From assembly GCF_007750395.1 (NCBI RefSeq), contig NZ_CP036281.1, positions 3,371,001-3,435,000 on the forward strand: a stretch of 64,000 bases of DNA. Direction: 5' to 3'. The stretch's first letter is position 1, and every line of letters starts with the position of its first letter. The notes under the pieces were generated by a model. That model was not told the DNA's origin, ran no database searches, and was given only the letters and a program-made list of their open reading frames with translations. A program made the translations under genes and the position numbers. Below are positions 1-64,000 of the stretch, piece by piece. Origin of the DNA: Polystyrenella longa. GTDB taxonomy: Bacteria > Planctomycetota > Planctomycetia > Planctomycetales > Planctomycetaceae.

Positions 1-2
1 AG

Positions 3-980
3 AAGTTCATTCTATTTGGACTCTTTCCATATCCGTCTCGTTTGAAATGGACGCTGCTCCCCATGCGCGTCCTGCAGAAAACAAAACTCGACCGGGTAAT
101 CGACGGATTGGGTCTCACGCGCCTGTTACCAACGCCCATTCGGCGGATGCACAATCTGTTACCCCAGCTTCCCCCGGCGGCAGATCCCCTGCCCCCATTT
201 CTTCCTGCCATTGGAGCGAGGCGGGCACGGGTAGGATTATTTACAGGCTGCGTTTCGGAAGCGATGTTCAGCCCGACCAACCGGGCTACGGCGCGAGTAC
301 TACAACAGAACGGATGCGATGTTTTTATTCCTCGCACACAACAATGTTGCGGAGCGATTCACTATCACGGTGGGGAATCGAAACCGGCAGTGGAAATGGC
401 GTTATCGAATGTTAACGCGTTTGCAGAACAGGAACTCGATGCCGTCATCGTCAACGTCGCGGGTTGCGGCGCGATGCTCAAGGATTATCATCATCTTGCA
501 GAAGAGAGTGAGTTTCTGAATGATATCGACCGTGAAAAACTGACTAACTTCGCCCATGAAACTAAAGATGTCAGCGAGTTTCTTTATGAATTGGGGCTGG
601 TTCCTCCCACAGGTGAGATTCCTCTTCGAGTGACGTATCACGACGCTTGCCACTTGGTTCATGCTCAGCAGATTCGCCAGCAACCTCGGGATTTACTGCA
701 GCAGATCCCCGGTCTCGAATTAATTCCTCTTCCCGAGTCCGACATTTGCTGTGGTGCAGCGGGAAGTTACAACCTGACGCAGCCCGACATGGCCGACCGA
801 CTTGGCGAACGAAAGTTGAAGAACATCCAGAAGATCGACCCGCAGGCCGTCCTGGCGGGCAACGCAGGATGTTCGCTGCAACTTCAAGCGACCTTGAAAG
901 CAGCCGGATACAAAATTCCTGTTTACCATCCGATCGATCTCCTCGACGCCAGTTACAGACAAGTTTCACTCGGTCAGTAA
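3..980 (+). CDS. glcF: Glycolate oxidase iron-sulfur subunit GlcF-like protein, 5' truncated by window edge
   Basis: The reading frame is open to the left edge, so the true start and the N-terminal ferredoxin-like part lie outside the window. What remains is the C-terminal half of a GlcF/HdrD-type protein with two cysteine-rich CCG domains. The first has a GCVSE segment followed by QQCCGA; the second has HDACHLVH followed by DICCGAAGSYN, which is close to the GlcF signature. In this family the subunit carries Fe-S clusters and passes electrons from the glycolate or lactate flavoprotein subunits to the quinone pool. A HAD phosphatase follows about 100 bp downstream on the same strand. A related lactate-utilisation LutA-type subunit is the main alternative, but the length and the SYN ending of the second CCG domain favour GlcF. 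Confidence 0.85.
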   Translation, partial: KFILFGLFPYPSRLKWTLLPMRVLQKTKLDRVIDGLGLTRLLPTPIRRMHNLLPQLPPAADPLPPFLPAIGARRARVGLFTGCVSEAMFSPTNRATARVLQQNGCDVFIPRTQQCCGAIHYHGGESKPAVEMALSNVNAFAEQELDAVIVNVAGCGAMLKDYHHLAEESEFLNDIDREKLTNFAHETKDVSEFLYELGLVPPTGEIPLRVTYHDACHLVHAQQIRQQPRDLLQQIPGLELIPLPESDICCGAAGSYNLTQPDMADRLGERKLKNIQKIDPQAVLAGNAGCSLQLQATLKAAGYKIPVYHPIDLLDASYRQVSLGQ

Positions 981-1080
981 TAATCAGGACGAAAAGCTCT
1001 CAAATATCTTATAGCCTTCAATTACCTCACACAGGCTCTCGACTAATCATTAAACCGGACAGGATGCAGGCATACCGCTG

Positions 1081-1743
1081 ATGACTCAGAATTCTAAAAC
1101 TATTAAAGCAGTTGTTTTTGATCTTGATGGATTGATGTTTAATACGGAGGACATCTTCGAAGTCGCCGCACGTGACCTGCTGGGTCGTCGGGGACACGAA
1201 CTGACTGACGAAATTCGGCGTATGATGATGGGCCGCCGGGCGTTTGAAGCGTTCGACATGCTTCGCGAAGTTCTTTCGCTGGAAGAGACCGTCGAGGAAC
1301 TGCTGGAAGAATCAGACGAGCTTTACCAGACCGTCCTCGATGCGCAACTCGCGCCGATGCCAGGTTTGTACGAGTTGCTCGAACATATCGAAGCAAATAA
1401 TCTCCCAAAGGCAGTAGCGACTTCATCGCATCGGACTTACCTGCACAATATTCTAGGACGCTTCGAAATGGTCGATCGGTTCCAGCATCTTTTCACCGCA
1501 GAAGATGTGTCGCTCGGAAAACCTCACCCGGAAATCTATCTGAAATCTGCGGAGGCATTGCAGATTGATCCGTCCGAAATGATTGTCCTCGAAGACAGTC
1601 AAGCGGGTACAGAAGCAGCGCACGCGGCGGGCGCCTGTATTATTTCCGTCCCAAACAGACACACCCGAACTCACGATTTTACCGCAGCAACTCTGGTCGT
1701 TGATCGCTTAAATCATCCCTCAGTAATGGACTTGATCGGATAA
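1081..1743 (+). CDS. HAD-superfamily hydrolase (phosphoglycolate phosphatase / beta-phosphoglucomutase-like)
   Basis: A 220-residue HAD subfamily IA protein of normal length. Motif I is FDLDG with the nucleophile Asp14 and acid/base Asp16, motif II is the ATSS segment around residues 113-116, motif III is the Lys in LGKPHP (about 147), and motif IV is LEDSQAG (Glu171, Asp172). Residues 20-95 form the alpha-helical cap. Family members dephosphorylate small sugar or acid phosphates, so the substrate cannot be fixed from sequence. Lying directly after a GlcF-like gene, it could be a phosphoglycolate phosphatase supplying glycolate; this is inference, and DLDGLMFNTE is equally typical of sugar-phosphate phosphatases. 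It ends 16 bp before the convergent deacetylase gene. Confidence 0.85.
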   Translation: MTQNSKTIKAVVFDLDGLMFNTEDIFEVAARDLLGRRGHELTDEIRRMMMGRRAFEAFDMLREVLSLEETVEELLEESDELYQTVLDAQLAPMPGLYELLEHIEANNLPKAVATSSHRTYLHNILGRFEMVDRFQHLFTAEDVSLGKPHPEIYLKSAEALQIDPSEMIVLEDSQAGTEAAHAAGACIISVPNRHTRTHDFTAATLVVDRLNHPSVMDLIG

Positions 1744-1759
1744 ATTAAACTGCTGGCAG

Positions 1760-2689
1760 TTACTCTTCTTCGGTTGGTTTTTCTTTTGCCAGCTTAGCTT
1801 TGCGTTTGCTGATCACTTCCCAGAGATCATCTGGGCGTTGCGTTTTGGGATCGACGTACTTCGCGAGATCGCGCATGGCGATCACGGTGTAACCTTCGTC
1901 CTTCAGGTACTGCATGTACTCCTGAAATCGCACGACAGGGGTGTGCACCCACGGATGCTCCACTTCCGGAACTCCATGAAACTGTAGAATGGCGATTTTT
2001 CCTTCTTTCGCCATTGATGCCGCTCGCTTGAAATCATCCAACGTCCAGTCGGGTCGCGCGTCTCCCGCTGAAGGAACGAGTAAAGGATGATCTCGTCCCG
2101 GTTCATAACCGAACCCCTTCCCTCTGTCCTTCTGGTAAGAATACTCAGGCGATCCTCCCCGACGAGCGAACTGAATCCCTGCTTCTTCCAAGATGGGAAT
2201 TGCCCCATCATCGAACGCGTTGCCCGGGTAAGCAAAGGTGGTTGGTTTAGGAATGTCGTACTCAGCGCAGCGGTCATTGATCGCGTCGAGTTGTTCCTTG
2301 ATCTTCGACAGATTCTTTTTCGTGCATCCCATGTGATCCCGAGTGTGATTACCAATCTCAAATCCATCCCGATGGAGAAATGCAATCTCTTCCCAAGTCA
2401 GGTAACTTTCTTTGTTCTCTTTAAAGTCGAACCCTTCCGTGATGTAGAAAGTCCCACCGAATCCATGTTTCTTCAAAATTGGCCGCACCACGGTGATATG
2501 GGATTTGACGGAGTCGTCGAAAGTTAACACGACGAGCTTATCGGGGATCGGCTCCAAAGCCAGCAATGGGGGCGTGAACACCGCAATAACCATGACGCAA
2601 ACTGCCAGTCTCGCAATTAATGAGACCACGTTGACTCGGAGAATTTCAGCGGAAACGAGCGGATTGATTTTCGATGTAATTGGGAACAT
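1760..2689 (-). CDS. Polysaccharide deacetylase (NodB homology domain), membrane-anchored or secreted
   Basis: A 309-residue carbohydrate esterase family 4-type protein. A hydrophobic segment at residues 21-45 looks like a signal peptide or anchor and is followed by the NodB domain. Visible motifs are TFDDS (Asp58, Asp59), the zinc site GNHTRDH (His115, His119), FAYPG near 152-156 and a C-terminal QFHGVPE segment. These enzymes remove N- or O-acetyl groups from surface or environmental glycans. The last 20 residues are Lys/Glu-rich and lie outside the catalytic fold. Motif 1 has Ser after the two aspartates where Gly is most common, which is tolerated in the family. It is convergent with the HAD gene, and its upstream region is shared with the PSD1 gene transcribed the other way. 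Confidence 0.85.
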   Translation of the reverse strand: MFPITSKINPLVSAEILRVNVVSLIARLAVCVMVIAVFTPPLLALEPIPDKLVVLTFDDSVKSHITVVRPILKKHGFGGTFYITEGFDFKENKESYLTWEEIAFLHRDGFEIGNHTRDHMGCTKKNLSKIKEQLDAINDRCAEYDIPKPTTFAYPGNAFDDGAIPILEEAGIQFARRGGSPEYSYQKDRGKGFGYEPGRDHPLLVPSAGDARPDWTLDDFKRAASMAKEGKIAILQFHGVPEVEHPWVHTPVVRFQEYMQYLKDEGYTVIAMRDLAKYVDPKTQRPDDLWEVISKRKAKLAKEKPTEEE

Positions 2690-3225
2690 GAATCGATCAC
2701 CTGCAGACTACGGTAAGGAGCGATTGGCTGGAAATGCGGATTATTCGGCCAAGTGCATGATACTCCGCCTTTCGGCAGAATACACGTTTTAACAGTGAAA
2801 ACACTGAGAGGAGCGTTTTTAACCCGAACTGCAGGGGCGGCTTAATAGGAGGTGCAGACGAAACCCCTGTTCGCATCAAAAATATTTGATTTGTACTAGT
2901 CAAATGGACTGGAAGTCGTATATTCTAGATGAACATCTCATTAACACCCGCCTGCTGAGTCTTTCCTGATTCAGCTACCACATTCTTGACAGAATGCTGG
3001 ACCGGCGTTGTCAAATCAGAATCTCGTGATCAAATCGATCGATCCGGGCATTGATGAACACGACCGGTACTAGTTTGCGATGTAACTCTCCATACATGCG
3101 CAATTTCTTCGGTCCAATACATCAGGCTCGGGGTCCTGTGACCTTCTGGCGGCAACGACTGCGACCAAACACAGACTACTATCGATTCAGATTACGGGTC
3201 ATTATACGGAACCCGATCTGGAGTT
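2690..3225. other. Gene-free divergent upstream region (536 bp)
   Basis: This stretch separates the leftward deacetylase from the rightward PSD1-type gene and should hold both promoters. Short open frames inside it have no recognisable composition or domain. I could not identify a convincing promoter pair, terminator or RNA. Confidence 0.5.
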
Positions 3226-6200
3226 TTGCAAATGGTTTCTCGGCGTCCAGCTGTATTCCTGTGGGCCTGCGTTCTCTCTACCTGCGCTCTCACTTTTTCC
3301 TTCACCGCTCCTCTTCTCAATGCAGAAGACAAATCGGCCGCTCCCGATCCGGAGGTTGCCGATCCGGAGGTAGTCGTTCCAGCCGCTGAGGATCCTGCGA
3401 TTGAAGAGCCGAAGGCGGAAGACACACCAACCGAAAAGCCCGTCGAGACTGACCCAGCCACGGAACAGCCTGCGGAAGAAAAGCCCGTCAGCTTTTACAA
3501 AGAAATCGTTCCAATTCTCCAGGCGAATTGCTACGGCTGTCACCAGCCTGCCAAATCGCAGGGCAAATACGATATGACATCGTTCGCGGGCTTGCTTAAA
3601 GGAGGGGCCACTGAACTTGAAGCAGTCGTCCCCGGCGCCCCCGCCGAAAGTAATCTTCTTGAGCTTATTGTCCCCATGGACGGCGAGACTACTGCTGAAA
3701 TGCCTAAGGGAAAACCCCCTCTACATGAAACAGAAGTCGCTCTCATCCGCACTTGGATCACCCAAGGTGCCAAAGACGACACACCGGAAAATCGCCTCGC
3801 AAAATATGGTGATGACAATCCCCCCCTCTATTCACGTCAACCCGTCATCACGTCGTTAGATGTTTCTCCCAACGGAGAACTGATTGCCATCGCCGGGTTC
3901 CACGAGATTCTATTAGTGAATCCCGAAGGAGAACTTGTCTCGCGGTTAATCGGAATGTCCGAACGCATCAACGCCGTCCAGTTCGATCCCTCTGGAAAAC
4001 GCCTCCTGGCCACAGGCGGACTTCCCGCCCGAGTGGGTGAAATTCAGGTCTGGGATGTCGATTCCCAAAAACTGCTGCTTTCGAAAACAATGTCACACGA
4101 CACGCTCTTCGGAGGAAAATGGTCTCCTGATGGAACCTTGATCTCCTTTGGCTGTACAGATAATTCTGTCCGTGCCATCAATGCCGAAACGGGAGAACAA
4201 GTCCTCTTCCAGGGCGCGCATGACGACTGGGTCCGCGATACCGTCTTCTCCCATGATGGTTCCCATCTGGTCTCAGCCGGTCGCGATATGACCTGCAAAT
4301 TGACTGAAGTCGCCACCGAACGTTTTGTGGACAATATCACTTCCATCACACCGGGAGTCCTCAAAGGGGGAGTCGGAGCAGTCGCCCGGCATCCGGAACG
4401 CGATGAAATCATCGTCGGCAGCGCCGATGGCATTCCTAAGGTTTACCGCATTCATCGTCTGACCAAACGAGTCATTGGCGACGACGCCAACCTGATTCGC
4501 CAGTACCCACCAATGATGGGACGTATCCAGGCAGTCGCCGTGTCTGCAGATGGCAAACGAATCGTCGCCGGCAGTGCTCTTGCTGGCAAAGGAGCAGTGC
4601 ATGTTTACTCCTACGATTTCGACACGACGTTACCCGACGATCTGAAAAAAGTTCTGGAAGAACGCGTTGCCGCGAGAACTCCCGAACAAACGAAGATGGT
4701 CGAAGACTACCGCCAACAGGGAGCAACGCAAATTGCCGCCATTCCGATTGAAAGTTCCGGCATCTACGCGGTCGCTTTCTTTCCCGATGGCAGCAAGATC
4801 GCTTCAGCAGGTAGTGATGGAATCGTTCGCATTTATGAAACTGAAACAGGCAAGCTCCTGAAGGAATTCTCACCCGCTCCCATTACCTCTTCCGAGTCAG
4901 AAAGTTCTGTCGAGGGCGCATTAGCTTTCGCTGAGCGGGAAGCAAACGTTGTCGTTCCTGAAAAACTTCGAGTTCTCACGGAACTGAAATCGGTCCAGGT
5001 CGAACCTGCAGTGATCGAACTCGATAACGTCCACGATTATGTCCAACTGCTCGTCAGCGCCACCCTGCCCTCGGGCGATGTGGTCGATGTGACTCGCCAA
5101 GTCCAGGGAGAGTGGACCGCTCCCATCGGATCGATGAAAGTCGCCGGATTAATTCAGCCACTGCAAAATGGTGAAACGACATTGACTCTCACCGTTGCCA
5201 ATCAGACGGTTCAAATTCCGGTAAAGATCACCGGAATGGACACCCCCTTCGCTTCGAACTTCATTCGTGACGTTAATCCGATTCTGACCAAAATGGGTTG
5301 CAACCAAGGCACCTGTCACGGAGCAGACAAAGGAAAGAATGGTTTCAAACTTTCGCTTCGCGGTTATGATCCGGAATTCGATGTGCGGACCTTCACAGAC
5401 GACCTGGCTTCACGCCGCACGAATGTCGCTTCCCCTGATAACAGTCTGATGCTGCTTAAAGCAACGGGGGCCGTTCCCCATGTGGGTGGTCAATTAATGA
5501 CACCAACATCGCCCCACTACCACATTCTCCGAACCTGGATTGCAAACGGAGCCCAGCTTGACATGGCGACTCCTCGCGTCGCGGCAATTCAGATTTTGCC
5601 CTACAACCCCGTCATTCAGGAAATCGGCTTTCAACAACAGTTCCGCGTAGTCGCCACTTACGCGGATGGTTCCACCCGCGACGTCACCCGGGAAGCCTTC
5701 CTTGATAGTGGTAATACTGAAGTCGCCGTGACTGACTCCATGGGCCTCTCCACTGCCGTGCGGCGTGGTGAAGCCCCCATCCTCGCACGTTATGAAGGTG
5801 CTTATGCAGCGACGACAGTCACCGTCATGGGCAATCGCAGCGGTTTCGAATGGGAAGAACCGGAAACGTTCAATGAAATTGACAAACTCGTTGCCGCCAA
5901 ATGGGAACGTTTAAAAATCAAACCGGCCCCCCTTGCCAGTGATGAAACCTTCTTCCGCCGCGTTTACCTCGACTTGACCGGTCTTCCTCCCACCGCCGAT
6001 CAGGTTCGCGCGTTCTTAGCGGACAATCGACCTTCGAAAGAAAAACGCACGGAAGTGATTAATCAGCTGATTGGCTCCGAAGAATACGTCGAATACTGGA
6101 CTAACAAATGGGGCGACATGTTACAGGTGAATCGTAAGTTTCTAGGCGAAGAAGGTTCAAAAGCTTTCCGTGGCTGGATTCGATCTCACGTGGAAAAGAA

Positions 6201-8493
6201 CACTCCCTACGATGAATTCGCAAGAGAGATCATCACCGCTACCGGTTCCAATAAAGAAAATCCGGCCGCTTCTTACTTCAAGATTCTGCGAACGCCCGAA
6301 GACACAATGGAGAACACCACCCATCTCTTTATGGCGGTGCGGTTCAATTGCAATAAATGCCACGACCATCCCTTTGAGCGTTGGACCCAGGACCAATATT
6401 ACGAAACAGCGGCGTTCTTCTCGCAAGTCAATCTCGCCCGTGATCCCAATAGTGGTGACCGCAATATCGGTGGAACAGCTGTCGAAGGCGCCAAGCCTCT
6501 GTTTGAAATTGTGTCGGACAACATGGACGGTAAGATTGAGCATGTCCGTACTGGCAACGTGGTCGAAGCAAACTTCCCCTTCGAAGCAGAGCACCAGGCG
6601 AAGGAAGACGCCACCAACCGCGAAGAACTCGCCTCCTGGATCACCTCAGCCGACAATCAGTACTTCGCTAAAAGTTATGTAAACAGGTTATGGGGATACA
6701 TGACCGGAACCGGTGTCATCGAGCCTATCGACGACATTCGAGCCGGTAATCCCCCCTCAAACCCGGAACTTCTCGACTACCTGACGCAAGAGTTTGTCGA
6801 CAGCGGATTTGACGTACGCCATGTCTTACAACTGATTTGCGAATCACGCACTTATCAGCTCTCCATCGAAACTAATGAATGGAACGAAGACGACCAATTG
6901 AACTATTCCCACGCTAAAGCGCGTCGGTTACCGGCGGAGGTCTTGTTTGATTCGATTCACTTCGTCACCGGTTCTCCCTCGAATCTTCCGGGTGTCGAGC
7001 CTGGTATTCGGGCCGCAGAACTAGTTGATGTGGGAGTCAAAGCAGATGATGGTTTCCTGAATACCTTCGGGCGTCCCTCACGCGAAAGCGCTTGTGAATG
7101 TGAACGCGTTAACGAAGTTCAACTTGGCCCCGTTATGGCGTTGATCAGTGGCCCCACAGTCGGAAATGCAATCAGCAATCCCGAAAATGCCATTTCGAAA
7201 CTGGTTAAAACCGAAGCGAACGATGCCCGATTGGTAAACGAACTCTTCCTCAGAATCCTGAACCGACCGGCGGATGTAGAAGAAGTAGCCGCCGTTCTTG
7301 ATACTTACACCTTGATGGAAGAGGACCACGCTTACCTTCAGAAAATGCTGGCCGAGCGGGAAATCTGGTGGAAAGAAAACCAACCGAAGCTTGAAGCGGA
7401 ACGGCAAGCGGCTATCGATGAAGCGAACGCCAAGTTAAAAGCATACGAAGCTGAAATTGCGACTAAAGTCGAGCAACAGAAAAAAGAACAGGCCGGAAAG
7501 GTCGCTCAACTAGAGGCCGACTTGAACGCCTTCCAAGCGACGTTACCTAAACTCACCGAAGAGTGGGCCGCCAATCAGAACACTCATGCGGAATGGTTCG
7601 TGCTCGATCCCTCAGAAATGAGTTCTACCAACAAAGCGAATCTCGTTCGCCTACCCGATCGCTCCATCCGGGCGAGTGGAAACGCGGACAAAGGGACATA
7701 CGTCGTTAATGTTAAAACGAAGCTGACGGGGATCACCGGCATCCGTGTTGAAGCATTAACATTAGAAAATGGTCTGACGGGCAAAGGTCCCGGATTGTCT
7801 AATAATGGCAACTTCGTAATCACCGAGTTCGAAACGTTTGTTGCCCCCATCGCAACCCCGGAGGCGTTGACCAAAGTTGCTTTGGCCAATCCTCTTGCCG
7901 ATGTTACTCAAGGTGGTTTCGATGCTAATCAAATGTTTGACGGTAATACCGACGACCAGAAAGGGTGGGCAGTTTCTCCTTACGGAACGGCAGCGCACTG
8001 GTTCACTGTGGAAACACAAGAGCCGATTGGAAATGCGGAAGGAAGCCTGTTTCAATTTAAACTGCATCAGAATCACGAAGCCCAAGACCATCGTCTGGGA
8101 CGCTTTCGAATTTCATTCACGACGGATACCAAACCTATCGGTTTAAGTCTCACTGAAGAACTTAAAACGATCGTTTCACTCCCTCCCGATCAACGGACAG
8201 AGGAACAAACGAAGTCTCTGGTGGCTTACTTTACGACATCGAATACGGACTTGGAAAATCGTCGAAGTGCACTCGCTCAGGCGAAAGCCCCGTTGCCAGA
8301 AGATCCCGGAGTAACGGAACGGAGGAAAACGATCGAACTCGTATCGAACCCGGTCCCTCTGGATGGCCGCCTCACGCGTCTGCGAGAAGATGTTCATCAA
8401 AGTATACAACAACAGACGACCAAACGGCTGACTGTGGCTCAGGACCTGGCGTGGGCGTTAATCAACAACCCGTCATTCCTGTTTAACCGTTGA
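3226..8493 (+). CDS. Giant secreted PSD1-type protein: planctomycete cytochrome C, WD40, DUF1549 and DUF1553 domains
   Basis: A 1755-residue secreted protein. An N-terminal signal (to about residue 33) is followed by a Pro/Glu/Asp-rich linker (35-88) and a PSCyt1-type motif CYGCH at 102-106. A WD40-like propeller spans about 205-550. Bacterial Ig-like segments flank a second cysteine motif CNQGTCHG (from 692). DUF1549 covers about 876-1060 and contains CNKCH at 1042-1046; DUF1553 covers about 1130-1370. A Lys/Glu/Ala coiled coil (about 1372-1450) and a beta-rich region (about 1460-1650) follow. The family is greatly expanded in planctomycetes; its biochemical role is not established, and heme binding at the CxxCH motifs is likely but not proven. 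The DUF1501 gene follows after 92 bp, the usual pairing. Confidence 0.93.
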   Translation: MQMVSRRPAVFLWACVLSTCALTFSFTAPLLNAEDKSAAPDPEVADPEVVVPAAEDPAIEEPKAEDTPTEKPVETDPATEQPAEEKPVSFYKEIVPILQANCYGCHQPAKSQGKYDMTSFAGLLKGGATELEAVVPGAPAESNLLELIVPMDGETTAEMPKGKPPLHETEVALIRTWITQGAKDDTPENRLAKYGDDNPPLYSRQPVITSLDVSPNGELIAIAGFHEILLVNPEGELVSRLIGMSERINAVQFDPSGKRLLATGGLPARVGEIQVWDVDSQKLLLSKTMSHDTLFGGKWSPDGTLISFGCTDNSVRAINAETGEQVLFQGAHDDWVRDTVFSHDGSHLVSAGRDMTCKLTEVATERFVDNITSITPGVLKGGVGAVARHPERDEIIVGSADGIPKVYRIHRLTKRVIGDDANLIRQYPPMMGRIQAVAVSADGKRIVAGSALAGKGAVHVYSYDFDTTLPDDLKKVLEERVAARTPEQTKMVEDYRQQGATQIAAIPIESSGIYAVAFFPDGSKIASAGSDGIVRIYETETGKLLKEFSPAPITSSESESSVEGALAFAEREANVVVPEKLRVLTELKSVQVEPAVIELDNVHDYVQLLVSATLPSGDVVDVTRQVQGEWTAPIGSMKVAGLIQPLQNGETTLTLTVANQTVQIPVKITGMDTPFASNFIRDVNPILTKMGCNQGTCHGADKGKNGFKLSLRGYDPEFDVRTFTDDLASRRTNVASPDNSLMLLKATGAVPHVGGQLMTPTSPHYHILRTWIANGAQLDMATPRVAAIQILPYNPVIQEIGFQQQFRVVATYADGSTRDVTREAFLDSGNTEVAVTDSMGLSTAVRRGEAPILARYEGAYAATTVTVMGNRSGFEWEEPETFNEIDKLVAAKWERLKIKPAPLASDETFFRRVYLDLTGLPPTADQVRAFLADNRPSKEKRTEVINQLIGSEEYVEYWTNKWGDMLQVNRKFLGEEGSKAFRGWIRSHVEKNTPYDEFAREIITATGSNKENPAASYFKILRTPEDTMENTTHLFMAVRFNCNKCHDHPFERWTQDQYYETAAFFSQVNLARDPNSGDRNIGGTAVEGAKPLFEIVSDNMDGKIEHVRTGNVVEANFPFEAEHQAKEDATNREELASWITSADNQYFAKSYVNRLWGYMTGTGVIEPIDDIRAGNPPSNPELLDYLTQEFVDSGFDVRHVLQLICESRTYQLSIETNEWNEDDQLNYSHAKARRLPAEVLFDSIHFVTGSPSNLPGVEPGIRAAELVDVGVKADDGFLNTFGRPSRESACECERVNEVQLGPVMALISGPTVGNAISNPENAISKLVKTEANDARLVNELFLRILNRPADVEEVAAVLDTYTLMEEDHAYLQKMLAEREIWWKENQPKLEAERQAAIDEANAKLKAYEAEIATKVEQQKKEQAGKVAQLEADLNAFQATLPKLTEEWAANQNTHAEWFVLDPSEMSSTNKANLVRLPDRSIRASGNADKGTYVVNVKTKLTGITGIRVEALTLENGLTGKGPGLSNNGNFVITEFETFVAPIATPEALTKVALANPLADVTQGGFDANQMFDGNTDDQKGWAVSPYGTAAHWFTVETQEPIGNAEGSLFQFKLHQNHEAQDHRLGRFRISFTTDTKPIGLSLTEELKTIVSLPPDQRTEEQTKSLVAYFTTSNTDLENRRSALAQAKAPLPEDPGVTERRKTIELVSNPVPLDGRLTRLREDVHQSIQQQTTKRLTVAQDLAWALINNPSFLFNR

Positions 8494-8571
8494 TCCTCCG
8501 AAGATTTCTTCCGTGATTTCAATATAAAATCAAACCACTTAATTCACTATCGACTTTTCGAGCACAACACG

Positions 8572-8577
8572 AAGGAG
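8572..8577 (+). promoter_or_regulatory. Ribosome-binding site AAGGAG of the DUF1501 gene
   Basis: A full AAGGAG lies 8 nt before the ATG at 8586. It decides the start, because the alternative GTG at 8577 overlaps this site. Confidence 0.75.
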
Positions 8578-8585
8578 TGCCACTC

Positions 8586-10049
8586 ATGTTTGCAATCAAA
8601 GGGCAACCCGGTAAAGACATGTGCGACGAACATCTGGGAATGTCGCGACGCGATCTCTTACGCGTTGGTAGTTCCAGTATGCTCGGCGTTACGCTCGGTT
8701 CCATGTTCGAGTTACAAGCCGCCTCAGCGAACACCGTTCCCGCCAGCGGTTGGGGACAAGCGAAGAACATCATTCTCTGTTATCTCCAGGGCGGTCCCAG
8801 CCATATCGATATGTGGGACCCCAAAGAGAATGTTCCCGACAACGTCCGTAGTAGCTTCGGGAATATCTCCACGAAACTGCCCGGGATTCAGTTCACTGAA
8901 ATCCTGCCGAAGCTGGCTCAGATGAATGATAAATTCACGATGATCCGCTCGATGTCATACACGCCGAATGGTTTATTCAATCATACCGCTGCCATCTATC
9001 AGATGATGACCGGTTACACGACTGACAAAGTCAGTCCGTCCGGTCAATTGGAACCACCCAGTCCTAAAGACTTTCCGAACTTCGGTTCCAACATCATCAA
9101 GATCAAACCAGTCGACGTCCCGATGCTGCCTTTCGTGATGCTGCCCCGTCCGCTTCAGGAGAGCAATGTTGTTGGCAAAGGAGGCACTGCCGGCTTCCTC
9201 GGAAAAGCGTTCGATCCCTACACGCTCTATCCAGAGGGGGACGACATGGATATGAGCAAGATGACGAAGATCAAGATTGAAGACCTCAAGCTACGTCCCG
9301 ACGTCTTCTCAGTGAGATTGAATCGCCGTGCGAAACTTCGCGAAACAATCAACAAAGGAATGCCGACGATCGACAAAGCGGTCGAATCGCATAACCTGAA
9401 TGAATATTATGATCGAGCCCTGAACTTAATCGTTTCCGGTCGCGCTCGCGATGCATTCGACCTCGAATCCGAATCGCACCAGACTCGCGAACTGTATGGC
9501 CGCAACACCTTTGGTGATTCCTGCCTCCTGGCACGACGGTTGGTTGAAGCGGGAACGCGTGTCGTCGAAGTGGTCTGGCCTAAAGTGGCGAACTCGGATA
9601 ACCATTCGTGGGACCATCATGTTGATCTCGATACACGAATGAAAAACCAGTCTGGTCCCATGCTGGACGCGGGCCTGTCCGGTCTAATCACTGACCTTGA
9701 TGAACGTGGTATGCTTGACGAGACTCTTGTGGTCTGCGTGGGAGAATTCGGTCGAAGCCCCCAGAAAGGGGTCAGTACCTCCGGAAACAGCAATACCCCG
9801 GACGGACGAGACCACTGGCCTTACTGCTACACCGCCGTTATGGCTGGTGCCGGTATTAAACGGGGGCAGGTGCATGGTAAGAGTGATAAAACAGCCTCAT
9901 CACCGCTGGAAGATCCAGTCCATCCTGGTGAATTGCTGGCGACGATCTATCACAGTTTCGGTATCAATCCGGAGACGATCGTGTACAACCACCTGAATCA
10001 GCCACGAGAGCTGGTTAAGGCCGACGCCGTTTCCAGCCTATTCGTCTGA
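8586..10049 (+). CDS. DUF1501 domain protein with Tat signal
   Basis: A 487-residue protein of the DUF1501 family, which has a sulfatase/alkaline phosphatase-like fold. The ATG at 8586 is chosen because a strong AAGGAG ribosome-binding site sits at 8572-8577; a GTG at 8577 would overlap that site. A twin-arginine motif SRRDLLR near residue 20 is followed by a hydrophobic stretch and an Ala-x-Ala-like end, indicating Tat export of a folded, probably metal-bound protein. The segments [21 protein letters not shown] and GRDHWP are family hallmarks. DUF1501 genes almost always follow a DUF1549/DUF1553 gene in planctomycetes, as here, so the two products probably act together in the periplasm; the reaction is unknown. 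A strong terminator follows at 10109-10150. Confidence 0.93.
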
Positions 10050-10108
10050 TGAATTGAGAACCTGGCTATCGAAGTCAGATTTTTGCAGATACAGAGTAAC
10101 AGCTCAGA

Positions 10109-10150
10109 AAGCCGCTATCGAACGCTTTTATTTCAGTTTGATAGCGGCTT
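10109..10150 (+). terminator. Intrinsic terminator after the DUF1501 gene
   Basis: Arms 10109-10123 and 10136-10150 pair over 15 positions with one G-T wobble around a 12-nt loop, and a short CTTTT follows. It lies 59 bp after the DUF1501 stop codon. Confidence 0.75.
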
Positions 10151-10236
10151 CTTTTGCGTCTAGTGAATCCAGACAAGATGACGTTACGACAGTGAGCGAT
10201 TCTCTGTTTTGCAATACTGTGTTTTATTGAACTCTT

Positions 10237-10245
10237 TGGTATAGT
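10237..10245 (+). promoter_or_regulatory. Possible extended -10 promoter element for the LarA-domain gene
   Basis: TGGTATAGT fits an extended -10 (TGnTATAnT) and lies about 48 bp before the ATG at 10293, beyond the upstream terminator. No good -35 box is seen at the expected distance, as is common for extended -10 promoters. This is a sequence match only. Confidence 0.35.
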
Positions 10246-10292
10246 ACGCGTATCCACTTCATTTCTTTTCACAGCTGAATAAGGTCGCTTCC

Positions 10293-11549
10293 ATGACGTT
10301 TCCGCGGATGATGCGTATTCGCCAGAATTTTTCTCAACCCAAAATCGACGCGGTTTTTGACGAAGCGATCGCACAGCTGAAATCGCTCGGTTTGGAACTG
10401 ACGGTGAAACCGGGTGAGACAGTCGCCATCACCGCAGGTAGTCGTGGAATTGCCAACATTGCGACCATCACGAAGGCAATTGTCGACTACTTCAAATCAA
10501 TCGACGCTGTCCCCTTCATCGTGCCTGCAATGGGTAGCCACGGTGGCGGAACTGCCCAAGGTCAGGTCGATCTGCTGGGTCGTTACGGAATCTCAGAACA
10601 GACGATGGAAACGGAAATCCGTGCGTCTATGGAAACGATCATTGTCGCGGAAACACCACAGGGTATTCCCGTCCATTTTGACAAGCACGCCTCCACCGCC
10701 GACCACGTCTTTGTGGCAGGTCGTGTCAAACCACATACCGCCTTCGTTGGAGAGATTGAATCCGGTCTCCATAAAATGATGTTAATCGGACTTGGGAAAC
10801 ATCATGGTGCCAAGATCTATCACCGAGCGATTCTCGAATACAGCTTCACGGAAATCATTGAGGCAGTTGCGGCCCTCGTTCTGGAAAAGTGCTGTATCTG
10901 CGGAGGCCTCGGTATCGTCGAGAATGCCTATGATGAAACGGCACTTCTAAAAGGCGTTCTTCCTCCAGATTTTCGTTCGACAGAAATTGAACTGCTGAAA
11001 CAGGCCCGGGAATGGATGCCTCGTCTTCCAGTAAAAACAGTCGACCTGCTCATTATCGATGAAATTGGAAAAGACATCAGCGGATCCGGTCTCGATACGA
11101 ATGTGGTCGGCCGGAAATACAATGATCACGTTTCAACTGAACTCGACGACGTGCAGTGCAAACGTATATTTGTCCGCGGCCTCACAAAAGCGACGCACGG
11201 AAATGCCAACGGTATTGGAATCGCTGAATTCACGAACAAGCGGACGGCCGATAACATCGACTGGGAACCGACCCGAATAAACGCAATCACAGGCGGGCAC
11301 CCGACAGCCGGCATGCTGCCGAATGTCTTCGACACTGACGCCGAGGCAATCGAAGCCTCATTTCAGACGATCGCTTTAAAAACGTTAGAACAGACTGAGA
11401 TCATCCAGATAAGAAATACGCTCGAACTTCGTGAACTGCTGGTTAGCGAAGCGTATTACGATCGCATTAAATCGATATCCGACCTCGAAGTCTTGAGCGA
11501 ACCAGGCCCAATGAGCTTCGACGATGAGGGCATGTTGAAGTCCGTCTGA
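10293..11549 (+). CDS. Lactate racemase (LarA) N-terminal domain-like protein, DUF2088 family
   Basis: A 418-residue cytoplasmic protein with no signal peptide. The N-terminal two-thirds match the LarA_N/DUF2088 family: a GETVAITAGSRGI strand-loop near residue 45, the PAMGSHGGG loop near 80, and a RVKPHTAF segment followed by GLHKMM and GKHHGA. LarA is a nickel-pincer enzyme that interconverts D- and L-lactate. The canonical SGGxK cofactor-lysine motif after the conserved PH is not seen; a Lys lies 13 residues after that His instead of 10. The C-terminal half does not resemble classical LarA. It is therefore better called a LarA-domain protein of unknown substrate. It appears monocistronic, between a terminator and a convergent small membrane protein. 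Confidence 0.75.
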   Translation: MTFPRMMRIRQNFSQPKIDAVFDEAIAQLKSLGLELTVKPGETVAITAGSRGIANIATITKAIVDYFKSIDAVPFIVPAMGSHGGGTAQGQVDLLGRYGISEQTMETEIRASMETIIVAETPQGIPVHFDKHASTADHVFVAGRVKPHTAFVGEIESGLHKMMLIGLGKHHGAKIYHRAILEYSFTEIIEAVAALVLEKCCICGGLGIVENAYDETALLKGVLPPDFRSTEIELLKQAREWMPRLPVKTVDLLIIDEIGKDISGSGLDTNVVGRKYNDHVSTELDDVQCKRIFVRGLTKATHGNANGIGIAEFTNKRTADNIDWEPTRINAITGGHPTAGMLPNVFDTDAEAIEASFQTIALKTLEQTEIIQIRNTLELRELLVSEAYYDRIKSISDLEVLSEPGPMSFDDEGMLKSV

Positions 11550-11586
11550 GTCTGCCTATGACCTGCTGCGACTCCAGAAAGGTCAC

Positions 11587-12009
11587 TTAATTGAGCTCAT
11601 GATTGCCATCCTGCTGTTGGCGGAGTAGTCGAGCCTCTTTTTCGAGCATTTTCTTTTTGGCTTCCAGCACTACCAGCCGAGTCTTCAATCGGCGGCGGAC
11701 GACTGTGAAATCGATCAACGCCAGTAGAATCATCGCCATAGCAATCACGATGACGACCATCCATATGCAAATGTAGATTGCTGGATGAGCCTGTCGGTCT
11801 ATCGATTGTCCTAAGACAATGAGCCCCCCGACAACGGCCATCAGACTGGAAGTCGTTACTCTTCGGCGATACTGCCAGCGCTGTGAACGAAGTTCTGTTT
11901 TATCGACATTAGGCACGGCGGACTCTCGTTGCCAGACCCGAATGTGAGTGATCACCAGGCCGAGACCCAACAAAGCCACCACAATGCCCACGATTAGAAA
12001 CGCCATCAA
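11587..12009 (-). CDS. Small membrane protein with C-terminal coiled coil, unknown function
   Basis: A 140-residue protein I do not recognise. It has an N-terminal transmembrane helix (residues 3-22), two further hydrophobic helices (about 54-68 and 78-104) and a charged, heptad-like tail rich in Lys, Leu and Glu (108-135) ending in a Gln-rich stretch. The pattern predicts an inner-membrane protein with a cytoplasmic coiled coil that could mediate self-association; that is inference. Base composition is like the neighbours and the gene is convergent with the LarA-domain gene, which argues for a real coding region. Confidence 0.65.
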   Translation of the reverse strand: MMAFLIVGIVVALLGLGLVITHIRVWQRESAVPNVDKTELRSQRWQYRRRVTTSSLMAVVGGLIVLGQSIDRQAHPAIYICIWMVVIVIAMAMILLALIDFTVVRRRLKTRLVVLEAKKKMLEKEARLLRQQQDGNHELN

Positions 12010-12169
12010 CTTATCCTTTGTATCATCTTTTCGTCGCAGTTCTGTTTCAGGAATTACGACTCAAGCAGTTTCGATCTCAGAGTTGTCGGCCCGTTCTCTT
12101 TACATCAAGTATGCGCCTACTCGTTGGCGACTTCAACCTTTTCCAAAACAGATTATTGATTTGGTATGA

Positions 12170-13333
12170 TCACTCTGTTTCTGAGGATTCAGTCCGGGGC
12201 GGACGTGGACCGGGAAATTGATGGTAGGTGCAGGCGATGTTTCCATTATAAAGTTTACGGCGTCTTCCCGCAGACGAACCCACCAACTGCTCGAAGTCCG
12301 AATGGGGAGTAATCACGTATTTGGACCAGGTATCGAGTTCAGAGAAAATTCGACCCATCTGGCGATAAATCTCCTCGGCTTCTTCAACTTCTCCCGACCG
12401 AACTCCATACGGTGGGTTGGTGATGAGGCATCCGTATTTACGAGAGTTCGTGAAGTCTTCGAATTCCTGTTGTTGAAAATGAATGTCGTCAGCGACATTA
12501 GCTTCCTGCGCATGTAACCGTGACATCCCGAGAGCTCGCCGATCATTGTCGTATCCCTGCATGCGGGGCATGGCGATATCATGACGCTGAGCATTCACTG
12601 CCGCTGACCTGGCGTCGGTCCATTTTTTCCGATCAATGATTGGCCACCGTTCCGCCGCAAAAGATCGTCCCAATCCCGGAGCGATATTCCGACCAATCCA
12701 TGCAGCCTCAATCAGGATCGTCCCTGTTCCACAGAATGGATCGACCAGTAATCGTTCGGCATTCCAGTAGCTCAATTGTACCAAACCAGCCGCTAGAGTC
12801 TCTTTAAGTGGCGAGGGACCCATCGACTTTCGATAACCCCGTTTGTGTAGACCGGCACCAGAAGTATCCAGTGACAGAATCACTTCATCATTTCGTATCG
12901 CAACCTCGATGGCATAGGTAGGGCCATCTTCGGGAAACCAATCTTTACGATAGGCTTGTTGAAGTCGTTTGACGATGGCCTTTTTAACGATCGACTGGCA
13001 AGTTGGAACGCTATGAAGTTCCGATTTGATCGACTTGCCTCGAACAGGAAATTCGGCATTGGCCGGTAACCATTTTTCCCAAGGCAGGTCTGTCGTCCGA
13101 TCGAACAGTTCGCCGAAATCAAACGCCTTAAATTGTCCCATTTTAATGAGGACCCGGTCAGCGGAACGCAGCCAGAGATTCGTTTTACAAATGGCATCCA
13201 GATCGGCTGTAAATGTGATCCGTCCATCCTGTGTTTGAAAATCGGAATACCCGAGTGCTTTCAATTCCCGCCCAACAACGGCTTCGAGCCCGAACGTGGA
13301 AAGAACAATAAGATCAACGCTGGACTGAGACAT
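12170..13333 (-). CDS. THUMP-domain class I SAM-dependent RNA methyltransferase (RlmL N-domain / Trm14-like)
   Basis: A 387-residue protein. The N-terminal ferredoxin-like and THUMP region (about 1-155) begins with STFGLEAVVGRELKALGY, typical of the RlmL/YcbY group. The Rossmann-fold methyltransferase follows, with the SAM loop DPFCGTGTILIEA near 200 and the catalytic NPPYG motif near 310, which marks base N-methylation. Related enzymes make m2G in 23S rRNA or tRNA. It is about half the size of E. coli RlmL, lacking the C-terminal RlmK domain, so it resembles stand-alone m2G methyltransferases. An upstream ATG at 13342 would add three residues; I chose 13333 because homologues start close to the FGLEA motif. 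The exact RNA target cannot be told from sequence. Confidence 0.88.
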   Translation of the reverse strand: MSQSSVDLIVLSTFGLEAVVGRELKALGYSDFQTQDGRITFTADLDAICKTNLWLRSADRVLIKMGQFKAFDFGELFDRTTDLPWEKWLPANAEFPVRGKSIKSELHSVPTCQSIVKKAIVKRLQQAYRKDWFPEDGPTYAIEVAIRNDEVILSLDTSGAGLHKRGYRKSMGPSPLKETLAAGLVQLSYWNAERLLVDPFCGTGTILIEAAWIGRNIAPGLGRSFAAERWPIIDRKKWTDARSAAVNAQRHDIAMPRMQGYDNDRRALGMSRLHAQEANVADDIHFQQQEFEDFTNSRKYGCLITNPPYGVRSGEVEEAEEIYRQMGRIFSELDTWSKYVITPHSDFEQLVGSSAGRRRKLYNGNIACTYHQFPGPRPPRTESSETE

Positions 13334-13713
13334 GAGACACATTCATCAAAGCGAAGAGGAACGGGAGCAGTGAATCCCAAGTTAATAAGAAATGAACCTG
13401 AGTATCTGGAGAGCCATCAGGATACGAAAGAGGTATTCAACGCCGAGGACACATCTGTACACAGCATCAGGATGTTTTGAGCCAGGGTCATCTGGACAAA
13501 CCGGAACGATCTGTCGGATTCCCACGCTGATCACGGAAACCTCTTTGCCTGATCTGAGCCAAGTGGACTACAATAACCGTATTCGATACAGTTAACCAGT
13601 GACTATCTGAATCAACGAACTGAATCCGGTTGATCGTCCCCTCCCGTCTGACTAACTGGTCAGCTGATCGCCTTATCCCGCCTCGTCTCCTACCAGTTTT
13701 CTGCACCAAACCC
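13334..13713. other. Gene-free divergent upstream region (380 bp)
   Basis: It lies between the leftward methyltransferase and the rightward EF-hand gene and should hold both promoters. No RNA, repeat or credible small gene was seen. Confidence 0.45.
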
Positions 13714-15012
13714 ATGAGTAAAACACCGGACAACAAACCGGCTTCCTCGAGAAGTCGTATCCTTCTCTGGACCGTCATCGGCCTCGCCGTTGGTGGGTTC
13801 CTGCTATGGGATCAGTACGATCAGGGCAACCTCAAACCTTACCTGGTAATGATCGGGCTTGAAGAAGAGTCTACCCCCGCCAAAAGGTCGACGTCTACCA
13901 AATCTGAGATCTCTTCGAAATCGAAAAAGGCCCCTGCAGATACCGTCGCCGAATCGAATGCGGAGAAATCAGCGAAGGTCTCTGCCGAAGCTGATTCAAC
14001 CAAAACACAAGAGCCCGGATCTCCGCCAGAGCCTGTCGCCGAAACAGTCACGACGGAGGTTGCTCCTGAGCAACTCAAGCCAGTTCCAGTAGAACCCATC
14101 GAAGCGTCCACTGACGAAGTTGGGAGCCCAAGTGAAGAATCCGTAGAAGTGACTGATTCTGAAGCAACACCTGCGGAATCCGAACCGTCTTTCGACGAAC
14201 AACCAGTACCAGCCCCAGATTCCGCACCGGTCATCTCCGAAGTGGATTCGGCAAGCACCACGGTCGAAGAAAAAACAGAATCAGAAGACGAAGTCGTCGT
14301 GACAGAAGCCCCACCATCTCCAGAACCCGCACTACCGAGTGAGCCTAAGGAAGAGGAAAGCAGCGACTTCCCTGCGACAGAAAGTGCGCTGGACACTCTG
14401 ACGAATTCAACCAGAATCAACAGGCCAGATGATCTCAAACCAGAGTCTGTGAACGCATCAATTCCGACGAAAGTATTCAGCTACGCTAACCGGGTACTCA
14501 AGAAATATGATCTTGATCGTAGTACAAGTCTGGAGCCAGCCGAGTATCAACAGCTATCAGATGCCGAGTCGCTGAAACAGGCCGATGTCGACGGCAATCA
14601 GAAAATTACGCTTCAGGAACTTGCGCAGTACATGGCCAATTATGGCGAGCATCGACGTATCCGCTTGCTCTCCCCTTATTCGGGTGAGAAACAGGCTGAC
14701 GAGCCAAATCGGGCCACGAACTCCGAAGCCGCTCTTAATCCGGACGACCAACCTGAACCCGAAAAGAGCGCTGAAGAAAAAGAGCAAACACGGCGGAGAA
14801 GTTTGAAGTACGCCGTCAAACCTTCCCGTCTGCCTGAAGGTTTACCAAACTGGTTTCTGGGACTGGATCGAAATGGCGACGCTCAACTATCTATCTCCGA
14901 GTTCGCACCGAGTGCAGGGCAGCTTAAAGTCGACGAATTCCGAAAGCTCGACTTGAACAGTGACGGTTTGGTGACCCCCGAAGAGTACAAGCGAGCCCCA
15001 AAAGGTAAATAG
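13714..15012 (+). CDS. Membrane-anchored EF-hand protein with long acidic Pro/Glu/Ser linker
   Basis: A 432-residue protein. The ATG at 13714 gives a short basic start followed by one transmembrane helix (about residues 14-32); an in-frame ATG 84 bp upstream would add a Pro/Arg-rich leader that looks unlike a signal. Residues 45-230 are a low-complexity linker rich in Glu, Ser, Pro, Val and Ala. Paired EF-hand-type calcium loops follow: DLDRSTSLEPAEY and ADVDGNQKITLQEL near 265-305, and GLDRNGDAQLSISEF and LDLNSDGLVTPEEY close to the C terminus. Such proteins, common in planctomycetes, probably bind calcium at the cell surface. No enzymatic domain is visible. A bidirectional terminator follows 24 bp after the stop. 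Confidence 0.82.
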   Translation: MSKTPDNKPASSRSRILLWTVIGLAVGGFLLWDQYDQGNLKPYLVMIGLEEESTPAKRSTSTKSEISSKSKKAPADTVAESNAEKSAKVSAEADSTKTQEPGSPPEPVAETVTTEVAPEQLKPVPVEPIEASTDEVGSPSEESVEVTDSEATPAESEPSFDEQPVPAPDSAPVISEVDSASTTVEEKTESEDEVVVTEAPPSPEPALPSEPKEEESSDFPATESALDTLTNSTRINRPDDLKPESVNASIPTKVFSYANRVLKKYDLDRSTSLEPAEYQQLSDAESLKQADVDGNQKITLQELAQYMANYGEHRRIRLLSPYSGEKQADEPNRATNSEAALNPDDQPEPEKSAEEKEQTRRRSLKYAVKPSRLPEGLPNWFLGLDRNGDAQLSISEFAPSAGQLKVDEFRKLDLNSDGLVTPEEYKRAPKGK

Positions 15013-15036
15013 CCCATCATCTCGGACTCAAAAAAA

Positions 15037-15074
15037 TTGCCCTGCATCTCACTTTAGTCAGATGCAGAGCAATT
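15037..15074. terminator. Bidirectional terminator between the EF-hand and DUF2203 genes
   Basis: Arms 15037-15050 and 15061-15074 pair (5 bp, one mismatch, 8 bp) around a 10-nt loop. A run of seven A lies on the left and a T-rich stretch on the right, so it can serve the convergent genes on both sides. Confidence 0.75.
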
Positions 15075-15126
15075 ATCTTTTAGCTGTTCTTTAAACGTCG
15101 CCAGATTGAAGCCATTCAGACCAGTT

Positions 15127-15570
15127 CTACAGTTCGGTAATGGAACTGTCTTCAATCGGTTGTCGGCCACTAAAGCCGGCGTCGCTGTCATGCCAGAAAC
15201 CGACTTCTGTTTCGCCCAGCATCCAGCAGAGACAGGCCTCGCGTCCTTCATGGTATGTCGGAAAGTCTACCAGCCCTTTGACCGGGTCTTTCAATTCGAC
15301 GCCCAGTTTCTGCAGCTCTTCTACAAAGCCGTCCAGACGATCAATATCGGCTTCCAGTTCCTTCTCGATATGCAGAACTTCTTCTTCATAAGGATTGTCT
15401 TCCGCGCGGGTCGTTTTGTTGCTGTTGTGCCGTACACGGGCAAGTCGATTACGACGTTCGTGGACGTCGTTATAAAGCTCGACAATGTCCGAAACAATGG
15501 CACTGACTAGTGGGAGCATTCGGTTGGCATCGTCGACACCGAAAAATTTCCTGTCAGCTGCAGTATTCAT
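15127..15570 (-). CDS. DUF2203 family protein
   Basis: A 147-residue soluble protein matching the DUF2203 family. It starts with the hallmark FGVDDANRMLPLVSAIV, continues as a charged helical coiled-coil region (about 35-95) and ends with the conserved segment around GLVDFPT, CLCWMLGE and FWHDSDAGF. The function of the family is unknown; members are small and found across many bacterial phyla, often isolated from informative neighbours, as here. The length is normal and no residue stands out as missing. A terminator lies 52 bp downstream on its strand, so the gene is probably monocistronic or the last gene of its unit. Confidence 0.85.
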   Translation of the reverse strand: MNTAADRKFFGVDDANRMLPLVSAIVSDIVELYNDVHERRNRLARVRHNSNKTTRAEDNPYEEEVLHIEKELEADIDRLDGFVEELQKLGVELKDPVKGLVDFPTYHEGREACLCWMLGETEVGFWHDSDAGFSGRQPIEDSSITEL

Positions 15571-16254
15571 GGTTTCGCTCCCTTCGGGTCCGCTATATGA
15601 AGTTGGCTGAGATAATACGACCGAGACTTATTTGAATCAATACGGACTGTTAAATTCTCCCCGGTCGAATTCATTATAGACAACGGAAAGGAGAACGGCA
15701 TACCCACAGAAAAAACAGCCCTGCAGAATTGTAGAAATTCCAACTCAACAATTGTTCGCTTTCCTGCAAACTTTCTAGTCTATTTTTCCGGAATTTGTCG
15801 GCCCTGGTTGTATCCATATCCATTTTCAGGTGTTTTTTCCGGAAACTGTTCCTCCGCGCGCTCGGTAACCACTTCAAGCCAGAACAAGCCAATACGACTG
15901 TTTTTCATAGGGAGCCTTGGTTCCTCACCATCCATTTTACTGGACAGTTCAACTTTGTCGTTTGTTTTTTACGCCTCATTAAATCGACCAAATGGACACT
16001 CTCCCAACACAACCAAATTTCGCCAGGGACCATTCGGTGACATAATGGTAACCCTAAAGTGAATACACTGATGAAATTGACTATTTCACTTAAGAATATC
16101 TGCAATGTTTATCGTGCACTTTCCTACGGTGGCTGGGACTGGATCTCTGGTTGTTGGTCACCGACAATCTCGGGATGACTCCGTACGACAAATTGAATCT
16201 CTTTTCTTAGCGATCAAACCAGATCGAATGACTCTTGCCAATCGAGTTCCCACC
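15571..16254. other. Gene-free divergent upstream region (684 bp)
   Basis: It separates the DUF2203 gene from the SGNH hydrolase and is AT-richer than its surroundings. Open frames inside it are short and have no domain signature. No terminator-like hairpin or RNA family was recognised. Confidence 0.4.
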
Positions 16255-17004
16255 ATGCCAAAACTTGTCACTGTCGCTCTGTTCCTGATGATCAGCCTTG
16301 GGGTTCTGTTTTCCTTACTGACGACGAATGCGAATCCCACTTCAAATGAAAAACAAACGGACGTTCGCATTGTTGTATTGGGTGACTCCATCACGAAGGG
16401 AGTGCGGACGGGAGTCGCTGCGACTGAAATCTATCGACACCTGATTGAACAGGAATTGTCCACACCAGAACATACCGTGGAAGTTCTTAATGAGGGCATC
16501 GGCGGGGAGCGAACGGACCAGGCGATAAAGCGGTTACAGAAAACGGTCATCGACAGGAACCCGGACATCGTTACGGTTATGTACGGAACGAACGACAGTT
16601 ATGTCGATCAAGGGAAAACCGAAAGCCGATTGTCGGTGGAAGAATACAGAAGCAACCTCGAAAAGATTGTCGAGCAGATGAAGCAGGCCGGCATCACCGT
16701 CGTGCTCATGACGGAACCACGCTGGGGATCAAAAGCGGCGAACGGACTCGGTGAAAACCCGAATGTTCGGTTGGAGAAATATATGGATGCCTGTAGAAAA
16801 GTCGCCGAGAAAATGGGCGTTTCACTTGTTGATAATTATTCCGCCTGGAAAGAAGCAGAAGACGCCGGAGCAAACCTGTCATCTTGGACAACTGATGAAT
16901 GCCATCCAAATCCGAAAGGCCACGAAAAGCTTGCGACCACCATTGTGCCGGTGGTGCGTCCTCTCGTCGAGAACTTGAAACAGTCCGCTGTACCATCTAA
17001 CTGA
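16255..17004 (+). CDS. SGNH/GDSL-family hydrolase (lipase/acylhydrolase-like), exported
   Basis: A 249-residue protein from the ATG at 16255, which places a hydrophobic signal or anchor at residues 5-23; in-frame ATGs at 16228 and 16105 would bury it. Block I is VVLGDSIT with nucleophile Ser45, block II is the Gly in NEGIGGERT, block III is YGTNDS, and block V is DECHPNPKGHEK with the catalytic Asp and His. All SGNH residues are present, so it should be an active esterase, lipase or carbohydrate acyl-esterase in the periplasm or at the membrane. The substrate is not inferable. The gene is convergent with trpD, 32 bp away, with no obvious terminator between them. Confidence 0.88.
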   Translation: MPKLVTVALFLMISLGVLFSLLTTNANPTSNEKQTDVRIVVLGDSITKGVRTGVAATEIYRHLIEQELSTPEHTVEVLNEGIGGERTDQAIKRLQKTVIDRNPDIVTVMYGTNDSYVDQGKTESRLSVEEYRSNLEKIVEQMKQAGITVVLMTEPRWGSKAANGLGENPNVRLEKYMDACRKVAEKMGVSLVDNYSAWKEAEDAGANLSSWTTDECHPNPKGHEKLATTIVPVVRPLVENLKQSAVPSN

Positions 17005-17036
17005 CGTCACCTAAACAACTCTAGCCTGACTTTGTT

Positions 17037-18068
17037 TCAGGATTGCTTCGCCAACTTCTGACTCAAGTCGACCAGTTGTTGCAACTTCTGTGCAGCACCG
17101 CGCGATTCGAGGACACTCCTGGCTTGCTGGGTTCCCTCGGCGACGGTCGCACAACGGCCTGTTAACCAGAGGGCGGCGGCCGTATTGGCGAGCACCATAT
17201 TTGTAGGCCCCCCTTTATCGCCGCCAAAGATACCGCGAATAAGCGTGGCACTTTCCTCAGGGGAACTAACTGTCAGTTCTTCAACTCGGCAGGGTTCCAG
17301 TTCGAATGACTCAGGGGTCCACGTCATTGGTTCGGCCTGACCATTTTCAACGATCCAGGCAACTGTTTCCCCCCAAAGACAAATCTCGTCGATTTCATCA
17401 TTCCCGCAAATGACAGCAGCCTTGTGTGTTCCTAGACGGGCAAGTGCGTGGGCAATCTTTCGGGCGTGCTCGTTGCTGTTCGTGCCTAACAGTTGATATT
17501 CCGCACCGGCCGGATTGGTGAGCGGTCCCAGCAAATTGAAGATCGTGCGAATTCCTAATTGTTGTCGCACGGGAGCCACATATTTCATCGCCTGGTGCAA
17601 CAGGGGCGCAAAACAGAAACCGATGCCGATTTCATCCACGCAAGTTGCCACGGATGCCGGGGAAAGTTGCAGATTCACCCCTAATGTTTCGAGGACGTTT
17701 GAAGATCCACTCGAACTGGAGACGGAACGGTTTCCATGTTTGGCAATGTTCACTCCGCAAGCGGCAGCCAGAATGGCGGTGGCGGTACTGATGTTGAATG
17801 TATTGAGACCATCTCCACCAGTCCCGCAGGTGTCCAGCAGCCCGGTTGCGGCGGGTTTGATTCTAGTTACGCGTTCCCGCATCGCCTGTGCGGCACCCGC
17901 GATTTCCTCGACCTCTTCCCCTTTAATTCGAAGCCCCATCAACAGCGCCGAAATTTGAACAGGTTCGGCCTCTCCTTCCATGATGGCGCCAATCGCAGCG
18001 TGCATTAACGACTGGTCCAGAGGTTGCCCATCCAGTAGCTGAAGTAATGCCTGTTGCAAAGGAGTCAT
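17037..18068 (-). CDS. trpD: Anthranilate phosphoribosyltransferase
   Basis: A 343-residue protein of normal family length from the ATG at 18068; the open frame continues 32 codons upstream, but homologues start at the helical MTPLQQALLQLL segment. TrpD joins anthranilate to PRPP in the second committed step of tryptophan synthesis. Visible motifs are the PRPP/Mg loop GTGGDGLNTFNIST, KHGNRSVSS with a following GSSNVLE, and RTIFNLLGPLTNPA. The N-terminal helical domain and the alpha/beta catalytic domain appear complete. No other trp gene lies nearby, so the pathway genes are dispersed. The STAS-domain gene lies upstream on the same strand at about 155 bp. Confidence 0.95.
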   Translation of the reverse strand: MTPLQQALLQLLDGQPLDQSLMHAAIGAIMEGEAEPVQISALLMGLRIKGEEVEEIAGAAQAMRERVTRIKPAATGLLDTCGTGGDGLNTFNISTATAILAAACGVNIAKHGNRSVSSSSGSSNVLETLGVNLQLSPASVATCVDEIGIGFCFAPLLHQAMKYVAPVRQQLGIRTIFNLLGPLTNPAGAEYQLLGTNSNEHARKIAHALARLGTHKAAVICGNDEIDEICLWGETVAWIVENGQAEPMTWTPESFELEPCRVEELTVSSPEESATLIRGIFGGDKGGPTNMVLANTAAALWLTGRCATVAEGTQQARSVLESRGAAQKLQQLVDLSQKLAKQS

Positions 18069-18223
18069 CGCGTGCCAAACCAATCTGTTCTGAGGAGCAA
18101 CAAATAGAGCGACAGAAGAACTTCTGTCCATAGTCAGGCAGTGTAACCCGATAACAGGGGGCAAAACAACGCCAGCGTCAGCCTTAAATAGCTGGAGGGA
18201 AGTCTCGCTGCCGCAAAGCTTCG

Positions 18224-18598
18224 CTACTCTTGGTTTTCATCGAAGCTGGCAATGGCATCCACGAGCAAATCGTGATACGGCCACAGGCGCGTCAGCCTCA
18301 TGTTATTGAGAACGCGGCGCATCTCTTCCGAGGCTGCGCAGAAGCAGACTTTACCACCCAGATCCGATTTGGCTCGAGCAAGTGAAATGAGCGCACCGAT
18401 GAACTCTGAGCCGAAGTATTTCAGTTCAGAAAAGTTGACAATCAACACATCGGGATAGGGCTCTTCGATTGAACGTCTGATCGCATTACATTCGCGTTGC
18501 AGTTCGCTGTATCGAAACGAATGCCCATCTCCCACCGGGGTGAGAATGAACAAGTTGCCCTCGATGCGTGAGGTGAGAATTTTTAAGTTGTTTATCAT
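18224..18598 (-). CDS. STAS-domain protein (anti-sigma-factor antagonist-like)
   Basis: A 124-residue single-domain STAS protein. The fold is recognisable from the first strand (EGNLFILTPVGD), the central VLIVNFSELKYFGSEFIGALISL segment, which corresponds to the antagonist loop and helix, and the KVCFCAASEEMRRVLNNMRL segment. Family members are phosphorylated on a Ser at the start of the antagonist helix and bind anti-sigma kinases in partner switching. Here FGSEFIGAL keeps a Ser at that place. A start 60 bp upstream (18658) is possible and would add a basic 20-residue leader; no clear ribosome-binding site decides it. No cognate anti-sigma kinase or phosphatase is nearby. Confidence 0.8.
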   Translation of the reverse strand: MINNLKILTSRIEGNLFILTPVGDGHSFRYSELQRECNAIRRSIEEPYPDVLIVNFSELKYFGSEFIGALISLARAKSDLGGKVCFCAASEEMRRVLNNMRLTRLWPYHDLLVDAIASFDENQE

Positions 18599-19067
18599 GC
18601 GGGAGAGGATCCATTTACGACGCAAAGTAGCCCGAAACTCTACATCGATCTGCTTCATCGAACACAGTCAATTATGAGCGATTCTAGAAACAGTTTTCAT
18701 CTCTGACTTATCGAGTCAGGAATCATCAATCATGAAGGATATCCATCAGAAAAGTTCTGGCGAATATTCTTGGGGAACGAGAGAAAGCGGAACGCTCCGC
18801 TTATTAACCGATTCACTCAGGTAAAAATCATTACATTGTGAAAGTCTATACTACTTATACGCAAAATAGCTGTTTGGGATCTTTCAAAATGGAAATTCAG
18901 TGGCCATTTAAAGCACAAAACCCGCTTTTTTCCACCAATACCTAATATAAGCTATTACTGATGCGAATTAAACAAGATTTTTACAATTCGCAGGGTCAAA
19001 AAGAAAGGGGCCAGAGGTCACCATTAGAATCTGGTGCCAATCAACTCCAGCTCTTTCTGCTGATCCA
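18599..19067. other. AT-rich gene-free region (about 470 bp) with a REP-like hairpin
   Basis: It lies upstream of the STAS gene and downstream of the sulfotransferase, both leftward. It holds a small hairpin AGCGGA-ACGC-TCCGCT near 18785 and, at 19016-19038, a bulged 7-bp hairpin preceded by a G-rich AAAGGGGCCAGAGG-type stretch that resembles remnants of REP-like elements. No gene is seen. Confidence 0.35.
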
Positions 19068-19970
19068 TTATTTCAGCCAGTGAGAAAGGTCGCGATCCAG
19101 CATTTCACTCAGCTTTTGAATTTCATCACGATAGACATCCCGCAAGCGTTCTCGCTGTTCGGGCTGTAATTTTGGATGGGAAAGATTGCCGTAGCGAACT
19201 CGATTGCGGAGTTTGAGTGGTGTCATATTAACAGCGATTGATCTCAAGACTGCGTTACTACGAACGACATTAATCATTCGAGCCAAGGCCCGACTCTTGG
19301 GAACTCCCGAGCTGTTCACTTCTTTCAAATCCTGGAAATCGAAGTTCGGATTCACCCCCAAGATCCCGCACACATCGCTGAGGACTTTCTCGGAATCAGA
19401 TCGTAGGTCATCTGCCAGCAGAATATGCACGCGTTCGCGTCCGAAGGCATCGATGAATTTCTGCAGCTGCTCCGAATAAAACCCTACGCGGGTGTAGTGC
19501 CACATATGGTGCCAGTTATCAGCGATCCGTTTTTCTTCCAGATCGAGTGCTTTGTCGAAATCTTTCACCGGCTCGTGAACGCGAGCATGCGTGTAGAGGA
19601 AGCTGGAAAACGCCCGGTCAATCGGGTTTCGTAGAAGGGCAATCAGCTGGGCATCGGGAGCGTACTTCTGAATCGTAGGTATCGCATGCTCCGGGTAGTA
19701 CATCGTACTGACCGAACCATCTCCTAACGCTTTGGCCCCATTGGCTCCGGTATACAACTGCTCGTACAAATCAGGATCGGAAACCACTTCTTTGTTAATT
19801 TCTTCCTCATCGCCCGGTCCTTGAAAATTCACCGTCTGACCTGCAAATGCCCAGAAGTGGGGCTCTTTAGGCTCGGTGATGAAAATCTCCGGATGTTGTT
19901 CCAGATAACGGACCAGGGCCGTAGTTCCACTACGAGCGGCTCCGATGATTAAAAAGTTGGGTTGCGTCAT
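19068..19970 (-). CDS. PAPS-dependent sulfotransferase family protein
   Basis: A 300-residue cytoplasmic sulfotransferase. The 5'-phosphosulfate loop is IIGAARSGTTAL (Gly10-Thr17) and the 3'-phosphate site is LLRNPIDRAFSSF (Arg114, Ser122/Ser123). These enzymes transfer sulfate from PAPS to hydroxyl or amino groups of glycans or small molecules; the EPKEPHFW segment is typical of the heparan N-sulfotransferase-like group. It lies 226 bp downstream of the flippase gene on the same strand, which suggests it sulfates the exported glycan or its lipid-linked precursor; this is inference. A PAPS-forming CysC is encoded elsewhere in the window (41.6 kb). Confidence 0.88.
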   Translation of the reverse strand: MTQPNFLIIGAARSGTTALVRYLEQHPEIFITEPKEPHFWAFAGQTVNFQGPGDEEEINKEVVSDPDLYEQLYTGANGAKALGDGSVSTMYYPEHAIPTIQKYAPDAQLIALLRNPIDRAFSSFLYTHARVHEPVKDFDKALDLEEKRIADNWHHMWHYTRVGFYSEQLQKFIDAFGRERVHILLADDLRSDSEKVLSDVCGILGVNPNFDFQDLKEVNSSGVPKSRALARMINVVRSNAVLRSIAVNMTPLKLRNRVRYGNLSHPKLQPEQRERLRDVYRDEIQKLSEMLDRDLSHWLK

Positions 19971-20196
19971 GATTGTTCAGTCTTCCACTAACTCAGAGTT
20001 CAGCATTCGCTGAAAATATTCATTTCGAGGTGCGATTGGAGGTTTGTTCACGGAATGGCCCTGCCCGAAGAACTCGCCTGGTTGCGACTTTTCGAGGCAC
20101 CCCCCTCTTTATAAAGGAACGGTGCGTTTCGCAAGTCTGCGACGGGAATCTCGTCGCTCTGAAATCTACAGTCTCTCCGCCAATTCAGTAATTGTA

Positions 20197-21618
20197 TTAC
20201 ACTGGTTTTTTGAGGGAAAAACGAAGGTACGGTAAAGGAATGATTTTCATTTCCCGGTAGACGAGGCCTGCCAGCAGCAAATTCGTAATCACTAACGTAA
20301 TTCCGTTAGCAATCGCGGCTCCGTACATCCCCGCCGCAGGGATGAGAAGCATATTCAATACCAGAAACAGAACAGTCGTGCCTCCGTACACTCGTAAACT
20401 CGCTTTCTGATGACCACATAACGAGAGCAGAAGACCTACAGGTCCCGTGAGGGCATTGACCAGCTGCCCCATCGCAATAATCACCATCGGCCAGTATCCG
20501 ACGCCAAAACCAGGTCGAAAGAACTCCAGAATAGGAACGCCGAACAGGACCAGCACCATCGCCAGTCCAAATGAAGGCCAGAAGGCTAACGTTATTGCAT
20601 AACGACAAATGCGTGTCAGGTCACCCTTTTCGCCTCGGGCGTATGACTGCGAAATGATGGGGGCCACGATTGCGTTCACTGTCATCAGCAAAAAAGCAGA
20701 TAAACGGGCGGTTCGAGTGGCAGCTGCGTAAATTCCGGACTCCGCCTCTTTACTGAGTCCTTCGGTCGCGGCGGCAATTCCCAACGGCTCCTGATCTTGG
20801 CCCAGCATACTCAGCAATACAACATCCGCATTCCCAATGATGATGATAAACAAAGAAATCCACAGTAGCGGAACGCCCACCTTCTTCCATTCAGATTCAT
20901 CGTATTCCGCCGGAGCTTGTCGGACCTCGACGGGAAATAAATGGCGGATGGAAAATTCCTGCAGGATCAGAATCAACACGACAGAGAAAGCGATCAGGTA
21001 CAGAATCTGATTCGCATCCAGACTGTCCCAGAAATAGACCATGAATCCAGAGCCGAGGATCAACACCAGAGGTTGAAGCAGGTTGGGCGGTCCAAAAGCC
21101 TGAAATATATGTTGGGTACTTCGAATGATGCTTGATCGGACTTCACAGAAGGACCAGAACGGAACAATCCAGATCGCGATCATAAACGCCTGAACCGAAG
21201 CCGGGGTCAGATCGAATTGGGGAACTCGATCAAGCCACGGAAGGACGATGCTACCAGCGACCGCCAGTAACAATCCGGCCACAGCCATGTACAGGTAACT
21301 TCTCCGCAGAAACCCTCGGAGAAGAGACCACTTCTTCTGTTCCAGATATTGGGGCAGGAAGCGCAGGCTGGTCGTTTTTAGCCCGAGAGCGGAAACCGTC
21401 GAGAGTATGAGAATCATGCTCCACGCGCTGGCATAAATTCCGACGTCTTCTTCGTTCGTTGTCCAGCGGGCCAGGCAAGCAAAGGAAAGCAGTTTCAGCA
21501 CGTGACCGCCGACCTGAGTCGCCAGAGCAACGCTCGCACCTCCTAACAGCTTCCCTAATAGTGGATTATCGGCCAGACGTTCTGTGATATTCCGAATCAG
21601 TTGGGCAATGCGGTTCAC
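20197..21618 (-). CDS. Wzx-like polysaccharide flippase (MVF/oligosaccharide flippase family)
   Basis: A 473-residue integral membrane protein with about 12-14 predicted hydrophobic helices, the usual number for this family. The start, with LGGASVALATQVGGHVLKLLSFACLARW, resembles the first helix of Wzx/RfbX-type flippases, and the C-terminal half repeats the MATE-like pattern of paired helices. Such proteins move undecaprenyl-linked oligosaccharides to the outer face of the inner membrane. The first residues predict a cytoplasmic N terminus. A sulfotransferase follows on the same strand, and a Wza-like export gene lies to the right on the other strand, so it probably belongs to surface polysaccharide export. 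No polymerase or glycosyltransferase gene is adjacent. Confidence 0.85.
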   Translation of the reverse strand: MNRIAQLIRNITERLADNPLLGKLLGGASVALATQVGGHVLKLLSFACLARWTTNEEDVGIYASAWSMILILSTVSALGLKTTSLRFLPQYLEQKKWSLLRGFLRRSYLYMAVAGLLLAVAGSIVLPWLDRVPQFDLTPASVQAFMIAIWIVPFWSFCEVRSSIIRSTQHIFQAFGPPNLLQPLVLILGSGFMVYFWDSLDANQILYLIAFSVVLILILQEFSIRHLFPVEVRQAPAEYDESEWKKVGVPLLWISLFIIIIGNADVVLLSMLGQDQEPLGIAAATEGLSKEAESGIYAAATRTARLSAFLLMTVNAIVAPIISQSYARGEKGDLTRICRYAITLAFWPSFGLAMVLVLFGVPILEFFRPGFGVGYWPMVIIAMGQLVNALTGPVGLLLSLCGHQKASLRVYGGTTVLFLVLNMLLIPAAGMYGAAIANGITLVITNLLLAGLVYREMKIIPLPYLRFSLKKPV

Positions 21619-22271
21619 AAAGACCTCCTTTTATAAACCGCGAACTCAGAGGGCGCAACAGCTGAAGGACGGAGGGTTCCTGAATTGTTCATCATGGGCA
21701 GGTGGCAAATAGATGGCTTCCGAGTCTGGCATATTCTTGCCGAACGGGCTGGCTTTCTCCATCGGTGTGAAGTCGGATTGAATTCGGACGCTTTGCTCTT
21801 TTGAGCTGATTGGTAGCCAGAAGATAGCGATCTCGCAGTAATATTGAACATGTATCTACTAATACATGATCAACCGATTCCTGGCTAATTCGCATCCGAG
21901 ACAAGTCCCGGAATTCCAGATACCAAAATCCGCTCCAGACTAACGATCTCTCCCGCTAATGAACATCCAAGCCGAGACAGGCGCTTTGTAATTTTCACAA
22001 TTCGCCTAAGTTCAGAACTGCCAAGAGACATCTCAAACGAGCATTCTGTCCGAGCAACAAAATGAACATTCCACCACCAACTGCTGCTTTACCCACTCTC
22101 GGCTAATGTGAAACTTTTCGGATTGTATGGATTTTGGTGAATAATCCGATTCTAACAGGCCGATACCAAGATCAAACCAGTTCTCTTTCTCCAGTAGCGC
22201 GGACCTTATGGGAAGAGATTGGAATTCAAATAATCGGATACAGTTTCGACGTATCACAACTGGGTAGGCAT
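21619..22271. other. Gene-free divergent region (653 bp) upstream of flippase and export genes
   Basis: This region should carry the promoters for the leftward flippase and the rightward lipoprotein-Wza-BBP7 genes. It contains the perfect 7-bp inverted repeat CATGTAT-N6-ATACATG at 21849-21868, which could be an operator. No gene or RNA family was recognised. Confidence 0.45.
21849..21868. promoter_or_regulatory. Inverted repeat, possible operator
   Basis: CATGTAT at 21849-21855 and ATACATG at 21862-21868 form a perfect 7-bp dyad with a 6-bp spacer. Its spacing fits a dimeric regulator site between divergent polysaccharide genes. Chance occurrence in AT-rich DNA is possible. Confidence 0.3.
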
Positions 22272-22946
22272 ATGAATCGGTCGCTAATTCTAATGAGTGT
22301 GCTCTGTGGATTGCTGGCTTCCAGCTCGACAGGCTGCATCCGTTATCACGATTTCAGTAACGAGTTGCACGTCAAAAAGCTGGCCTGCAAGTCATATGAC
22401 AATAGATACGACTTCGACCCCGGATTCAAAGATGCGAGACATTTTGAACGGGGCTGGAAAGAGGGTTACACCGATGTCGCCCTTGGTGGGGACGGCAATC
22501 CGCCGACTTTCCCTCCTGTACCGTACCGTTCATTCAAATACCGGAACCCGGAAGGTCATCAAATTATTGATCTCTGGTTCGAGGCATACCGCGAAGGGGC
22601 CAATGCTGCGTTCACCGAAGGAGTGCAGCACTTTAACTACCTGCCCACCAGCGATCACCAACGGTATCAGGGAATCCTGAGTTCGACGACATCGACTGTC
22701 GTGACTCCTCAGCGAATGACACCGACCGAAGTAGCTCCTCATGAGGAATATTTCGTTCCTCCAGCAAAGGGAGCGGAACCGCCCATCAAGCTGCAAGACA
22801 TGGAGCAAGGCGAAGAGCTATCCGTTCCGCAAGTCATGATGGAACTACGCCAAATGCCTGAATCGGTAGGAGGCGCACGACTCGCTTCCGGTCAGGAATC
22901 GGAAGAGGACGGCGTCATGTTCCTCAATCTGAATGAGTTCGAATAA
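22272..22946 (+). CDS. Predicted lipoprotein of a polysaccharide-export locus, unknown function
   Basis: A 224-residue protein from the ATG at 22272, which starts a clean lipoprotein signal: a basic MNR, a hydrophobic stretch and a lipobox ending SSTGC with Cys22. An upstream in-frame ATG at 22134 would hide this signal. I do not recognise a named domain. Two related segments, FERGWKEGYTDVALGG and WFEAYREGANAAFTEG, each combine aromatic residues with a Tyr-x-x-Gly pattern, suggesting an internal duplication. The C-terminal third (about 140-224) is Pro/Glu-rich. It lies just upstream of the Wza-like gene on the same strand, so a periplasmic or outer-membrane role in polysaccharide secretion is inferred. 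Confidence 0.75.
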   Translation: MNRSLILMSVLCGLLASSSTGCIRYHDFSNELHVKKLACKSYDNRYDFDPGFKDARHFERGWKEGYTDVALGGDGNPPTFPPVPYRSFKYRNPEGHQIIDLWFEAYREGANAAFTEGVQHFNYLPTSDHQRYQGILSSTTSTVVTPQRMTPTEVAPHEEYFVPPAKGAEPPIKLQDMEQGEELSVPQVMMELRQMPESVGGARLASGQESEEDGVMFLNLNEFE

Positions 22947-23021
22947 ATAACTGCAGCGTCTCGTCTTCTCTGAACTGCTTACATCATCGCATCGTATTTT
23001 GATCAATCGTGGAGATATTCA

Positions 23022-24293
23022 ATGACCGAGCAACGGATGGCAACCTGGCCTCGACAGCTTGGATTAACCCTGGCAATAACACTGGTTGCTTTTGCATCTG
23101 GCTGTGTTCACAAGGGGGCTATTCCGGTCCGTCAAATCCCTCCGCAGTTACGGGAAGAACCCCTTAATAACGAGGTCCCTATCGACTTCACGTTATTGCG
23201 TCAGACACCACCTAAACGACACATCCTGGATTCAGGCGACGTCGTCGGGGTTGTGATCAAAAGCATTCTCGGAAAAGAGAACGACGCAACGGTGGTCTTA
23301 CCACCTAACGAACTGCAACCCAATGCATCAGCCGGTCGTCCTTATACGATTAGCGATGAGGGAACTATTTCCCTGCCCATGGTTGGTGACTTAAACATAG
23401 GCAACATGACGATTGCGGAAGCGAACAGAGCTCTTGCAACGGCCTATTTTGAGAATGGGTTGTTGAACGAAAATAACGCAGAGATCGAATTGCGACTCGT
23501 TCAAGCTCGAAAAATCCAAGTACACGTCATGCGAGAGGATTCCGATAGCTCACTGCCATTGGCAATCCGCTCTGACCAGCAGTTCTATGTCAAACGCGGT
23601 TCTTCGATGATCGTCGAACTTGATGTATACCAGAATGACGTCCTGCATGCTCTTCAAGAGAGTGGTGGACTTCCGGGTATCGACGCCAAAAACGAAGTCT
23701 GGATTATTCGTGGTAAAGATTTGACCACGATTGAATCAAGCCAATATGTTCAACGTCTTTCGGAACGCAACGCCTTCGGCGGTTCTGATCCGTCAGACCT
23801 GGAACGACGAGTTACACGCATCCCGCTCAGTATGTCACCTAATCAGGACCTGAACCTGAGCGAAGAGGACATCATCCTGAATGATGGCGATATTCTCTTC
23901 ATTGGTAAACGAGATACCGACTTCTTCATCACTGGGGGACTTATCGATGGAGCCAGAGTCCCTTTGCCTCGAGATTACGATGTTGATGTTCTGACTGCCC
24001 TGGCAATGGCCAACGGTAACCCATTAGGACCTGCAGCTGGTGCCCGTTCGAATAACTTCCAGCTTGGACCGGGGAACATTCTTCCTCCAACCCGTCTGAT
24101 TATCGTACGCCAGTTACCCAGTGGGGATCAGATCAAGATTCTCGTCAACTTAAAACACGCGGTCGAAGACGAACACGAAAGAATCAAGGTACTGCCAGGC
24201 GACTTGTTGATTCTGGAATACACCAAATCGGAACTATTCCTGAACGTCATGTTGAACCTGATCAACCTGAACTTGTCACTGGACCAGATATAA
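23022..24293 (+). CDS. Polysaccharide biosynthesis/export lipoprotein (Wza-like)
   Basis: A 423-residue outer-membrane polysaccharide-export protein. The lipobox FASGC (Cys28) follows a hydrophobic signal. The PES domain spans about 62-155, with HILDSGDVVGV at its start and ISLPMVGDLNIGNMTIAEANRAL inside it. Two SLBB-like beta-grasp segments follow (about 155-300 and 300-400), the second including FFITGGLIDGA. The C-terminal hydrophobic stretch (about 403-420) may correspond to the amphipathic pore helix of Wza. Wza-type proteins form octameric channels for capsule or exopolysaccharide export. A GGAG ribosome-binding site lies 7 nt before the ATG. It sits between a lipoprotein and a BBP7 barrel; the usual Wzc/BY-kinase partner is absent nearby. 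Confidence 0.9.
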   Translation: MTEQRMATWPRQLGLTLAITLVAFASGCVHKGAIPVRQIPPQLREEPLNNEVPIDFTLLRQTPPKRHILDSGDVVGVVIKSILGKENDATVVLPPNELQPNASAGRPYTISDEGTISLPMVGDLNIGNMTIAEANRALATAYFENGLLNENNAEIELRLVQARKIQVHVMREDSDSSLPLAIRSDQQFYVKRGSSMIVELDVYQNDVLHALQESGGLPGIDAKNEVWIIRGKDLTTIESSQYVQRLSERNAFGGSDPSDLERRVTRIPLSMSPNQDLNLSEEDIILNDGDILFIGKRDTDFFITGGLIDGARVPLPRDYDVDVLTALAMANGNPLGPAAGARSNNFQLGPGNILPPTRLIIVRQLPSGDQIKILVNLKHAVEDEHERIKVLPGDLLILEYTKSELFLNVMLNLINLNLSLDQI

Positions 24294-24404
24294 GCTGTTC
24301 GAAATCTGATTCAGACTTAGAACACTTTTTGCAAACCATGTTTTTCCTTCAATGTAGAGATCAATCCGCAGGCCATCGTTACTCAGCCTGAGGCAGGTAC
24401 AAGA

Positions 24405-26297
24405 ATGATTGAATCGATGAAAAACCGACTCATGGACAACTCTGGCAAGTTATGCTTCTGCATGATGACTTGTGGAGTACTCGGGATTCTTTCCGGAACA
24501 AGCCTTCAGGCTCAGACCAATTCCAGAATGCCGGTCATTCAGAGTCTCCCGTCGCGTTCCGACGCGGTGCAGACTGCTGATCGCCGACAGGCAGGTCGTG
24601 TCATTCTGACACCGGTGATCGAATCGAGCGAGCTGGCTAATCCAGGGAAGGTCTACTACGAACGGACCGACCAGGGCACATTCACCCCTCCTTCCAGTCG
24701 GGAGGAACCAGGACGAGTTGCATACCAGCCAGCTAAAGTAGAACCGAAGGCTCTACCGGCGACTCAACAGTCCGAATACAAAAAGTTACAGCAAGGAACA
24801 TTCCACATCGATTCGCTCAGCGACGATTGGAATGCACGAGGCGATTTGCCCAGTGCTCCTCCTGCACAGATGGAGAGAAAATCAAACACTCGGCTTAGTG
24901 CATCACCAGTTTTGCAACACATTGAAGCTCAGGAATATGCGAGCCAATCACCGGTCGCCTTACCTGAACCCGAATATATTGATGTACCCGAGTTTGAAGA
25001 ACGTGCTATTTACAACAGTAGCAACAATAATTCTTCAGGGACGTCTTTTGAAACATCACCAATCACAAATGGTTCAGGCAAGCCGGGAGCTTACTCTGCT
25101 GAAGAAGCCGATTGGATTGCAAATGCGTTCGCACCAGATGCAAGAATTGACGCCATTGAAAGCGTTGGCTTTGTAAACATCGACCTGGACCAACCAGCCG
25201 CTGATTCAGAAGCCAAACAAGTTTCATTCCAACAATCAGCAGCTTATAATACAGCAATGGCACCTGCCGTTCGCCAGTCAAGCACTTCTAGTTTAGATTC
25301 ATTCGAAGAAACATTCGAAAACCTCCCTCGTCGTAAAGGCCGAATGTCAGTTAACCCGGCCAGCTATCTGGAAGAAATCGCGGAAGAGGGAGCAGAAAAC
25401 ATTCCTGAAATGCAGACTGTAGGAGCCTGGTTTGGCTCCGATGGCGGAACTGTCTATGCAGACGCAACCTGCCCTCCTCAACCACAGTGGAGTTTCAGAG
25501 CAGAAGCCCTGTATTGGCACCGATCCGATCCCAATGGGGGCGAACCCCTTCTGATCCGTGTCCCCAGTCAGTCCGCTCCCCAATCTTATATCGGTAACGA
25601 TGTTGATTTTGACAATGAGTTGGGCCAACGATACCGCTTGGAACGGATGGGGACAGAAGGAACTGGATTCGACATGGAATTTTTCGGAGTGAACGACTGG
25701 TCCGACACAGCCCGTTGGCAGGAAGAAAGAATGATTGTGCTAGGAACAGAGATCGGTGCGGGCACCGGTGCAGTGACATCCGATTCAGAATTTTACAGTT
25801 GGGAACTTAACGGTCGTCGTGAATGGGACCCCTGGACAACAATGTTCGCTGGTTTTCGTGTGCTGGTTCTTGATGAGTTCACCTCCGTCTCTGGTGCCGG
25901 GGATGTGACAAATGTCTTCTCCAGTGTCGACATTGAAAACAATATGTATGGTCTGCAAGCGGGTTTGGATCGTACCCTGTTTGACAATGGTGGCGTGCTC
26001 ATGATTGATATGAGCTTCAATCTAGGCGTGTTCTACAACTCGATTGAGTCAAACACGGTCAACTTCCCCTCCTTCTTCGACAACGATAGAAGTTCCACTT
26101 CTCTCCTTCGAGAATTGAACTTCAACATGACTCTCGCCGTCACGAATCATGTCAGCGTCATCGGGGGTTACACTCTACTGTGGCTCGACGACGTGGCTCT
26201 GGGACCGGATCAGTTCCTCGATCGGAACAATTCGCTCAACGATGATTCAAACATCTTCGTCCATGGTGGAAATCTCGGTCTGTTGTTTACTTGGTAA
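24405..26297 (+). CDS. BBP7-family outer-membrane beta-barrel protein
   Basis: A 630-residue secreted protein. An N-terminal hydrophobic signal ends near LQAQ (about residue 38). Residues 40-345 are a long, poorly ordered Ser/Pro/Gln/Glu-rich region. From about 355 the planctomycete BBP7 pattern begins (WSFRAEALYWHRSD), followed by alternating hydrophobic and polar strands up to a terminal LLFTW; ending on an aromatic residue is typical of BAM-inserted barrels. An acidic NDVDFDNELGQRYRLERMG segment is also family-like. The cargo and function are unknown. Its place right after a Wza-like gene suggests a surface or export-related role. A strong terminator closes the unit. Confidence 0.85.
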   Translation: MIESMKNRLMDNSGKLCFCMMTCGVLGILSGTSLQAQTNSRMPVIQSLPSRSDAVQTADRRQAGRVILTPVIESSELANPGKVYYERTDQGTFTPPSSREEPGRVAYQPAKVEPKALPATQQSEYKKLQQGTFHIDSLSDDWNARGDLPSAPPAQMERKSNTRLSASPVLQHIEAQEYASQSPVALPEPEYIDVPEFEERAIYNSSNNNSSGTSFETSPITNGSGKPGAYSAEEADWIANAFAPDARIDAIESVGFVNIDLDQPAADSEAKQVSFQQSAAYNTAMAPAVRQSSTSSLDSFEETFENLPRRKGRMSVNPASYLEEIAEEGAENIPEMQTVGAWFGSDGGTVYADATCPPQPQWSFRAEALYWHRSDPNGGEPLLIRVPSQSAPQSYIGNDVDFDNELGQRYRLERMGTEGTGFDMEFFGVNDWSDTARWQEERMIVLGTEIGAGTGAVTSDSEFYSWELNGRREWDPWTTMFAGFRVLVLDEFTSVSGAGDVTNVFSSVDIENNMYGLQAGLDRTLFDNGGVLMIDMSFNLGVFYNSIESNTVNFPSFFDNDRSSTSLLRELNFNMTLAVTNHVSVIGGYTLLWLDDVALGPDQFLDRNNSLNDDSNIFVHGGNLGLLFTW

Positions 26298-26316
26298 GAC
26301 ACGAGATAAAAAACAT

Positions 26317-26362
26317 AACGCTTCTGCATGTCGGTCTTCCGACGGGGGGATGCAGAAGCGTT
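26317..26362. terminator. Bidirectional terminator between BBP7 and kinase genes
   Basis: A perfect 13-bp stem (26317-26329 with 26350-26362) encloses a second 5-bp hairpin GTCGG-TCTT-CCGAC. TTTT follows on the plus strand and a T-rich run follows on the minus strand, serving the convergent genes. Confidence 0.85.
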
Positions 26363-26445
26363 TTTTCATGCGCGGTCCGTCTGATTTTTCATCAAATTTC
26401 ATTGCTGATAGAAACGATCGAGCCATTTTGTAGCTGATTTCGTTT

Positions 26446-28224
26446 TCAAGCCCGCGACTGTCGGAAGTAATACCAGCCCGGAACCCAGAAGCTGACAGCG
26501 GCTACGACACCAAACAGAGAGATACTGAAGTCGAACGGGCTATGCATTGAAATCAGTTGCATTAAAACGCCTGTCACAAACAACGCTGCCGACTGAATAT
26601 AAAACGCCCCGGTAAGAATGCCCGCCTTGACCAGGAAGACGCAGCCAGAAATAAATCCCAGAACTGGCGAGAGCGACAGCACCGGCAAATCCATTGCGTA
26701 TTCAAGCCAGAAAAGCAACATGCTGGCTATTAAGGAACCGGTCCAGACATGCGCAATCTGTCGCTCTACAAACGTCACCGGTCCAGACCGTCTCCGTGCT
26801 GACCAGAAGATACCACTCCAGACCCACAGTCCTACGCACCAGATCGAAAGATAAGGGAGACGTGTTTCGAAATCGAAGTATTGCAGCACATTGGTGATCA
26901 CACAGATCAGCAGTAATACCAGACTGTGCCACATCCAGAGTAATCCCCAATTTTCCAACACGGGGGCATGATGGGTCTCACGAAACATCCTCAACCAGAT
27001 TTGTGAGAAGTGTGATGTTCGAGCGGCGATCGGCTCATCATTCAAATACGCCTTCAAATCGGCTTCTAACTCGCGGGCCGATTGATATCGTAGCTCCTGT
27101 GGCTTCTGTAAACACTTCAGGAGAATGAGTTCCAGATCCCGATCAATTTCCGGGTTCAATAATCGCGGTTGAACTGGCTCCTGTTCCAACACGCGCATGA
27201 GTACTTCCAGAGAGTTTGCCCCTTGAAATGGAGCTACGCCGGTCAGCATCGCGTACAGGACGGCCCCCAAACCGTAGACATCGGTTGTTTCATCCAGCGA
27301 TTTGCGATTTCCAGCGGCTTGCTCCGGAGCGAGATATCCAGGTGTTCCCAGTACTGCCCCTGTCATCGTGAGACGTGTCGGACCAGGTTCTAATTCTGTG
27401 ACTTCAGAAGAGGTTCCGCCGGCTGTCATTTCGTAACGACAGGCCAAGCCGAAGTCGCTGACATACGGGCAACCATGCTGATCAATCAGGATATTACTCG
27501 GTTTCAAGTCGCGATGTAATATTCCCCGTTGATGAGCTTCTGCCAATGCCCCGGCGATACTAACCAGCAGGGCCACCGCGTCGCGGTTCGACAATGGGCC
27601 CTTGTATAACCGCTCGGCAAGATTGGTCCCTTCGATCATCTGCATCGTGAAATAGGGATGACCATGAATCTCACCGACTTCATATACGGGTACGATATTT
27701 GGATGATGAAGCTGTCCTGCTGTCTCGGCTTCGATTTGAAAACGGGATCGTTCCTCTAATGATGCCAGCGCCCCCTGTGAGATCATCTTCAAAGCGACAG
27801 TTCGATTGATACCAGCCTGTCGCGCTTTATAAACAACTCCCATTCCCCCTCGGCCGATCTCCTCCAGCAACTCGTAATTACCGACTCGATTTACAACGGG
27901 ACGATCTTCGGACGGAACTGCACCGGATTGGGGATTATCTGCAGAAGCCTTTTCGGTGGGTCGATCCAGGAAATAGTCCTGAGAAGAGGCGAATGAGGGG
28001 GGAACTGGCGTAGGATCGTTCAACTCCAATTGGGCGAAGTCGACGATCTTCAAAGTCGCCCACAATTCTTTCAGGTCATCGCTGAACTCGGGATGTGCCG
28101 ATGTCAACTGACTCAACTTCGACTCGGACGGATTCTCCATCAACTGCTCTAGCAATAGGGAGAGTTGATCCTCATCGCTCGATGATTCAGAGGTATTTGA
28201 TTTATCTGCTCCAGATTCGGTCAC
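26446..28224 (-). CDS. Serine/threonine protein kinase with C-terminal transmembrane helices
   Basis: A 592-residue kinase. An acidic N-terminal region (1-110) contains a helical segment reminiscent of zinc-finger-less anti-sigma-like leaders seen in planctomycete kinases. The Hanks-type domain spans about 117-375: Gly-rich loop IGRGGMGVVYKA, catalytic Lys146 in VALKM, HRDLKPSN with Asp239, DFG at 257-259 and the GTPGYLAPEQA activation segment. All catalytic residues are present. Residues 425-590 form about five or six hydrophobic helices, so the enzyme is anchored in the inner membrane with the kinase in the cytoplasm and no large external sensor. Targets are unknown. It is convergent with the BBP7 gene across a shared terminator. 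Confidence 0.93.
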   Translation of the reverse strand: MTESGADKSNTSESSSDEDQLSLLLEQLMENPSESKLSQLTSAHPEFSDDLKELWATLKIVDFAQLELNDPTPVPPSFASSQDYFLDRPTEKASADNPQSGAVPSEDRPVVNRVGNYELLEEIGRGGMGVVYKARQAGINRTVALKMISQGALASLEERSRFQIEAETAGQLHHPNIVPVYEVGEIHGHPYFTMQMIEGTNLAERLYKGPLSNRDAVALLVSIAGALAEAHQRGILHRDLKPSNILIDQHGCPYVSDFGLACRYEMTAGGTSSEVTELEPGPTRLTMTGAVLGTPGYLAPEQAAGNRKSLDETTDVYGLGAVLYAMLTGVAPFQGANSLEVLMRVLEQEPVQPRLLNPEIDRDLELILLKCLQKPQELRYQSARELEADLKAYLNDEPIAARTSHFSQIWLRMFRETHHAPVLENWGLLWMWHSLVLLLICVITNVLQYFDFETRLPYLSIWCVGLWVWSGIFWSARRRSGPVTFVERQIAHVWTGSLIASMLLFWLEYAMDLPVLSLSPVLGFISGCVFLVKAGILTGAFYIQSAALFVTGVLMQLISMHSPFDFSISLFGVVAAVSFWVPGWYYFRQSRA

Positions 28225-28385
28225 AGGTTATCTGTCCTTGCGTATGAATTCATTTTTCCGCAGCGTCCTTCCAGAAATCGGTTCAACTCTCTGTTGGGTG
28301 CGACAGAGTTCTCTCATTACGGTGCGTTTATTATAGTCACCTTATGAACATTAAACGCTCCTGTTGGAAAATTCCGAAGGTGTAA

Positions 28386-29528
28386 ATGAATAAAATCCTC
28401 GCTCTCAATCCATTTCATGGTGGTAGCCATCGAGCATTCTTAAATGGTTGGATGAAACGCAGCTGGCACCAGTTCTCAGTCAATACGTTATCCGCCCATC
28501 ATTGGAAATGGAGAATGCGGCATTCGGCGTTTCATTTTGCGGACGCCTTCAGTGACGAATTCAAAACTTCAGATAAGGCTTTGGACTACGATGTGCTTTT
28601 CTGTACGGACATGCTGAATCTGGCCGAGTTTCGAGGACTTGCCCCTCCCGCTATTCGGAACCTACCGGCGATCCTTTACTTTCATGAGAATCAGCTCACC
28701 TACCCCGTGCAGGAAGAACGCGAGCGCGATTTGCATTTCGCTTATACGAATTTCGTTTCTGCTTATTCCGCTGAGTCAATCTGGTTCAACTCGGAATACC
28801 ATCGAGATGAGTTTTTGACTGCTCTCGAAGAATGGTTGCCGAAAATGCCAGATGCGAACTCAATAAAAGCAACAGTGGCCAGCCTCTGGGAGAAAAGTGA
28901 CGTTCATCATCCGGGAGTAGACACTCCGCCGTCGCCACCAGTAAGTCGATCAGAACGAAATGTCCCCTTGCAGCTGCTCTGGGTTTCCCGATGGGAGCAC
29001 GATAAAGGCCCCGAAATATTCTTTGAATCTCTACGACTCCTGCAGCAGTCAGGCGTTCCTTTTCGAGTGAGTATACTGGGAGAGTCCTACGAGCAAGCAC
29101 CGACTGTATTTGAAGAGGCCAAACGGACCTTCCCCAATGAAATTCTGCATTGGGGTTATCTAGAGAATTATGCCGAGTACCAGAAAACATTAAGTGAAGC
29201 CGATGTTGTTCTCTCTACAGCCCGACACGAGTTTTTCGGGATCGCCATTCTCGAAGCTGTGGCCGCCGGTTGCCGGCCGCTGGTTCCCCGAGCTCTCGCT
29301 TATCCGGAAGTCTTACCCGAAGAAGAATCATTTTTCCATCACAACGACCCGGCTAAAATCGCGGAGTTCCTTGGTTCTTACGCGGCCAATTTGAATGCGA
29401 ATCGAGTGCGGGATGATGTCATGAGAGAGAGATGGTATCAATTAGTCAGCCAGTATGGGTGGAATCAAGGCGTCCCGCGGATGGACGCCGCCGTCGATCG
29501 AGTCGTCAGTGAATGGAATCAGGGCTGA
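28386..29528 (+). CDS. DUF3524 glycosyltransferase, tRNA-queuosine alpha-mannosyltransferase-like (QTMAN/GTDC1 family)
   Basis: A 380-residue GT4-type glycosyltransferase. The N-terminal DUF3524 domain (about 1-165) shows the family pattern NPFHGGSHRAFL, then HHWKWRMRHSA, FCTDMLNLAEFRG, YFHENQLTYP and WFNSEYHRDEFL. The C-terminal GT-B domain starts at LLWVSRWEHDKGPE (about 200) and carries the acceptor/donor segment ARHEFFGIAILEA (about 282-295). The human homologue GTDC1 (QTMAN) mannosylates queuosine in tRNA-Asp; the same reaction in this bacterium is inferred from family membership. Simple glycan synthesis is the alternative. Divergent from the kinase gene, with about 160 bp between. Confidence 0.82.
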   Translation: MNKILALNPFHGGSHRAFLNGWMKRSWHQFSVNTLSAHHWKWRMRHSAFHFADAFSDEFKTSDKALDYDVLFCTDMLNLAEFRGLAPPAIRNLPAILYFHENQLTYPVQEERERDLHFAYTNFVSAYSAESIWFNSEYHRDEFLTALEEWLPKMPDANSIKATVASLWEKSDVHHPGVDTPPSPPVSRSERNVPLQLLWVSRWEHDKGPEIFFESLRLLQQSGVPFRVSILGESYEQAPTVFEEAKRTFPNEILHWGYLENYAEYQKTLSEADVVLSTARHEFFGIAILEAVAAGCRPLVPRALAYPEVLPEEESFFHHNDPAKIAEFLGSYAANLNANRVRDDVMRERWYQLVSQYGWNQGVPRMDAAVDRVVSEWNQG

Positions 29529-29704
29529 TTCACTGACTATGAAAACACGGCCTGAGAAATCGCGGGCGACTGAAGCATTAACTTGCCTGACTTCTTCCTT
29601 GTGAGTGGGTTGAGTCACGGCTTAGAATAAACGCTCCCCCACTTGCCTTTCCCACCTGATCTGCCATCCTTCCGATTCCATCCTCCAACGCGACAGGCAT
29701 TCCC

Positions 29705-31996
29705 ATGCTGGAACGTTCTCGTCAAAATCCGCTGTTTCATCCAATTGCGATTCTCATGGCGGGGCTCGCCTTATCCATTGGCTGGGGCATCCGTGGTAAT
29801 TATGGCCACGAAACGGGCGCGATGATGCCAGGACTGCTGACAGGAATCGTCGTCTGCCTTTTCTCTCAACGAGAAGACTGGCGCGAACGCGTCGCCTACT
29901 TCGCTCTATTCGGAGCATTGGGCTGGGGCTTTGGTGGATCAATGTCCTACATGCAGATCCTCGGGTTCACCCATTCAGGGCACTTCCCCTCTCAGATCTA
30001 CGGTTTCTACATGCTCTTTTTCCTTGGTTTCCTCTGGGCTTGTCTCGGGGGAGCGGGGACTGCAATTCCGGCCGTCTACTCGCGGAAAGAGTTAACAGAC
30101 CTCTGCAAACCTCTGGGCTTTCTGGTCGGCGTCTGGATCATCATCTTTCTATACCGGGTTCCGCTGCAGACTTCCATCCAGGACCTGCTGCATGAACCCG
30201 ATGTGCAAGACGCAATGAGCCGTCACGCCTATGCCGTGTACTGGCTCGATTCAGACTGGTTACAAGTGTTGTTTGTTATAGGATCTCTGTTGGCGTTCGA
30301 CTTCTTCAACAAACGATATGAAAAAGGTTTCCTGATTCCACTCTGTGCCGCCGGGTTCGCCATTCTAGGAACGCTGGTTGCAAGTGTGATCCAGTTCTTC
30401 CTGACCGACGCTATTGACTCCTGGAACTTGAATCTGTCTCAATATTTCTACTTTTCCCCCAAGTTCCTCGGAGCAGTATTGGGCGCAGTCGTAGGAATCA
30501 ACCTGTTTCATCGCCGAGTGGGCATCCAGAAAAAAGAGAACGTCGAAGGGGCCTGGATTCTCGCCACTTTTCTACTTATGGGTTTGGTTGTTGGTGGAGT
30601 GCTTCAGGCTTTCTCCGATGCGTCAGGTTTGTCGGATGCATTCGCACGAGTTCTGGTTCGGTATTTCGGGGACCAGTCCCAGTATGACTTGGATGAACTT
30701 ATCTTTAACTGGCCCAACTTTACGCTTTACGTGCGTGACTACCTGGGGTTGATCTTCGGAGCGATGGTCGGCATTGGGATCTACTTTTATAAATATGGTG
30801 AATTCGCCTTCGGTTCGAAACTCTTCCTCTACATGGCTTGCGGTTGGTTTGCTGGTTTCCTGTTTTTCCCCGTCATCCTGGACCTGCGTCTAACTCCTCC
30901 CCGTGGAGATAACTGGGCCGGTATTCTGGGGACCTATGCGGGAGCCGTAATCTACTTCCTGCGACATCAGAAAAAGGAGATCGTCACTGCCTCCGTGATC
31001 TGTGGAATGATTGGCGGAATTGGATTCTCGGGTATTGCCTGGCTCAAACTCATGCTGGTTTCCATCGGCAGCCCCAAACTCGCTACTCTACCCGGTTGGG
31101 CAGAGACTTGGACGGAGTGGCAGAAAACAGCCGATCGTACTCAACCTACGCTGACTCCCAGCCCTGAATACCAGGCTTATTACGAAAACGTGGTGCAGCC
31201 TTATCTGCAAAGCTGGCAACATTGGCAGCATCAAAACTGGCATAGCTTCCTGGAGCAATCCTATGGATTCGTCAACGGCGTAGGAGTAATCATTGCCATG
31301 GCGATACTCCTACCCCGAGTTGCCCCATTGAATAACAGCAGTCCCCGCAAAAGGTGGACGGAAATCCTGGCATTGATGGTAAGTGTCGCCGCCGTAACCT
31401 ACCTCAACCTGCGTAAAAACATTTCAGGCTGGGTGCGGGATGAAATCATGGAACCTGAAATGAAGGCCCCCTGGTTCGAAAGCATTTCTTTCTCGGCCGA
31501 TGGTTGGTTCCTCTTCTTCTATCTCTTCGGAAGCCTCGCCTTCCTGTACTTGCTGCTCCAACATAAAAAACAGCGAATTCCCATCGTCCCTTCGACTTGG
31601 CTGGGGCGCGGTCAACTTCTGTTTGTGATTACCTGTTGGATTCTGGTTTCTGCCAACGTATCACATGCTTTGCCCGGATTCCGTGATCAACGGTTGTTAA
31701 CGGAAGGAATCATCACGATCAATGCCATCATTTTAACCGTCTTTCTGCTGACTGTCCGCCGCGAGAGTTTATTCATTAATCCTCAGCAGGCAATTGAGAC
31801 TAACTGGAGCAACCTCCTTTGCAAGTCCGTCTTCGTCTGCGTAGTTGTCGCGGCCCTGTTACCCCTCTTTGAGACGGCAACGATCCGCATGGTTTACGGC
31901 GATGCTCATGCCGGGCATTCCGGAGAGAACTTTCGATTCGGTCCCAAAGCGGACTGGAAACACAAACCGAATCTGAAGAGTGAGAAACATCAGTAA
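29705..31996 (+). CDS. Large polytopic membrane protein, unknown function
   Basis: A 763-residue protein I do not recognise. Hydrophobic helices run almost throughout: about 17-35, 39-56, 62-80, 95-120, 133-152, 190-208, 215-240, 255-275, 290-310, 345-365, 375-395, 405-420, 430-455, then a hydrophilic Trp/Gln/His-rich loop (about 460-515) and six more to about 740. This gives roughly 16-20 membrane passes. Conserved-looking pieces are GWGIRGNYGHETGAMMPG near the N terminus and GDAHAGHSGENFRFGPKADW near the C terminus, both Gly/His-rich and likely functional. It may be a transporter or membrane-embedded enzyme; no known family motif was found. It is convergent with the sulfatase, 19 bp away. 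Confidence 0.8.
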   Translation: MLERSRQNPLFHPIAILMAGLALSIGWGIRGNYGHETGAMMPGLLTGIVVCLFSQREDWRERVAYFALFGALGWGFGGSMSYMQILGFTHSGHFPSQIYGFYMLFFLGFLWACLGGAGTAIPAVYSRKELTDLCKPLGFLVGVWIIIFLYRVPLQTSIQDLLHEPDVQDAMSRHAYAVYWLDSDWLQVLFVIGSLLAFDFFNKRYEKGFLIPLCAAGFAILGTLVASVIQFFLTDAIDSWNLNLSQYFYFSPKFLGAVLGAVVGINLFHRRVGIQKKENVEGAWILATFLLMGLVVGGVLQAFSDASGLSDAFARVLVRYFGDQSQYDLDELIFNWPNFTLYVRDYLGLIFGAMVGIGIYFYKYGEFAFGSKLFLYMACGWFAGFLFFPVILDLRLTPPRGDNWAGILGTYAGAVIYFLRHQKKEIVTASVICGMIGGIGFSGIAWLKLMLVSIGSPKLATLPGWAETWTEWQKTADRTQPTLTPSPEYQAYYENVVQPYLQSWQHWQHQNWHSFLEQSYGFVNGVGVIIAMAILLPRVAPLNNSSPRKRWTEILALMVSVAAVTYLNLRKNISGWVRDEIMEPEMKAPWFESISFSADGWFLFFYLFGSLAFLYLLLQHKKQRIPIVPSTWLGRGQLLFVITCWILVSANVSHALPGFRDQRLLTEGIITINAIILTVFLLTVRRESLFINPQQAIETNWSNLLCKSVFVCVVVAALLPLFETATIRMVYGDAHAGHSGENFRFGPKADWKHKPNLKSEKHQ

Positions 31997-32015
31997 AGAC
32001 GGGGCAGCCTGGTAT

Positions 32016-33470
32016 TTACTTGGTCAGTTTCAGTCCGCGAACATTCGCTCCCTGGACCTTCTGAAGTTGATCTCCCAGATCAGCCCGGGCTGCATCCGCA
32101 TATTTCTTCAGCTTCTGGACGATCTCTGGATGCTGATCGAGGACATTGTGGCTTTCGCTAATGTCTTCATCCAGGTTGTACAACTCCAACTCTGTTTTCG
32201 GATAGTTCTGTTTACCGGGTAGGCCTTCCTCTCCATGGACCAAAACGTGGCGATACGAATGTGGAAAATGCAATTTCCAAGGTCCGCTACGAACGGCATG
32301 AAGTTCATTCACCCAGTAATAGTAATAAACCTCATGAGGAGTTCGAGCCTCCGGTTCATCCAGCAAGAGCGGAAGGATATTCAAACCATCGATTTTCTCC
32401 TCAGGTAAATCTGCGCCGACGATGCCGGTTAGCGTTGGCAGAATATCGATGGTGGCGGCCAACTCATGGCACGTCGTTCCGGATGGGATGTGTCCCGGCC
32501 AACTCATCACACAGGGAACCCGAACTCCCCCTTCCCAAGCCGTTCCCTTTCCTTCTCGCAACGGATGAGCCGATCCTCCGTGGGGGCCATAAGAGAGCCA
32601 CGGTCCGTTATCTGAGGTAAAGATCACGATCGTATTTTGATCGAGCTGCAAGCGTTTCAAAGTCTCCTGGATTTGTCCGACTGACCAGTCGATCTCGGAA
32701 ATGACATCGCCATACAATCCACGCTCTGTTGTTCCAGCGAACTTTTCGCTCGCAAAGATAGGCACATGCGGCATGGAGTGAGCCAGATATAAGAAGAAGG
32801 GTTGTTTCTGGTTTCGCTCGATGAAGTCAATCGCATGTTCGGTGTACCGCTTGGTCAATTGCGACTGATCCGGATTAAGCTCGACAACCTTCTCGTCTTC
32901 AATAAGGGGTAGCGGAGGATACCTATCACCTGCAGTCGGGTGCTTCGGCCACATGTCGTTTGAATACGGAATTCCGAAGTATTCATCGAATCCATGGCGA
33001 GTCGGCAGGAACTCAGGAGCATCACCCAAATGCCATTTACCAAAGTGAGCCGTGGAGTAACCACGCTGTTTGAAAATCTCCGGGAGTAAAGTTTCCTCTG
33101 GATTGATCCCGTCCTTTCGCCCCGGTCCGAGAGCACCTCTGATTCCTATACGGTTGGGATAACAGCCCGAAAGAAGTGCCGCTCGCGAAGCCGAACAGAC
33201 CGCCTGAGCGACGTAAAAGTTCGTAAATATCCGCCCGTCAGCTGCCAGTTGATCGATATGCGGTGTTTCGAAGCCTTCGGCCCCAAAGCAGCCCAAATCG
33301 GCGTATCCCTGGTCGTCCGTGAAAACTATCACCACGTTTGGCAGTGTATTTGCTTCTTCAGCCTGAAGTTCTGTCACTTTCAAACTGGGACTGGCAAGTA
33401 CTGAAAAACAGACCATTTTGCAAAGAAAACTAAATCGATTAAGTATTGATTTGAAGCCAAGTTGGGACAT
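32016..33470 (-). CDS. Type I sulfatase (arylsulfatase family), exported
   Basis: A 484-residue sulfatase with an N-terminal signal (about 12-38). The metal site TDDQGYADLG (Asp52, Asp53) and the formylglycine motif CSASRAALLSG with Cys92 are intact, and GKWHLGD and the later TSDNG motif supply further active-site residues. The CxASR form, with Ala in place of Pro, still fits the recognition pattern of formylglycine-generating enzyme. Planctomycetes carry many sulfatases to desulfate marine polysaccharides; the substrate here is unknown. No carbohydrate-active partner gene is adjacent except distant surface-glycan genes. The C-terminal domain appears complete, so it is expected to be active in the periplasm. 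Confidence 0.93.
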   Translation of the reverse strand: MSQLGFKSILNRFSFLCKMVCFSVLASPSLKVTELQAEEANTLPNVVIVFTDDQGYADLGCFGAEGFETPHIDQLAADGRIFTNFYVAQAVCSASRAALLSGCYPNRIGIRGALGPGRKDGINPEETLLPEIFKQRGYSTAHFGKWHLGDAPEFLPTRHGFDEYFGIPYSNDMWPKHPTAGDRYPPLPLIEDEKVVELNPDQSQLTKRYTEHAIDFIERNQKQPFFLYLAHSMPHVPIFASEKFAGTTERGLYGDVISEIDWSVGQIQETLKRLQLDQNTIVIFTSDNGPWLSYGPHGGSAHPLREGKGTAWEGGVRVPCVMSWPGHIPSGTTCHELAATIDILPTLTGIVGADLPEEKIDGLNILPLLLDEPEARTPHEVYYYYWVNELHAVRSGPWKLHFPHSYRHVLVHGEEGLPGKQNYPKTELELYNLDEDISESHNVLDQHPEIVQKLKKYADAARADLGDQLQKVQGANVRGLKLTK

Positions 33471-34037
33471 TTAGTACTCGCTTTCAGGCATCTGGAACTC
33501 TAGACGAAGGTGAGATTCACTTTAATGATATAGTTGCAGATTCTGCAATTGATTGGAGCGGTCGTGAAGGGAATCGAATGTAACGATTACAATGGACTCA
33601 TATTCACCCCTGTTTTTACAGATTGGAGAACAGGCTCATTCCAAGTGATCGCAAAAGATACTCCAGCTGACACGACCGGCACGCAAATGTCAAAGACTTT
33701 GCTTTGTGAGGGTTATTCATCCAGATCGTCAAAAACGATGTTTGACCTTCGAAATCACCTGACTTATATTCAACTTATCCCACAGAGCGTTGCTCGTGGG
33801 GAGACCTCACCTGAAGGAAGCGTTCTCTGGAGCGAATTCCTCAAGACCGGGTTCCAGCCGTCGATTGGCAATCTGAAATTTCGGGTAGCAAAACGTCCAA
33901 GCTGAAACAGCTCTTCTTGTATTTCTATTTAGCAAAACTTAAACCCGACAGAGATGGATCTCTGCGACAACTGACATGACTCCATTCTGTAGCTTACGCA
34001 AGGCGGCGTTCGCGAGAGTCCGCCCGAGGTACGCTGC
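33471..34037. other. Gene-free divergent upstream region (567 bp)
   Basis: It lies between the leftward sulfatase and the rightward S41 protease. A 123-codon open frame at 33534-33905 lacks domain character and I do not accept it. Small hairpins (for example TTGCAGA/TCTGCAA near 33535) occur, but no RNA family was recognised. Confidence 0.4.
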
Positions 34038-35711
34038 ATGTTTAGAATGAACACCCTGAAACTGGCTCTCTCCCTTTTCTGTGCCATCAGCATGATGCAC
34101 GCCTACAGCTGGAGAGTTACAGCAGCGGAAACGGTCGAATTGACCAGTCAGTCGAAGGTGCTCCAGGACGGAAAGTCACACGAGCTATCCGGTCGTTGGA
34201 TTGAGGCGATTGATCTGTATGAAAAGGGCTTGAAGAAATGGCCTGAAGATGCAGACCTCAAATACCATCTGCGAATTTCAAAAATCCAGTTCGGAATTGA
34301 ACGCCGATACGAGGACGACAGCTTCGACCAGGATCTGGTGAAGCAATCTCGATCCGATGCCCTCTCGCTTTACGATTCGGTATTCACTCGCGTCCAGGGG
34401 TTCTACGTCGATCGATTAAGTCCGACGTCTTACGTGGCTCATGGTACAGAAAGCCTGTACTACGCTTTAAGCAACAAGAAGTTTGTTGAGCAGAACCTGC
34501 CACGCGCTACTCCCGAACAGATTCGATCCGTTAAAAATACGCTCTACCAGGAGTACTGGAACAAACCCGTTCGGGACCAGTACAGTGCACGTCTTATTAT
34601 CGAACAAGTTTGTGACCTCGTCAGACAGCAATTGCAGATGTCTCACGGACCAGTCGTCATGGAATTCCTGTTTGGTGGTTGTAATGCCCTCGACGATTAT
34701 AGTAATTTCCTGACTCCGGACCGTCTTGAAGACCTGTATGGAAATATTGAAGGTCAATTCGTCGGACTCGGGATCGAAATGAAGGCAGAACTCGGTAAAG
34801 GAATGCATCTGGTCGATGTTCTTCCCGGTAGCCCTGCGGAAGCAGGGGGCTTGATTCCCGAAGAGTTTATCGTCGGTATCGACGGGGTGAACTGCCGCGA
34901 CATGAGCACGGACGAAGCCGCCCGATTACTGCGAGGACCTGAAAACAGTCGAGTTCGATTAGATATCTTCGACGAATTACATGACAACATCCGACAGCGG
35001 GAATTCATTCGTCGTCCCGTCGATGTGCACAGTGTCACCATTGCTAAAATTGTAGATGCCGATAACGGAACGGGATATATCAAAATGACCGGTTTCCAGA
35101 AAGGAACCGCTCAAGAGATGGACGAAGCTCTAGTAAGCCTGACCAATCAGGGAATGCGATCACTGATCTGGGACCTGCGCGGGAATCCTGGTGGGTTGCT
35201 GACGGCAGCGGTGGAAGTATTGGATCGCTTCATTGATCAGGGTGTGATCGTGGAAACCCGTGGTCGTTCAAGTGACCAGAACTGGGTGTACCGTGCTCAC
35301 CACAACAGCCAACACCGAACTTATGAAAACCTGCCGCTCGTTCTCCTCGTCGACGGTAATTCAGCGAGTGCGAGTGAAATTGTCGCTGGAGCCTTACGGG
35401 ATCACAACCGTGGACAGATCATTGGTCGTAAAACCTACGGAAAATGGTCGGTGCAATCGATCTATCCCATAGGTGGGATTCCTGGTCAAGCTAATAGCAA
35501 GACCGGTCTCCGAATCACTACGGCTCGATTCTTCTCTCCGAATGGTAACACCTACAGCAAAATCGGTGTTGAGCCCAACATCGAAGTTGCTGAATCAGAA
35601 GAGGTCGTGACCTCATTTTACCGTGGTGCGTTCGATGAGAAATATAAAAGCGACCCTGATATTAAACGGGGAATGCAAGAACTTCGCGAGCACTTGAGTT
35701 TGCGAAAATAG
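34038..35711 (+). CDS. S41-family C-terminal processing protease (CtpA/Tsp-like) with PDZ domain
   Basis: A 557-residue exported protease. A signal (about 8-30) is followed by a helical, TPR-like segment (35-80), a helical region (80-230), a PDZ domain (about 235-320, with GLGIEMKAELGKG and SPAEAGGL) and the S41 catalytic domain (about 330-530). The nucleophile lies in DGNSASASEI, most likely Ser444, and the base is Lys469 in YGKWSVQ, 25 residues later as in Tsp. Trp replaces the usual Gly after the catalytic Lys. These enzymes cleave C-terminal tails of periplasmic proteins. The lack of neighbouring genes on its strand suggests a monocistronic unit; a long hairpin follows. Confidence 0.9.
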   Translation: MFRMNTLKLALSLFCAISMMHAYSWRVTAAETVELTSQSKVLQDGKSHELSGRWIEAIDLYEKGLKKWPEDADLKYHLRISKIQFGIERRYEDDSFDQDLVKQSRSDALSLYDSVFTRVQGFYVDRLSPTSYVAHGTESLYYALSNKKFVEQNLPRATPEQIRSVKNTLYQEYWNKPVRDQYSARLIIEQVCDLVRQQLQMSHGPVVMEFLFGGCNALDDYSNFLTPDRLEDLYGNIEGQFVGLGIEMKAELGKGMHLVDVLPGSPAEAGGLIPEEFIVGIDGVNCRDMSTDEAARLLRGPENSRVRLDIFDELHDNIRQREFIRRPVDVHSVTIAKIVDADNGTGYIKMTGFQKGTAQEMDEALVSLTNQGMRSLIWDLRGNPGGLLTAAVEVLDRFIDQGVIVETRGRSSDQNWVYRAHHNSQHRTYENLPLVLLVDGNSASASEIVAGALRDHNRGQIIGRKTYGKWSVQSIYPIGGIPGQANSKTGLRITTARFFSPNGNTYSKIGVEPNIEVAESEEVVTSFYRGAFDEKYKSDPDIKRGMQELREHLSLRK

Positions 35712-35790
35712 TCTGCCCTGTTTCATTCACTGGACATCCTTTCCCGTAGCAGATATCGTCGAAAGAGTCCTGAATCAACGACAAATAAGT

Positions 35791-35831
35791 ATCGACGACG
35801 GTAGAAAACTCTGTTTTCCACCGTCGTCGAT
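35791..35831 (+). terminator. Long hairpin after the S41 protease gene, probable terminator
   Basis: A perfect 12-bp outer stem (35791-35802 with 35820-35831), one mismatch and a 6-bp inner stem leave a 3-nt loop. The T-run after it is weak (CAATAGTTT), so it may terminate inefficiently or protect the mRNA 3' end. Confidence 0.55.
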
Positions 35832-35964
35832 CAATAGTTTCCTCTGTCATTCTTCTTATCTGAATCGTGAGTAAAGTCATTCGCGATTCCTATTACAGCG
35901 TGACTGAGACGGCGCCGTTCGGTTCAGTATTCTTATCATCGGGTCTCTTAGCAGAGCGATCTCT

Positions 35965-36867
35965 ATGACCACGACCGATCATTCATGGCTTCTGGACGGT
36001 CAGGGGTTAGTGACTCCGACTGTAGAATGGAGCGTGAGGACTCGCGGTCCTCTGGTTGAGGTTCGACATGCCCCCGAATGCCAGGAAACCTTCGCGGCTG
36101 ACATTTCCGGTAGCCTGTATCGCTTGAACATTCAGGGGGAAATCACGCGACGAAAAGGGAAGTTCCCGCACACCAGCCGCATCTACTGGTGCTCTAGCGG
36201 CGAATTGGGAGTGGTTTGCCAAAAGGCTTTTAAGGTTTCCCTGGTTAACCGCGATTTCGAGGTGGAGTGGGAGGCGAAATTCCGTGAAGACGTACGCGCC
36301 GTGGCCATCTCTCACAACGGCGATTATGTTGCGGTCGCACTCAGCGACTCTCAGATAATTTTGTTTGATCGATATAAGAAACGCATCGCAAAAGTACCCA
36401 CACGACGCTCGCTGGACGACCTTCATTTCGTCTGGGAAGAACCAGCGATTGTCGGTAGCTCTGATCTTGGCCTGCTCTGTAAGTTCTCCCTGAAGGGAAA
36501 AATCGACTGGATGATCTCCCCGACTTCCCGCTCCAGTCAGGCGAAGGTCAACAGTGATGGCTCTCGCATCTACCTGTCTGCACATAATCGAGGAATTCAG
36601 GTCTACGACGGGGAAGGAGAACTGCTGGGTGCCTACCAGATCAAGGGAATTCCTCAACTTCTCTCCCTCAGCCCTGCTGGCAACCGCCTTGCTGTCCTGA
36701 CGACAAACGCCCTTCTCTTCTGGATGGATTTGCAGGGCAAACTTCTTTGGGTAGCCCCTGTACCTGAACAGATTGTATCCATCGATTGTGACGGATTTGG
36801 CTCCAGACTGATTCTCGGTCTCGAAACTGGCGAAATCACATGCCTCAACTGGTCATTGGAAAATTAA
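35965..36867 (+). CDS. WD40/PQQ-like beta-propeller protein, unknown function
   Basis: A 300-residue soluble protein without signal peptide. It shows about six or seven repeated blade units with strands such as ADISGSLYRLNIQGEI, VAISHNGDYVAVALSDSQIILF, SSDLGLLCKFSLKGKIDW and LSLSPAGNRLAVLTTNALLFW, matching WD40/PQQ-like propellers. Such folds are protein- or ligand-binding platforms; no catalytic motif is seen. Because it lacks an export signal, it should be cytoplasmic, unlike the secreted WD40-bearing PSD1 protein in this window. It stands alone, with about 600 bp to the next gene on the same strand. Confidence 0.75.
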   Translation: MTTTDHSWLLDGQGLVTPTVEWSVRTRGPLVEVRHAPECQETFAADISGSLYRLNIQGEITRRKGKFPHTSRIYWCSSGELGVVCQKAFKVSLVNRDFEVEWEAKFREDVRAVAISHNGDYVAVALSDSQIILFDRYKKRIAKVPTRRSLDDLHFVWEEPAIVGSSDLGLLCKFSLKGKIDWMISPTSRSSQAKVNSDGSRIYLSAHNRGIQVYDGEGELLGAYQIKGIPQLLSLSPAGNRLAVLTTNALLFWMDLQGKLLWVAPVPEQIVSIDCDGFGSRLILGLETGEITCLNWSLEN

Positions 36868-37462
36868 TTCGCACCTCCGTTACGGAGCGTCTCTCTGTAT
36901 CGACAGCCTTCCTCTTCTGAGGTTGCTCTCGTATTCTTCAAATCTGCTCCAAGTCAGGTTGAGAGAGCAAGATTTGCGGGTGAGCTCTTGAATACCAGAG
37001 AATTCTTGTGAGTAGGCGTAACTTCGCTGCTTGCAAATGCTTGACTGGCGTTATAGATTGGCCGTTTGAGGCATTTGTAAACTGATAGGATTCGGTTTCA
37101 GCTGTCCCGACTTTCCTGCCCCGTGGGAAGATTCTCCTCTCTCATTTCAACCCCGGGACCTGTTGGTAACTGACTTGAAGAGGGTTCGTGAAATCGCGAT
37201 TCCCTTTTTATATTATTTCCAACGCACATAGACAGATATCCGTAGGTTCTATACGGGGAAACTCTTCCTCTTTTGGGGCGTTCTGTCCTGAAACAGATAA
37301 TAGCCAACCAAGAACCAGGCTGAACTCTGTCGACTTTTCCCTCAGGAATATTCATTTCGACATTCATCCCTACCGGACAATACAAGACCTCAGTTCCTTT
37401 CTGATTCATTCCCGGTATGTCACCCATCGACCTAAGAAACATCAATTTAACAGGGGTTAAGA
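36868..37462. other. Gene-free upstream region (595 bp) of the ABC operon
   Basis: It separates the propeller gene from the ABC ATPase and probably holds the operon promoter. Open frames inside (for example 37188-37460) have no recognisable features. An AGGGG stretch before the ABC ATG at 37463 may act as its ribosome-binding site. Confidence 0.4.
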
Positions 37463-38386
37463 ATGCAGGCTGAACCTGTCATTGAAATCAAAAAACTGAC
37501 GAAGATTTATCGGGACTTCTGGGGTCGTCAGAAAGTTCGTGCGTTGAATTCGCTCAGCCTCGACGTGAAAAAAGGGGAAGTATTCGGTCTTCTCGGTCCA
37601 AACGGTTCGGGCAAAACCACGACGATGAAATGCCTGCTTGGCCTTCTATTCCCGACATCCGGTGAAATTTCTGTGTTGGGTCGCCCCGCCAACGACGTAG
37701 AAAAGAACGAGCGTATCGGATACCTGCCGGAAGAATCCTATCTCTACCGCTTCTTGAATGCGGAAGAAACACTCGATTTCTACGGTAGACTATTCAAGAT
37801 TTCTGCCGCAGAACGACGTGAACGAACACAGCAGCTGATTGAGATGGTTGGGTTGAAGAACGCCCGTCGTCGCCAACTCAAAGAGTATTCCAAAGGGATG
37901 ACTCGCCGAATCGGCCTGGCTCAGGCACTGATCAACAATCCGGATCTGGTGATGCTGGACGAACCGACCTCCGGTCTCGACCCCATCGGTACCCGCGAGA
38001 TGAAAGACCTGATCATCCAACTGAAGGAACAGGGCAAGACAGTCATCATGTGTAGCCACTTGCTGGCCGATGTTCAGGACGTCTGTGACCGAATCGCGAT
38101 TCTGTACGGTGGAGAGCTGAAAGAATTGGGAAATGTCGAAGACCTGATCCAATCCAAAGAACAGACCTGCATTACTTCGACAGAGCTTCCAGATGAAGCG
38201 ATCACCGAGATTGATGCAATCCTGAAGAAATACAATGCAGAGAAGATCTCCGTCGAACATCCGTCGACCAACCTCGAAGAACTCTTCCTCAAAACGGTTC
38301 AGGAAAGTATTGACCGTCCGGGACAACGCTTCGTACCGGCCAATGACGGCGACAAAAACCAGGAACCCGTTTCAACGGAATCCTGA
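37463..38386 (+). CDS. ABC transporter ATP-binding protein (GldA/CcmA-like)
   Basis: A 307-residue ATPase. Walker A is GPNGSGKTT (about 45-53), the Q-loop lies near the GYLPEES segment (86-92), the signature is [15 protein letters not shown] (142 onward) and Walker B is [13 protein letters not shown] (162-174), with the H-loop His in MCSHLL. The SKGM signature is typical of the CcmA/GldA/NatA exporter group. The C-terminal 75 residues are an accessory domain. It drives the permease encoded 121 bp downstream. A role in gliding-type or lipid/peptide export is suggested by homology only. Confidence 0.92.
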
Positions 38387-38507
38387 CCTTTTTGATACAT
38401 CCAATTCCTGTTCCAGTCTGGATACTTCTCCACACCACTATCGACATATTCGGCCAAATCCCAAATCAGAGATGGGATAGCTGGAAACACCTCTCCGGAA
38501 CTCACTG

Positions 38508-40121
38508 ATGACTTTTGAACCGATTCCCTACGATATTTCCGAAGGATTTCTGCACTTCCTGTATGCGTTCTTTGGCTTCGGGCTGATGATCGTTCTACTG
38601 GGAGTGTTTGTGACTCGTCTGTCGATGGGCACACGGGGACCAAAACTCGTTCTGCAGCAACTTAAAGACGGATTACACGAAATTACCAGTCTCTCCTTGA
38701 AGAGAATCATGGCGATTGCGACCCTCACGTTTAAAGAAGCAGCACGTCGCAAGGTGTTTTACATCATCATACTGTTTGCCCTGCTGTTTATGTTCGCGAA
38801 CTGGTTCCTGTCGATGTCCGACCAGCGAACGGACTTTCAGATTGAAGTCTACGTCAGTTTCGTATTAACCGTGATCAGCATCCTAGTCATCCCGATTGTC
38901 CTGCTACTTTCCTGCTGGGGTATCCCAGAGGATATTCGTCAGCGTTCCCTACACACGGTGGTCACGAAGCCTGCTCACCGGATGGAAGTAGTGATGGGAC
39001 GTATTTTTGGATTCGTCGGTATCGGCAGCATTCTACTACTGTTCATGGGCGTCATCGGCTACTTCTGGATTATGCGTGCATTGCCTGTCGAAGCACAAAA
39101 TGATTTAGCTTGTCGAGTTCCCGTCTATGGCAAACTCTATTTTATCGATAAAGACGGCAACGAAACAAAACGAGGGATTAACACCGGAGACCAATGGGAC
39201 TTCCGTTCTTATATTGAAGGGGCAACCAAAGGTCGTGCCATATGGACTTTCAATGACTTTGACTCCAGTGCAGTTTCACCCAATGAGCCTCTCCAAGTCG
39301 AAACTCGCTTTGAAGCATTTCGAACATACAAAGGAAATATTGAAGACACCTTGCAAGTGGAATTAACGGTAGTCAACAACGACAACCAGACTCGCGTGCG
39401 GCTGACCCCCTTCCCTTTACGAGAGTACACTTTCAACCTGGTCGAAATTCCACAAACGCTCAAGGTTTACGACGACGAACAGGGCAAGGAGATCGAATAC
39501 AATCTCTCCAAAGATATCCTCAGTTCGGAAAGTGGTTTCAGTCTCGAAGTCCGCTGTCTCGACTCACAGCAATATATCGGGATGGCAAATCCCGACTTGT
39601 TTATCAGGCTTCCGGACCGTGCGTTTATCGTCGGTTTCAGCAAAGCGATTTTCGGACAATGGCTGTTACTAGTCTTAATTGTTTCAATCAGCGTAGCCCT
39701 CAGTTGTATGGTGAAGGGACCAATTGCCACGATAGCAACAGTAGCACTACTCATGATCAGCTTCATGTTCTCCGGTGTGCTGAATGAACAAATCACAGGT
39801 CGAGCTATCGGTGGTGGTCCAATGGAATCCCTCTATCGAATGATTTCGCAAACGAATGAAACATCTCGTTTACCAGCGGATGACACAATCGCCCAAATCG
39901 CATTAAGCCTCGACCCGATCTTCTCCAACATGCTTTGGATTGTTAAACATATTATTCCAGATATGAGTAGCTTCAGTATGGCGGAATACCTGGCAAAAGG
40001 ATTTGACGTTAATGCGAGTGCTGCAATCATTCCTTCTATCGCAGTAACACTTAGCTATTTCCTGGTTTCCGTAATTGTCGGCTACTACTGTCTTAAACTT
40101 CGTGAGCTCGAATCAAAATGA
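38508..40121 (+). CDS. ABC-2-type transporter permease with large periplasmic loop
   Basis: A 537-residue membrane protein. A first helix (about 17-38) precedes an amphipathic charged segment, then helices at about 80-100, 115-140 and 165-190. A large soluble loop (about 195-375) follows, then four more helices at about 380-400, 405-430, 490-505 and 510-530. The RRKVFYIIILFALLFMFANW and SLHTVVTKPAHRMEVVMGR segments are typical of GldF/ABC-2 permeases. The loop, with a strand pattern (VETRFEAFRTYKGN), would be outside the inner membrane. Its stop overlaps the start of the next gene by four bases (ATGA), so the two are translationally coupled. Confidence 0.88.
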   Translation: MTFEPIPYDISEGFLHFLYAFFGFGLMIVLLGVFVTRLSMGTRGPKLVLQQLKDGLHEITSLSLKRIMAIATLTFKEAARRKVFYIIILFALLFMFANWFLSMSDQRTDFQIEVYVSFVLTVISILVIPIVLLLSCWGIPEDIRQRSLHTVVTKPAHRMEVVMGRIFGFVGIGSILLLFMGVIGYFWIMRALPVEAQNDLACRVPVYGKLYFIDKDGNETKRGINTGDQWDFRSYIEGATKGRAIWTFNDFDSSAVSPNEPLQVETRFEAFRTYKGNIEDTLQVELTVVNNDNQTRVRLTPFPLREYTFNLVEIPQTLKVYDDEQGKEIEYNLSKDILSSESGFSLEVRCLDSQQYIGMANPDLFIRLPDRAFIVGFSKAIFGQWLLLVLIVSISVALSCMVKGPIATIATVALLMISFMFSGVLNEQITGRAIGGGPMESLYRMISQTNETSRLPADDTIAQIALSLDPIFSNMLWIVKHIIPDMSSFSMAEYLAKGFDVNASAAIIPSIAVTLSYFLVSVIVGYYCLKLRELESK

Positions 40122-41467
40122 TGAACCTCAGTTCTAAACAACGTAAATTCAGCTACATGTTAGCAATTGTAGTTCTATTAGTATTCATTCTGTGGCTGGG
40201 GCAACCCGCCAGTCGGAATAATCCTGGAGGTATACTTGCGCAGAAGCGGCAGGAGCTGAATCTCAGCCAGTCGACTCTCGGAGACGTAGAACCATCCAGT
40301 GCAATCATGAAGGTTGTGCTTCTCGGTTTTCGCGGCGTCGCGGCCGACCTGTTATGGGTTCAAGCCAAGGAGCAGGAAAAGAAAAAAGAGTGGGGTAAAT
40401 ATCGTGCAACCACAAACACCATTCTCTTGCTGCAACCAAACTTCGAAGATGTCTGGCGATACACTGGATGGGATTTTTCTTACAACGTTTCTTCGCAGTG
40501 GGACGACGTCAAAGACCGTTACTACTGGCTGAAAGAAGGTGGAAAGTTTCTTCGAGAAGGTGCTGATCAAAATCAATACTCGGCTGCGATTCAATGGGAC
40601 ATCGGGCGTGTACTTGGTCAAAAGATTGGACTCGCAGACGAACGAAACTATTTTAGAGAGTACTTCCGTCATGACCCCGATCCTCAGTTCGAAGGCGAAA
40701 CTGACCTTTCATTTAACCCGAAAGGGATCAACGACAACTATCTCGCTGCAAAGCAGGACTTCATCATTGCCAATGACCGGGAAGAAGAGTTCGGGCAGAA
40801 CATTATGAAGTCACCACTTTTCCGAATCTCTGCAACGAAATCAGTAATCAATGCCGCCTCAGCAATGCAGCGGGAAGGAGTCTTTGACCGTCCCCGCCAA
40901 TTGTGGTCAGATGCTCGTGAAGAGTTACTTGGTGACGAGTTCGGAAAATATAACTTCTACTCCCAGGAGGGCCATTATAATCTCATGGCCACAGACGAGG
41001 AGATAGAGAAACTGGCAATCGAAAACTCAGAGACTGTTGGACGCGAGATCAAGCCTAAGGACATAAAAAACGTCATCGAGTACTTTAAAACACAGTCTCA
41101 GTTTGACTACTGGCTGTTGAGATGCGAAGCAGAACAAGACGAAATTACGATGAAAGCGCACGAGGACGTATACCTCGGTAAGAAAAAGTTTCAGGAAGCC
41201 GATTGGGATGCCGCAATGGAATACCTGCAAAATGGGATGAAAGGATTCGATCAAGTCATTAAGAAGTATCCATCCTATGTTTTAGGTGACACAGAGAAGC
41301 TCGATGAAGTATTGGAATCGGTATTGTACTGGTCTTTTATCTACGAGAACTCTCCGAAATACGGTCTTAAACCCGCTACCTATCCTCTTAAAGATCTATG
41401 GGACCAGAACCTGGAACACATCATTGGTTTGAACCAGCGGTTCCGAATTGACAACCAGTTGAATTAA
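40118..41467 (+). CDS. Anchored helical-repeat protein coupled to an ABC transporter, unknown function
   Basis: A 449-residue protein starting inside the permease stop codon (ATGA overlap at 40118-40121). One transmembrane helix at about 14-27 anchors it, followed by a Pro/Asn-rich linker and a mostly helical, charged periplasmic region. GFRGVAADLLWVQAKE (about 69-84) and the LLLQPNFEDVWRYTGWD segment suggest TPR-like repeats; a C-terminal FQEADWDAAMEYLQNGMKGFDQVIKKYP segment looks like a further TPR. I know no named family. Its coupling to the ABC genes implies that it is a dedicated partner of the transporter. A strong bidirectional terminator ends the operon. Confidence 0.82.
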   Translation: MMNLSSKQRKFSYMLAIVVLLVFILWLGQPASRNNPGGILAQKRQELNLSQSTLGDVEPSSAIMKVVLLGFRGVAADLLWVQAKEQEKKKEWGKYRATTNTILLLQPNFEDVWRYTGWDFSYNVSSQWDDVKDRYYWLKEGGKFLREGADQNQYSAAIQWDIGRVLGQKIGLADERNYFREYFRHDPDPQFEGETDLSFNPKGINDNYLAAKQDFIIANDREEEFGQNIMKSPLFRISATKSVINAASAMQREGVFDRPRQLWSDAREELLGDEFGKYNFYSQEGHYNLMATDEEIEKLAIENSETVGREIKPKDIKNVIEYFKTQSQFDYWLLRCEAEQDEITMKAHEDVYLGKKKFQEADWDAAMEYLQNGMKGFDQVIKKYPSYVLGDTEKLDEVLESVLYWSFIYENSPKYGLKPATYPLKDLWDQNLEHIIGLNQRFRIDNQLN

Positions 41468-41580
41468 GGCAGGTAACAGCAGCGAGCTGGAAGACTGAAT
41501 AAAGCCGCTCGTTCCTCCAGATGTGAACTCTAATCCAGTTCCCGTCTGGGGGACATCTGAGATTTCGAACTTCCATAAAA

Positions 41581-41609
41581 AAACGCTGTCTGGTATCCAG
41601 ACAGCGTTT
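41581..41609. terminator. Bidirectional terminator between the ABC operon and cysC
   Basis: A perfect 13-bp stem (41581-41593 with 41597-41609) with a 3-nt loop has A-runs before and T-runs after it, so it works on both strands for the convergent genes. Confidence 0.9.
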
Positions 41610-41640
41610 TTCTTTTAACTCGCTATTCAATCCGAAGCAC

Positions 41641-42252
41641 TTAGGCTTTCAAGTATCCTTTAGATTCAAGGTAAGCGACGACTTCTTCGGCCAGTTCGTC
41701 GATTCCTTTACTGTCGGAATCGAGAACGAGTTCTGCGTTTTCCGGAGCTTCGTAAGGATCATCGATACCGGTGAAGTTTTTGATCTCACCAGCGCGGGCT
41801 TTTTTGTAGAGTCCTTTGGGGTCACGTTCTTCGCAAGTTGCGAGTGAAGCGTTCACGTAGACTTCGATGAACTCGCCTTCGCCCATCAGTTCGCGGACTT
41901 TGTCGCGATCTTCACGGTAAGGAGAAATGAAGGCAGTAGAAGTAATGACGCCTGCGCCAACAAACAGTTTGCCAACTTCACCGATTCGGCGAATGTTTTC
42001 AGCACGGTCTTCAGCAGAGAATCCGAGGTTCTTGTTCAGTCCCATACGGATGTTGTCGCCATCAAGGACGTAGGAGTGATTTCCTTTAGAGTGCAGCAGG
42101 TGGTCAACAGTATTGGCCACGGTACTTTTTCCGGCTCCGGAGAGTCCGGTGAACCACAACATGACACCTTTGTGTCCATTCAGCTCGCAGCGTTCTTTGT
42201 CCGACACGCGTTGTTCATGCCAAGTAACATTCGTTGCTTTTTGTTCTGTCAT
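41641..42252 (-). CDS. cysC: Adenylyl-sulfate kinase
   Basis: A 203-residue APS kinase of standard length. The P-loop is [13 protein letters not shown] (Gly36-Ser43), followed by [11 protein letters not shown] and [17 protein letters not shown], which bind APS, and the [11 protein letters not shown] segment with Ser110. It phosphorylates adenosine 5'-phosphosulfate to PAPS, the donor for sulfotransferases such as the one at 19-20 kb. It stands alone, without cysN/cysD next to it. In this context a supply of PAPS for sulfation is likely, though assimilatory reduction is also possible. The start is the only ATG that keeps the complete N-terminal helix. The upstream 1 kb is gene-free. Confidence 0.95.
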
Positions 42253-43252
42253 CTTACGTTTAAACCTTGTTTAAAATTGACTGTGAGAGCTTAAGATAGT
42301 TTCGGGTGACTCGAGAAGTTGCTAAACCGCCGGTCCCTGACGGTGAGAGACCAGCTGGAGGGGTATCAACCCAGTTGACTGTTGCCTGACTCTCGGCGAT
42401 TACCAGCTTGATCGCCCAAGACGATCAATCCGAGGGATTAACGCCCCGTATCGACCAGATGGACGAAAATTAAGGGCAGATTCGGCAAGACATGTTTTGC
42501 CTGAGCGTCTGGATACATCGACCGCCATTCGATTACGCTGGCGAGCCGCGTAACCTGTCACTGAAGTGAGTGACACTGAATCGTGGCATTTTATCCGGAA
42601 ATCAGTTTCCATTTCCCATCGCACCGCCTCTTCAAGGCGGGCACAACTACACAGTCCGGTGCCGTTGCACGGCCTCTAAACTGTTTTTTCGTCGAGCAGA
42701 GATGGTTGATCACCTGCTTCTCGTGGGGACGATGTTAGAGCAACTTGAAAGAAGATGGAAGTCTCTCCCTGTTTTTTTTCCGCAAACGGACTTCCTCTCA
42801 TCTTCGCTTAAGTGATCATACGATCCCTACGGGACTGATCTTTCCCTCTGGCTTAATTGACTTACCCAAAGTCACTCGAGAGCACTCCATTTACTGAACA
42901 ATCGGCTGTTGGCGTATTATCAACATTCCTTTCAGGGGACTTAAACTGATGGAATGACCGTAACCAATGGATATGTCAGATCTTATTGCCCTCGCTTTAA
43001 CCAAAACTTAACGCCTGGTTTCCTCTCCAACTGGTCTACGATGTGTCAATTTGATAGAGTGGAAACATTGATAGCGATGAACCACTTGTTCTCTTCCGGG
43101 TCATACGAATGTCGTCCTCTAAGGCGAAGTTCCTCGGGCTCTGATGACCGCAGGACTCAAAGGGCAAGAACTCCGACGTTTAGATTCGGAGAGGACTCGT
43201 TTCTTCTGAATATTACTTAATACACTTTCTGTTCAAGAATACAGGATTTACC
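42253..43252. other. One-kilobase gene-free region between cysC and hisI, rich in short hairpins
   Basis: No open frame here has convincing coding character. The stretch contains several small inverted repeats: TGTCACT/AGTGACA near 42557, CCGCCT/AGGCGG near 42625 and GCCGT/ACGGC near 42660, followed by a TTTTTT run near 42685. This could be a structured leader or small RNA, but no known RNA family was recognised. It must also contain the promoters of cysC (leftward) and hisI (rightward). Confidence 0.4.
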
Positions 43253-43633
43253 GTGAGCATACCTGATTTTGACAAAGCAGAACTTCTTCCCGTCATCGCC
43301 CAGGATGCGGAATCCGGCGATGTGCTTATGCTGGCTTACATGAATGAAGAAGCCTACCAGGAAACACTGAAGACCGGGCGTGTTTGCTATTACAGTCGCA
43401 GCCGGCAGAAATTGTGGCGTAAGGGCGAAGAAAGCGGCAATGTTCAGGAGCTCAAAGAACTCTACTACGACTGCGATGCCGACACTCTGCTTGCCAAAGT
43501 GAATCAGATTGGAGGAGCAGCCTGCCACGAGGGTTACAAAAGTTGTTTCTTCCGTAAAATTAATCCCGCTGACGAATCCTTTGAAGTGGTAGGAAATCGC
43601 GTATTTGACCCCAAAGAAGTCTACAAGAAGTAA
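43253..43633 (+). CDS. hisI: Phosphoribosyl-AMP cyclohydrolase
   Basis: A 126-residue protein starting at GTG, with AGGA six bases upstream as ribosome-binding site. HisI opens the ring of phosphoribosyl-AMP in the third step of histidine synthesis. Hallmarks are [28 protein letters not shown], the Mg/Zn site DCDADTLL and the zinc cysteines in [11 protein letters not shown]. It lacks a fused HisE (phosphoribosyl-ATP pyrophosphatase) domain, so that enzyme must be encoded elsewhere. hisG follows 103 bp downstream on the same strand and the two probably form an operon ended by the terminator at 44667. Confidence 0.95.
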
Positions 43634-43736
43634 CCGTCTCCAGCGGTCGCAAAGACGAGTTCCCAGATGGCAATATCGACCTCACTGCGTCACCAGCGGT
43701 TGATTGACGAACACTGATAATAGAAATATTTTTCCA

Positions 43737-44615
43737 ATGACAGAACCATTGATCAAACTTGGCATTCCAGCCGGAAGCCTCAAAGACTCCACGCAAGCGT
43801 TGTTCAAACGGGCCGGTTACAATATTTCGATTTCATCCCGATCGTATTTTCCCACGGTCGATGACGATCAGATAGAATGCCTTCTCATTCGCGCTCAGGA
43901 GATGTCCCGCTACGTCGAAGAAGGAATTCTGGACGCCGGGATCACTGGGCATGACTGGGTTGTCGAAACCGGGGCCGATGTTCATGAAATCTGCGAACTG
44001 GTCTTTTCTAAAGTGAGCCGTCGACCAGTGCGCTGGGTCCTCTGTGTTCCAGAAGACTCGGATGTTAAAACAGTCAAAGATCTGGAAGGCAAACGCATCG
44101 CCACCGAGGCAGTTGGCCTGACTCAGCAATTTTTGGAAAAGAATGGCGTAAAAGCCAAAGTTGAATTCTCCTGGGGAGCGACAGAGGTCAAACCTCCTCG
44201 CCTGGCTGACGCGATCGTGGAAGTGACTGAAACAGGCAGTTCATTACGGGCGAATAACTTGCGTATCGTCGAAGAAGTAATGCAAAGCACGACCCGCTTC
44301 ATCGCTAACAAAGAGTCTTTCAAAGACAGTGCCAAAAGAGAGAAGCTGGAAAACATTGCTCTGATGCTCCAAGCCTGTCTGGCGGCAGAAGGAAAAGTCG
44401 GACTGATGATGAACATCCGCCGTGACAGCCTGGAAGAAATCCTTTCGCTGTTACCCGCGCTTCAGACTCCCACCGTCTCTTCCCTGTCCGATCCGGATTG
44501 GGTTGATGTGAATACCATCGTCGATGAATCGGTGGTCCGTTCGATCGTCCCTAAACTGAAACAGGCTGGTGCTCGGGGCATCGTAGAGTACGGTATCAAT
44601 AAGATTATTGATTAA
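43737..44615 (+). CDS. hisG: ATP phosphoribosyltransferase, long form with regulatory domain
   Basis: A 292-residue HisG of the long form. The ATG at 43737 is chosen over an in-frame TTG at 43704 because homologues begin at the [12 protein letters not shown] segment. The catalytic domains carry [13 protein letters not shown] and the PRPP-binding [14 protein letters not shown]. The C-terminal ACT-like domain (about 215-292, with [12 protein letters not shown] and [13 protein letters not shown]) mediates feedback inhibition by histidine in this family. It catalyses the first step of histidine synthesis and follows hisI. Because it is the long form, no HisZ partner is needed. Confidence 0.95.
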
Positions 44616-44666
44616 GCGGGTCGTCGAATTCTTCGAAACATCTTATTCGACACATCCGAACCAATA

Positions 44667-44700
44667 AAAAAGCTCCGTGACCAAAGTCACGGAGCTTTTT
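44667..44700. terminator. Bidirectional terminator between hisG and purU
   Basis: A perfect 15-bp stem (44667-44681 with 44686-44700) with a 4-nt loop is flanked by A- and T-runs on both strands. It ends hisI-hisG on one side and purU on the other. Confidence 0.9.
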
Positions 44701-44747
44701 TATGTTTAATTGAATCAGCTTTGAATGAATCACGTGAGAATCGCCAT

Positions 44748-45611
44748 TCAATTCTGCCCGCGAACCACCTTCTGAAAATGCAGTTCGACATCTCGATCAA
44801 TCACGCGGCGTACTCCTTCAACGAGAGTACTCGGTTCATTATCTGTTTCACCCTGCCGTTTGATCTCTTCTAACGGCGTCCCGGGCGCGACACTGAAGGT
44901 ACCCTGATTGATGATCTGATTCCCCGCATCAAGTTCCGGAATAATAAAGTGAATGGTCGCACCGAAGGTCAGCATATGATGGGCGTGAGCATCTTCATAA
45001 GGCCGGAACCCGGGGAATGGAGGCAACAGACCATGATGCAGGTTAATGATTCGACCGCCTGCGAACTTCCAACAGGTGGCGGGTGGAAGAATACGCATGT
45101 AACGGGCAAGGACGATGTAGTCGACTTCGTGTTGATCGAAGAGTTCCACGATTTGATCGTTGTTCGGATTGCCTCCATCATCGCCGACGTCGTGCCATTC
45201 CACATCGAATTGTTCAGCGACACCTCGACAGGCGGGACGATTTCCAATCATCACTACTGGGTCTGCTTTGATGACCTTATCGCGCATTGCACGTAATAAA
45301 GCAACCACCGGTTCAGGACGATACGTACTGCAGATAGCGACTCGCGGAGGACGAATATGTTCGTCGCGAGACCAGGTTCTTATTGAAAGCCCTTTAAGTT
45401 GTCCTATCTCATTCATGTGAGATCGCAACTTCGCAACGGTTCCGGAAGTTTCCGGCCATTCAATACGCAGCATCATTGCGAAGATTTTGTCGCGGTCGTG
45501 GTCGAACATCTGGATTTCATGAATGTTCGCTCCAGCAGAAGCTACATAGTGGACGATCGGATCGGCCAATCCACAATTGTCCGGTCCGACAGCAGTGATG
45601 GTGACTTGCAT
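44748..45611 (-). CDS. purU: Formyltetrahydrofolate deformylase
   Basis: A 287-residue protein with an N-terminal ACT domain (about 1-78, TAVGPDNCGLADPIVHYVASAGANI) and a C-terminal formyltransferase-fold domain (about 88-280). The catalytic Asn-His-Asp set lies in INLHHGLLPPFPG, GATIHF and ELDAGNQI. PurU hydrolyses 10-formyl-THF to formate and THF, balancing one-carbon pools and supplying formate for PurT. Length and domain order are standard. LPPFPG replaces the more usual LPSF-x-G form, a mild variation. It stands alone between the his genes and a small membrane protein. Confidence 0.93.
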   Translation of the reverse strand: MQVTITAVGPDNCGLADPIVHYVASAGANIHEIQMFDHDRDKIFAMMLRIEWPETSGTVAKLRSHMNEIGQLKGLSIRTWSRDEHIRPPRVAICSTYRPEPVVALLRAMRDKVIKADPVVMIGNRPACRGVAEQFDVEWHDVGDDGGNPNNDQIVELFDQHEVDYIVLARYMRILPPATCWKFAGGRIINLHHGLLPPFPGFRPYEDAHAHHMLTFGATIHFIIPELDAGNQIINQGTFSVAPGTPLEEIKRQGETDNEPSTLVEGVRRVIDRDVELHFQKVVRGQN

Positions 45612-45781
45612 CGTTCAGCCTGAGTTGGAGGAGAAACGCCGCGCATGCTTGGCGTTCACTTTTTAAGAGATCGAGTTATCTAATTTTAGGATTTCAAGCA
45701 GCTAATGCAATTTCGTTTTGCTTCAAATGAGTGATGAATGCAATTAGCCGGCAGTCGAACCTGTCGGTTATGTCGGTTATT

Positions 45782-46036
45782 TCAGTCCGATCCCACCGCT
45801 TCGGGATTGCTGGATGGTTCCCATCGAATGGGTTGAATTACGCTAGTGGCCAGTAAGGCTCCAAATACAATCCCGATGAGCATCACTCCTAGTAACATAC
45901 GAGTCCCTGTTTGCTCGCCCAGTCCGTCGATAATTCGTTGACCGAAACGACTGCGCGTCCGCAAATAGTCGACGTTATACAACCCCCAGAGGGAAACGAG
46001 GATTAGTCCACCTCCCATTACAATCTGTTCATTCAC
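45782..46036 (-). CDS. Small two-helix membrane protein, unknown function
   Basis: An 84-residue protein I do not recognise. Hydrophobic segments at about 5-20 and 46-66 are separated by a basic loop (YLRTRSRFGQRIIDG). It ends with a short acidic, Ser/Asn-rich tail. The pattern fits a small inner-membrane hairpin protein. It lies between the aldehyde dehydrogenase and purU genes on the same strand, but separated from both by more than 140 bp. Coding status is supported by clear helix composition, not by homology. Confidence 0.55.
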   Translation of the reverse strand: MNEQIVMGGGLILVSLWGLYNVDYLRTRSRFGQRIIDGLGEQTGTRMLLGVMLIGIVFGALLATSVIQPIRWEPSSNPEAVGSD

Positions 46037-46101
46037 GGACGTGTTCCCACTTGATCAAACTCGGTACGACTAAAAACAACAATCACTTATTACGAAACAA
46101 A

Positions 46102-46136
46102 CAAAGCACCTTCCGCTCCCGTCAGAAAGTGCTTTG
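46102..46136 (-). terminator. Probable terminator of the aldehyde dehydrogenase gene
   Basis: CAAAGCAC at 46102-46109 pairs with GTGCTTTG at 46129-46136. On the minus strand TTTGTTT follows the hairpin, about 45 bp after the dehydrogenase stop codon. Confidence 0.6.
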
Positions 46137-46182
46137 ATTTCATTTCGGATTTATTTGCAAACGGGCACGGTCCCCGACCGAA

Positions 46183-47661
46183 TTAGTCCAGGCTGACGGT
46201 TACTGTTTTCAATTCAGTGTAATTCGCCAGTGCGGCTTCACCTAACTCGCGGCCAATACCACTCATTTTGAAGCCACCAAAGGGCGCGGCTGCGTCGAAG
46301 ACATCGTAGCAGTTCACCCAGACGGTTCCGGCCCGCACCTGTCGCGCGATGTGATGCGCCTTGGCGACATCGCGAGTCCAGACCGCAGCGGCCAGACCAA
46401 ACACCGAGTTGTTCGCGCGAGTGACAACTTCATCCATCGAATCGAAAGGAAGTACACTTAACACTGGGCCAAAGATTTCGTTTTTGGCGATTTCCATGTC
46501 GTCGGTGACATTGTCAAACACGGTCGGTTCCACGAAATAACCCTTGTCACCAAATCGATTTCCGCCCGTCACACAAGCTGCTCCTGCCGCACGACCTTTT
46601 TCAATGAACCCCATGATCTTTTCAAACTGAGCTTGGTCCACTTGCGGCCCCTGCTCTGTATCCATATCAAAAGGATTGCCCAGTTTACGATTGGAAGCAC
46701 GGGCGACAAGTTTATCAACGAACTGTTGATGGACTTTCTTTTCTACGAAGACGCGGCTACCAGCACAGCAGCATTGTCCCTGATTGAAGAATAGTCCAAA
46801 CTCAGCACCGGCGACCGCATCGTCCAGATTGGAATCGGCGAAGATAATGTTTGGGCTTTTCCCGCCAAGTTCAAAAGTCACGTTTTTAATCGTCTCGGCC
46901 GCATCTCGCATAATAATCTGAGCGGTCAGGTGCTCGCCGGTAAATGCGATTTTGTCGACATCGGGATGTTTGACAAGTGCTGCTCCCGCAGTCGGACCAT
47001 AACCGGGAACGACGTTAATTACGCCAGGTGGAAATCCCGCCTCCAGAGCCAACTCTGCCAGACGAAGACTTGTCAGCGGAGTCTGTTCAGCGGGTTTCAG
47101 GATGATCGTACAACCTGCTGCCAATGCTGGCCCCCATTTCCAGGCCAACATCAGGAGGGGAAAGTTCCAAGGAATGATCTGACCGACGACCCCTACAGGC
47201 TCCTTACGGGTATAGCAAAGGTAATTTCCCCGGATCGGAATAGTGTCGCCATGAATTTTATCGGCCCAACCAGCGTAATATCGAAAACAGTCAACAACCA
47301 ATGGTAAGTCCGCGGCCAGGCTGTCGCGAATTGGTTTACCGTTATCGAGTGTTTCCAATGCCGCGAGTTCTTCGAGATTATCTTCGACCAGGTCCGCTAG
47401 CCGATTCAGCAAACGACCTCGGTCTCGGGCGTCTATCTCCGCCCATTCTCCCGATTCAAAGGCTCGCCGAGCGGCTTTTACTGCCAGATCGATATCAGCT
47501 GCGTCTCCTTCAGCGACATCGGCAATTTTCTCCTCCGTCGCGGGATTCATTGTCGCGAAGGTTTTGCCACTTTGAGCGTCGCGCCATTCACCATCAATCA
47601 GCAATTGAGTATGCTTGACTTCCGGTGTGGCATGGATATCGGGCGATGTTGTTGTCGCCAT
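46183..47661 (-). CDS. NAD(P)-dependent aldehyde dehydrogenase
   Basis: A 492-residue aldehyde dehydrogenase. The ATG at 47661 gives the normal family length and starts just before the [11 protein letters not shown] segment; an upstream ATG at 47715 adds 18 residues without function. Visible motifs are [39 protein letters not shown], the catalytic Glu in ELGGKSPNI and the catalytic Cys in [10 protein letters not shown]. The last motif has three adjacent Cys, as in class 1/2 (ALDH2-like) enzymes. It oxidises an aldehyde to the acid with NAD; the substrate is not inferable. The FTGEH form differs from the usual FTGST in the cofactor loop, so cofactor binding may be altered. Confidence 0.93.
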
Positions 47662-47956
47662 GGTATAACTCCGTCTGTTCTCTGAGCGGTTAAGAGGAAA
47701 ATATGACAACGTCATTCATCGACAAATCGATTGCATGCAGAGTGATGCCCTTGTCTCAGATGCGTTTTTCGGGTCCGTTTTAGTTTGGGAAGTGTATTTA
47801 CTATTATACGTCCCCGCATGCCGGGTTCCAATTCCACATTCGATTGAAACAGCGGTACGCTTCTATTTTCACGAATTGGGAATCGTGCCGATCCGAGCCC
47901 CTATTTCCATTCCATTTAATTCGTTTTTTGTATTCGAACCAAGGTCAGGATAACCA

Positions 47957-48967
47957 ATGCAAGCCGTCGTTTTCGAAGAACCGGGTGAACCCGCCGAAGT
48001 CCTCGCGTGCCAGGAGAAGCCAGTTCCAGAACCTGCTTCCGGTGAAGTACGCGTGAGAATGCTGTACAGCCCCGTCAATCCATCCGACTTGATGTTTATC
48101 CGAGGTCGCTATGGAATCAGACCAAACTTGCCAGCGACCCCAGGTTTCGAAGGAGTCGGCATAGTCGAAGCCTCAGGTGGTGGCTTGCTGGGAAAACTCG
48201 TCAAAGGCAAACGAGTGGTTGTCCTGAATAAAGATACGGGGAACTGGGCCGAACAGACTGTCGTCCCCGCCAAACAAGTGGTCCCCATTCCAGACGATTT
48301 ACCACTTGAGCAAGCGGCCATGTTCTTTGTTAATCCGGCGACGTCTTTTGTACTTACTCGAGAAGTACTGAAAGTCCCACAAGGTGGATGGCTACTGCAG
48401 ACGGCGGCAGGCTCTGCTTTGGGACAAATGATTATCCGTCTCAGTAAAGTCTTTGGATTCAAAACAATCAATGTTGTCCGAAGAGAAGCACAAGTGGAAG
48501 AACTGAAAGCACTCGGTGCCGATGCCGTTGTCTGTTACGACGGCAATCCGGAAGGTCGAGACAACTTTGTAAAGCAAGTGAAAGAGATCATCGGCAACCA
48601 GAAACTGAAATGTGCCATCGATCCCGTTGGAGGTTCAACCGGCTCCGCTGCGGCGGCTGCTCTGTCCGATAATGGCAAGTTGGTTGTGTATGGTTCCCTA
48701 TCGAATCAACCTATTGAAATGCACACGCGTCAGTTCATCACTCACAATGTTCGTATTGAGGGATTCTGGCTGTCCCGACACATGCAAGAGCTGAGTCTGC
48801 TGGGAAAACTATCGTTAGTCAAGAAGATCACCAAGTTGATGCGCGACAATACACTTCAAGCCGAAGTAGGAAATATATTCGAACTGGCTCAAATTAAAGA
48901 AGCCGTTCGAGAATCAGAAGCGGTCGGAAAATCCGGCAAGGTGCTCCTCAAGATTGCGGCGGAGTAA
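47957..48967 (+). CDS. MDR-family NADPH-dependent oxidoreductase (quinone/enoyl reductase-like)
   Basis: A 336-residue zinc-free medium-chain reductase. The N-terminal GroES-like domain carries SPVNPSDLMFIRGRYG and ATPGFEGVGIV. The Rossmann domain has QTAAGSALGQMIIRLSKVFG, in place of the usual AAAGGVG, and a VVRREAQVEELKALGAD segment that suggests NADPH use. The NPSDL and NPATSF segments resemble the mitochondrial enoyl-thioester reductase (ETR/MECR) group, so a role on 2-enoyl thioesters is possible; a quinone reductase is the alternative. Its 3' end overlaps the convergent small membrane gene by about 20 bp. Confidence 0.85.
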   Translation: MQAVVFEEPGEPAEVLACQEKPVPEPASGEVRVRMLYSPVNPSDLMFIRGRYGIRPNLPATPGFEGVGIVEASGGGLLGKLVKGKRVVVLNKDTGNWAEQTVVPAKQVVPIPDDLPLEQAAMFFVNPATSFVLTREVLKVPQGGWLLQTAAGSALGQMIIRLSKVFGFKTINVVRREAQVEELKALGADAVVCYDGNPEGRDNFVKQVKEIIGNQKLKCAIDPVGGSTGSAAAAALSDNGKLVVYGSLSNQPIEMHTRQFITHNVRIEGFWLSRHMQELSLLGKLSLVKKITKLMRDNTLQAEVGNIFELAQIKEAVRESEAVGKSGKVLLKIAAE

Positions 48968-49295
48968 CTTGTTCGGATGTTGCAGTCGCTGTCATGGAAT
49001 CAGTTTGATTATCCATCGCTTGGATCAAACCTAGCAGTTCACAGAATCCATGTTTTGCACGCGACACTAAAAAGAAAAAAGATGCAATTGAAATGGAGAT
49101 GATTAGGATTAACCACCAGTTTTCTACAAAGAGCGCAATTGCAATTCCCGAGATCAGAATGAAAAACGAGAGCTTAAATTGAATTCCTGCATACTGGCGG
49201 CTTTGCTCCACATCAATCTGTCTAATTTCTGACAGCATCTCCTGATGCCGAGAGGAAAGTGGAGTGGAATGATTTTCGTTTTTTTCAGGCGACAT
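48948..49295 (-). CDS. Small two-helix membrane protein, unknown function
   Basis: A 115-residue protein. A polar, coiled-coil-like N terminus (about 1-35, RHQEMLSEIRQIDVEQSRQYAG) is followed by two adjacent transmembrane helices (about 42-60 and 63-80) and a short cytoplasmic tail. I do not recognise a family. The layout resembles small regulators or subunits of membrane complexes. It overlaps tail-to-tail with the MDR reductase gene, which is unusual for this loosely packed genome. Confidence 0.6.
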   Translation of the reverse strand: MSPEKNENHSTPLSSRHQEMLSEIRQIDVEQSRQYAGIQFKLSFFILISGIAIALFVENWWLILIISISIASFFFLVSRAKHGFCELLGLIQAMDNQTDSMTATATSEQVTPPQS

Positions 49296-49727
49296 GGTTC
49301 GTGCTGATCTGTGATAAATAAAGGTTTCCCGACTTCAATCTTCATTTGCAAAATCTGCAATTCGATTGATATTTCAAGATAACCGAAATCACTTCATAAA
49401 CGAAGTGCGCCCCCACTGACCGTTCACTGAAAAGTCTCGCTACCAAAAATAATTGCCCGTGGAGTTGATCAAACTCCACGGGCAAAATCTCTATCACAAC
49501 GCCGCCGGAATATACACATATAATTGGCGGTGCATAAGAATATCTTACCATTTGTTGTCTGAGTTGTTAGCGTGAATGGCCTGCAATTTCGGGATTCACG
49601 AAAAACTCAAACTACCGCTATTACTGCCGCATATCAGTGATATCACTGAATTTATTGCGTAACGTTCTCTTGTCACTGTGAAACGAATTCCGAATCTATT
49701 TTCTCCGAAATTCGAAAGCAGAGTGAT
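49296..49727. other. Gene-free region (432 bp) with terminator
   Basis: It lies between the small membrane gene and the FAD oxidoreductase, both leftward. Its main feature is the strong terminator at 49453-49485. AT-rich DNA near 49600-49680 includes two short ATCA/TGAT-like repeats (TCAGTGATATCACTGA) at about 49635. No gene was recognised. Confidence 0.45.
49453..49485 (-). terminator. Intrinsic terminator of the FAD oxidoreductase gene
   Basis: A perfect 14-bp stem (49453-49466 with 49472-49485) has a 5-nt loop and is followed on the minus strand by TTATTTTT. It is about 240 bp downstream of the oxidoreductase stop. Confidence 0.8.
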
Positions 49728-51806
49728 CTACTTAACCAGGATAAATTGAACCGCATCCGCGATGACATGACCATCTGTACCGGCGTTAGAAATCATCACT
49801 TTTCCGGTCGTTCCTTTTTCAAACTGAAACGTCCCTAATGTCTGATACGGTTTATTCTGAGGATTTGTTCTCTGGTTGATTACCATATTTTCCTCGCCAC
49901 CAGCGAAGGTGACCTTCACAGGAACATTTGACGCTCGATTCCCCTGAGGTGGGAAGTAAAGGCGAACAAGATACTCGCCTGATGTTTTGATTTCCGGTAT
50001 CCAGGTTACGGTTTTATCTCCTTTGCCTGAATCTGAATCGTGGGCGTAGTAGGCTCCCACGAAAACAGGCGAACTTCTGCTGAATTTCCAGGATCCTTTT
50101 CGAATTGCGTCCGTATCATCCAATACGATCCCTTCAAGATCTGTCAGTGAAATGGGTGGGGTTTTCCGCTCACCCGTCCAGGCCAGCACCTGTTTGTCTT
50201 CCTTAAGTTTGTTCTGCAGCTCCTTGATACTGATATCCTGAACGTCGACCTTGGCGTCGATTGCCTGCATGGCGGCTGTCGCTGCTGATTGCCCCAATAC
50301 CATAAAGACTGGTTCCATACGAATCGAACCGTAGGCGATGTGAGATGCCGACAGGCACATCGGTACCAGCAGGTTTCGACATTCCGATTTTCGCGGACGA
50401 ATCGATCTATAGGAGATGGGATAAGGAGAGAATCCCCCGACTTGAACGTCTCCTTCATTGATGACGTGGCCATCAACGATATGCCGTTGGATATTGTGAG
50501 AATCCATTGTGTAGGCGGCCAGCCCCACCGCGTCCTTAGGAACTGTTCGTCCTTGGCAGTCGTGCTGCGTCATCACATAGTCTGATATCAGACGACGGGC
50601 TTCGCGAATGTATAATTGATGTGGCCAGTTGTTATGGTCAGTGAATTCATCTTTGGCCGGTTTCAATCGCTGAAAATGTTCACGGACTTCTTCGGGTACA
50701 CGTGCATGATTGGCGAGGCTCCACATCAGACCCTGCTGATAAATCAAATGCTGGCGAAAGATTTCGTCTCGTTCCTCATAGGAAGCATTCGGATAATCGA
50801 AGTTCATTCCGATGTAGTCCGTGGAGATTGCGTAATTGTTATTCGTATCCGTCTTGCGGTTCGGCATGAAGATAGGATTCCAGGGAATACGACGGTCACC
50901 CGCTTCGAAATTACGGAACAGTAACTCGTACTGCAGCGGATCGTATTCTTCCGGTTTAACCCAATCCGCCTGGTTTTCAACAGCGTCGGTCGTACACATT
51001 CGAAAACAATAGGCCTGAACTCGATGATCACCGGTGCCGTCTACTGCGAGCGGTTCCGGATTGATTCCTGGAAGAACTCCCGAAGCCGAATTACCTGGCT
51101 TAATATACGGATCGACTTCGTGTTCGAATTGATGAGAGACCGCGTTTTTCGTTTGGATCCCGTTCAGAGTTTCCCCATAGGTCGCATTCGCTTCACGTCC
51201 CACATGAAACGAGACACCAGCCACTGCCATTAAGTCGCCTTCGTAGGTGGTATCGAGGAACATGTGCCCAGAAATGCGTTTCCCACTTTCCATGACAATC
51301 TGCTGGATCGCCCCCTGCTCCATGACCACTCCCGATTTCAGATCGAGTCTTTCACCAGATAAAACTGGAACATCGGCTTCTTTAAGCATCTCGTTGAAAA
51401 TTAGCTCGGCAACGTGAGGTTCGAATTTCCACATCGCTTCATCACTCGAGTTATACCCTTTGAAGTCACTGGGCTTTTCCTGTTTCCAATTCGACTGGGT
51501 ATCATAGTATTTCTTGATGTTCTGATAGAATTCGAGTGAAATCCCGCCGATGGCACCTTTGTTTCCTATGTCGGTTGCACCCAGTCCTCCAGAACTTAAA
51601 CCGCCCAGATGTTCGGTTGGTTCAATCAACAATACAGACTTGTCCATTCGACTGGCCTGAATTGCGGCTGCAATTCCACCGGAAGTGCCTCCGTAAACTA
51701 CTAGGTCATACTTCTGGTCCAAGTCCGGTTTCGTCTCTGCAAACGTGGAAGTCGTCAGCAGGGAGAACATGCAAGTCACTATTAATAAGTTGAACAATCG
51801 GTTCAT
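49728..51806 (-). CDS. Secreted FAD-dependent oxidoreductase with C-terminal golvesin/CBM-like domain
   Basis: A 692-residue flavoprotein. A Sec-type signal (about 1-23, ending TSTFA) without a twin-arginine motif is followed by the FAD-binding start YDLVVYGGTSGGIAAAIQASR (33-53) and LIEPTEHLGGLSSGG. The FAD-dependent domain runs to about 560 and includes FLDTTYEGDLMAVAG and a CQGRTVPKD segment. The last 120 residues are a beta-sandwich resembling golvesin-like or carbohydrate-binding modules. Its substrate is unknown; sugars or alcohols are plausible. It follows 98 bp downstream of the PVC-type cytochrome gene on the same strand, suggesting electron transfer between the two. Confidence 0.88.
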   Translation of the reverse strand: MNRLFNLLIVTCMFSLLTTSTFAETKPDLDQKYDLVVYGGTSGGIAAAIQASRMDKSVLLIEPTEHLGGLSSGGLGATDIGNKGAIGGISLEFYQNIKKYYDTQSNWKQEKPSDFKGYNSSDEAMWKFEPHVAELIFNEMLKEADVPVLSGERLDLKSGVVMEQGAIQQIVMESGKRISGHMFLDTTYEGDLMAVAGVSFHVGREANATYGETLNGIQTKNAVSHQFEHEVDPYIKPGNSASGVLPGINPEPLAVDGTGDHRVQAYCFRMCTTDAVENQADWVKPEEYDPLQYELLFRNFEAGDRRIPWNPIFMPNRKTDTNNNYAISTDYIGMNFDYPNASYEERDEIFRQHLIYQQGLMWSLANHARVPEEVREHFQRLKPAKDEFTDHNNWPHQLYIREARRLISDYVMTQHDCQGRTVPKDAVGLAAYTMDSHNIQRHIVDGHVINEGDVQVGGFSPYPISYRSIRPRKSECRNLLVPMCLSASHIAYGSIRMEPVFMVLGQSAATAAMQAIDAKVDVQDISIKELQNKLKEDKQVLAWTGERKTPPISLTDLEGIVLDDTDAIRKGSWKFSRSSPVFVGAYYAHDSDSGKGDKTVTWIPEIKTSGEYLVRLYFPPQGNRASNVPVKVTFAGGEENMVINQRTNPQNKPYQTLGTFQFEKGTTGKVMISNAGTDGHVIADAVQFILVK

Positions 51807-51904
51807 AGTTTTATGTTTCTTTTTGGTCTGTTTAGAATCGTCGATCCATGCAGTCAGGAATTACGGATCGCACAACAAGTACAAGAATATTGAAAGTGGT
51901 CCGC

Positions 51905-54900
51905 TTAATTAAGCGGTTGATTCGCCTCAATGGGAATCTGGCCATCCAAGTATCGCCAGTTCTTGAGAAAGCTGATTAAATCGGCCATCTGATCAACAGT
52001 GATATTCTGTTCCAAACCGGTCGGCATCAGCGAGACACCGTCCGCTTTGATTAGCTCGATATCTTCCCGTAACAGGGAGACTTCTTTTGCTTCCGGCTGT
52101 TTAAGTATAATGGAAGTCGATGTCTCACTCGTAATGATTCCGGTGTGAATCTGTCCTTCAGTAGTCAACACGGTGTAACTGAAATAGTTGTTATCCACAG
52201 CCCGATTGGGATCCAGAATGTCAGTCAGATACTGAATTGGTTTTCTCACTCGTGAATCGGATATATCAGGAGCGACATCGACTCCAATGTCTCCCACCTT
52301 GTGACAAGAAGAACAGACCTTGGCGAAGACGACCTTTCCTCGCTTGGCATCCGCATCTTTGGCCAGTGAGGCCTGATACCGTTCGATCACTTTGGTGCGA
52401 TCAGCAGAGATGTTGGACTTGAGAAGTTCCTGAGCACGCGATTTGATTTCGGCGTTCGCGTGATTCATTAAGGCCTTCTGTTGATTTTGATCCAATTCTG
52501 CGGCGCGGATTTTCTTTCCTTCAATCTCGTCGAACAATGTCTGAATACGTTCTTGATCTCGCAGAAGGTAAGCCAGGATGGCACGTCTAATCCGTGGCGA
52601 CGCAAGTTCATATTCGTCGAGCAGAAACTCAACAGGTTCTGTTCCAGGATGAGCACCCAGAATTTCCAGGGTCTGCTGTTGAAGAGCTTGATTGTTGGTT
52701 GTATCAAGCAGGCTCGTCAGCACAGGGACAGTTTCTGCACTTGGCGTATAGATCAACAGCGGTAATGCCGCCTGTGATAGTGCTGTTTCTCCCTGTTCAG
52801 AACCCACGAGTTCCACGAGTTGGACCCACATCTGATCCAACTCAGTTTGGGATTCCTCCGAAAGGTATTCAGACAGTGTGGAAATTGCTTTCCGTTCTCC
52901 ACGCGTCTGGTAACCGGTCAGGAATGATTTCAGACTTTCCATCACAACCAGTTTGCTGGAAGACCGTGATTGCTGGAAGAGATCGATTAACAGTTTCAGA
53001 ACCTGTGAGACTTCGTGCGGATCTTTGTTTGCTCCGACGATCAACGCCAATTCCGCAAAGAAGTTCTGCTGCATGGCAGACGGTGCCTGTTCACTGTTCG
53101 TGATCTTCTGTAGCAATCCTCCCAGCATTTCTCCTTCAAGGTTCGTTGCGGAGCTAATTATGGCGGCACGAGTCCACTGGTCAAGCACCCCATTGCTGAC
53201 AACCTGTGTCAGCAATTGTTGTCGAAATGTCGAATCTTCTCCCGCACCGGAAGAAAGCGCGTATTGGAATAGTGTGCGAGAGTCTCCCTCGCTGGCAGTA
53301 TCCAGCATAGCCTGCTGTAGCTCGGGTACTTTGGCCAGGAATGTTTCTGACAGGAGAGCTGCATGCTCACGAACTCGAGGATGCTTATCCTGGAATGCAG
53401 TTAACAGGTCTTCTTTAGCCAATTGGTTTAAGCCAGCCAATGTGTGAAGAACTTGTACTCGACCCTCAGGAGAAACAGCTTCTTTCAACGATCTACGAAG
53501 CTCGTGCTCCAGTCCAGCGGGTTGCTCTTCAAAGATAAGCCGCGCGGCCGTACTTCTTTGCCAACTGTTTGGAGAAACAATGGCCGATAGTAATGCGGAT
53601 TGATTCGTTCGATCGATTGTTCGTGTCAGATCCGAATCTGTTTTCTTCTTCGGAACCACACGGTAGATACGTCCCAGATCATCGCCGTATCGTTCATCCG
53701 GACGATTTTTCAGTTCATCGGGTACCCAATGCGGGTGTTCAATCACAGCGCGATACATATCGCAGATGTATAAGGCTCCATCCGGCCCCGTCTGCACATT
53801 GACGGGGCGAAACCATTCGTCTCTGCTGGCGAGGAATTCAGTCTGTTCGCGGCCATAATGGGAAGAAAAGGTTGCTCCGGAAGGGGTGAATACATCCCGG
53901 TGAACCAGATTACCTGTCGGTTCGCAAGTGAAACTGTTTCCATAGAACTCTGCTGGCAGACGAGTCCCTTCATACCGATGAACTCCACAAGCGGCAGTAA
54001 ATTGTCCCGCGTGCAAGTTCGAAGTCGTCCATGCCCGGGTGATAGCGTACACGCGCGATTCGCCTCCGGCAGGAGAGACATCGTTTACCGTCGTAGGAAC
54101 GATCAATTGAGGATTCCGCGCCAGGTAATGGTCTTCAAGCAAGACCTGCATGCAGGGATTGCGGTTACTACAGATATAACGGGAGCCGTTGGAGTCAATC
54201 GTCAACCCGAATTGACCGTTGCCCGCAACCGTTTCATATTCGCCCGTTTCGGGGTCGAATCGAAAGTCTTTTCCCCTTAATGAAAGCGGAACCGACTTCG
54301 CTTGATCGGCCCAGGCAGGATTCACATTCCGTACCTCTCCACCACGCAGCCCATTGGAAATGTAAACTTTATTATCGAGCCCAAAGGTGGGATGATTCGC
54401 ACGCAACTGGGTGTTCTCTTCTGCGAAACCGACAAACCAGGTTTCTTTCACATCCGCTTTGCCATCTTGATCGGTATCTTTAAGATAGACGACTTCACCA
54501 GACAGAGTTGCAATCAGTCCTTCTTTCCAGGGAAGAACCCCGGTTACAAAGAGGAGTTTATCCGCGAATACAGTACTTGTTTCATAATACCCGTCTTGAT
54601 CTTCATCCCGCAGTTTGCGAATTCGCGACATCGGGACTTCGTCGGCGGATTTGGGACCAAGCGGATAGTCGATCATTTCAACGACCCACATGTTGCCCAG
54701 TTCATCAAAGCGAATGGCGACAGGGTCGATGACTTCGGGTTCTGACGCGACCAGTTCGAGTTGGAGATCAGGATGCAGCTCGAAGCTGCTTAGTGATTCC
54801 TCCGGAGTCAGAGGACTGTCAACCAGTGGAGAAGACGTCTCGGTGTCTGTTTTTGTTGTTTCTTCGGAATCAGCTCGACCGCTGAACAGAATCAGAACGG

Positions 54901-54964
54901 CGGAACTGACAAACAAAACCGAAAGAAGATGATAACGAATCAACAGGCGAGCGTGAGAATGCAT
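51905..54964 (-). CDS. PVC-type heme-binding CxxCH dehydrogenase-like protein with HEAT repeats
   Basis: A 1019-residue secreted protein. The ATG at 54964 gives a clear signal segment (about 8-28); a start at 55066 would precede it with 34 polar residues. The N-terminal part (about 60-430) is the membrane-bound dehydrogenase beta-propeller typical of PVC bacteria (WVVEMIDYPLG, GPDGALYICDMYRAVIEHPHW). HEAT-like repeats follow (about 450-850). The C-terminal cytochrome domain has CSSCHKVG near 895-900 and the YLTDILDPNRAVDNNY pattern of the Pirellula/Verrucomicrobium heme-binding family. It should be a periplasmic c-type cytochrome with a sugar-dehydrogenase-like propeller; the substrate is unknown. 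The FAD oxidoreductase follows. Confidence 0.93.
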   Translation of the reverse strand: MHSHARLLIRYHLLSVLFVSSAVLILFSGRADSEETTKTDTETSSPLVDSPLTPEESLSSFELHPDLQLELVASEPEVIDPVAIRFDELGNMWVVEMIDYPLGPKSADEVPMSRIRKLRDEDQDGYYETSTVFADKLLFVTGVLPWKEGLIATLSGEVVYLKDTDQDGKADVKETWFVGFAEENTQLRANHPTFGLDNKVYISNGLRGGEVRNVNPAWADQAKSVPLSLRGKDFRFDPETGEYETVAGNGQFGLTIDSNGSRYICSNRNPCMQVLLEDHYLARNPQLIVPTTVNDVSPAGGESRVYAITRAWTTSNLHAGQFTAACGVHRYEGTRLPAEFYGNSFTCEPTGNLVHRDVFTPSGATFSSHYGREQTEFLASRDEWFRPVNVQTGPDGALYICDMYRAVIEHPHWVPDELKNRPDERYGDDLGRIYRVVPKKKTDSDLTRTIDRTNQSALLSAIVSPNSWQRSTAARLIFEEQPAGLEHELRRSLKEAVSPEGRVQVLHTLAGLNQLAKEDLLTAFQDKHPRVREHAALLSETFLAKVPELQQAMLDTASEGDSRTLFQYALSSGAGEDSTFRQQLLTQVVSNGVLDQWTRAAIISSATNLEGEMLGGLLQKITNSEQAPSAMQQNFFAELALIVGANKDPHEVSQVLKLLIDLFQQSRSSSKLVVMESLKSFLTGYQTRGERKAISTLSEYLSEESQTELDQMWVQLVELVGSEQGETALSQAALPLLIYTPSAETVPVLTSLLDTTNNQALQQQTLEILGAHPGTEPVEFLLDEYELASPRIRRAILAYLLRDQERIQTLFDEIEGKKIRAAELDQNQQKALMNHANAEIKSRAQELLKSNISADRTKVIERYQASLAKDADAKRGKVVFAKVCSSCHKVGDIGVDVAPDISDSRVRKPIQYLTDILDPNRAVDNNYFSYTVLTTEGQIHTGIITSETSTSIILKQPEAKEVSLLREDIELIKADGVSLMPTGLEQNITVDQMADLISFLKNWRYLDGQIPIEANQPLN

Positions 54965-55214
54965 GTAAATATCCAAGTCGATGCTGGTCAGTGAGGCGTG
55001 TTTGTCGAACCGATGTTCGCCGCTCTTAAAAGAGAATTGAGGGAACTGGGAATAAGTCCGATCCATCTTCTCTCAGCGGATCATTTATTCTAAAACTGAA
55101 ACCAGCGAATGGGCAGGTACTCCTAAGGTTTTTCTTAACGAGTTTTTCAGATAAAATCATAGCGTATTCATAGCCTTGAATTTAATCTATCTTCTTTAGC
55201 TACAGGCATTCCCA

Positions 55215-55694
55215 ATGGCCGTATTGCGTCAACTCTCTTTTGTGCTTTCCCGCTTGCTCATTTCAGGCTGGGTCGGGGCGGCCGCCCTGTTCGTCGTCAC
55301 CAGCGTGGCCGAGCAAACTAATTCCGAATTTGATTCGATGGTGAGAGACCAGCTGGCGTTGATCCGGTTCCCTTATTACTACCTGTTTGGATTCATCATG
55401 GTTGGAGGGAGCTTAGGCAGCTTGCTCTTCTCGGATCGCTCCCAGTATTGGATGCGGTGGTGGATCTCCGTGGGGCTGCTATCGCTCACGCTCATCATCA
55501 TGCTGGTCGATTACTTCGCCATATTTATGCCGCTCAAGGACATCTTGAGCGATGCCGGTGGAGCAAAGCCACAGGAATTCGTAGCGTACCACGAGTATTC
55601 TGAGAAGATCAACATGCTGCACGTGACGTTGTCACTGATTTGCGCATGCATCCTCTGTTCTGTGGGCATGGGAAAAAGCAAGGCGCGGTCCTGA
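55215..55694 (+). CDS. Four-helix membrane protein, unknown function (DUF4149-like)
   Basis: A 159-residue protein with four predicted transmembrane helices (about 10-28, 52-70, 81-105 and 134-152) and short loops. The layout, with an acidic loop after the first helix and HEYSEKINMLHVTLSL before the last, resembles DUF4149/TMEM205-like proteins, whose function is unknown. This assignment is from pattern only. It is divergent from the PVC cytochrome gene and convergent with the 136-residue membrane protein. Confidence 0.65.
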   Translation: MAVLRQLSFVLSRLLISGWVGAAALFVVTSVAEQTNSEFDSMVRDQLALIRFPYYYLFGFIMVGGSLGSLLFSDRSQYWMRWWISVGLLSLTLIIMLVDYFAIFMPLKDILSDAGGAKPQEFVAYHEYSEKINMLHVTLSLICACILCSVGMGKSKARS

Positions 55695-55757
55695 GAGGAT
55701 CGCCGGCAGTATTGGCTCTTGTCATATAGAGGGATCAGGCCATTCTCAAAGACCGCT

Positions 55758-56168
55758 TCAGGCCGAGATGTCGCCGTATAGTTTTCGGTAGAGCGCGGTG
55801 TACTCTTTATTGACGTGCGCCCCTTTTCCCTTCAACTTCAACAGCGGGCGATTGTCGATGAAGATCCGTGCCGGATTAGCGACTTTATTCAAGACAGCCA
55901 CTTGTTGAATCAGTTTTCGTTCGTTGCGGGATAAACGGTGTACCCGACACAGTTGATCGAAAATACTCGCCTGAGGAGAATCGTCCGCGACTCCCGAAAC
56001 CTTCTTGACCTTCTTTTCAATTTGAGGAAGGAACTTCCAAACAATAAGAAATACAATCGGTAGGACGGCAAGGTACCAATACTCCATAATCGAACTGGAC
56101 CTGATACTGTAACCATTCAGGCTTCGCTGGACTCGATTAAATTGCATGAATAACGTCATCATGTCCAT
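55758..56168 (-). CDS. Small membrane protein coupled to a HEAT-repeat protein, unknown function
   Basis: A 136-residue protein. The ATG at 56168 sits one base after the stop of the HEAT-repeat gene, so translational coupling is likely; an in-frame ATG 45 bp upstream would overlap that gene. A single transmembrane helix (about 31-46) is followed by a basic stretch (QIEKKVKKVSG) and a C-terminal domain with a helical FDQLCRVHRLSRNERKLIQQVAVLN segment and a FIDNRPLL motif. I do not recognise the family. It is probably an inner-membrane protein with a cytoplasmic helical domain working with its neighbour. Confidence 0.65.
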   Translation of the reverse strand: MDMMTLFMQFNRVQRSLNGYSIRSSSIMEYWYLAVLPIVFLIVWKFLPQIEKKVKKVSGVADDSPQASIFDQLCRVHRLSRNERKLIQQVAVLNKVANPARIFIDNRPLLKLKGKGAHVNKEYTALYRKLYGDISA

Positions 56169-56169
56169 C

Positions 56170-57867
56170 TCAGGTCTCCTGTACGCCGGAATTAGCCAGC
56201 GCGGGTTCAGCAATCTCGGTTTTACTTTTCTCCGCCGGTGATGCAGTCGTCTGCACTTGCGACTGCTTGATTCGTTCGAAGGCGATCTGCAGTTTCTGGA
56301 GAGCCTTCAGAATCGCATCACGGACGCGAGGTGACGAATCTGTTCGCATCTGGTAGAGAATATCATAAACGTTTCGCTTAGGAACATCACCGAGAATTTC
56401 GACCGCAGTTCGTCGAACCATAGGGTCTTCGTCCCCCAGCAACGCAATTAATGATTGTGATATATTCCGGTGCAACCCTAACGCGAACGCTGCCTGGGCA
56501 GTACGAATCCGTTTGCTTCGAAGAGGATCATGGATCTTTTCGTTCAGTTTTCGATAGACATCGGGATCGAGCTTATGCAATAAGACTCCTGCTTGCCGAA
56601 CCGTTCGCAATGGAGTTGAATCGAAAATTTTAAGCATGAGTTCCAAGTCAAAACTTCTCAACTCGTTTCGGGCCGCGATCTGGACCTCGGGGATATCGCT
56701 GTCGATTCGATTAATGAGTTTTTCGAAACTGGATGCCCCTGATTGAGAGCGTAACTGACTGGTCGCCCAAGCTTGAACATTTGGATCTTCCGATTCCAGA
56801 CTTTCATTGATCAGATTATCGGCCGATCGTTGATCCAACGTCGTTAAGACTTCAGTTGCTGCCAGTCGCGTCTCCGGTCCACCGTTATGAATCAACCACT
56901 TCTGAATGTTGACCTGTTGATCCACCGGCAACCGAACCCCCATCATCAAACGAATGACAGACTGATGTTGAGCCGGGAGAATTAACGGCAGTTCCCGTTC
57001 CGGTGATGCGAGCCAGCGGATCGATTTAATCTGTTGATAATTATCGGACTGAATTGCATTGAGTGATTCAGGATATTCACCAAGAAGATGACTGATAAAC
57101 TCTGAATCATCCCGCTGACGAATTGCATCAATCACTCGGATATTCGGATTCTGGATGTTCATGGAGTCGACAATGAATTGCATCACTCCATGATGCCGGC
57201 TGTGCTGCAGGATCCATTCGACTCGTTTCATGAGTCGAAGATCGGTGCTCGACATAATCTCCTTGATGTCCGGTTGAGTCGGGGATCCGAGGATCAACAA
57301 CGACTCCAGAATCAGATCGGGTTCATTATGCTGTTCGAGACGTGAAACAGTGCCCGCAATTTGCTGGATAATGTTTTTTTTCTGATAGGAAAGGCTCTCG
57401 GTATTTAAATTCGGTCCTTCTCCTTCGCTCTCCTGGCGGAAGAGCGCCTCGTAAAATTGGTCCGTCAACATCCGCATTGCTTCTGTCATGCGGGCCAGTT
57501 GCTCACCGCTGCTCGATTCCATCCGGTTAAGGATGTTGGGGATTTGAGTATAATCCGAGATGGCGACCGCCACCTCAAGCGCCAGTGACTGCAGTTCCCC
57601 TTTGTCGCGTTCCAGGCAATGTTTGACCGTTTCGCGGATGGAGTGTTTTTCTTCGAAGACCGCATCCTGAGCCAGACTGTGCAGTTCTGGCCATTTCCGA
57701 ATAATCAGCAGCTGAGAGGGCAGCTGATGCTTCTTGAGCAACGCGCGCACCGCCAGCGCCTGAATTTCACCAACGGGCACGTCCACGGCCGAAGTAAGCA
57801 AATCGCTCGCTTCGGTCGTTTTTCGGCTCGCCAGCAGATTGAATGTGGTTTCGAGGTGGGAAGTCAT
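56170..57867 (-). CDS. HEAT-repeat protein, unknown function
   Basis: A 565-residue protein from the ATG at 57867; an in-frame ATG at 58044 adds a poorly conserved leader. It is almost wholly helical, with HEAT-like repeats that become clearest toward the C terminus (VQAWATSQLRSQ, QIAARNELRSF, DEDPMVRRTAVEILGDVP, DSSPRVRDAILKALQKL). There is no signal peptide or catalytic motif, so it is likely a cytoplasmic protein-binding scaffold. The last 35 residues are a Gln/Thr/Lys-rich tail. The small membrane protein directly downstream is probably its partner; no other neighbour explains the role. Confidence 0.78.
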   Translation of the reverse strand: MTSHLETTFNLLASRKTTEASDLLTSAVDVPVGEIQALAVRALLKKHQLPSQLLIIRKWPELHSLAQDAVFEEKHSIRETVKHCLERDKGELQSLALEVAVAISDYTQIPNILNRMESSSGEQLARMTEAMRMLTDQFYEALFRQESEGEGPNLNTESLSYQKKNIIQQIAGTVSRLEQHNEPDLILESLLILGSPTQPDIKEIMSSTDLRLMKRVEWILQHSRHHGVMQFIVDSMNIQNPNIRVIDAIRQRDDSEFISHLLGEYPESLNAIQSDNYQQIKSIRWLASPERELPLILPAQHQSVIRLMMGVRLPVDQQVNIQKWLIHNGGPETRLAATEVLTTLDQRSADNLINESLESEDPNVQAWATSQLRSQSGASSFEKLINRIDSDIPEVQIAARNELRSFDLELMLKIFDSTPLRTVRQAGVLLHKLDPDVYRKLNEKIHDPLRSKRIRTAQAAFALGLHRNISQSLIALLGDEDPMVRRTAVEILGDVPKRNVYDILYQMRTDSSPRVRDAILKALQKLQIAFERIKQSQVQTTASPAEKSKTEIAEPALANSGVQET

Positions 57868-58189
57868 GAATTGATCCCGGAGAACAAACTGGAAGCTCGA
57901 CGAAGCTTCCCTCTCGTTAATATCGTATTTGAAGAATAGGATCTGCAGGACACTCCTATCCCCGTCTATATTGAGAAATACCCCTCGAATTCCGCATCGC
58001 TCCGTAAATCTCCCAATACAATCCCTCTTTCCAGACAAGCACAACAGGCACTTTCCTGTTTACCCTTCTATTCGTTACAACCCCTGTAAAGCGGTCACTG
58101 AGCGGGAAAAGTGGCAGTAAGTTCACTTCAATCAAATTTGAACACGTACTTTCAACGGGTCTTTGTGAAGGAATCACGCACTCATACAA

Positions 58190-58234
58190 AAACCGCAATG
58201 ACCAACCCCTCCTAGGGATCAATTATTGCGGTTT
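58190..58234 (-). terminator. Terminator of the Rrf2 regulator gene
   Basis: AAACCGCAAT at 58190-58199 pairs with ATTGCGGTTT at 58225-58234 around a 25-nt loop. On the minus strand a TTTTT run follows. It lies 56 bp after the Rrf2 stop. Confidence 0.7.
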
Positions 58235-58290
58235 CAGGTAGATGACTTACGGCGAATGTTGCCAACTTGGCATTGGCCAATATCAATCCA

Positions 58291-58764
58291 TCAGTCGTTT
58301 TGGGGTTGAGGTGCCTGTAGCTTGATGAATGGATTCTGATCGGCCCGTTCACAAAGTGGCGTGCTGCTCGAAGGCTCTGCCAGAATCTCCGCCAGGGTTG
58401 TACTGGCAAACGTCTTCTCGACCATCGCCAGACTTTCATCCATACGGCGATGAAGTGGGCATAAATTCGCCCCGTGTGATTTTAATCCCAGTGGGCATTG
58501 CTTGATCCGTTGAATCGGATCCACCGAATTAACGACATCCAGAATGGTCAACTCTTCAGGCGAACGATTCAGTGACATCCCCCCGCGAATACCGCGTTGA
58601 GAATTCACAATCCCGGCACGAGAGAGTCCTTGTAGAACTTTGGAAAGATAAGCCTTGGGGACCAAAGTCGCTTCGGCTATTTGTTCGGTCGTACAAGCTT
58701 CCGGAGATTTATAAGCTAACTGGACGACGGCCCTGAGGGCATACTCAACTGTTTGAGAAAACAT
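58291..58764 (-). CDS. Rrf2-family transcriptional regulator (possible Fe-S sensor)
   Basis: A 157-residue Rrf2 regulator from the ATG at 58764, where the MFSQTVEYALRAVVQLA helix begins as in NsrR/IscR; an upstream ATG at 58836 adds a polar leader. The winged helix covers about 1-78, with the PKAYLSKVLQGLSRAGIV recognition helix and the RGIRGG wing. The sensor loop has Cys90 and Cys102, 12 residues apart like the first and third cluster cysteines of NsrR, but the middle Cys is missing; Ser96-His97 are there instead. It probably senses redox, NO or iron status. Its gene is 213 bp from hemA on the same strand. Confidence 0.9.
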   Translation of the reverse strand: MFSQTVEYALRAVVQLAYKSPEACTTEQIAEATLVPKAYLSKVLQGLSRAGIVNSQRGIRGGMSLNRSPEELTILDVVNSVDPIQRIKQCPLGLKSHGANLCPLHRRMDESLAMVEKTFASTTLAEILAEPSSSTPLCERADQNPFIKLQAPQPQND

Positions 58765-58977
58765 ATGGCGGAAAAACCTATTATTGGACGCTCGCATCCC
58801 CACGGGAATATTCTCCCAATTATAGGACACATGCATCTTATTTTGTCACTTCGTGAAATCAGTGTATCTAATCTAACGCAAATTGCGAATATAAAAAACG
58901 GACCTGACTGACGAATATCCTCCCCGCGAAGATTTCAAACACGGATTTTCGGGTCGAGTTTTACAGAAATTAGTAAG

Positions 58978-60258
58978 TCAGTCCGACAACCGGAACAGTC
59001 TCCGGAGTGCGTCCATCAAGCTGTGAGGTGTCCCCTCGCGTGCCTGGTCCTTCAAAGTCTGTAGCGGCGGATGTAGTAGTTTTTTTAAGACCCGGTCGAT
59101 GGCGTAAGTGATTTCCTGCTGTTCTGTTTCATTAAGAGAATCCAACCGGGAGAATAACCGATCCAATTCCTGATCGCGTACCTCGGACCATTGTTCCATC
59201 AACCGTTTCACCACCGGCCCTGTGGCACGATGATAAAGTGCTTGCATAAATTTCTGAGTCTGCTCCTCGATGATCTGCTCACCTTTGTTAATTTCCTTGT
59301 GGCGGAGACCTCGATTTCGTTGACAGGTTTGTTCCAGGTCATCGATATCAAACAGAAAAACATTCTCATCCAGATCAGAGATCGCCGGTTCAAAATCGCG
59401 AGGTGCCCCCAGATCCAGAATGAAGACATTCTTCTGCTGGTTCTGCTTACGGGTGGCAGCAAACATCTCTTTGGTCACGATCGGTCGGTCCGCTCCTGTT
59501 GCAGAAATGATGATGTCGGCAGACGCCAGCCATTCCTCAAGCTGTTCATATGGTCGAGGAGTTCCCCCAAACTTTTCCGCGAGTGCCTCCCCACGGGTAA
59601 AGTTGCGATTCACGATGACCAGCTGCCGGACACCTTCTTCTGTCAGATAGGTGAGCGCCTCATCCGCCATTTCCCCTGCTCCAATCACCAGCACGACTTT
59701 GTCGGTGAAGGTCTCAAAGATGTTCTTGCCAAATTCCCCAACCGCCACTGAGGCAATAGAAACTTTACCTTCGGCAAGAGCCGTCTCAGAACGAACCCGA
59801 GCGGAAACGTGAATGGCATCCTGAAACCAGGCATGGGTTAATGGTCCGCAGGCACTCTTTTCGTGAGCCGCTTTGTAGGCCTGCTTCACCTGATTCACAA
59901 TCTGAGGTTCTCCCAACACCATGCTATCGAGTCCGGAAACAACTCGGAACAGATGAGTAACCGCCTCCTGATCCACCATCGCCGGGATTAGTTTAATCTG
60001 ATCATCCAGTGGGAGATGATGAAAATCAGCGAGGAAATGGAGGACTTCTTCGCGAGTAGGCAAATCAACGTCGTCTTCCTGGGCAGTGTAGATCTCAACC
60101 CGATTACAGGTAGAGAGAATCACATGCTCCGCCTTGGGAAACAGCGCAGCGAGAACGTCGTACGCTTTATTTAACGTTTCTTCATTAGGAAAGGCAATTT
60201 TTTCGCGCAGCTCCAAATTGGATTGCTCGTGACTGCAAACGACAACCTGAAAGTTCAC
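58978..60258 (-). CDS. hemA: Glutamyl-tRNA reductase
   Basis: A 426-residue protein starting at GTG, directly abutting the stop codon of hemX (TGA-GTG), so the two genes are one operon. HemA reduces glutamyl-tRNA to glutamate-1-semialdehyde, the first step of heme synthesis by the C5 route. The catalytic nucleophile is Cys51 in LSTCNRVEIYTA. GLDSMVLGEPQIVNQVK, the NADPH loop VIGAGEMADEAL and the ISATGADRP segment are typical, and the C-terminal dimerisation helices are present. Length and all motifs are normal. Confidence 0.96.
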   Translation of the reverse strand: MNFQVVVCSHEQSNLELREKIAFPNEETLNKAYDVLAALFPKAEHVILSTCNRVEIYTAQEDDVDLPTREEVLHFLADFHHLPLDDQIKLIPAMVDQEAVTHLFRVVSGLDSMVLGEPQIVNQVKQAYKAAHEKSACGPLTHAWFQDAIHVSARVRSETALAEGKVSIASVAVGEFGKNIFETFTDKVVLVIGAGEMADEALTYLTEEGVRQLVIVNRNFTRGEALAEKFGGTPRPYEQLEEWLASADIIISATGADRPIVTKEMFAATRKQNQQKNVFILDLGAPRDFEPAISDLDENVFLFDIDDLEQTCQRNRGLRHKEINKGEQIIEEQTQKFMQALYHRATGPVVKRLMEQWSEVRDQELDRLFSRLDSLNETEQQEITYAIDRVLKKLLHPPLQTLKDQAREGTPHSLMDALRRLFRLSD

Positions 60259-61215
60259 TCAGCGATTCCCCCCCGTCTGTGACAGTGGAATCTGATTCGG
60301 TTTCGTAATGGAAGACAAATGGACTTGTGACTGCCTAACCGACGGGCTGATGTGGGAATGCCAGGTATCAATGGAATCTCTGCGGCCACCGAGCAGTATT
60401 TGTAAACCAACCATCGTTAGTAAAAGGAAACCACCGGCCCAAATCGTCATCCAGGCAACCTGTCGTGATTTTGTGCCTGGCTTGATCAGTAACATCACAA
60501 AGAAGATAGCCATCACTACCCATATCAGCGCACTGGTAAGCACCACGGGATCTGTCAGGTTAAGCTGTTGTGCCTGATCTGACTTGTTGACATGTAATGT
60601 CATTGCAAACCCAGACGCGAGCCCCAAGGTAAGCAACGGAACGGAAACAATTACAGACCACCAATTCATGCGAGCCAATTTTTCCAGATTAGGAACTTTA
60701 AGTCCTCCGGGAATGGATCGTTTATGTTTGAGGCGATAATGCTGAAACAGATACATTAGACTGGTGATAAAGCTCAGCAGCACGCCGCCTATTCCGAATA
60801 TCAGAAAACTGGCATGCAGCATCGCCCAACCTCGATCCGATTTCTCACTCACCATTTCGTTGGCATCGGAACTGATGAAGTAGGCGGATACAGTAAGCAG
60901 GATTACAAAGGGATATAAAAACACCCCAAGCGCTAACTGTGGATCTCTGAGAGTGCGTATCAGGTAATACAAAACGCACAACCAGGAGAGAACCAGAAAC
61001 CAGTCGTGAGCGGAACCTACCAGTGGTGGCAGACCGTGCTGGTTACTGCGGACGATCAGATAAGTTGAATGCGCAAGAAAACCAGCGCAGGAATAGAACA
61101 TCACCACGCCGCGTAGCCAGCGAGAGGAATTGTTTAAGCGGAAGAATTCCCCCGCCAGCGCGACAATGTAGCTTGCCAGAAAACAAACGACGGTCACATT
61201 AGCTATGTCAGGCAT
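60259..61215 (-). CDS. CcsA/HemX-like cytochrome c biogenesis membrane protein
   Basis: A 318-residue membrane protein from the ATG at 61215, which has GGAG upstream and starts the first helix; the frame stays open 26 codons further, without membrane character. About eight transmembrane helices are predicted. GWAMLHASFLIFGIGGVLLSF and the WHSH segment near the C terminus provide the His residues seen in the CcsA/HemX heme-handling family. A WWSVIVSVPLLTLGLASGFAM segment is family-like. hemA follows with no gap, as in the common hemX-hemA pairing, so it likely affects heme supply or heme attachment to cytochromes. The classical WGxFWxWD motif is not evident, so HemX-like is preferred over a strict CcsA. 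Confidence 0.83.
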   Translation of the reverse strand: MPDIANVTVVCFLASYIVALAGEFFRLNNSSRWLRGVVMFYSCAGFLAHSTYLIVRSNQHGLPPLVGSAHDWFLVLSWLCVLYYLIRTLRDPQLALGVFLYPFVILLTVSAYFISSDANEMVSEKSDRGWAMLHASFLIFGIGGVLLSFITSLMYLFQHYRLKHKRSIPGGLKVPNLEKLARMNWWSVIVSVPLLTLGLASGFAMTLHVNKSDQAQQLNLTDPVVLTSALIWVVMAIFFVMLLIKPGTKSRQVAWMTIWAGGFLLLTMVGLQILLGGRRDSIDTWHSHISPSVRQSQVHLSSITKPNQIPLSQTGGNR

Positions 61216-61391
61216 AAAAACGTCAACTCCGGGACTTGCCGAACTTCTTGTTATGAAAGAGGATCCCCTCTTCCTGCACTCGATTATAACCAATCGACAG
61301 GCGAAGGGGACCCGTTCAGATTCAGTAAGCAGTCCTGGAGAGCGAATTCAACCCTTTCCACCCGGTAAAATCGCTTCGTTCCTGTTGAAAA

Positions 61392-61408
61392 TCAACCTGA
61401 CAGGTTGA
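61392..61408 (-). terminator. Probable terminator of ppk1
   Basis: TCAACCT (61392-61398) pairs with AGGTTGA (61402-61408) around GAC, and TTTTC follows on the minus strand. It starts nine bases after the ppk1 stop. The stem is short, so efficiency is uncertain. Confidence 0.5.
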
Positions 61409-61416
61409 AAACGCGA

Positions 61417-63516
61417 TTAATTATCGTTCGCCAGATGAGGCTCAAACACCATTTGATGTGTTCGTTCCGCTTCTTCTAACTCGTTTCGAGCCTGTTCGTA
61501 GAGATATTCCTGAACACGAAGCGGTTTTCGACTTCCCGCATCCACTAATTTGAACGTCTCGTTGGCAAGTAACTTGCGAGATTTGACATTATCTTTGAAG
61601 TAGGTATTCAGTGTGTTAATCAACTTCGATTTGCATTCCTTGTCATCAATCGGCACGAGCAGTTCCACCCGGCGATCCAGGTTGCGCGGCATCCAGTCAG
61701 CACTGGAAATATAAACCCGGTCGTCTCCTCCATGCAGAAAATGCAGAATCCGGCTATGTTCCAGGAAGCGATCAATAATACTGATGACGGTGATATTCTC
61801 GCTTAAACCTTTCACACCTGGTTTCAAACAACAGATTCCACGGATATTCAACCGAACTTTCACGCCAGCTTGCGACGCCTGATAGAGCGCTTCGATGATC
61901 TCGGAATCAACAAGTGAATTCATTTTGATCGTAATGCGGGCTTTCTGGCCATGTTTCTTACGGTCCGTTTCGACATTGATTAACTCGAGAATTTTTTCGC
62001 GTAACCCGATCGGTGCGACCTCGACTTTACTGAACTTCATCGGTTGCGAGTAACCACTGATCGCATTAAAGAAGTTTGACGCGTCCGCTCCCAACTCCGG
62101 GTTACAGGTCATGAAACTGATATCGCTGTACAGTTTGGCTGTTGATTCGTTGTAGTTCCCCGTTCCGAAGTGCATGTACCTCCGTATGCCGCTCGGTTCG
62201 CGACGGACAACCAGACAGATCTTGGCATGAGTCTTCAAGCCTTTCACACCGTAGATCACCTGGATCCCGACCTGCTCCAGTTCGCCCGCCCATTTGATAT
62301 TTCGCGCTTCGTCAAAACGCGCCTTTAACTCGACAAGAGCGGTAACATGTTTTCCTCGTTCGGCTGCTTCCTTCAGCGCCGCGACAATCGCGCTCTGACT
62401 ACTGGTTCGATACAAGGTCTGTTTAATTGCCAATACATCGGGGTCTGCTGCCGCCTCTTCCAGAAAGCGAACGACGGGGTCGTAGCTTTCATAGGGATGG
62501 CTGAGAAGAATATCTCGGTCTGCAATCTCTTGAAACATTGTTTTTCGCGGATCAAGACTAGCCTCACGAAGAGGTGGCCAATCCGGGTACTTCAGATGAT
62601 CGTACCCGCCTAAACCCGCCATGCGAAAATAGGCAGCCAGATCAACTGGGCCCGGAACGACATAGACACCCTGTCGATCAATGCCTAGTCCTTCGCACAG
62701 GAAGGCAAGCATATCTGACGTGATGAACTCCGAAGTCTCCAACCGGATACAAGTCCCTTCTTTTCGGGCGTCCAGAACTTCTTTCATGCCCGCCATTAAG
62801 TCCGAGGCAGAGTCTTCACGCAATTGAAAGTCGGCATTTCGAGTAATCCGAAACGGGACAGTTTCAATCACATTCTCGCCGGGAAACAACAACGGCATGA
62901 AGAGCGCAAGGGCATCCTCAAGCAGAATATACTGATAGCCACTTTCAGAAGGCAGCGTAATAAATCGCAGGTTCGTACGGGCAAAGGGAATAACGACGAA
63001 GCGGCGTTCGCCTTCCGAATTCTCCACTTGGGCGCAGACATTCAGTGACTGGTTGATCAACAGAGGGAATTCTTCATCCAGCTGCACCACCATCGGCGTC
63101 AAAATGGAGAAGACCTCTTCCTCAATTACGTTCTGAAGAACCTGATACTGTTTTTCAGTCAGTTCCTGCCGATGCTGACGAACGATTCCTTCCTGTTTCA
63201 GCGCCGGTTCCAGGTGATTGAGCAGAATATCGTATTGGTCCTGCACCATCTTTTGGCAGCGCTCTGAGATCGCCGCCATCTGCTCTACTGGAGTCAACCC
63301 TGATAGCTCGGGAGTGGTCACTTCCTGTTGAACCATCATGTTAATACTTCCCACCCGCACCATGAAGAATTCGTCCAGGTTTGAGGCAGTAATAGCGACA
63401 AACTTCAGTCTTTCCAGAAGTGGGTTTGCTTCATTCTGTGCTTCATCCAAGACGCGCTGATTGAATTCCAGCCAACTGAGTTCCCGGTTGATGAATCGTT
63501 TCGATTTGCGTCCCAT
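61417..63516 (-). CDS. ppk1: Polyphosphate kinase 1
   Basis: A 699-residue PPK1 of normal length. The N-terminal domain starts with FINRELSWLEFNQRVLDEA, followed by the head domain and the two phospholipase-D-like catalytic domains. His430 in LKTHAKICLV is the autophosphorylated residue, and His587 in HSRILHF is the second catalytic His. ALVELKARFDEARNI and FGTGNYNESTAKLYSD complete the active site. The enzyme reversibly makes polyphosphate from ATP at the membrane. The gene lies 84 bp downstream of the ppx-like gene on the same strand, so both enzymes of polyphosphate turnover are likely cotranscribed. Confidence 0.96.
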   Translation of the reverse strand: MGRKSKRFINRELSWLEFNQRVLDEAQNEANPLLERLKFVAITASNLDEFFMVRVGSINMMVQQEVTTPELSGLTPVEQMAAISERCQKMVQDQYDILLNHLEPALKQEGIVRQHRQELTEKQYQVLQNVIEEEVFSILTPMVVQLDEEFPLLINQSLNVCAQVENSEGERRFVVIPFARTNLRFITLPSESGYQYILLEDALALFMPLLFPGENVIETVPFRITRNADFQLREDSASDLMAGMKEVLDARKEGTCIRLETSEFITSDMLAFLCEGLGIDRQGVYVVPGPVDLAAYFRMAGLGGYDHLKYPDWPPLREASLDPRKTMFQEIADRDILLSHPYESYDPVVRFLEEAAADPDVLAIKQTLYRTSSQSAIVAALKEAAERGKHVTALVELKARFDEARNIKWAGELEQVGIQVIYGVKGLKTHAKICLVVRREPSGIRRYMHFGTGNYNESTAKLYSDISFMTCNPELGADASNFFNAISGYSQPMKFSKVEVAPIGLREKILELINVETDRKKHGQKARITIKMNSLVDSEIIEALYQASQAGVKVRLNIRGICCLKPGVKGLSENITVISIIDRFLEHSRILHFLHGGDDRVYISSADWMPRNLDRRVELLVPIDDKECKSKLINTLNTYFKDNVKSRKLLANETFKLVDAGSRKPLRVQEYLYEQARNELEEAERTHQMVFEPHLANDN

Positions 63517-63600
63517 AATCTCAATACTTCCCGACTAACGCTCGTTATTTGTAAGCCAAACAGGGATAGGTCTTATTTGCATTCGTGGTGATTACGACTG

Positions 63601-63999
63601 TTAAGTCGATGTCGTATCACGTCTGAGCAAAACTGGCACACCGTAGATTTCTTCAAACATCAAGTTGTTCTGCTTCAATGCGATCTGTTCAAGGGAAAGA
63701 TCCTCGACATTCCGTACATTAATTTCGAATCGGTTGTCTGTCATTTTTGTTGTGAAACTCTGGATACGTTGGCTGTACGATTGATCGAGAGCCACTGCCA
63801 CGCGGAGGATCGCTGCCAGTTTGGAAATGATGACGCGCGCATCTCGATTGAGCGAAGCAAAACCCACGTGCGATGGCTTCGGCGAAGCCCGCCGATGGTA
63901 ACGCACTATCATCGCAATCAATTCCAGATTCTTCTCACTAATTCCGAAGACTGTTGCATGCTGGATCAGATACATCGAGTGCTTGTGATAACCTCGCGT
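63601..63999 (-). CDS. ppx: Ppx/GppA phosphatase, C-terminal part (cut by window edge)
   Basis: The frame is open to the right edge; 132 residues of the C terminus are visible. HKHSMYLIQHATVFGISEKNLELIAMIVRYHRR and the FASLNRDARVIISKLAAILRVAVALDQS segment match the C-terminal HD-like domain of Ppx/GppA exopolyphosphatases, which hydrolyse polyphosphate or pppGpp. The catalytic N-terminal ASKHA part lies outside. Because ppk1 follows, exopolyphosphatase is the more likely role. A methionine at 63975 is internal and not the start. Confidence 0.85.
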   Translation of the reverse strand, partial: TRGYHKHSMYLIQHATVFGISEKNLELIAMIVRYHRRASPKPSHVGFASLNRDARVIISKLAAILRVAVALDQSYSQRIQSFTTKMTDNRFEINVRNVEDLSLEQIALKQNNLMFEEIYGVPVLLRRDTTST

Positions 64000-64000
64000 C

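Follow-up and report, generated by a model that had tools for sequence, protein, structure and literature searches.

A QTMAN-family glycosyltransferase gene in Polystyrenella longa

The window, i.e. the whole 64,000-nucleotide stretch at C1:3371001–3435000 of the Polystyrenella longa genome that was analysed, contains at 28386..29528 on the forward strand a gene for a 380-amino acid QTMAN-family GT4 glycosyltransferase, recognised from its reading frame, from matches to PF12038 and Glycos_transf_1 and from an AlphaFold2 model. The open reading frame is intact, with an ATG at 28386 and a stop codon ending at 29528, one frame read on the opposite strand of the same interval carries many stops, and the frame is confirmed as real. 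The N-terminal domain, QTMAN_N (residues 3–178, 28392..28919, forward strand), matches the complete PF12038 profile (positions 1–168 of 168) with 190.8 bits, where the cut-off is 25, and an E-value of 2e-56, a sequence similarity that far exceeds chance. The first-pass annotation had placed the protein in the GTDC1/QTMAN family on the basis of four motifs, PFHGGSH (residues 9–15), WKWRMR (40–45), YFHENQL (98–104) and WFNSEYHR (133–140); this assignment holds, as all four are present and fall within the full-length Pfam match. Pfam already names PF12038 ‘QTMAN_N, tRNA-queuosine alpha-mannosyltransferase N-terminal’, so the label itself is not new and the question is what it means in bacteria. 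The P. longa genome (6,125,480 bases in a single contig, 99.95% complete) has a single QTMAN_N match.

QTMAN_N is presumably the acceptor-binding half of the GT-B fold. The C-terminal half is a GT4 nucleotide-sugar binding domain (residues 195–327, 28968..29366, forward strand), with 47.4 bits to Glycos_transf_1 over these residues and 43 bits to Glyco_trans_1_4. A further family, PF20706 (GT4-conflict), is also above its cut-off (32.9 versus 26 bits) over residues 172–296 only, far weaker than PF12038 in this protein; in the 74-sequence family alignment described below, PF20706 is matched by 68 members and PF12038 by all 74, the window protein included. These C-terminal similarities raise the possibility that the enzyme is a GT4 protein for a cell-surface or small-molecule acceptor, to which the label derived from the animal enzyme is not transferable: the C-domain resembles polysaccharide GT4 enzymes, it is similar to the solved MshA, BshA, SenB and tetrahydrobiopterin glucosyltransferase, and the GT4-conflict match points the same way. 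However, the most specific part of the protein is the N-domain, the half that determines acceptor choice in GT-B enzymes (190.8 bits, compared to 47.4 for the C-domain), and none of the NCBIfam exopolysaccharide equivalogs (EpsE and others) comes over its cut-off, the best reaching 35.1 of the 400 bits required.

Conserved residues and predicted fold

Conservation was read from two alignments. The larger, A2, holds 74 sequences, the window protein and 73 of the 80 loci of a GTDB contig scan, leaving out six loci missed by the motif filter (L088, L094, L097, L101, L103 and L109) and one that contains N (L072); the smaller, A1, holds 18 of the 29 non-window loci from a search of the phylum, leaving out loci at contig ends, those missed by the motif filter, one with an uncertain start (L006) and one nearly identical to another row (L022). 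In A2, 27 positions are invariant, although the filters and scan patterns select for GSH, WKWRM, FHEN and RWExDK and the invariance of those motifs is therefore partly built in. Within the N-domain, constraint is strongest at GSH 13–15, WKWRMR 40–45, HENQ 100–103, YP 106–107, D115 and N135. The GGSH loop (residues 12–15, 28419..28430) has G13, S14 and H15 invariant, where the filters required an [ST/C]H motif; in the partly pattern-selected WKWRMR motif (28503..28520) W40, W42 and R43 are invariant, as are H100, E101 and Q103 in the partly filter-selected FHENQ motif (residues 99–103, 28680..28694). Two motifs of the C-terminal half complete the picture, all of these features lying on the forward strand. 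R202 and K207 are invariant in R202-W-E-H-D-K207 (28989..29006), a motif that the scan pattern covers, and are presumably the basic pair that holds the donor pyrophosphate in GT4 enzymes. E282 and E290, also invariant and presumably catalytic, form E282-x7-E290 (29229..29255), which corresponds to the EX7E signature of GT4 enzymes with a retaining mechanism.

An AlphaFold2 model built from the 74-member family alignment (mean pLDDT 95.2, pTM 0.92) predicts a GT-B fold with confidence. The solved structures closest to it all have the GT-B fold and belong to the GT4 type, with mannosyltransferases among these: sucrose-phosphate synthase (Z 32.2, rmsd 2.8, 341 residues aligned), MshA (Z 31.1, rmsd 2.8, 339 aligned), the methylmannose polysaccharide (MMP) mannosyltransferase 7qsg (Z 30.1, rmsd 3.0, 328 aligned), and two enzymes solved with GDP-Man, PimB' (3oka; Z 27.7, rmsd 3.3, 330 aligned) and PimA (2gej; Z 25.2, rmsd 3.9, 320 aligned). 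The model thus shares its predicted GT-B GT4 fold with PimA, PimB' and the MMP enzyme (Z 25–30, rmsd 3.0–3.9, 320–330 residues), which differ from it in having lipid or polysaccharide acceptors, at 15–17% identity, and whose sequence similarity to the QTMAN family profile, where found, lies in the donor half. The predicted GT-B fold alone specifies neither donor nor acceptor. No solved QTMAN structure was found by sequence search or among the fold matches listed, an absence that is no proof.

One of the structural matches bears on whether the acceptor is a tRNA at all. The tetrahydrobiopterin glucosyltransferase 9v0l is matched in sequence (E 1.3e-4) and in fold (Z 25.7, rmsd 3.1, 311 residues), as might be expected of an enzyme acting on free queuosine, queuine, another 7-deazaguanine or a pterin-like metabolite; since the similarity in sequence is confined to the donor domain (residues 196–310), we regard such a free acceptor as very improbable.

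Genomic context

The gene is flanked upstream by a divergent Ser/Thr kinase gene (26446..28224, reverse strand) and downstream, on its own strand, by a gene at 29705..31996 for a 763-amino acid protein that has no Pfam or NCBIfam match and no counterpart near the QTMAN_N gene in the relatives examined. Further along the window, at 37463..41467 on the forward strand, an ABC transporter ATPase is followed by two overlapping long reading frames without Pfam matches, a set which to our eye resembles a gliding-type ABC exporter.

Two other neighbours could be taken as signs of a cell-surface acceptor: some 4 kb upstream lies a polysaccharide-export gene (23022..24293), and some 2.5 kb downstream a sulfatase gene (32016..33470). 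Conservation of the neighbourhood was examined in relatives of the same family or class, on seven stretches with an intact gene and on an eighth that carries the remnant of G216; the window shares no neighbour with them except an S41 peptidase-like gene of G283. When neighbours were clustered for the best 80 of at least 570 stretches found by the contig scan, 72 loci fell into the cluster of the gene itself, and no other cluster exceeded eight loci, a size reached by sulfatases and by a frame running antisense to the QTMAN gene. Sulfatases are very common in planctomycetes, so their presence in eight of 80 neighbourhoods, which would otherwise favour a surface acceptor, may be chance. Nothing else recurs, and operon partners were accordingly rejected; no recurrent sugar-polymer gene cluster surrounds the gene among the best 80 loci, which show it to be an orphan outside any fixed glycan cluster. 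Given an N-domain far more specific than the C-domain, and seven intact relatives that share but one neighbour, a surface or small-molecule acceptor appears rather unlikely to us.

Genes of the queuosine pathway are as scarce in the neighbourhood. A tblastn search (E 1e-4) for TGT, QueA, QueG and QueH near the gene in the best 80 loci found one QueG, about 8 kb off, in L044, which is roughly the chance expectation. Many tRNA-modification genes are orphans too.

Queuosine genes and candidate tRNAs

The first-pass annotation had pointed to tgt, queA and queG as the genes to look for, and all three are found in the P. longa genome: TGT at C1:3044624–3045667, QueA at C1:3358517–3359572, about 40 kb from the QTMAN gene, and QueG as a domain match at C1:3692051–3692272. 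QueH was not found in this genome. From 47 tRNA hits, 30 loci were retrieved, in which ARAGORN identified tRNA-Asp (GTC), tRNA-Asn (GTT), tRNA-His (GTG) and tRNA-Tyr (GTA), the tRNA-Asp having the anticodon loop CTGTCGA (CUGUCGA). With queuosine genes and tRNA-Asp encoded together, the acceptor should exist. The genome is therefore not one that lacks the pathway, the outcome that would have spoken against the annotation, and this says little, as queuosine genes are near-universal in the phylum; the further suggestion that glycosylated queuosine occurs in this lineage is in keeping with these genes and with family membership, and their near-universality leaves it plausible only.

The extent of that near-universality is seen in a sample of 294 genomes of the phylum, with QTMAN_N in 52 and TGT in 274: TGT is present in 51 of the 52 QTMAN_N genomes and in 223 of the 242 without it (Fisher p 0.22). 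In a panel of 80 Planctomycetota genomes, 38 of them with QTMAN_N, G216 with its decayed copy being included here, and 42 without, QueA is found in 77 (36/38 and 41/42, respectively) and QueG or QueH in 79 (37/38 and 42/42). Within the panel QueG and QueH complement each other, 61 genomes having QueG, 18 QueH, none both and one neither; the last is G031, a 90% complete genome which has QTMAN_N. A similar picture is obtained outside the phylum. Among 34 genomes tested from the best 80 of the contig scan, mostly of other phyla, 28 have TGT, 29 QueA and 32 either, and in the deltaproteobacterial order of G308, where QTMAN_N occurs in 77 and TGT in 109 of 116 genomes, the two are not associated (TGT in 71/77 with QTMAN_N versus 38/39 without). 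Co-occurrence with TGT, QueA, QueG or QueH was thus rejected as proof of the substrate: the family is found in queuosine-making bacteria, but nearly all bacteria of those groups make queuosine.

Some genomes with QTMAN_N have incomplete sets of these genes. Four (G303, G316, G352 and G430) have neither TGT nor QueA. In the deltaproteobacteria G308, G310 and G318, which lack TGT, loss of queuosine was rejected as the explanation since QueA is kept in all three, and an assembly gap is likelier. Two Phycisphaeraceae, G077 (locus L045, 99% complete) and G220 (L044, 97% complete), have TGT, QueG, GluQRS and QTMAN_N and no QueA match, which would reflect either queuine salvage, an unrecognised replacement of QueA or an assembly gap in both.

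GluQRS as a competing modifier

GluQRS (YadB), the glutamyl-Q tRNA(Asp) synthetase of TIGR03838, likewise adds a group to the queuosine of tRNA-Asp and differs in being a synthetase paralogue that adds glutamate; this modification is described in PMC3542578. As it modifies the same base of tRNA-Asp, GluQRS should tend to exclude QTMAN_N if the latter acts there, and its depletion has more discriminating power as a test than co-occurrence with queuosine genes. It was not found in the P. longa genome, where the only TIGR03838 match is GluRS, scoring 433.1 with the gltX model (cut-off 289.95) and 194.9 with the GluQRS model, under the cut-off of 276.7.

The comparison was extended to 80 genomes from both groups, from which G216 with its decayed copy was left out (n=79). 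Loose calls were made on score and open-frame length, and 18 of the 20 positives were then typed by NCBIfam; all 18 scored higher with a GluQRS model than with gltX, and 10 passed a curated GluQRS cut-off. The other two positives, G087 and G231, were kept from a reading of their sequences, and a candidate in G133 was rejected after typing as GluRS. By loose calls GluQRS is present in 4 of 34 QTMAN_N genomes versus 16 of 45 without (nominal Fisher p 0.019). This depletion disappears when only matches over any one of the curated GluQRS cut-offs are counted (3/34 versus 7 to 9/45, p 0.50 to 0.22) and by the TIGR03838 cut-off alone (1/34 versus 2/45, p 1.0). In the family of P. longa, G216 aside, none of eight genomes with QTMAN_N has GluQRS and four of eight without it do (p 0.08), and the order of G308 alone gives no signal (1/14 versus 2/15). 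Three loci of that order, L153, L154 and L155 (in G395, G355 and G331), encode divergent GluQRS-like proteins that score 208–222 bits against the TIGR03838 cut-off of 276.7 and only 141–143 with gltX.

For phylogenetic pairing, 47 planctomycete genomes were placed on a GluRS tree, a quick search without bootstrap from which G012, G251 and G138 were lost because the motif missed their GluRS, and in which some genomes are represented by a second GluRS type. Pairs differing in QTMAN_N gave 0.0 in the same direction, 1.1 opposite and 7.8 without difference, and pairs differing in GluQRS 0.1, 1.9 and 2.0, respectively; neither result is significant. The anticorrelation has the expected direction and is a weak hint at most.

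Both genes occur together in G077, G220, G241 and G395. Such coexistence would be easier if the two enzymes used different tRNAs or different hydroxyls, and so lends itself to the possibility that queuosine is indeed glycosylated in the clade of the window protein, the sugar being a different hexose or the target being tRNA-Tyr, tRNA-His or tRNA-Asn. The tRNA-Asp loop of P. longa, which differs at positions 37–38 from that of E. coli, could be read in the same way; the remaining evidence on this possibility comes from the phylogeny of the family.

Distribution, loss and ancestry

At least 570 related stretches (stretches, not genes) were confirmed when GTDB contigs were scanned with a 19-row alignment. 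Among the titles of the best 80 are Planctomycetota, Zixiibacteriota, Deltaproteobacteria/Desulfobacterales, Acidobacteria, Nitrospirae, Polyangiaceae, Lentisphaeria, Saprospiraceae, Aureispira, TA06, GN15 and others; judged from these matches, the QTMAN family is not a planctomycete oddity and spans several bacterial phyla. No QTMAN_N match was found in 14 control genomes, E. coli included. Spread on mobile elements was considered and rejected, as 50,697 phage records gave no match and the viral and plasmid collections gave one weak match each, both in the GT4 half (residues 167–316 and 184–379, respectively).

As a rule there is one QTMAN_N copy per genome in the phylum sample. The window protein is 41–47% identical to relatives in its own family and class, and three members of its own family (L023, L025 and L026) do not group with it in the tree, with modest support of 80–87, which implies exchange, loss or fast evolution of the gene. 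In the genus of G216, where G216:C24:228–356 is a QTMAN_N remnant with stop codons, two sister species have no match and three have intact copies (compare G048, G069, G167, G227 and G291), and gene loss is in progress. Patchy presence and this decayed copy indicate that the gene is dispensable. In another genome, at G127:C1:1254105–1254603, QTMAN_N is split over two overlapping frames, possibly by a frameshift or a sequencing error.

The family trees, which are quick searches without bootstrap, divide 90 bacterial rows into clades of 27 and 63 with starred support, and the window protein lies in the clade of 63. When a provisional human GTDC1 row of 458 amino acids was added, all comparisons with which are approximate, it fell on a long branch in the smaller clade (28-row set, 99*). 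This provisional sequence keeps all 27 invariants of A2 and 33 of the 43 near-invariant positions, a lead only, and P0001 matches it at 43% over 158 residues and 36% over 153 residues. Provided that the human row is accurate, the split between the clades means that a shared function would cover the window protein only if it was already present at the base of the family, and the retention of every invariant favours such an origin. The same split could point to a different sugar or tRNA in the larger clade; as the 27 invariants are common to both clades, with the human row provisional, and one copy per genome is the rule, we consider that reading distinctly unlikely.

Proposed function

This planctomycete gene, whose genome also encodes queuosine genes, is a genuine and conserved bacterial representative of the QTMAN family. 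Its function is most likely glycosylation of tRNA queuosine, with mannose on tRNA-Asp as the first guess. The product would be a stand-alone, soluble, retaining GT4 enzyme that transfers a hexose, likeliest alpha-mannose from GDP-mannose, onto the queuosine of a GUN tRNA, likeliest tRNA-Asp, a reading to which we give a probability of roughly 0.56; we infer the acceptor, the sugar, the chosen tRNA and any effect on the decoding of Asp codons. In this scheme TGT would put preQ1 into the wobble position of the tRNA, QueA would then form epoxyqueuosine, QueG would reduce this to queuosine, and the QTMAN-family enzyme would finally glycosylate a cyclopentene hydroxyl of the wobble queuosine.

Glycosylation of tRNA queuosine is favoured by the full-length QTMAN_N match, the 27 invariant positions and a predicted GT-B model with GT4 mannosyltransferases among its solved neighbours, by TGT, QueA, QueG and queuosine-type tRNAs in the same genome, where the match to the GluQRS model is GluRS, by the loose-call GluQRS contrast and by the lack of a sugar-polymer cluster around the gene. 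It is weakened by the near-universality of queuosine genes and by QTMAN_N genomes without QueA, TGT or QueG/QueH, by coexistence with GluQRS and a contrast that fades with curated cut-offs, by the rarity of adjacent queuosine genes, by patchy presence with a decayed copy, and by the placement of the provisional animal sequence in the other clade. It is the depth of this last split that keeps our confidence from being higher.

The founding paper on QTMAN is said to be that of Zhao et al. (Cell, 2023). Like QTMAN (GTDC1), the window protein has a full-length QTMAN_N domain with a GT4 C-domain, and its genome has the substrate pathway genes TGT, QueA and QueG and tRNA-Asp. Unlike the animal enzyme, it comes from a bacterium that itself encodes queuosine genes, it has no inter-domain insert (380 versus 458 amino acids) and it appears to belong to a different main clade, as judged from the provisional human row. 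QTMAN and QTGAL have been described in human cells, the alpha-mannose being attached to the allylic 3-hydroxyl in tRNA-Asp (PMC12518689). For mass spectrometry, transitions of 572 to 163 and 572 to 295 are given for queuosine plus hexose, and of 410 to 295 and 410 to 163 for queuosine (PMC12313893). Two reviews place mannosyl- and galactosyl-queuosine in eukaryotes or vertebrates and glutamyl-queuosine in bacteria (PMC7694415, PMC12710937), the second of them restricting galQ and manQ to vertebrates and gluQ to bacteria. The open-licence literature, from which subscription journals are mostly absent, gave no account of a bacterial QTMAN or DUF3524 protein, and novelty is unproven. A further paper describes lectin-detected glycoRNA in E. 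coli (PMC12873605); as E. coli has no QTMAN_N match, this is a separate matter.

Implications

The sequence evidence suggests that some bacteria may also add a sugar to queuosine. A broader proposal, which we advance tentatively and at slightly less than even odds, is that glycosylated queuosine is widespread in bacteria through a large QTMAN family present in several phyla, with glutamyl-queuosine as the alternative in some, and that the animal enzyme derives from one bacterial branch. A bacterial QTMAN working like the animal enzyme would, if true, overturn the division between manQ and galQ in eukaryotes and gluQ in bacteria, would provide a genetically simple setting for the role of a wobble-base sugar in the decoding of Asp codons, and would point to the origin of the animal enzyme.
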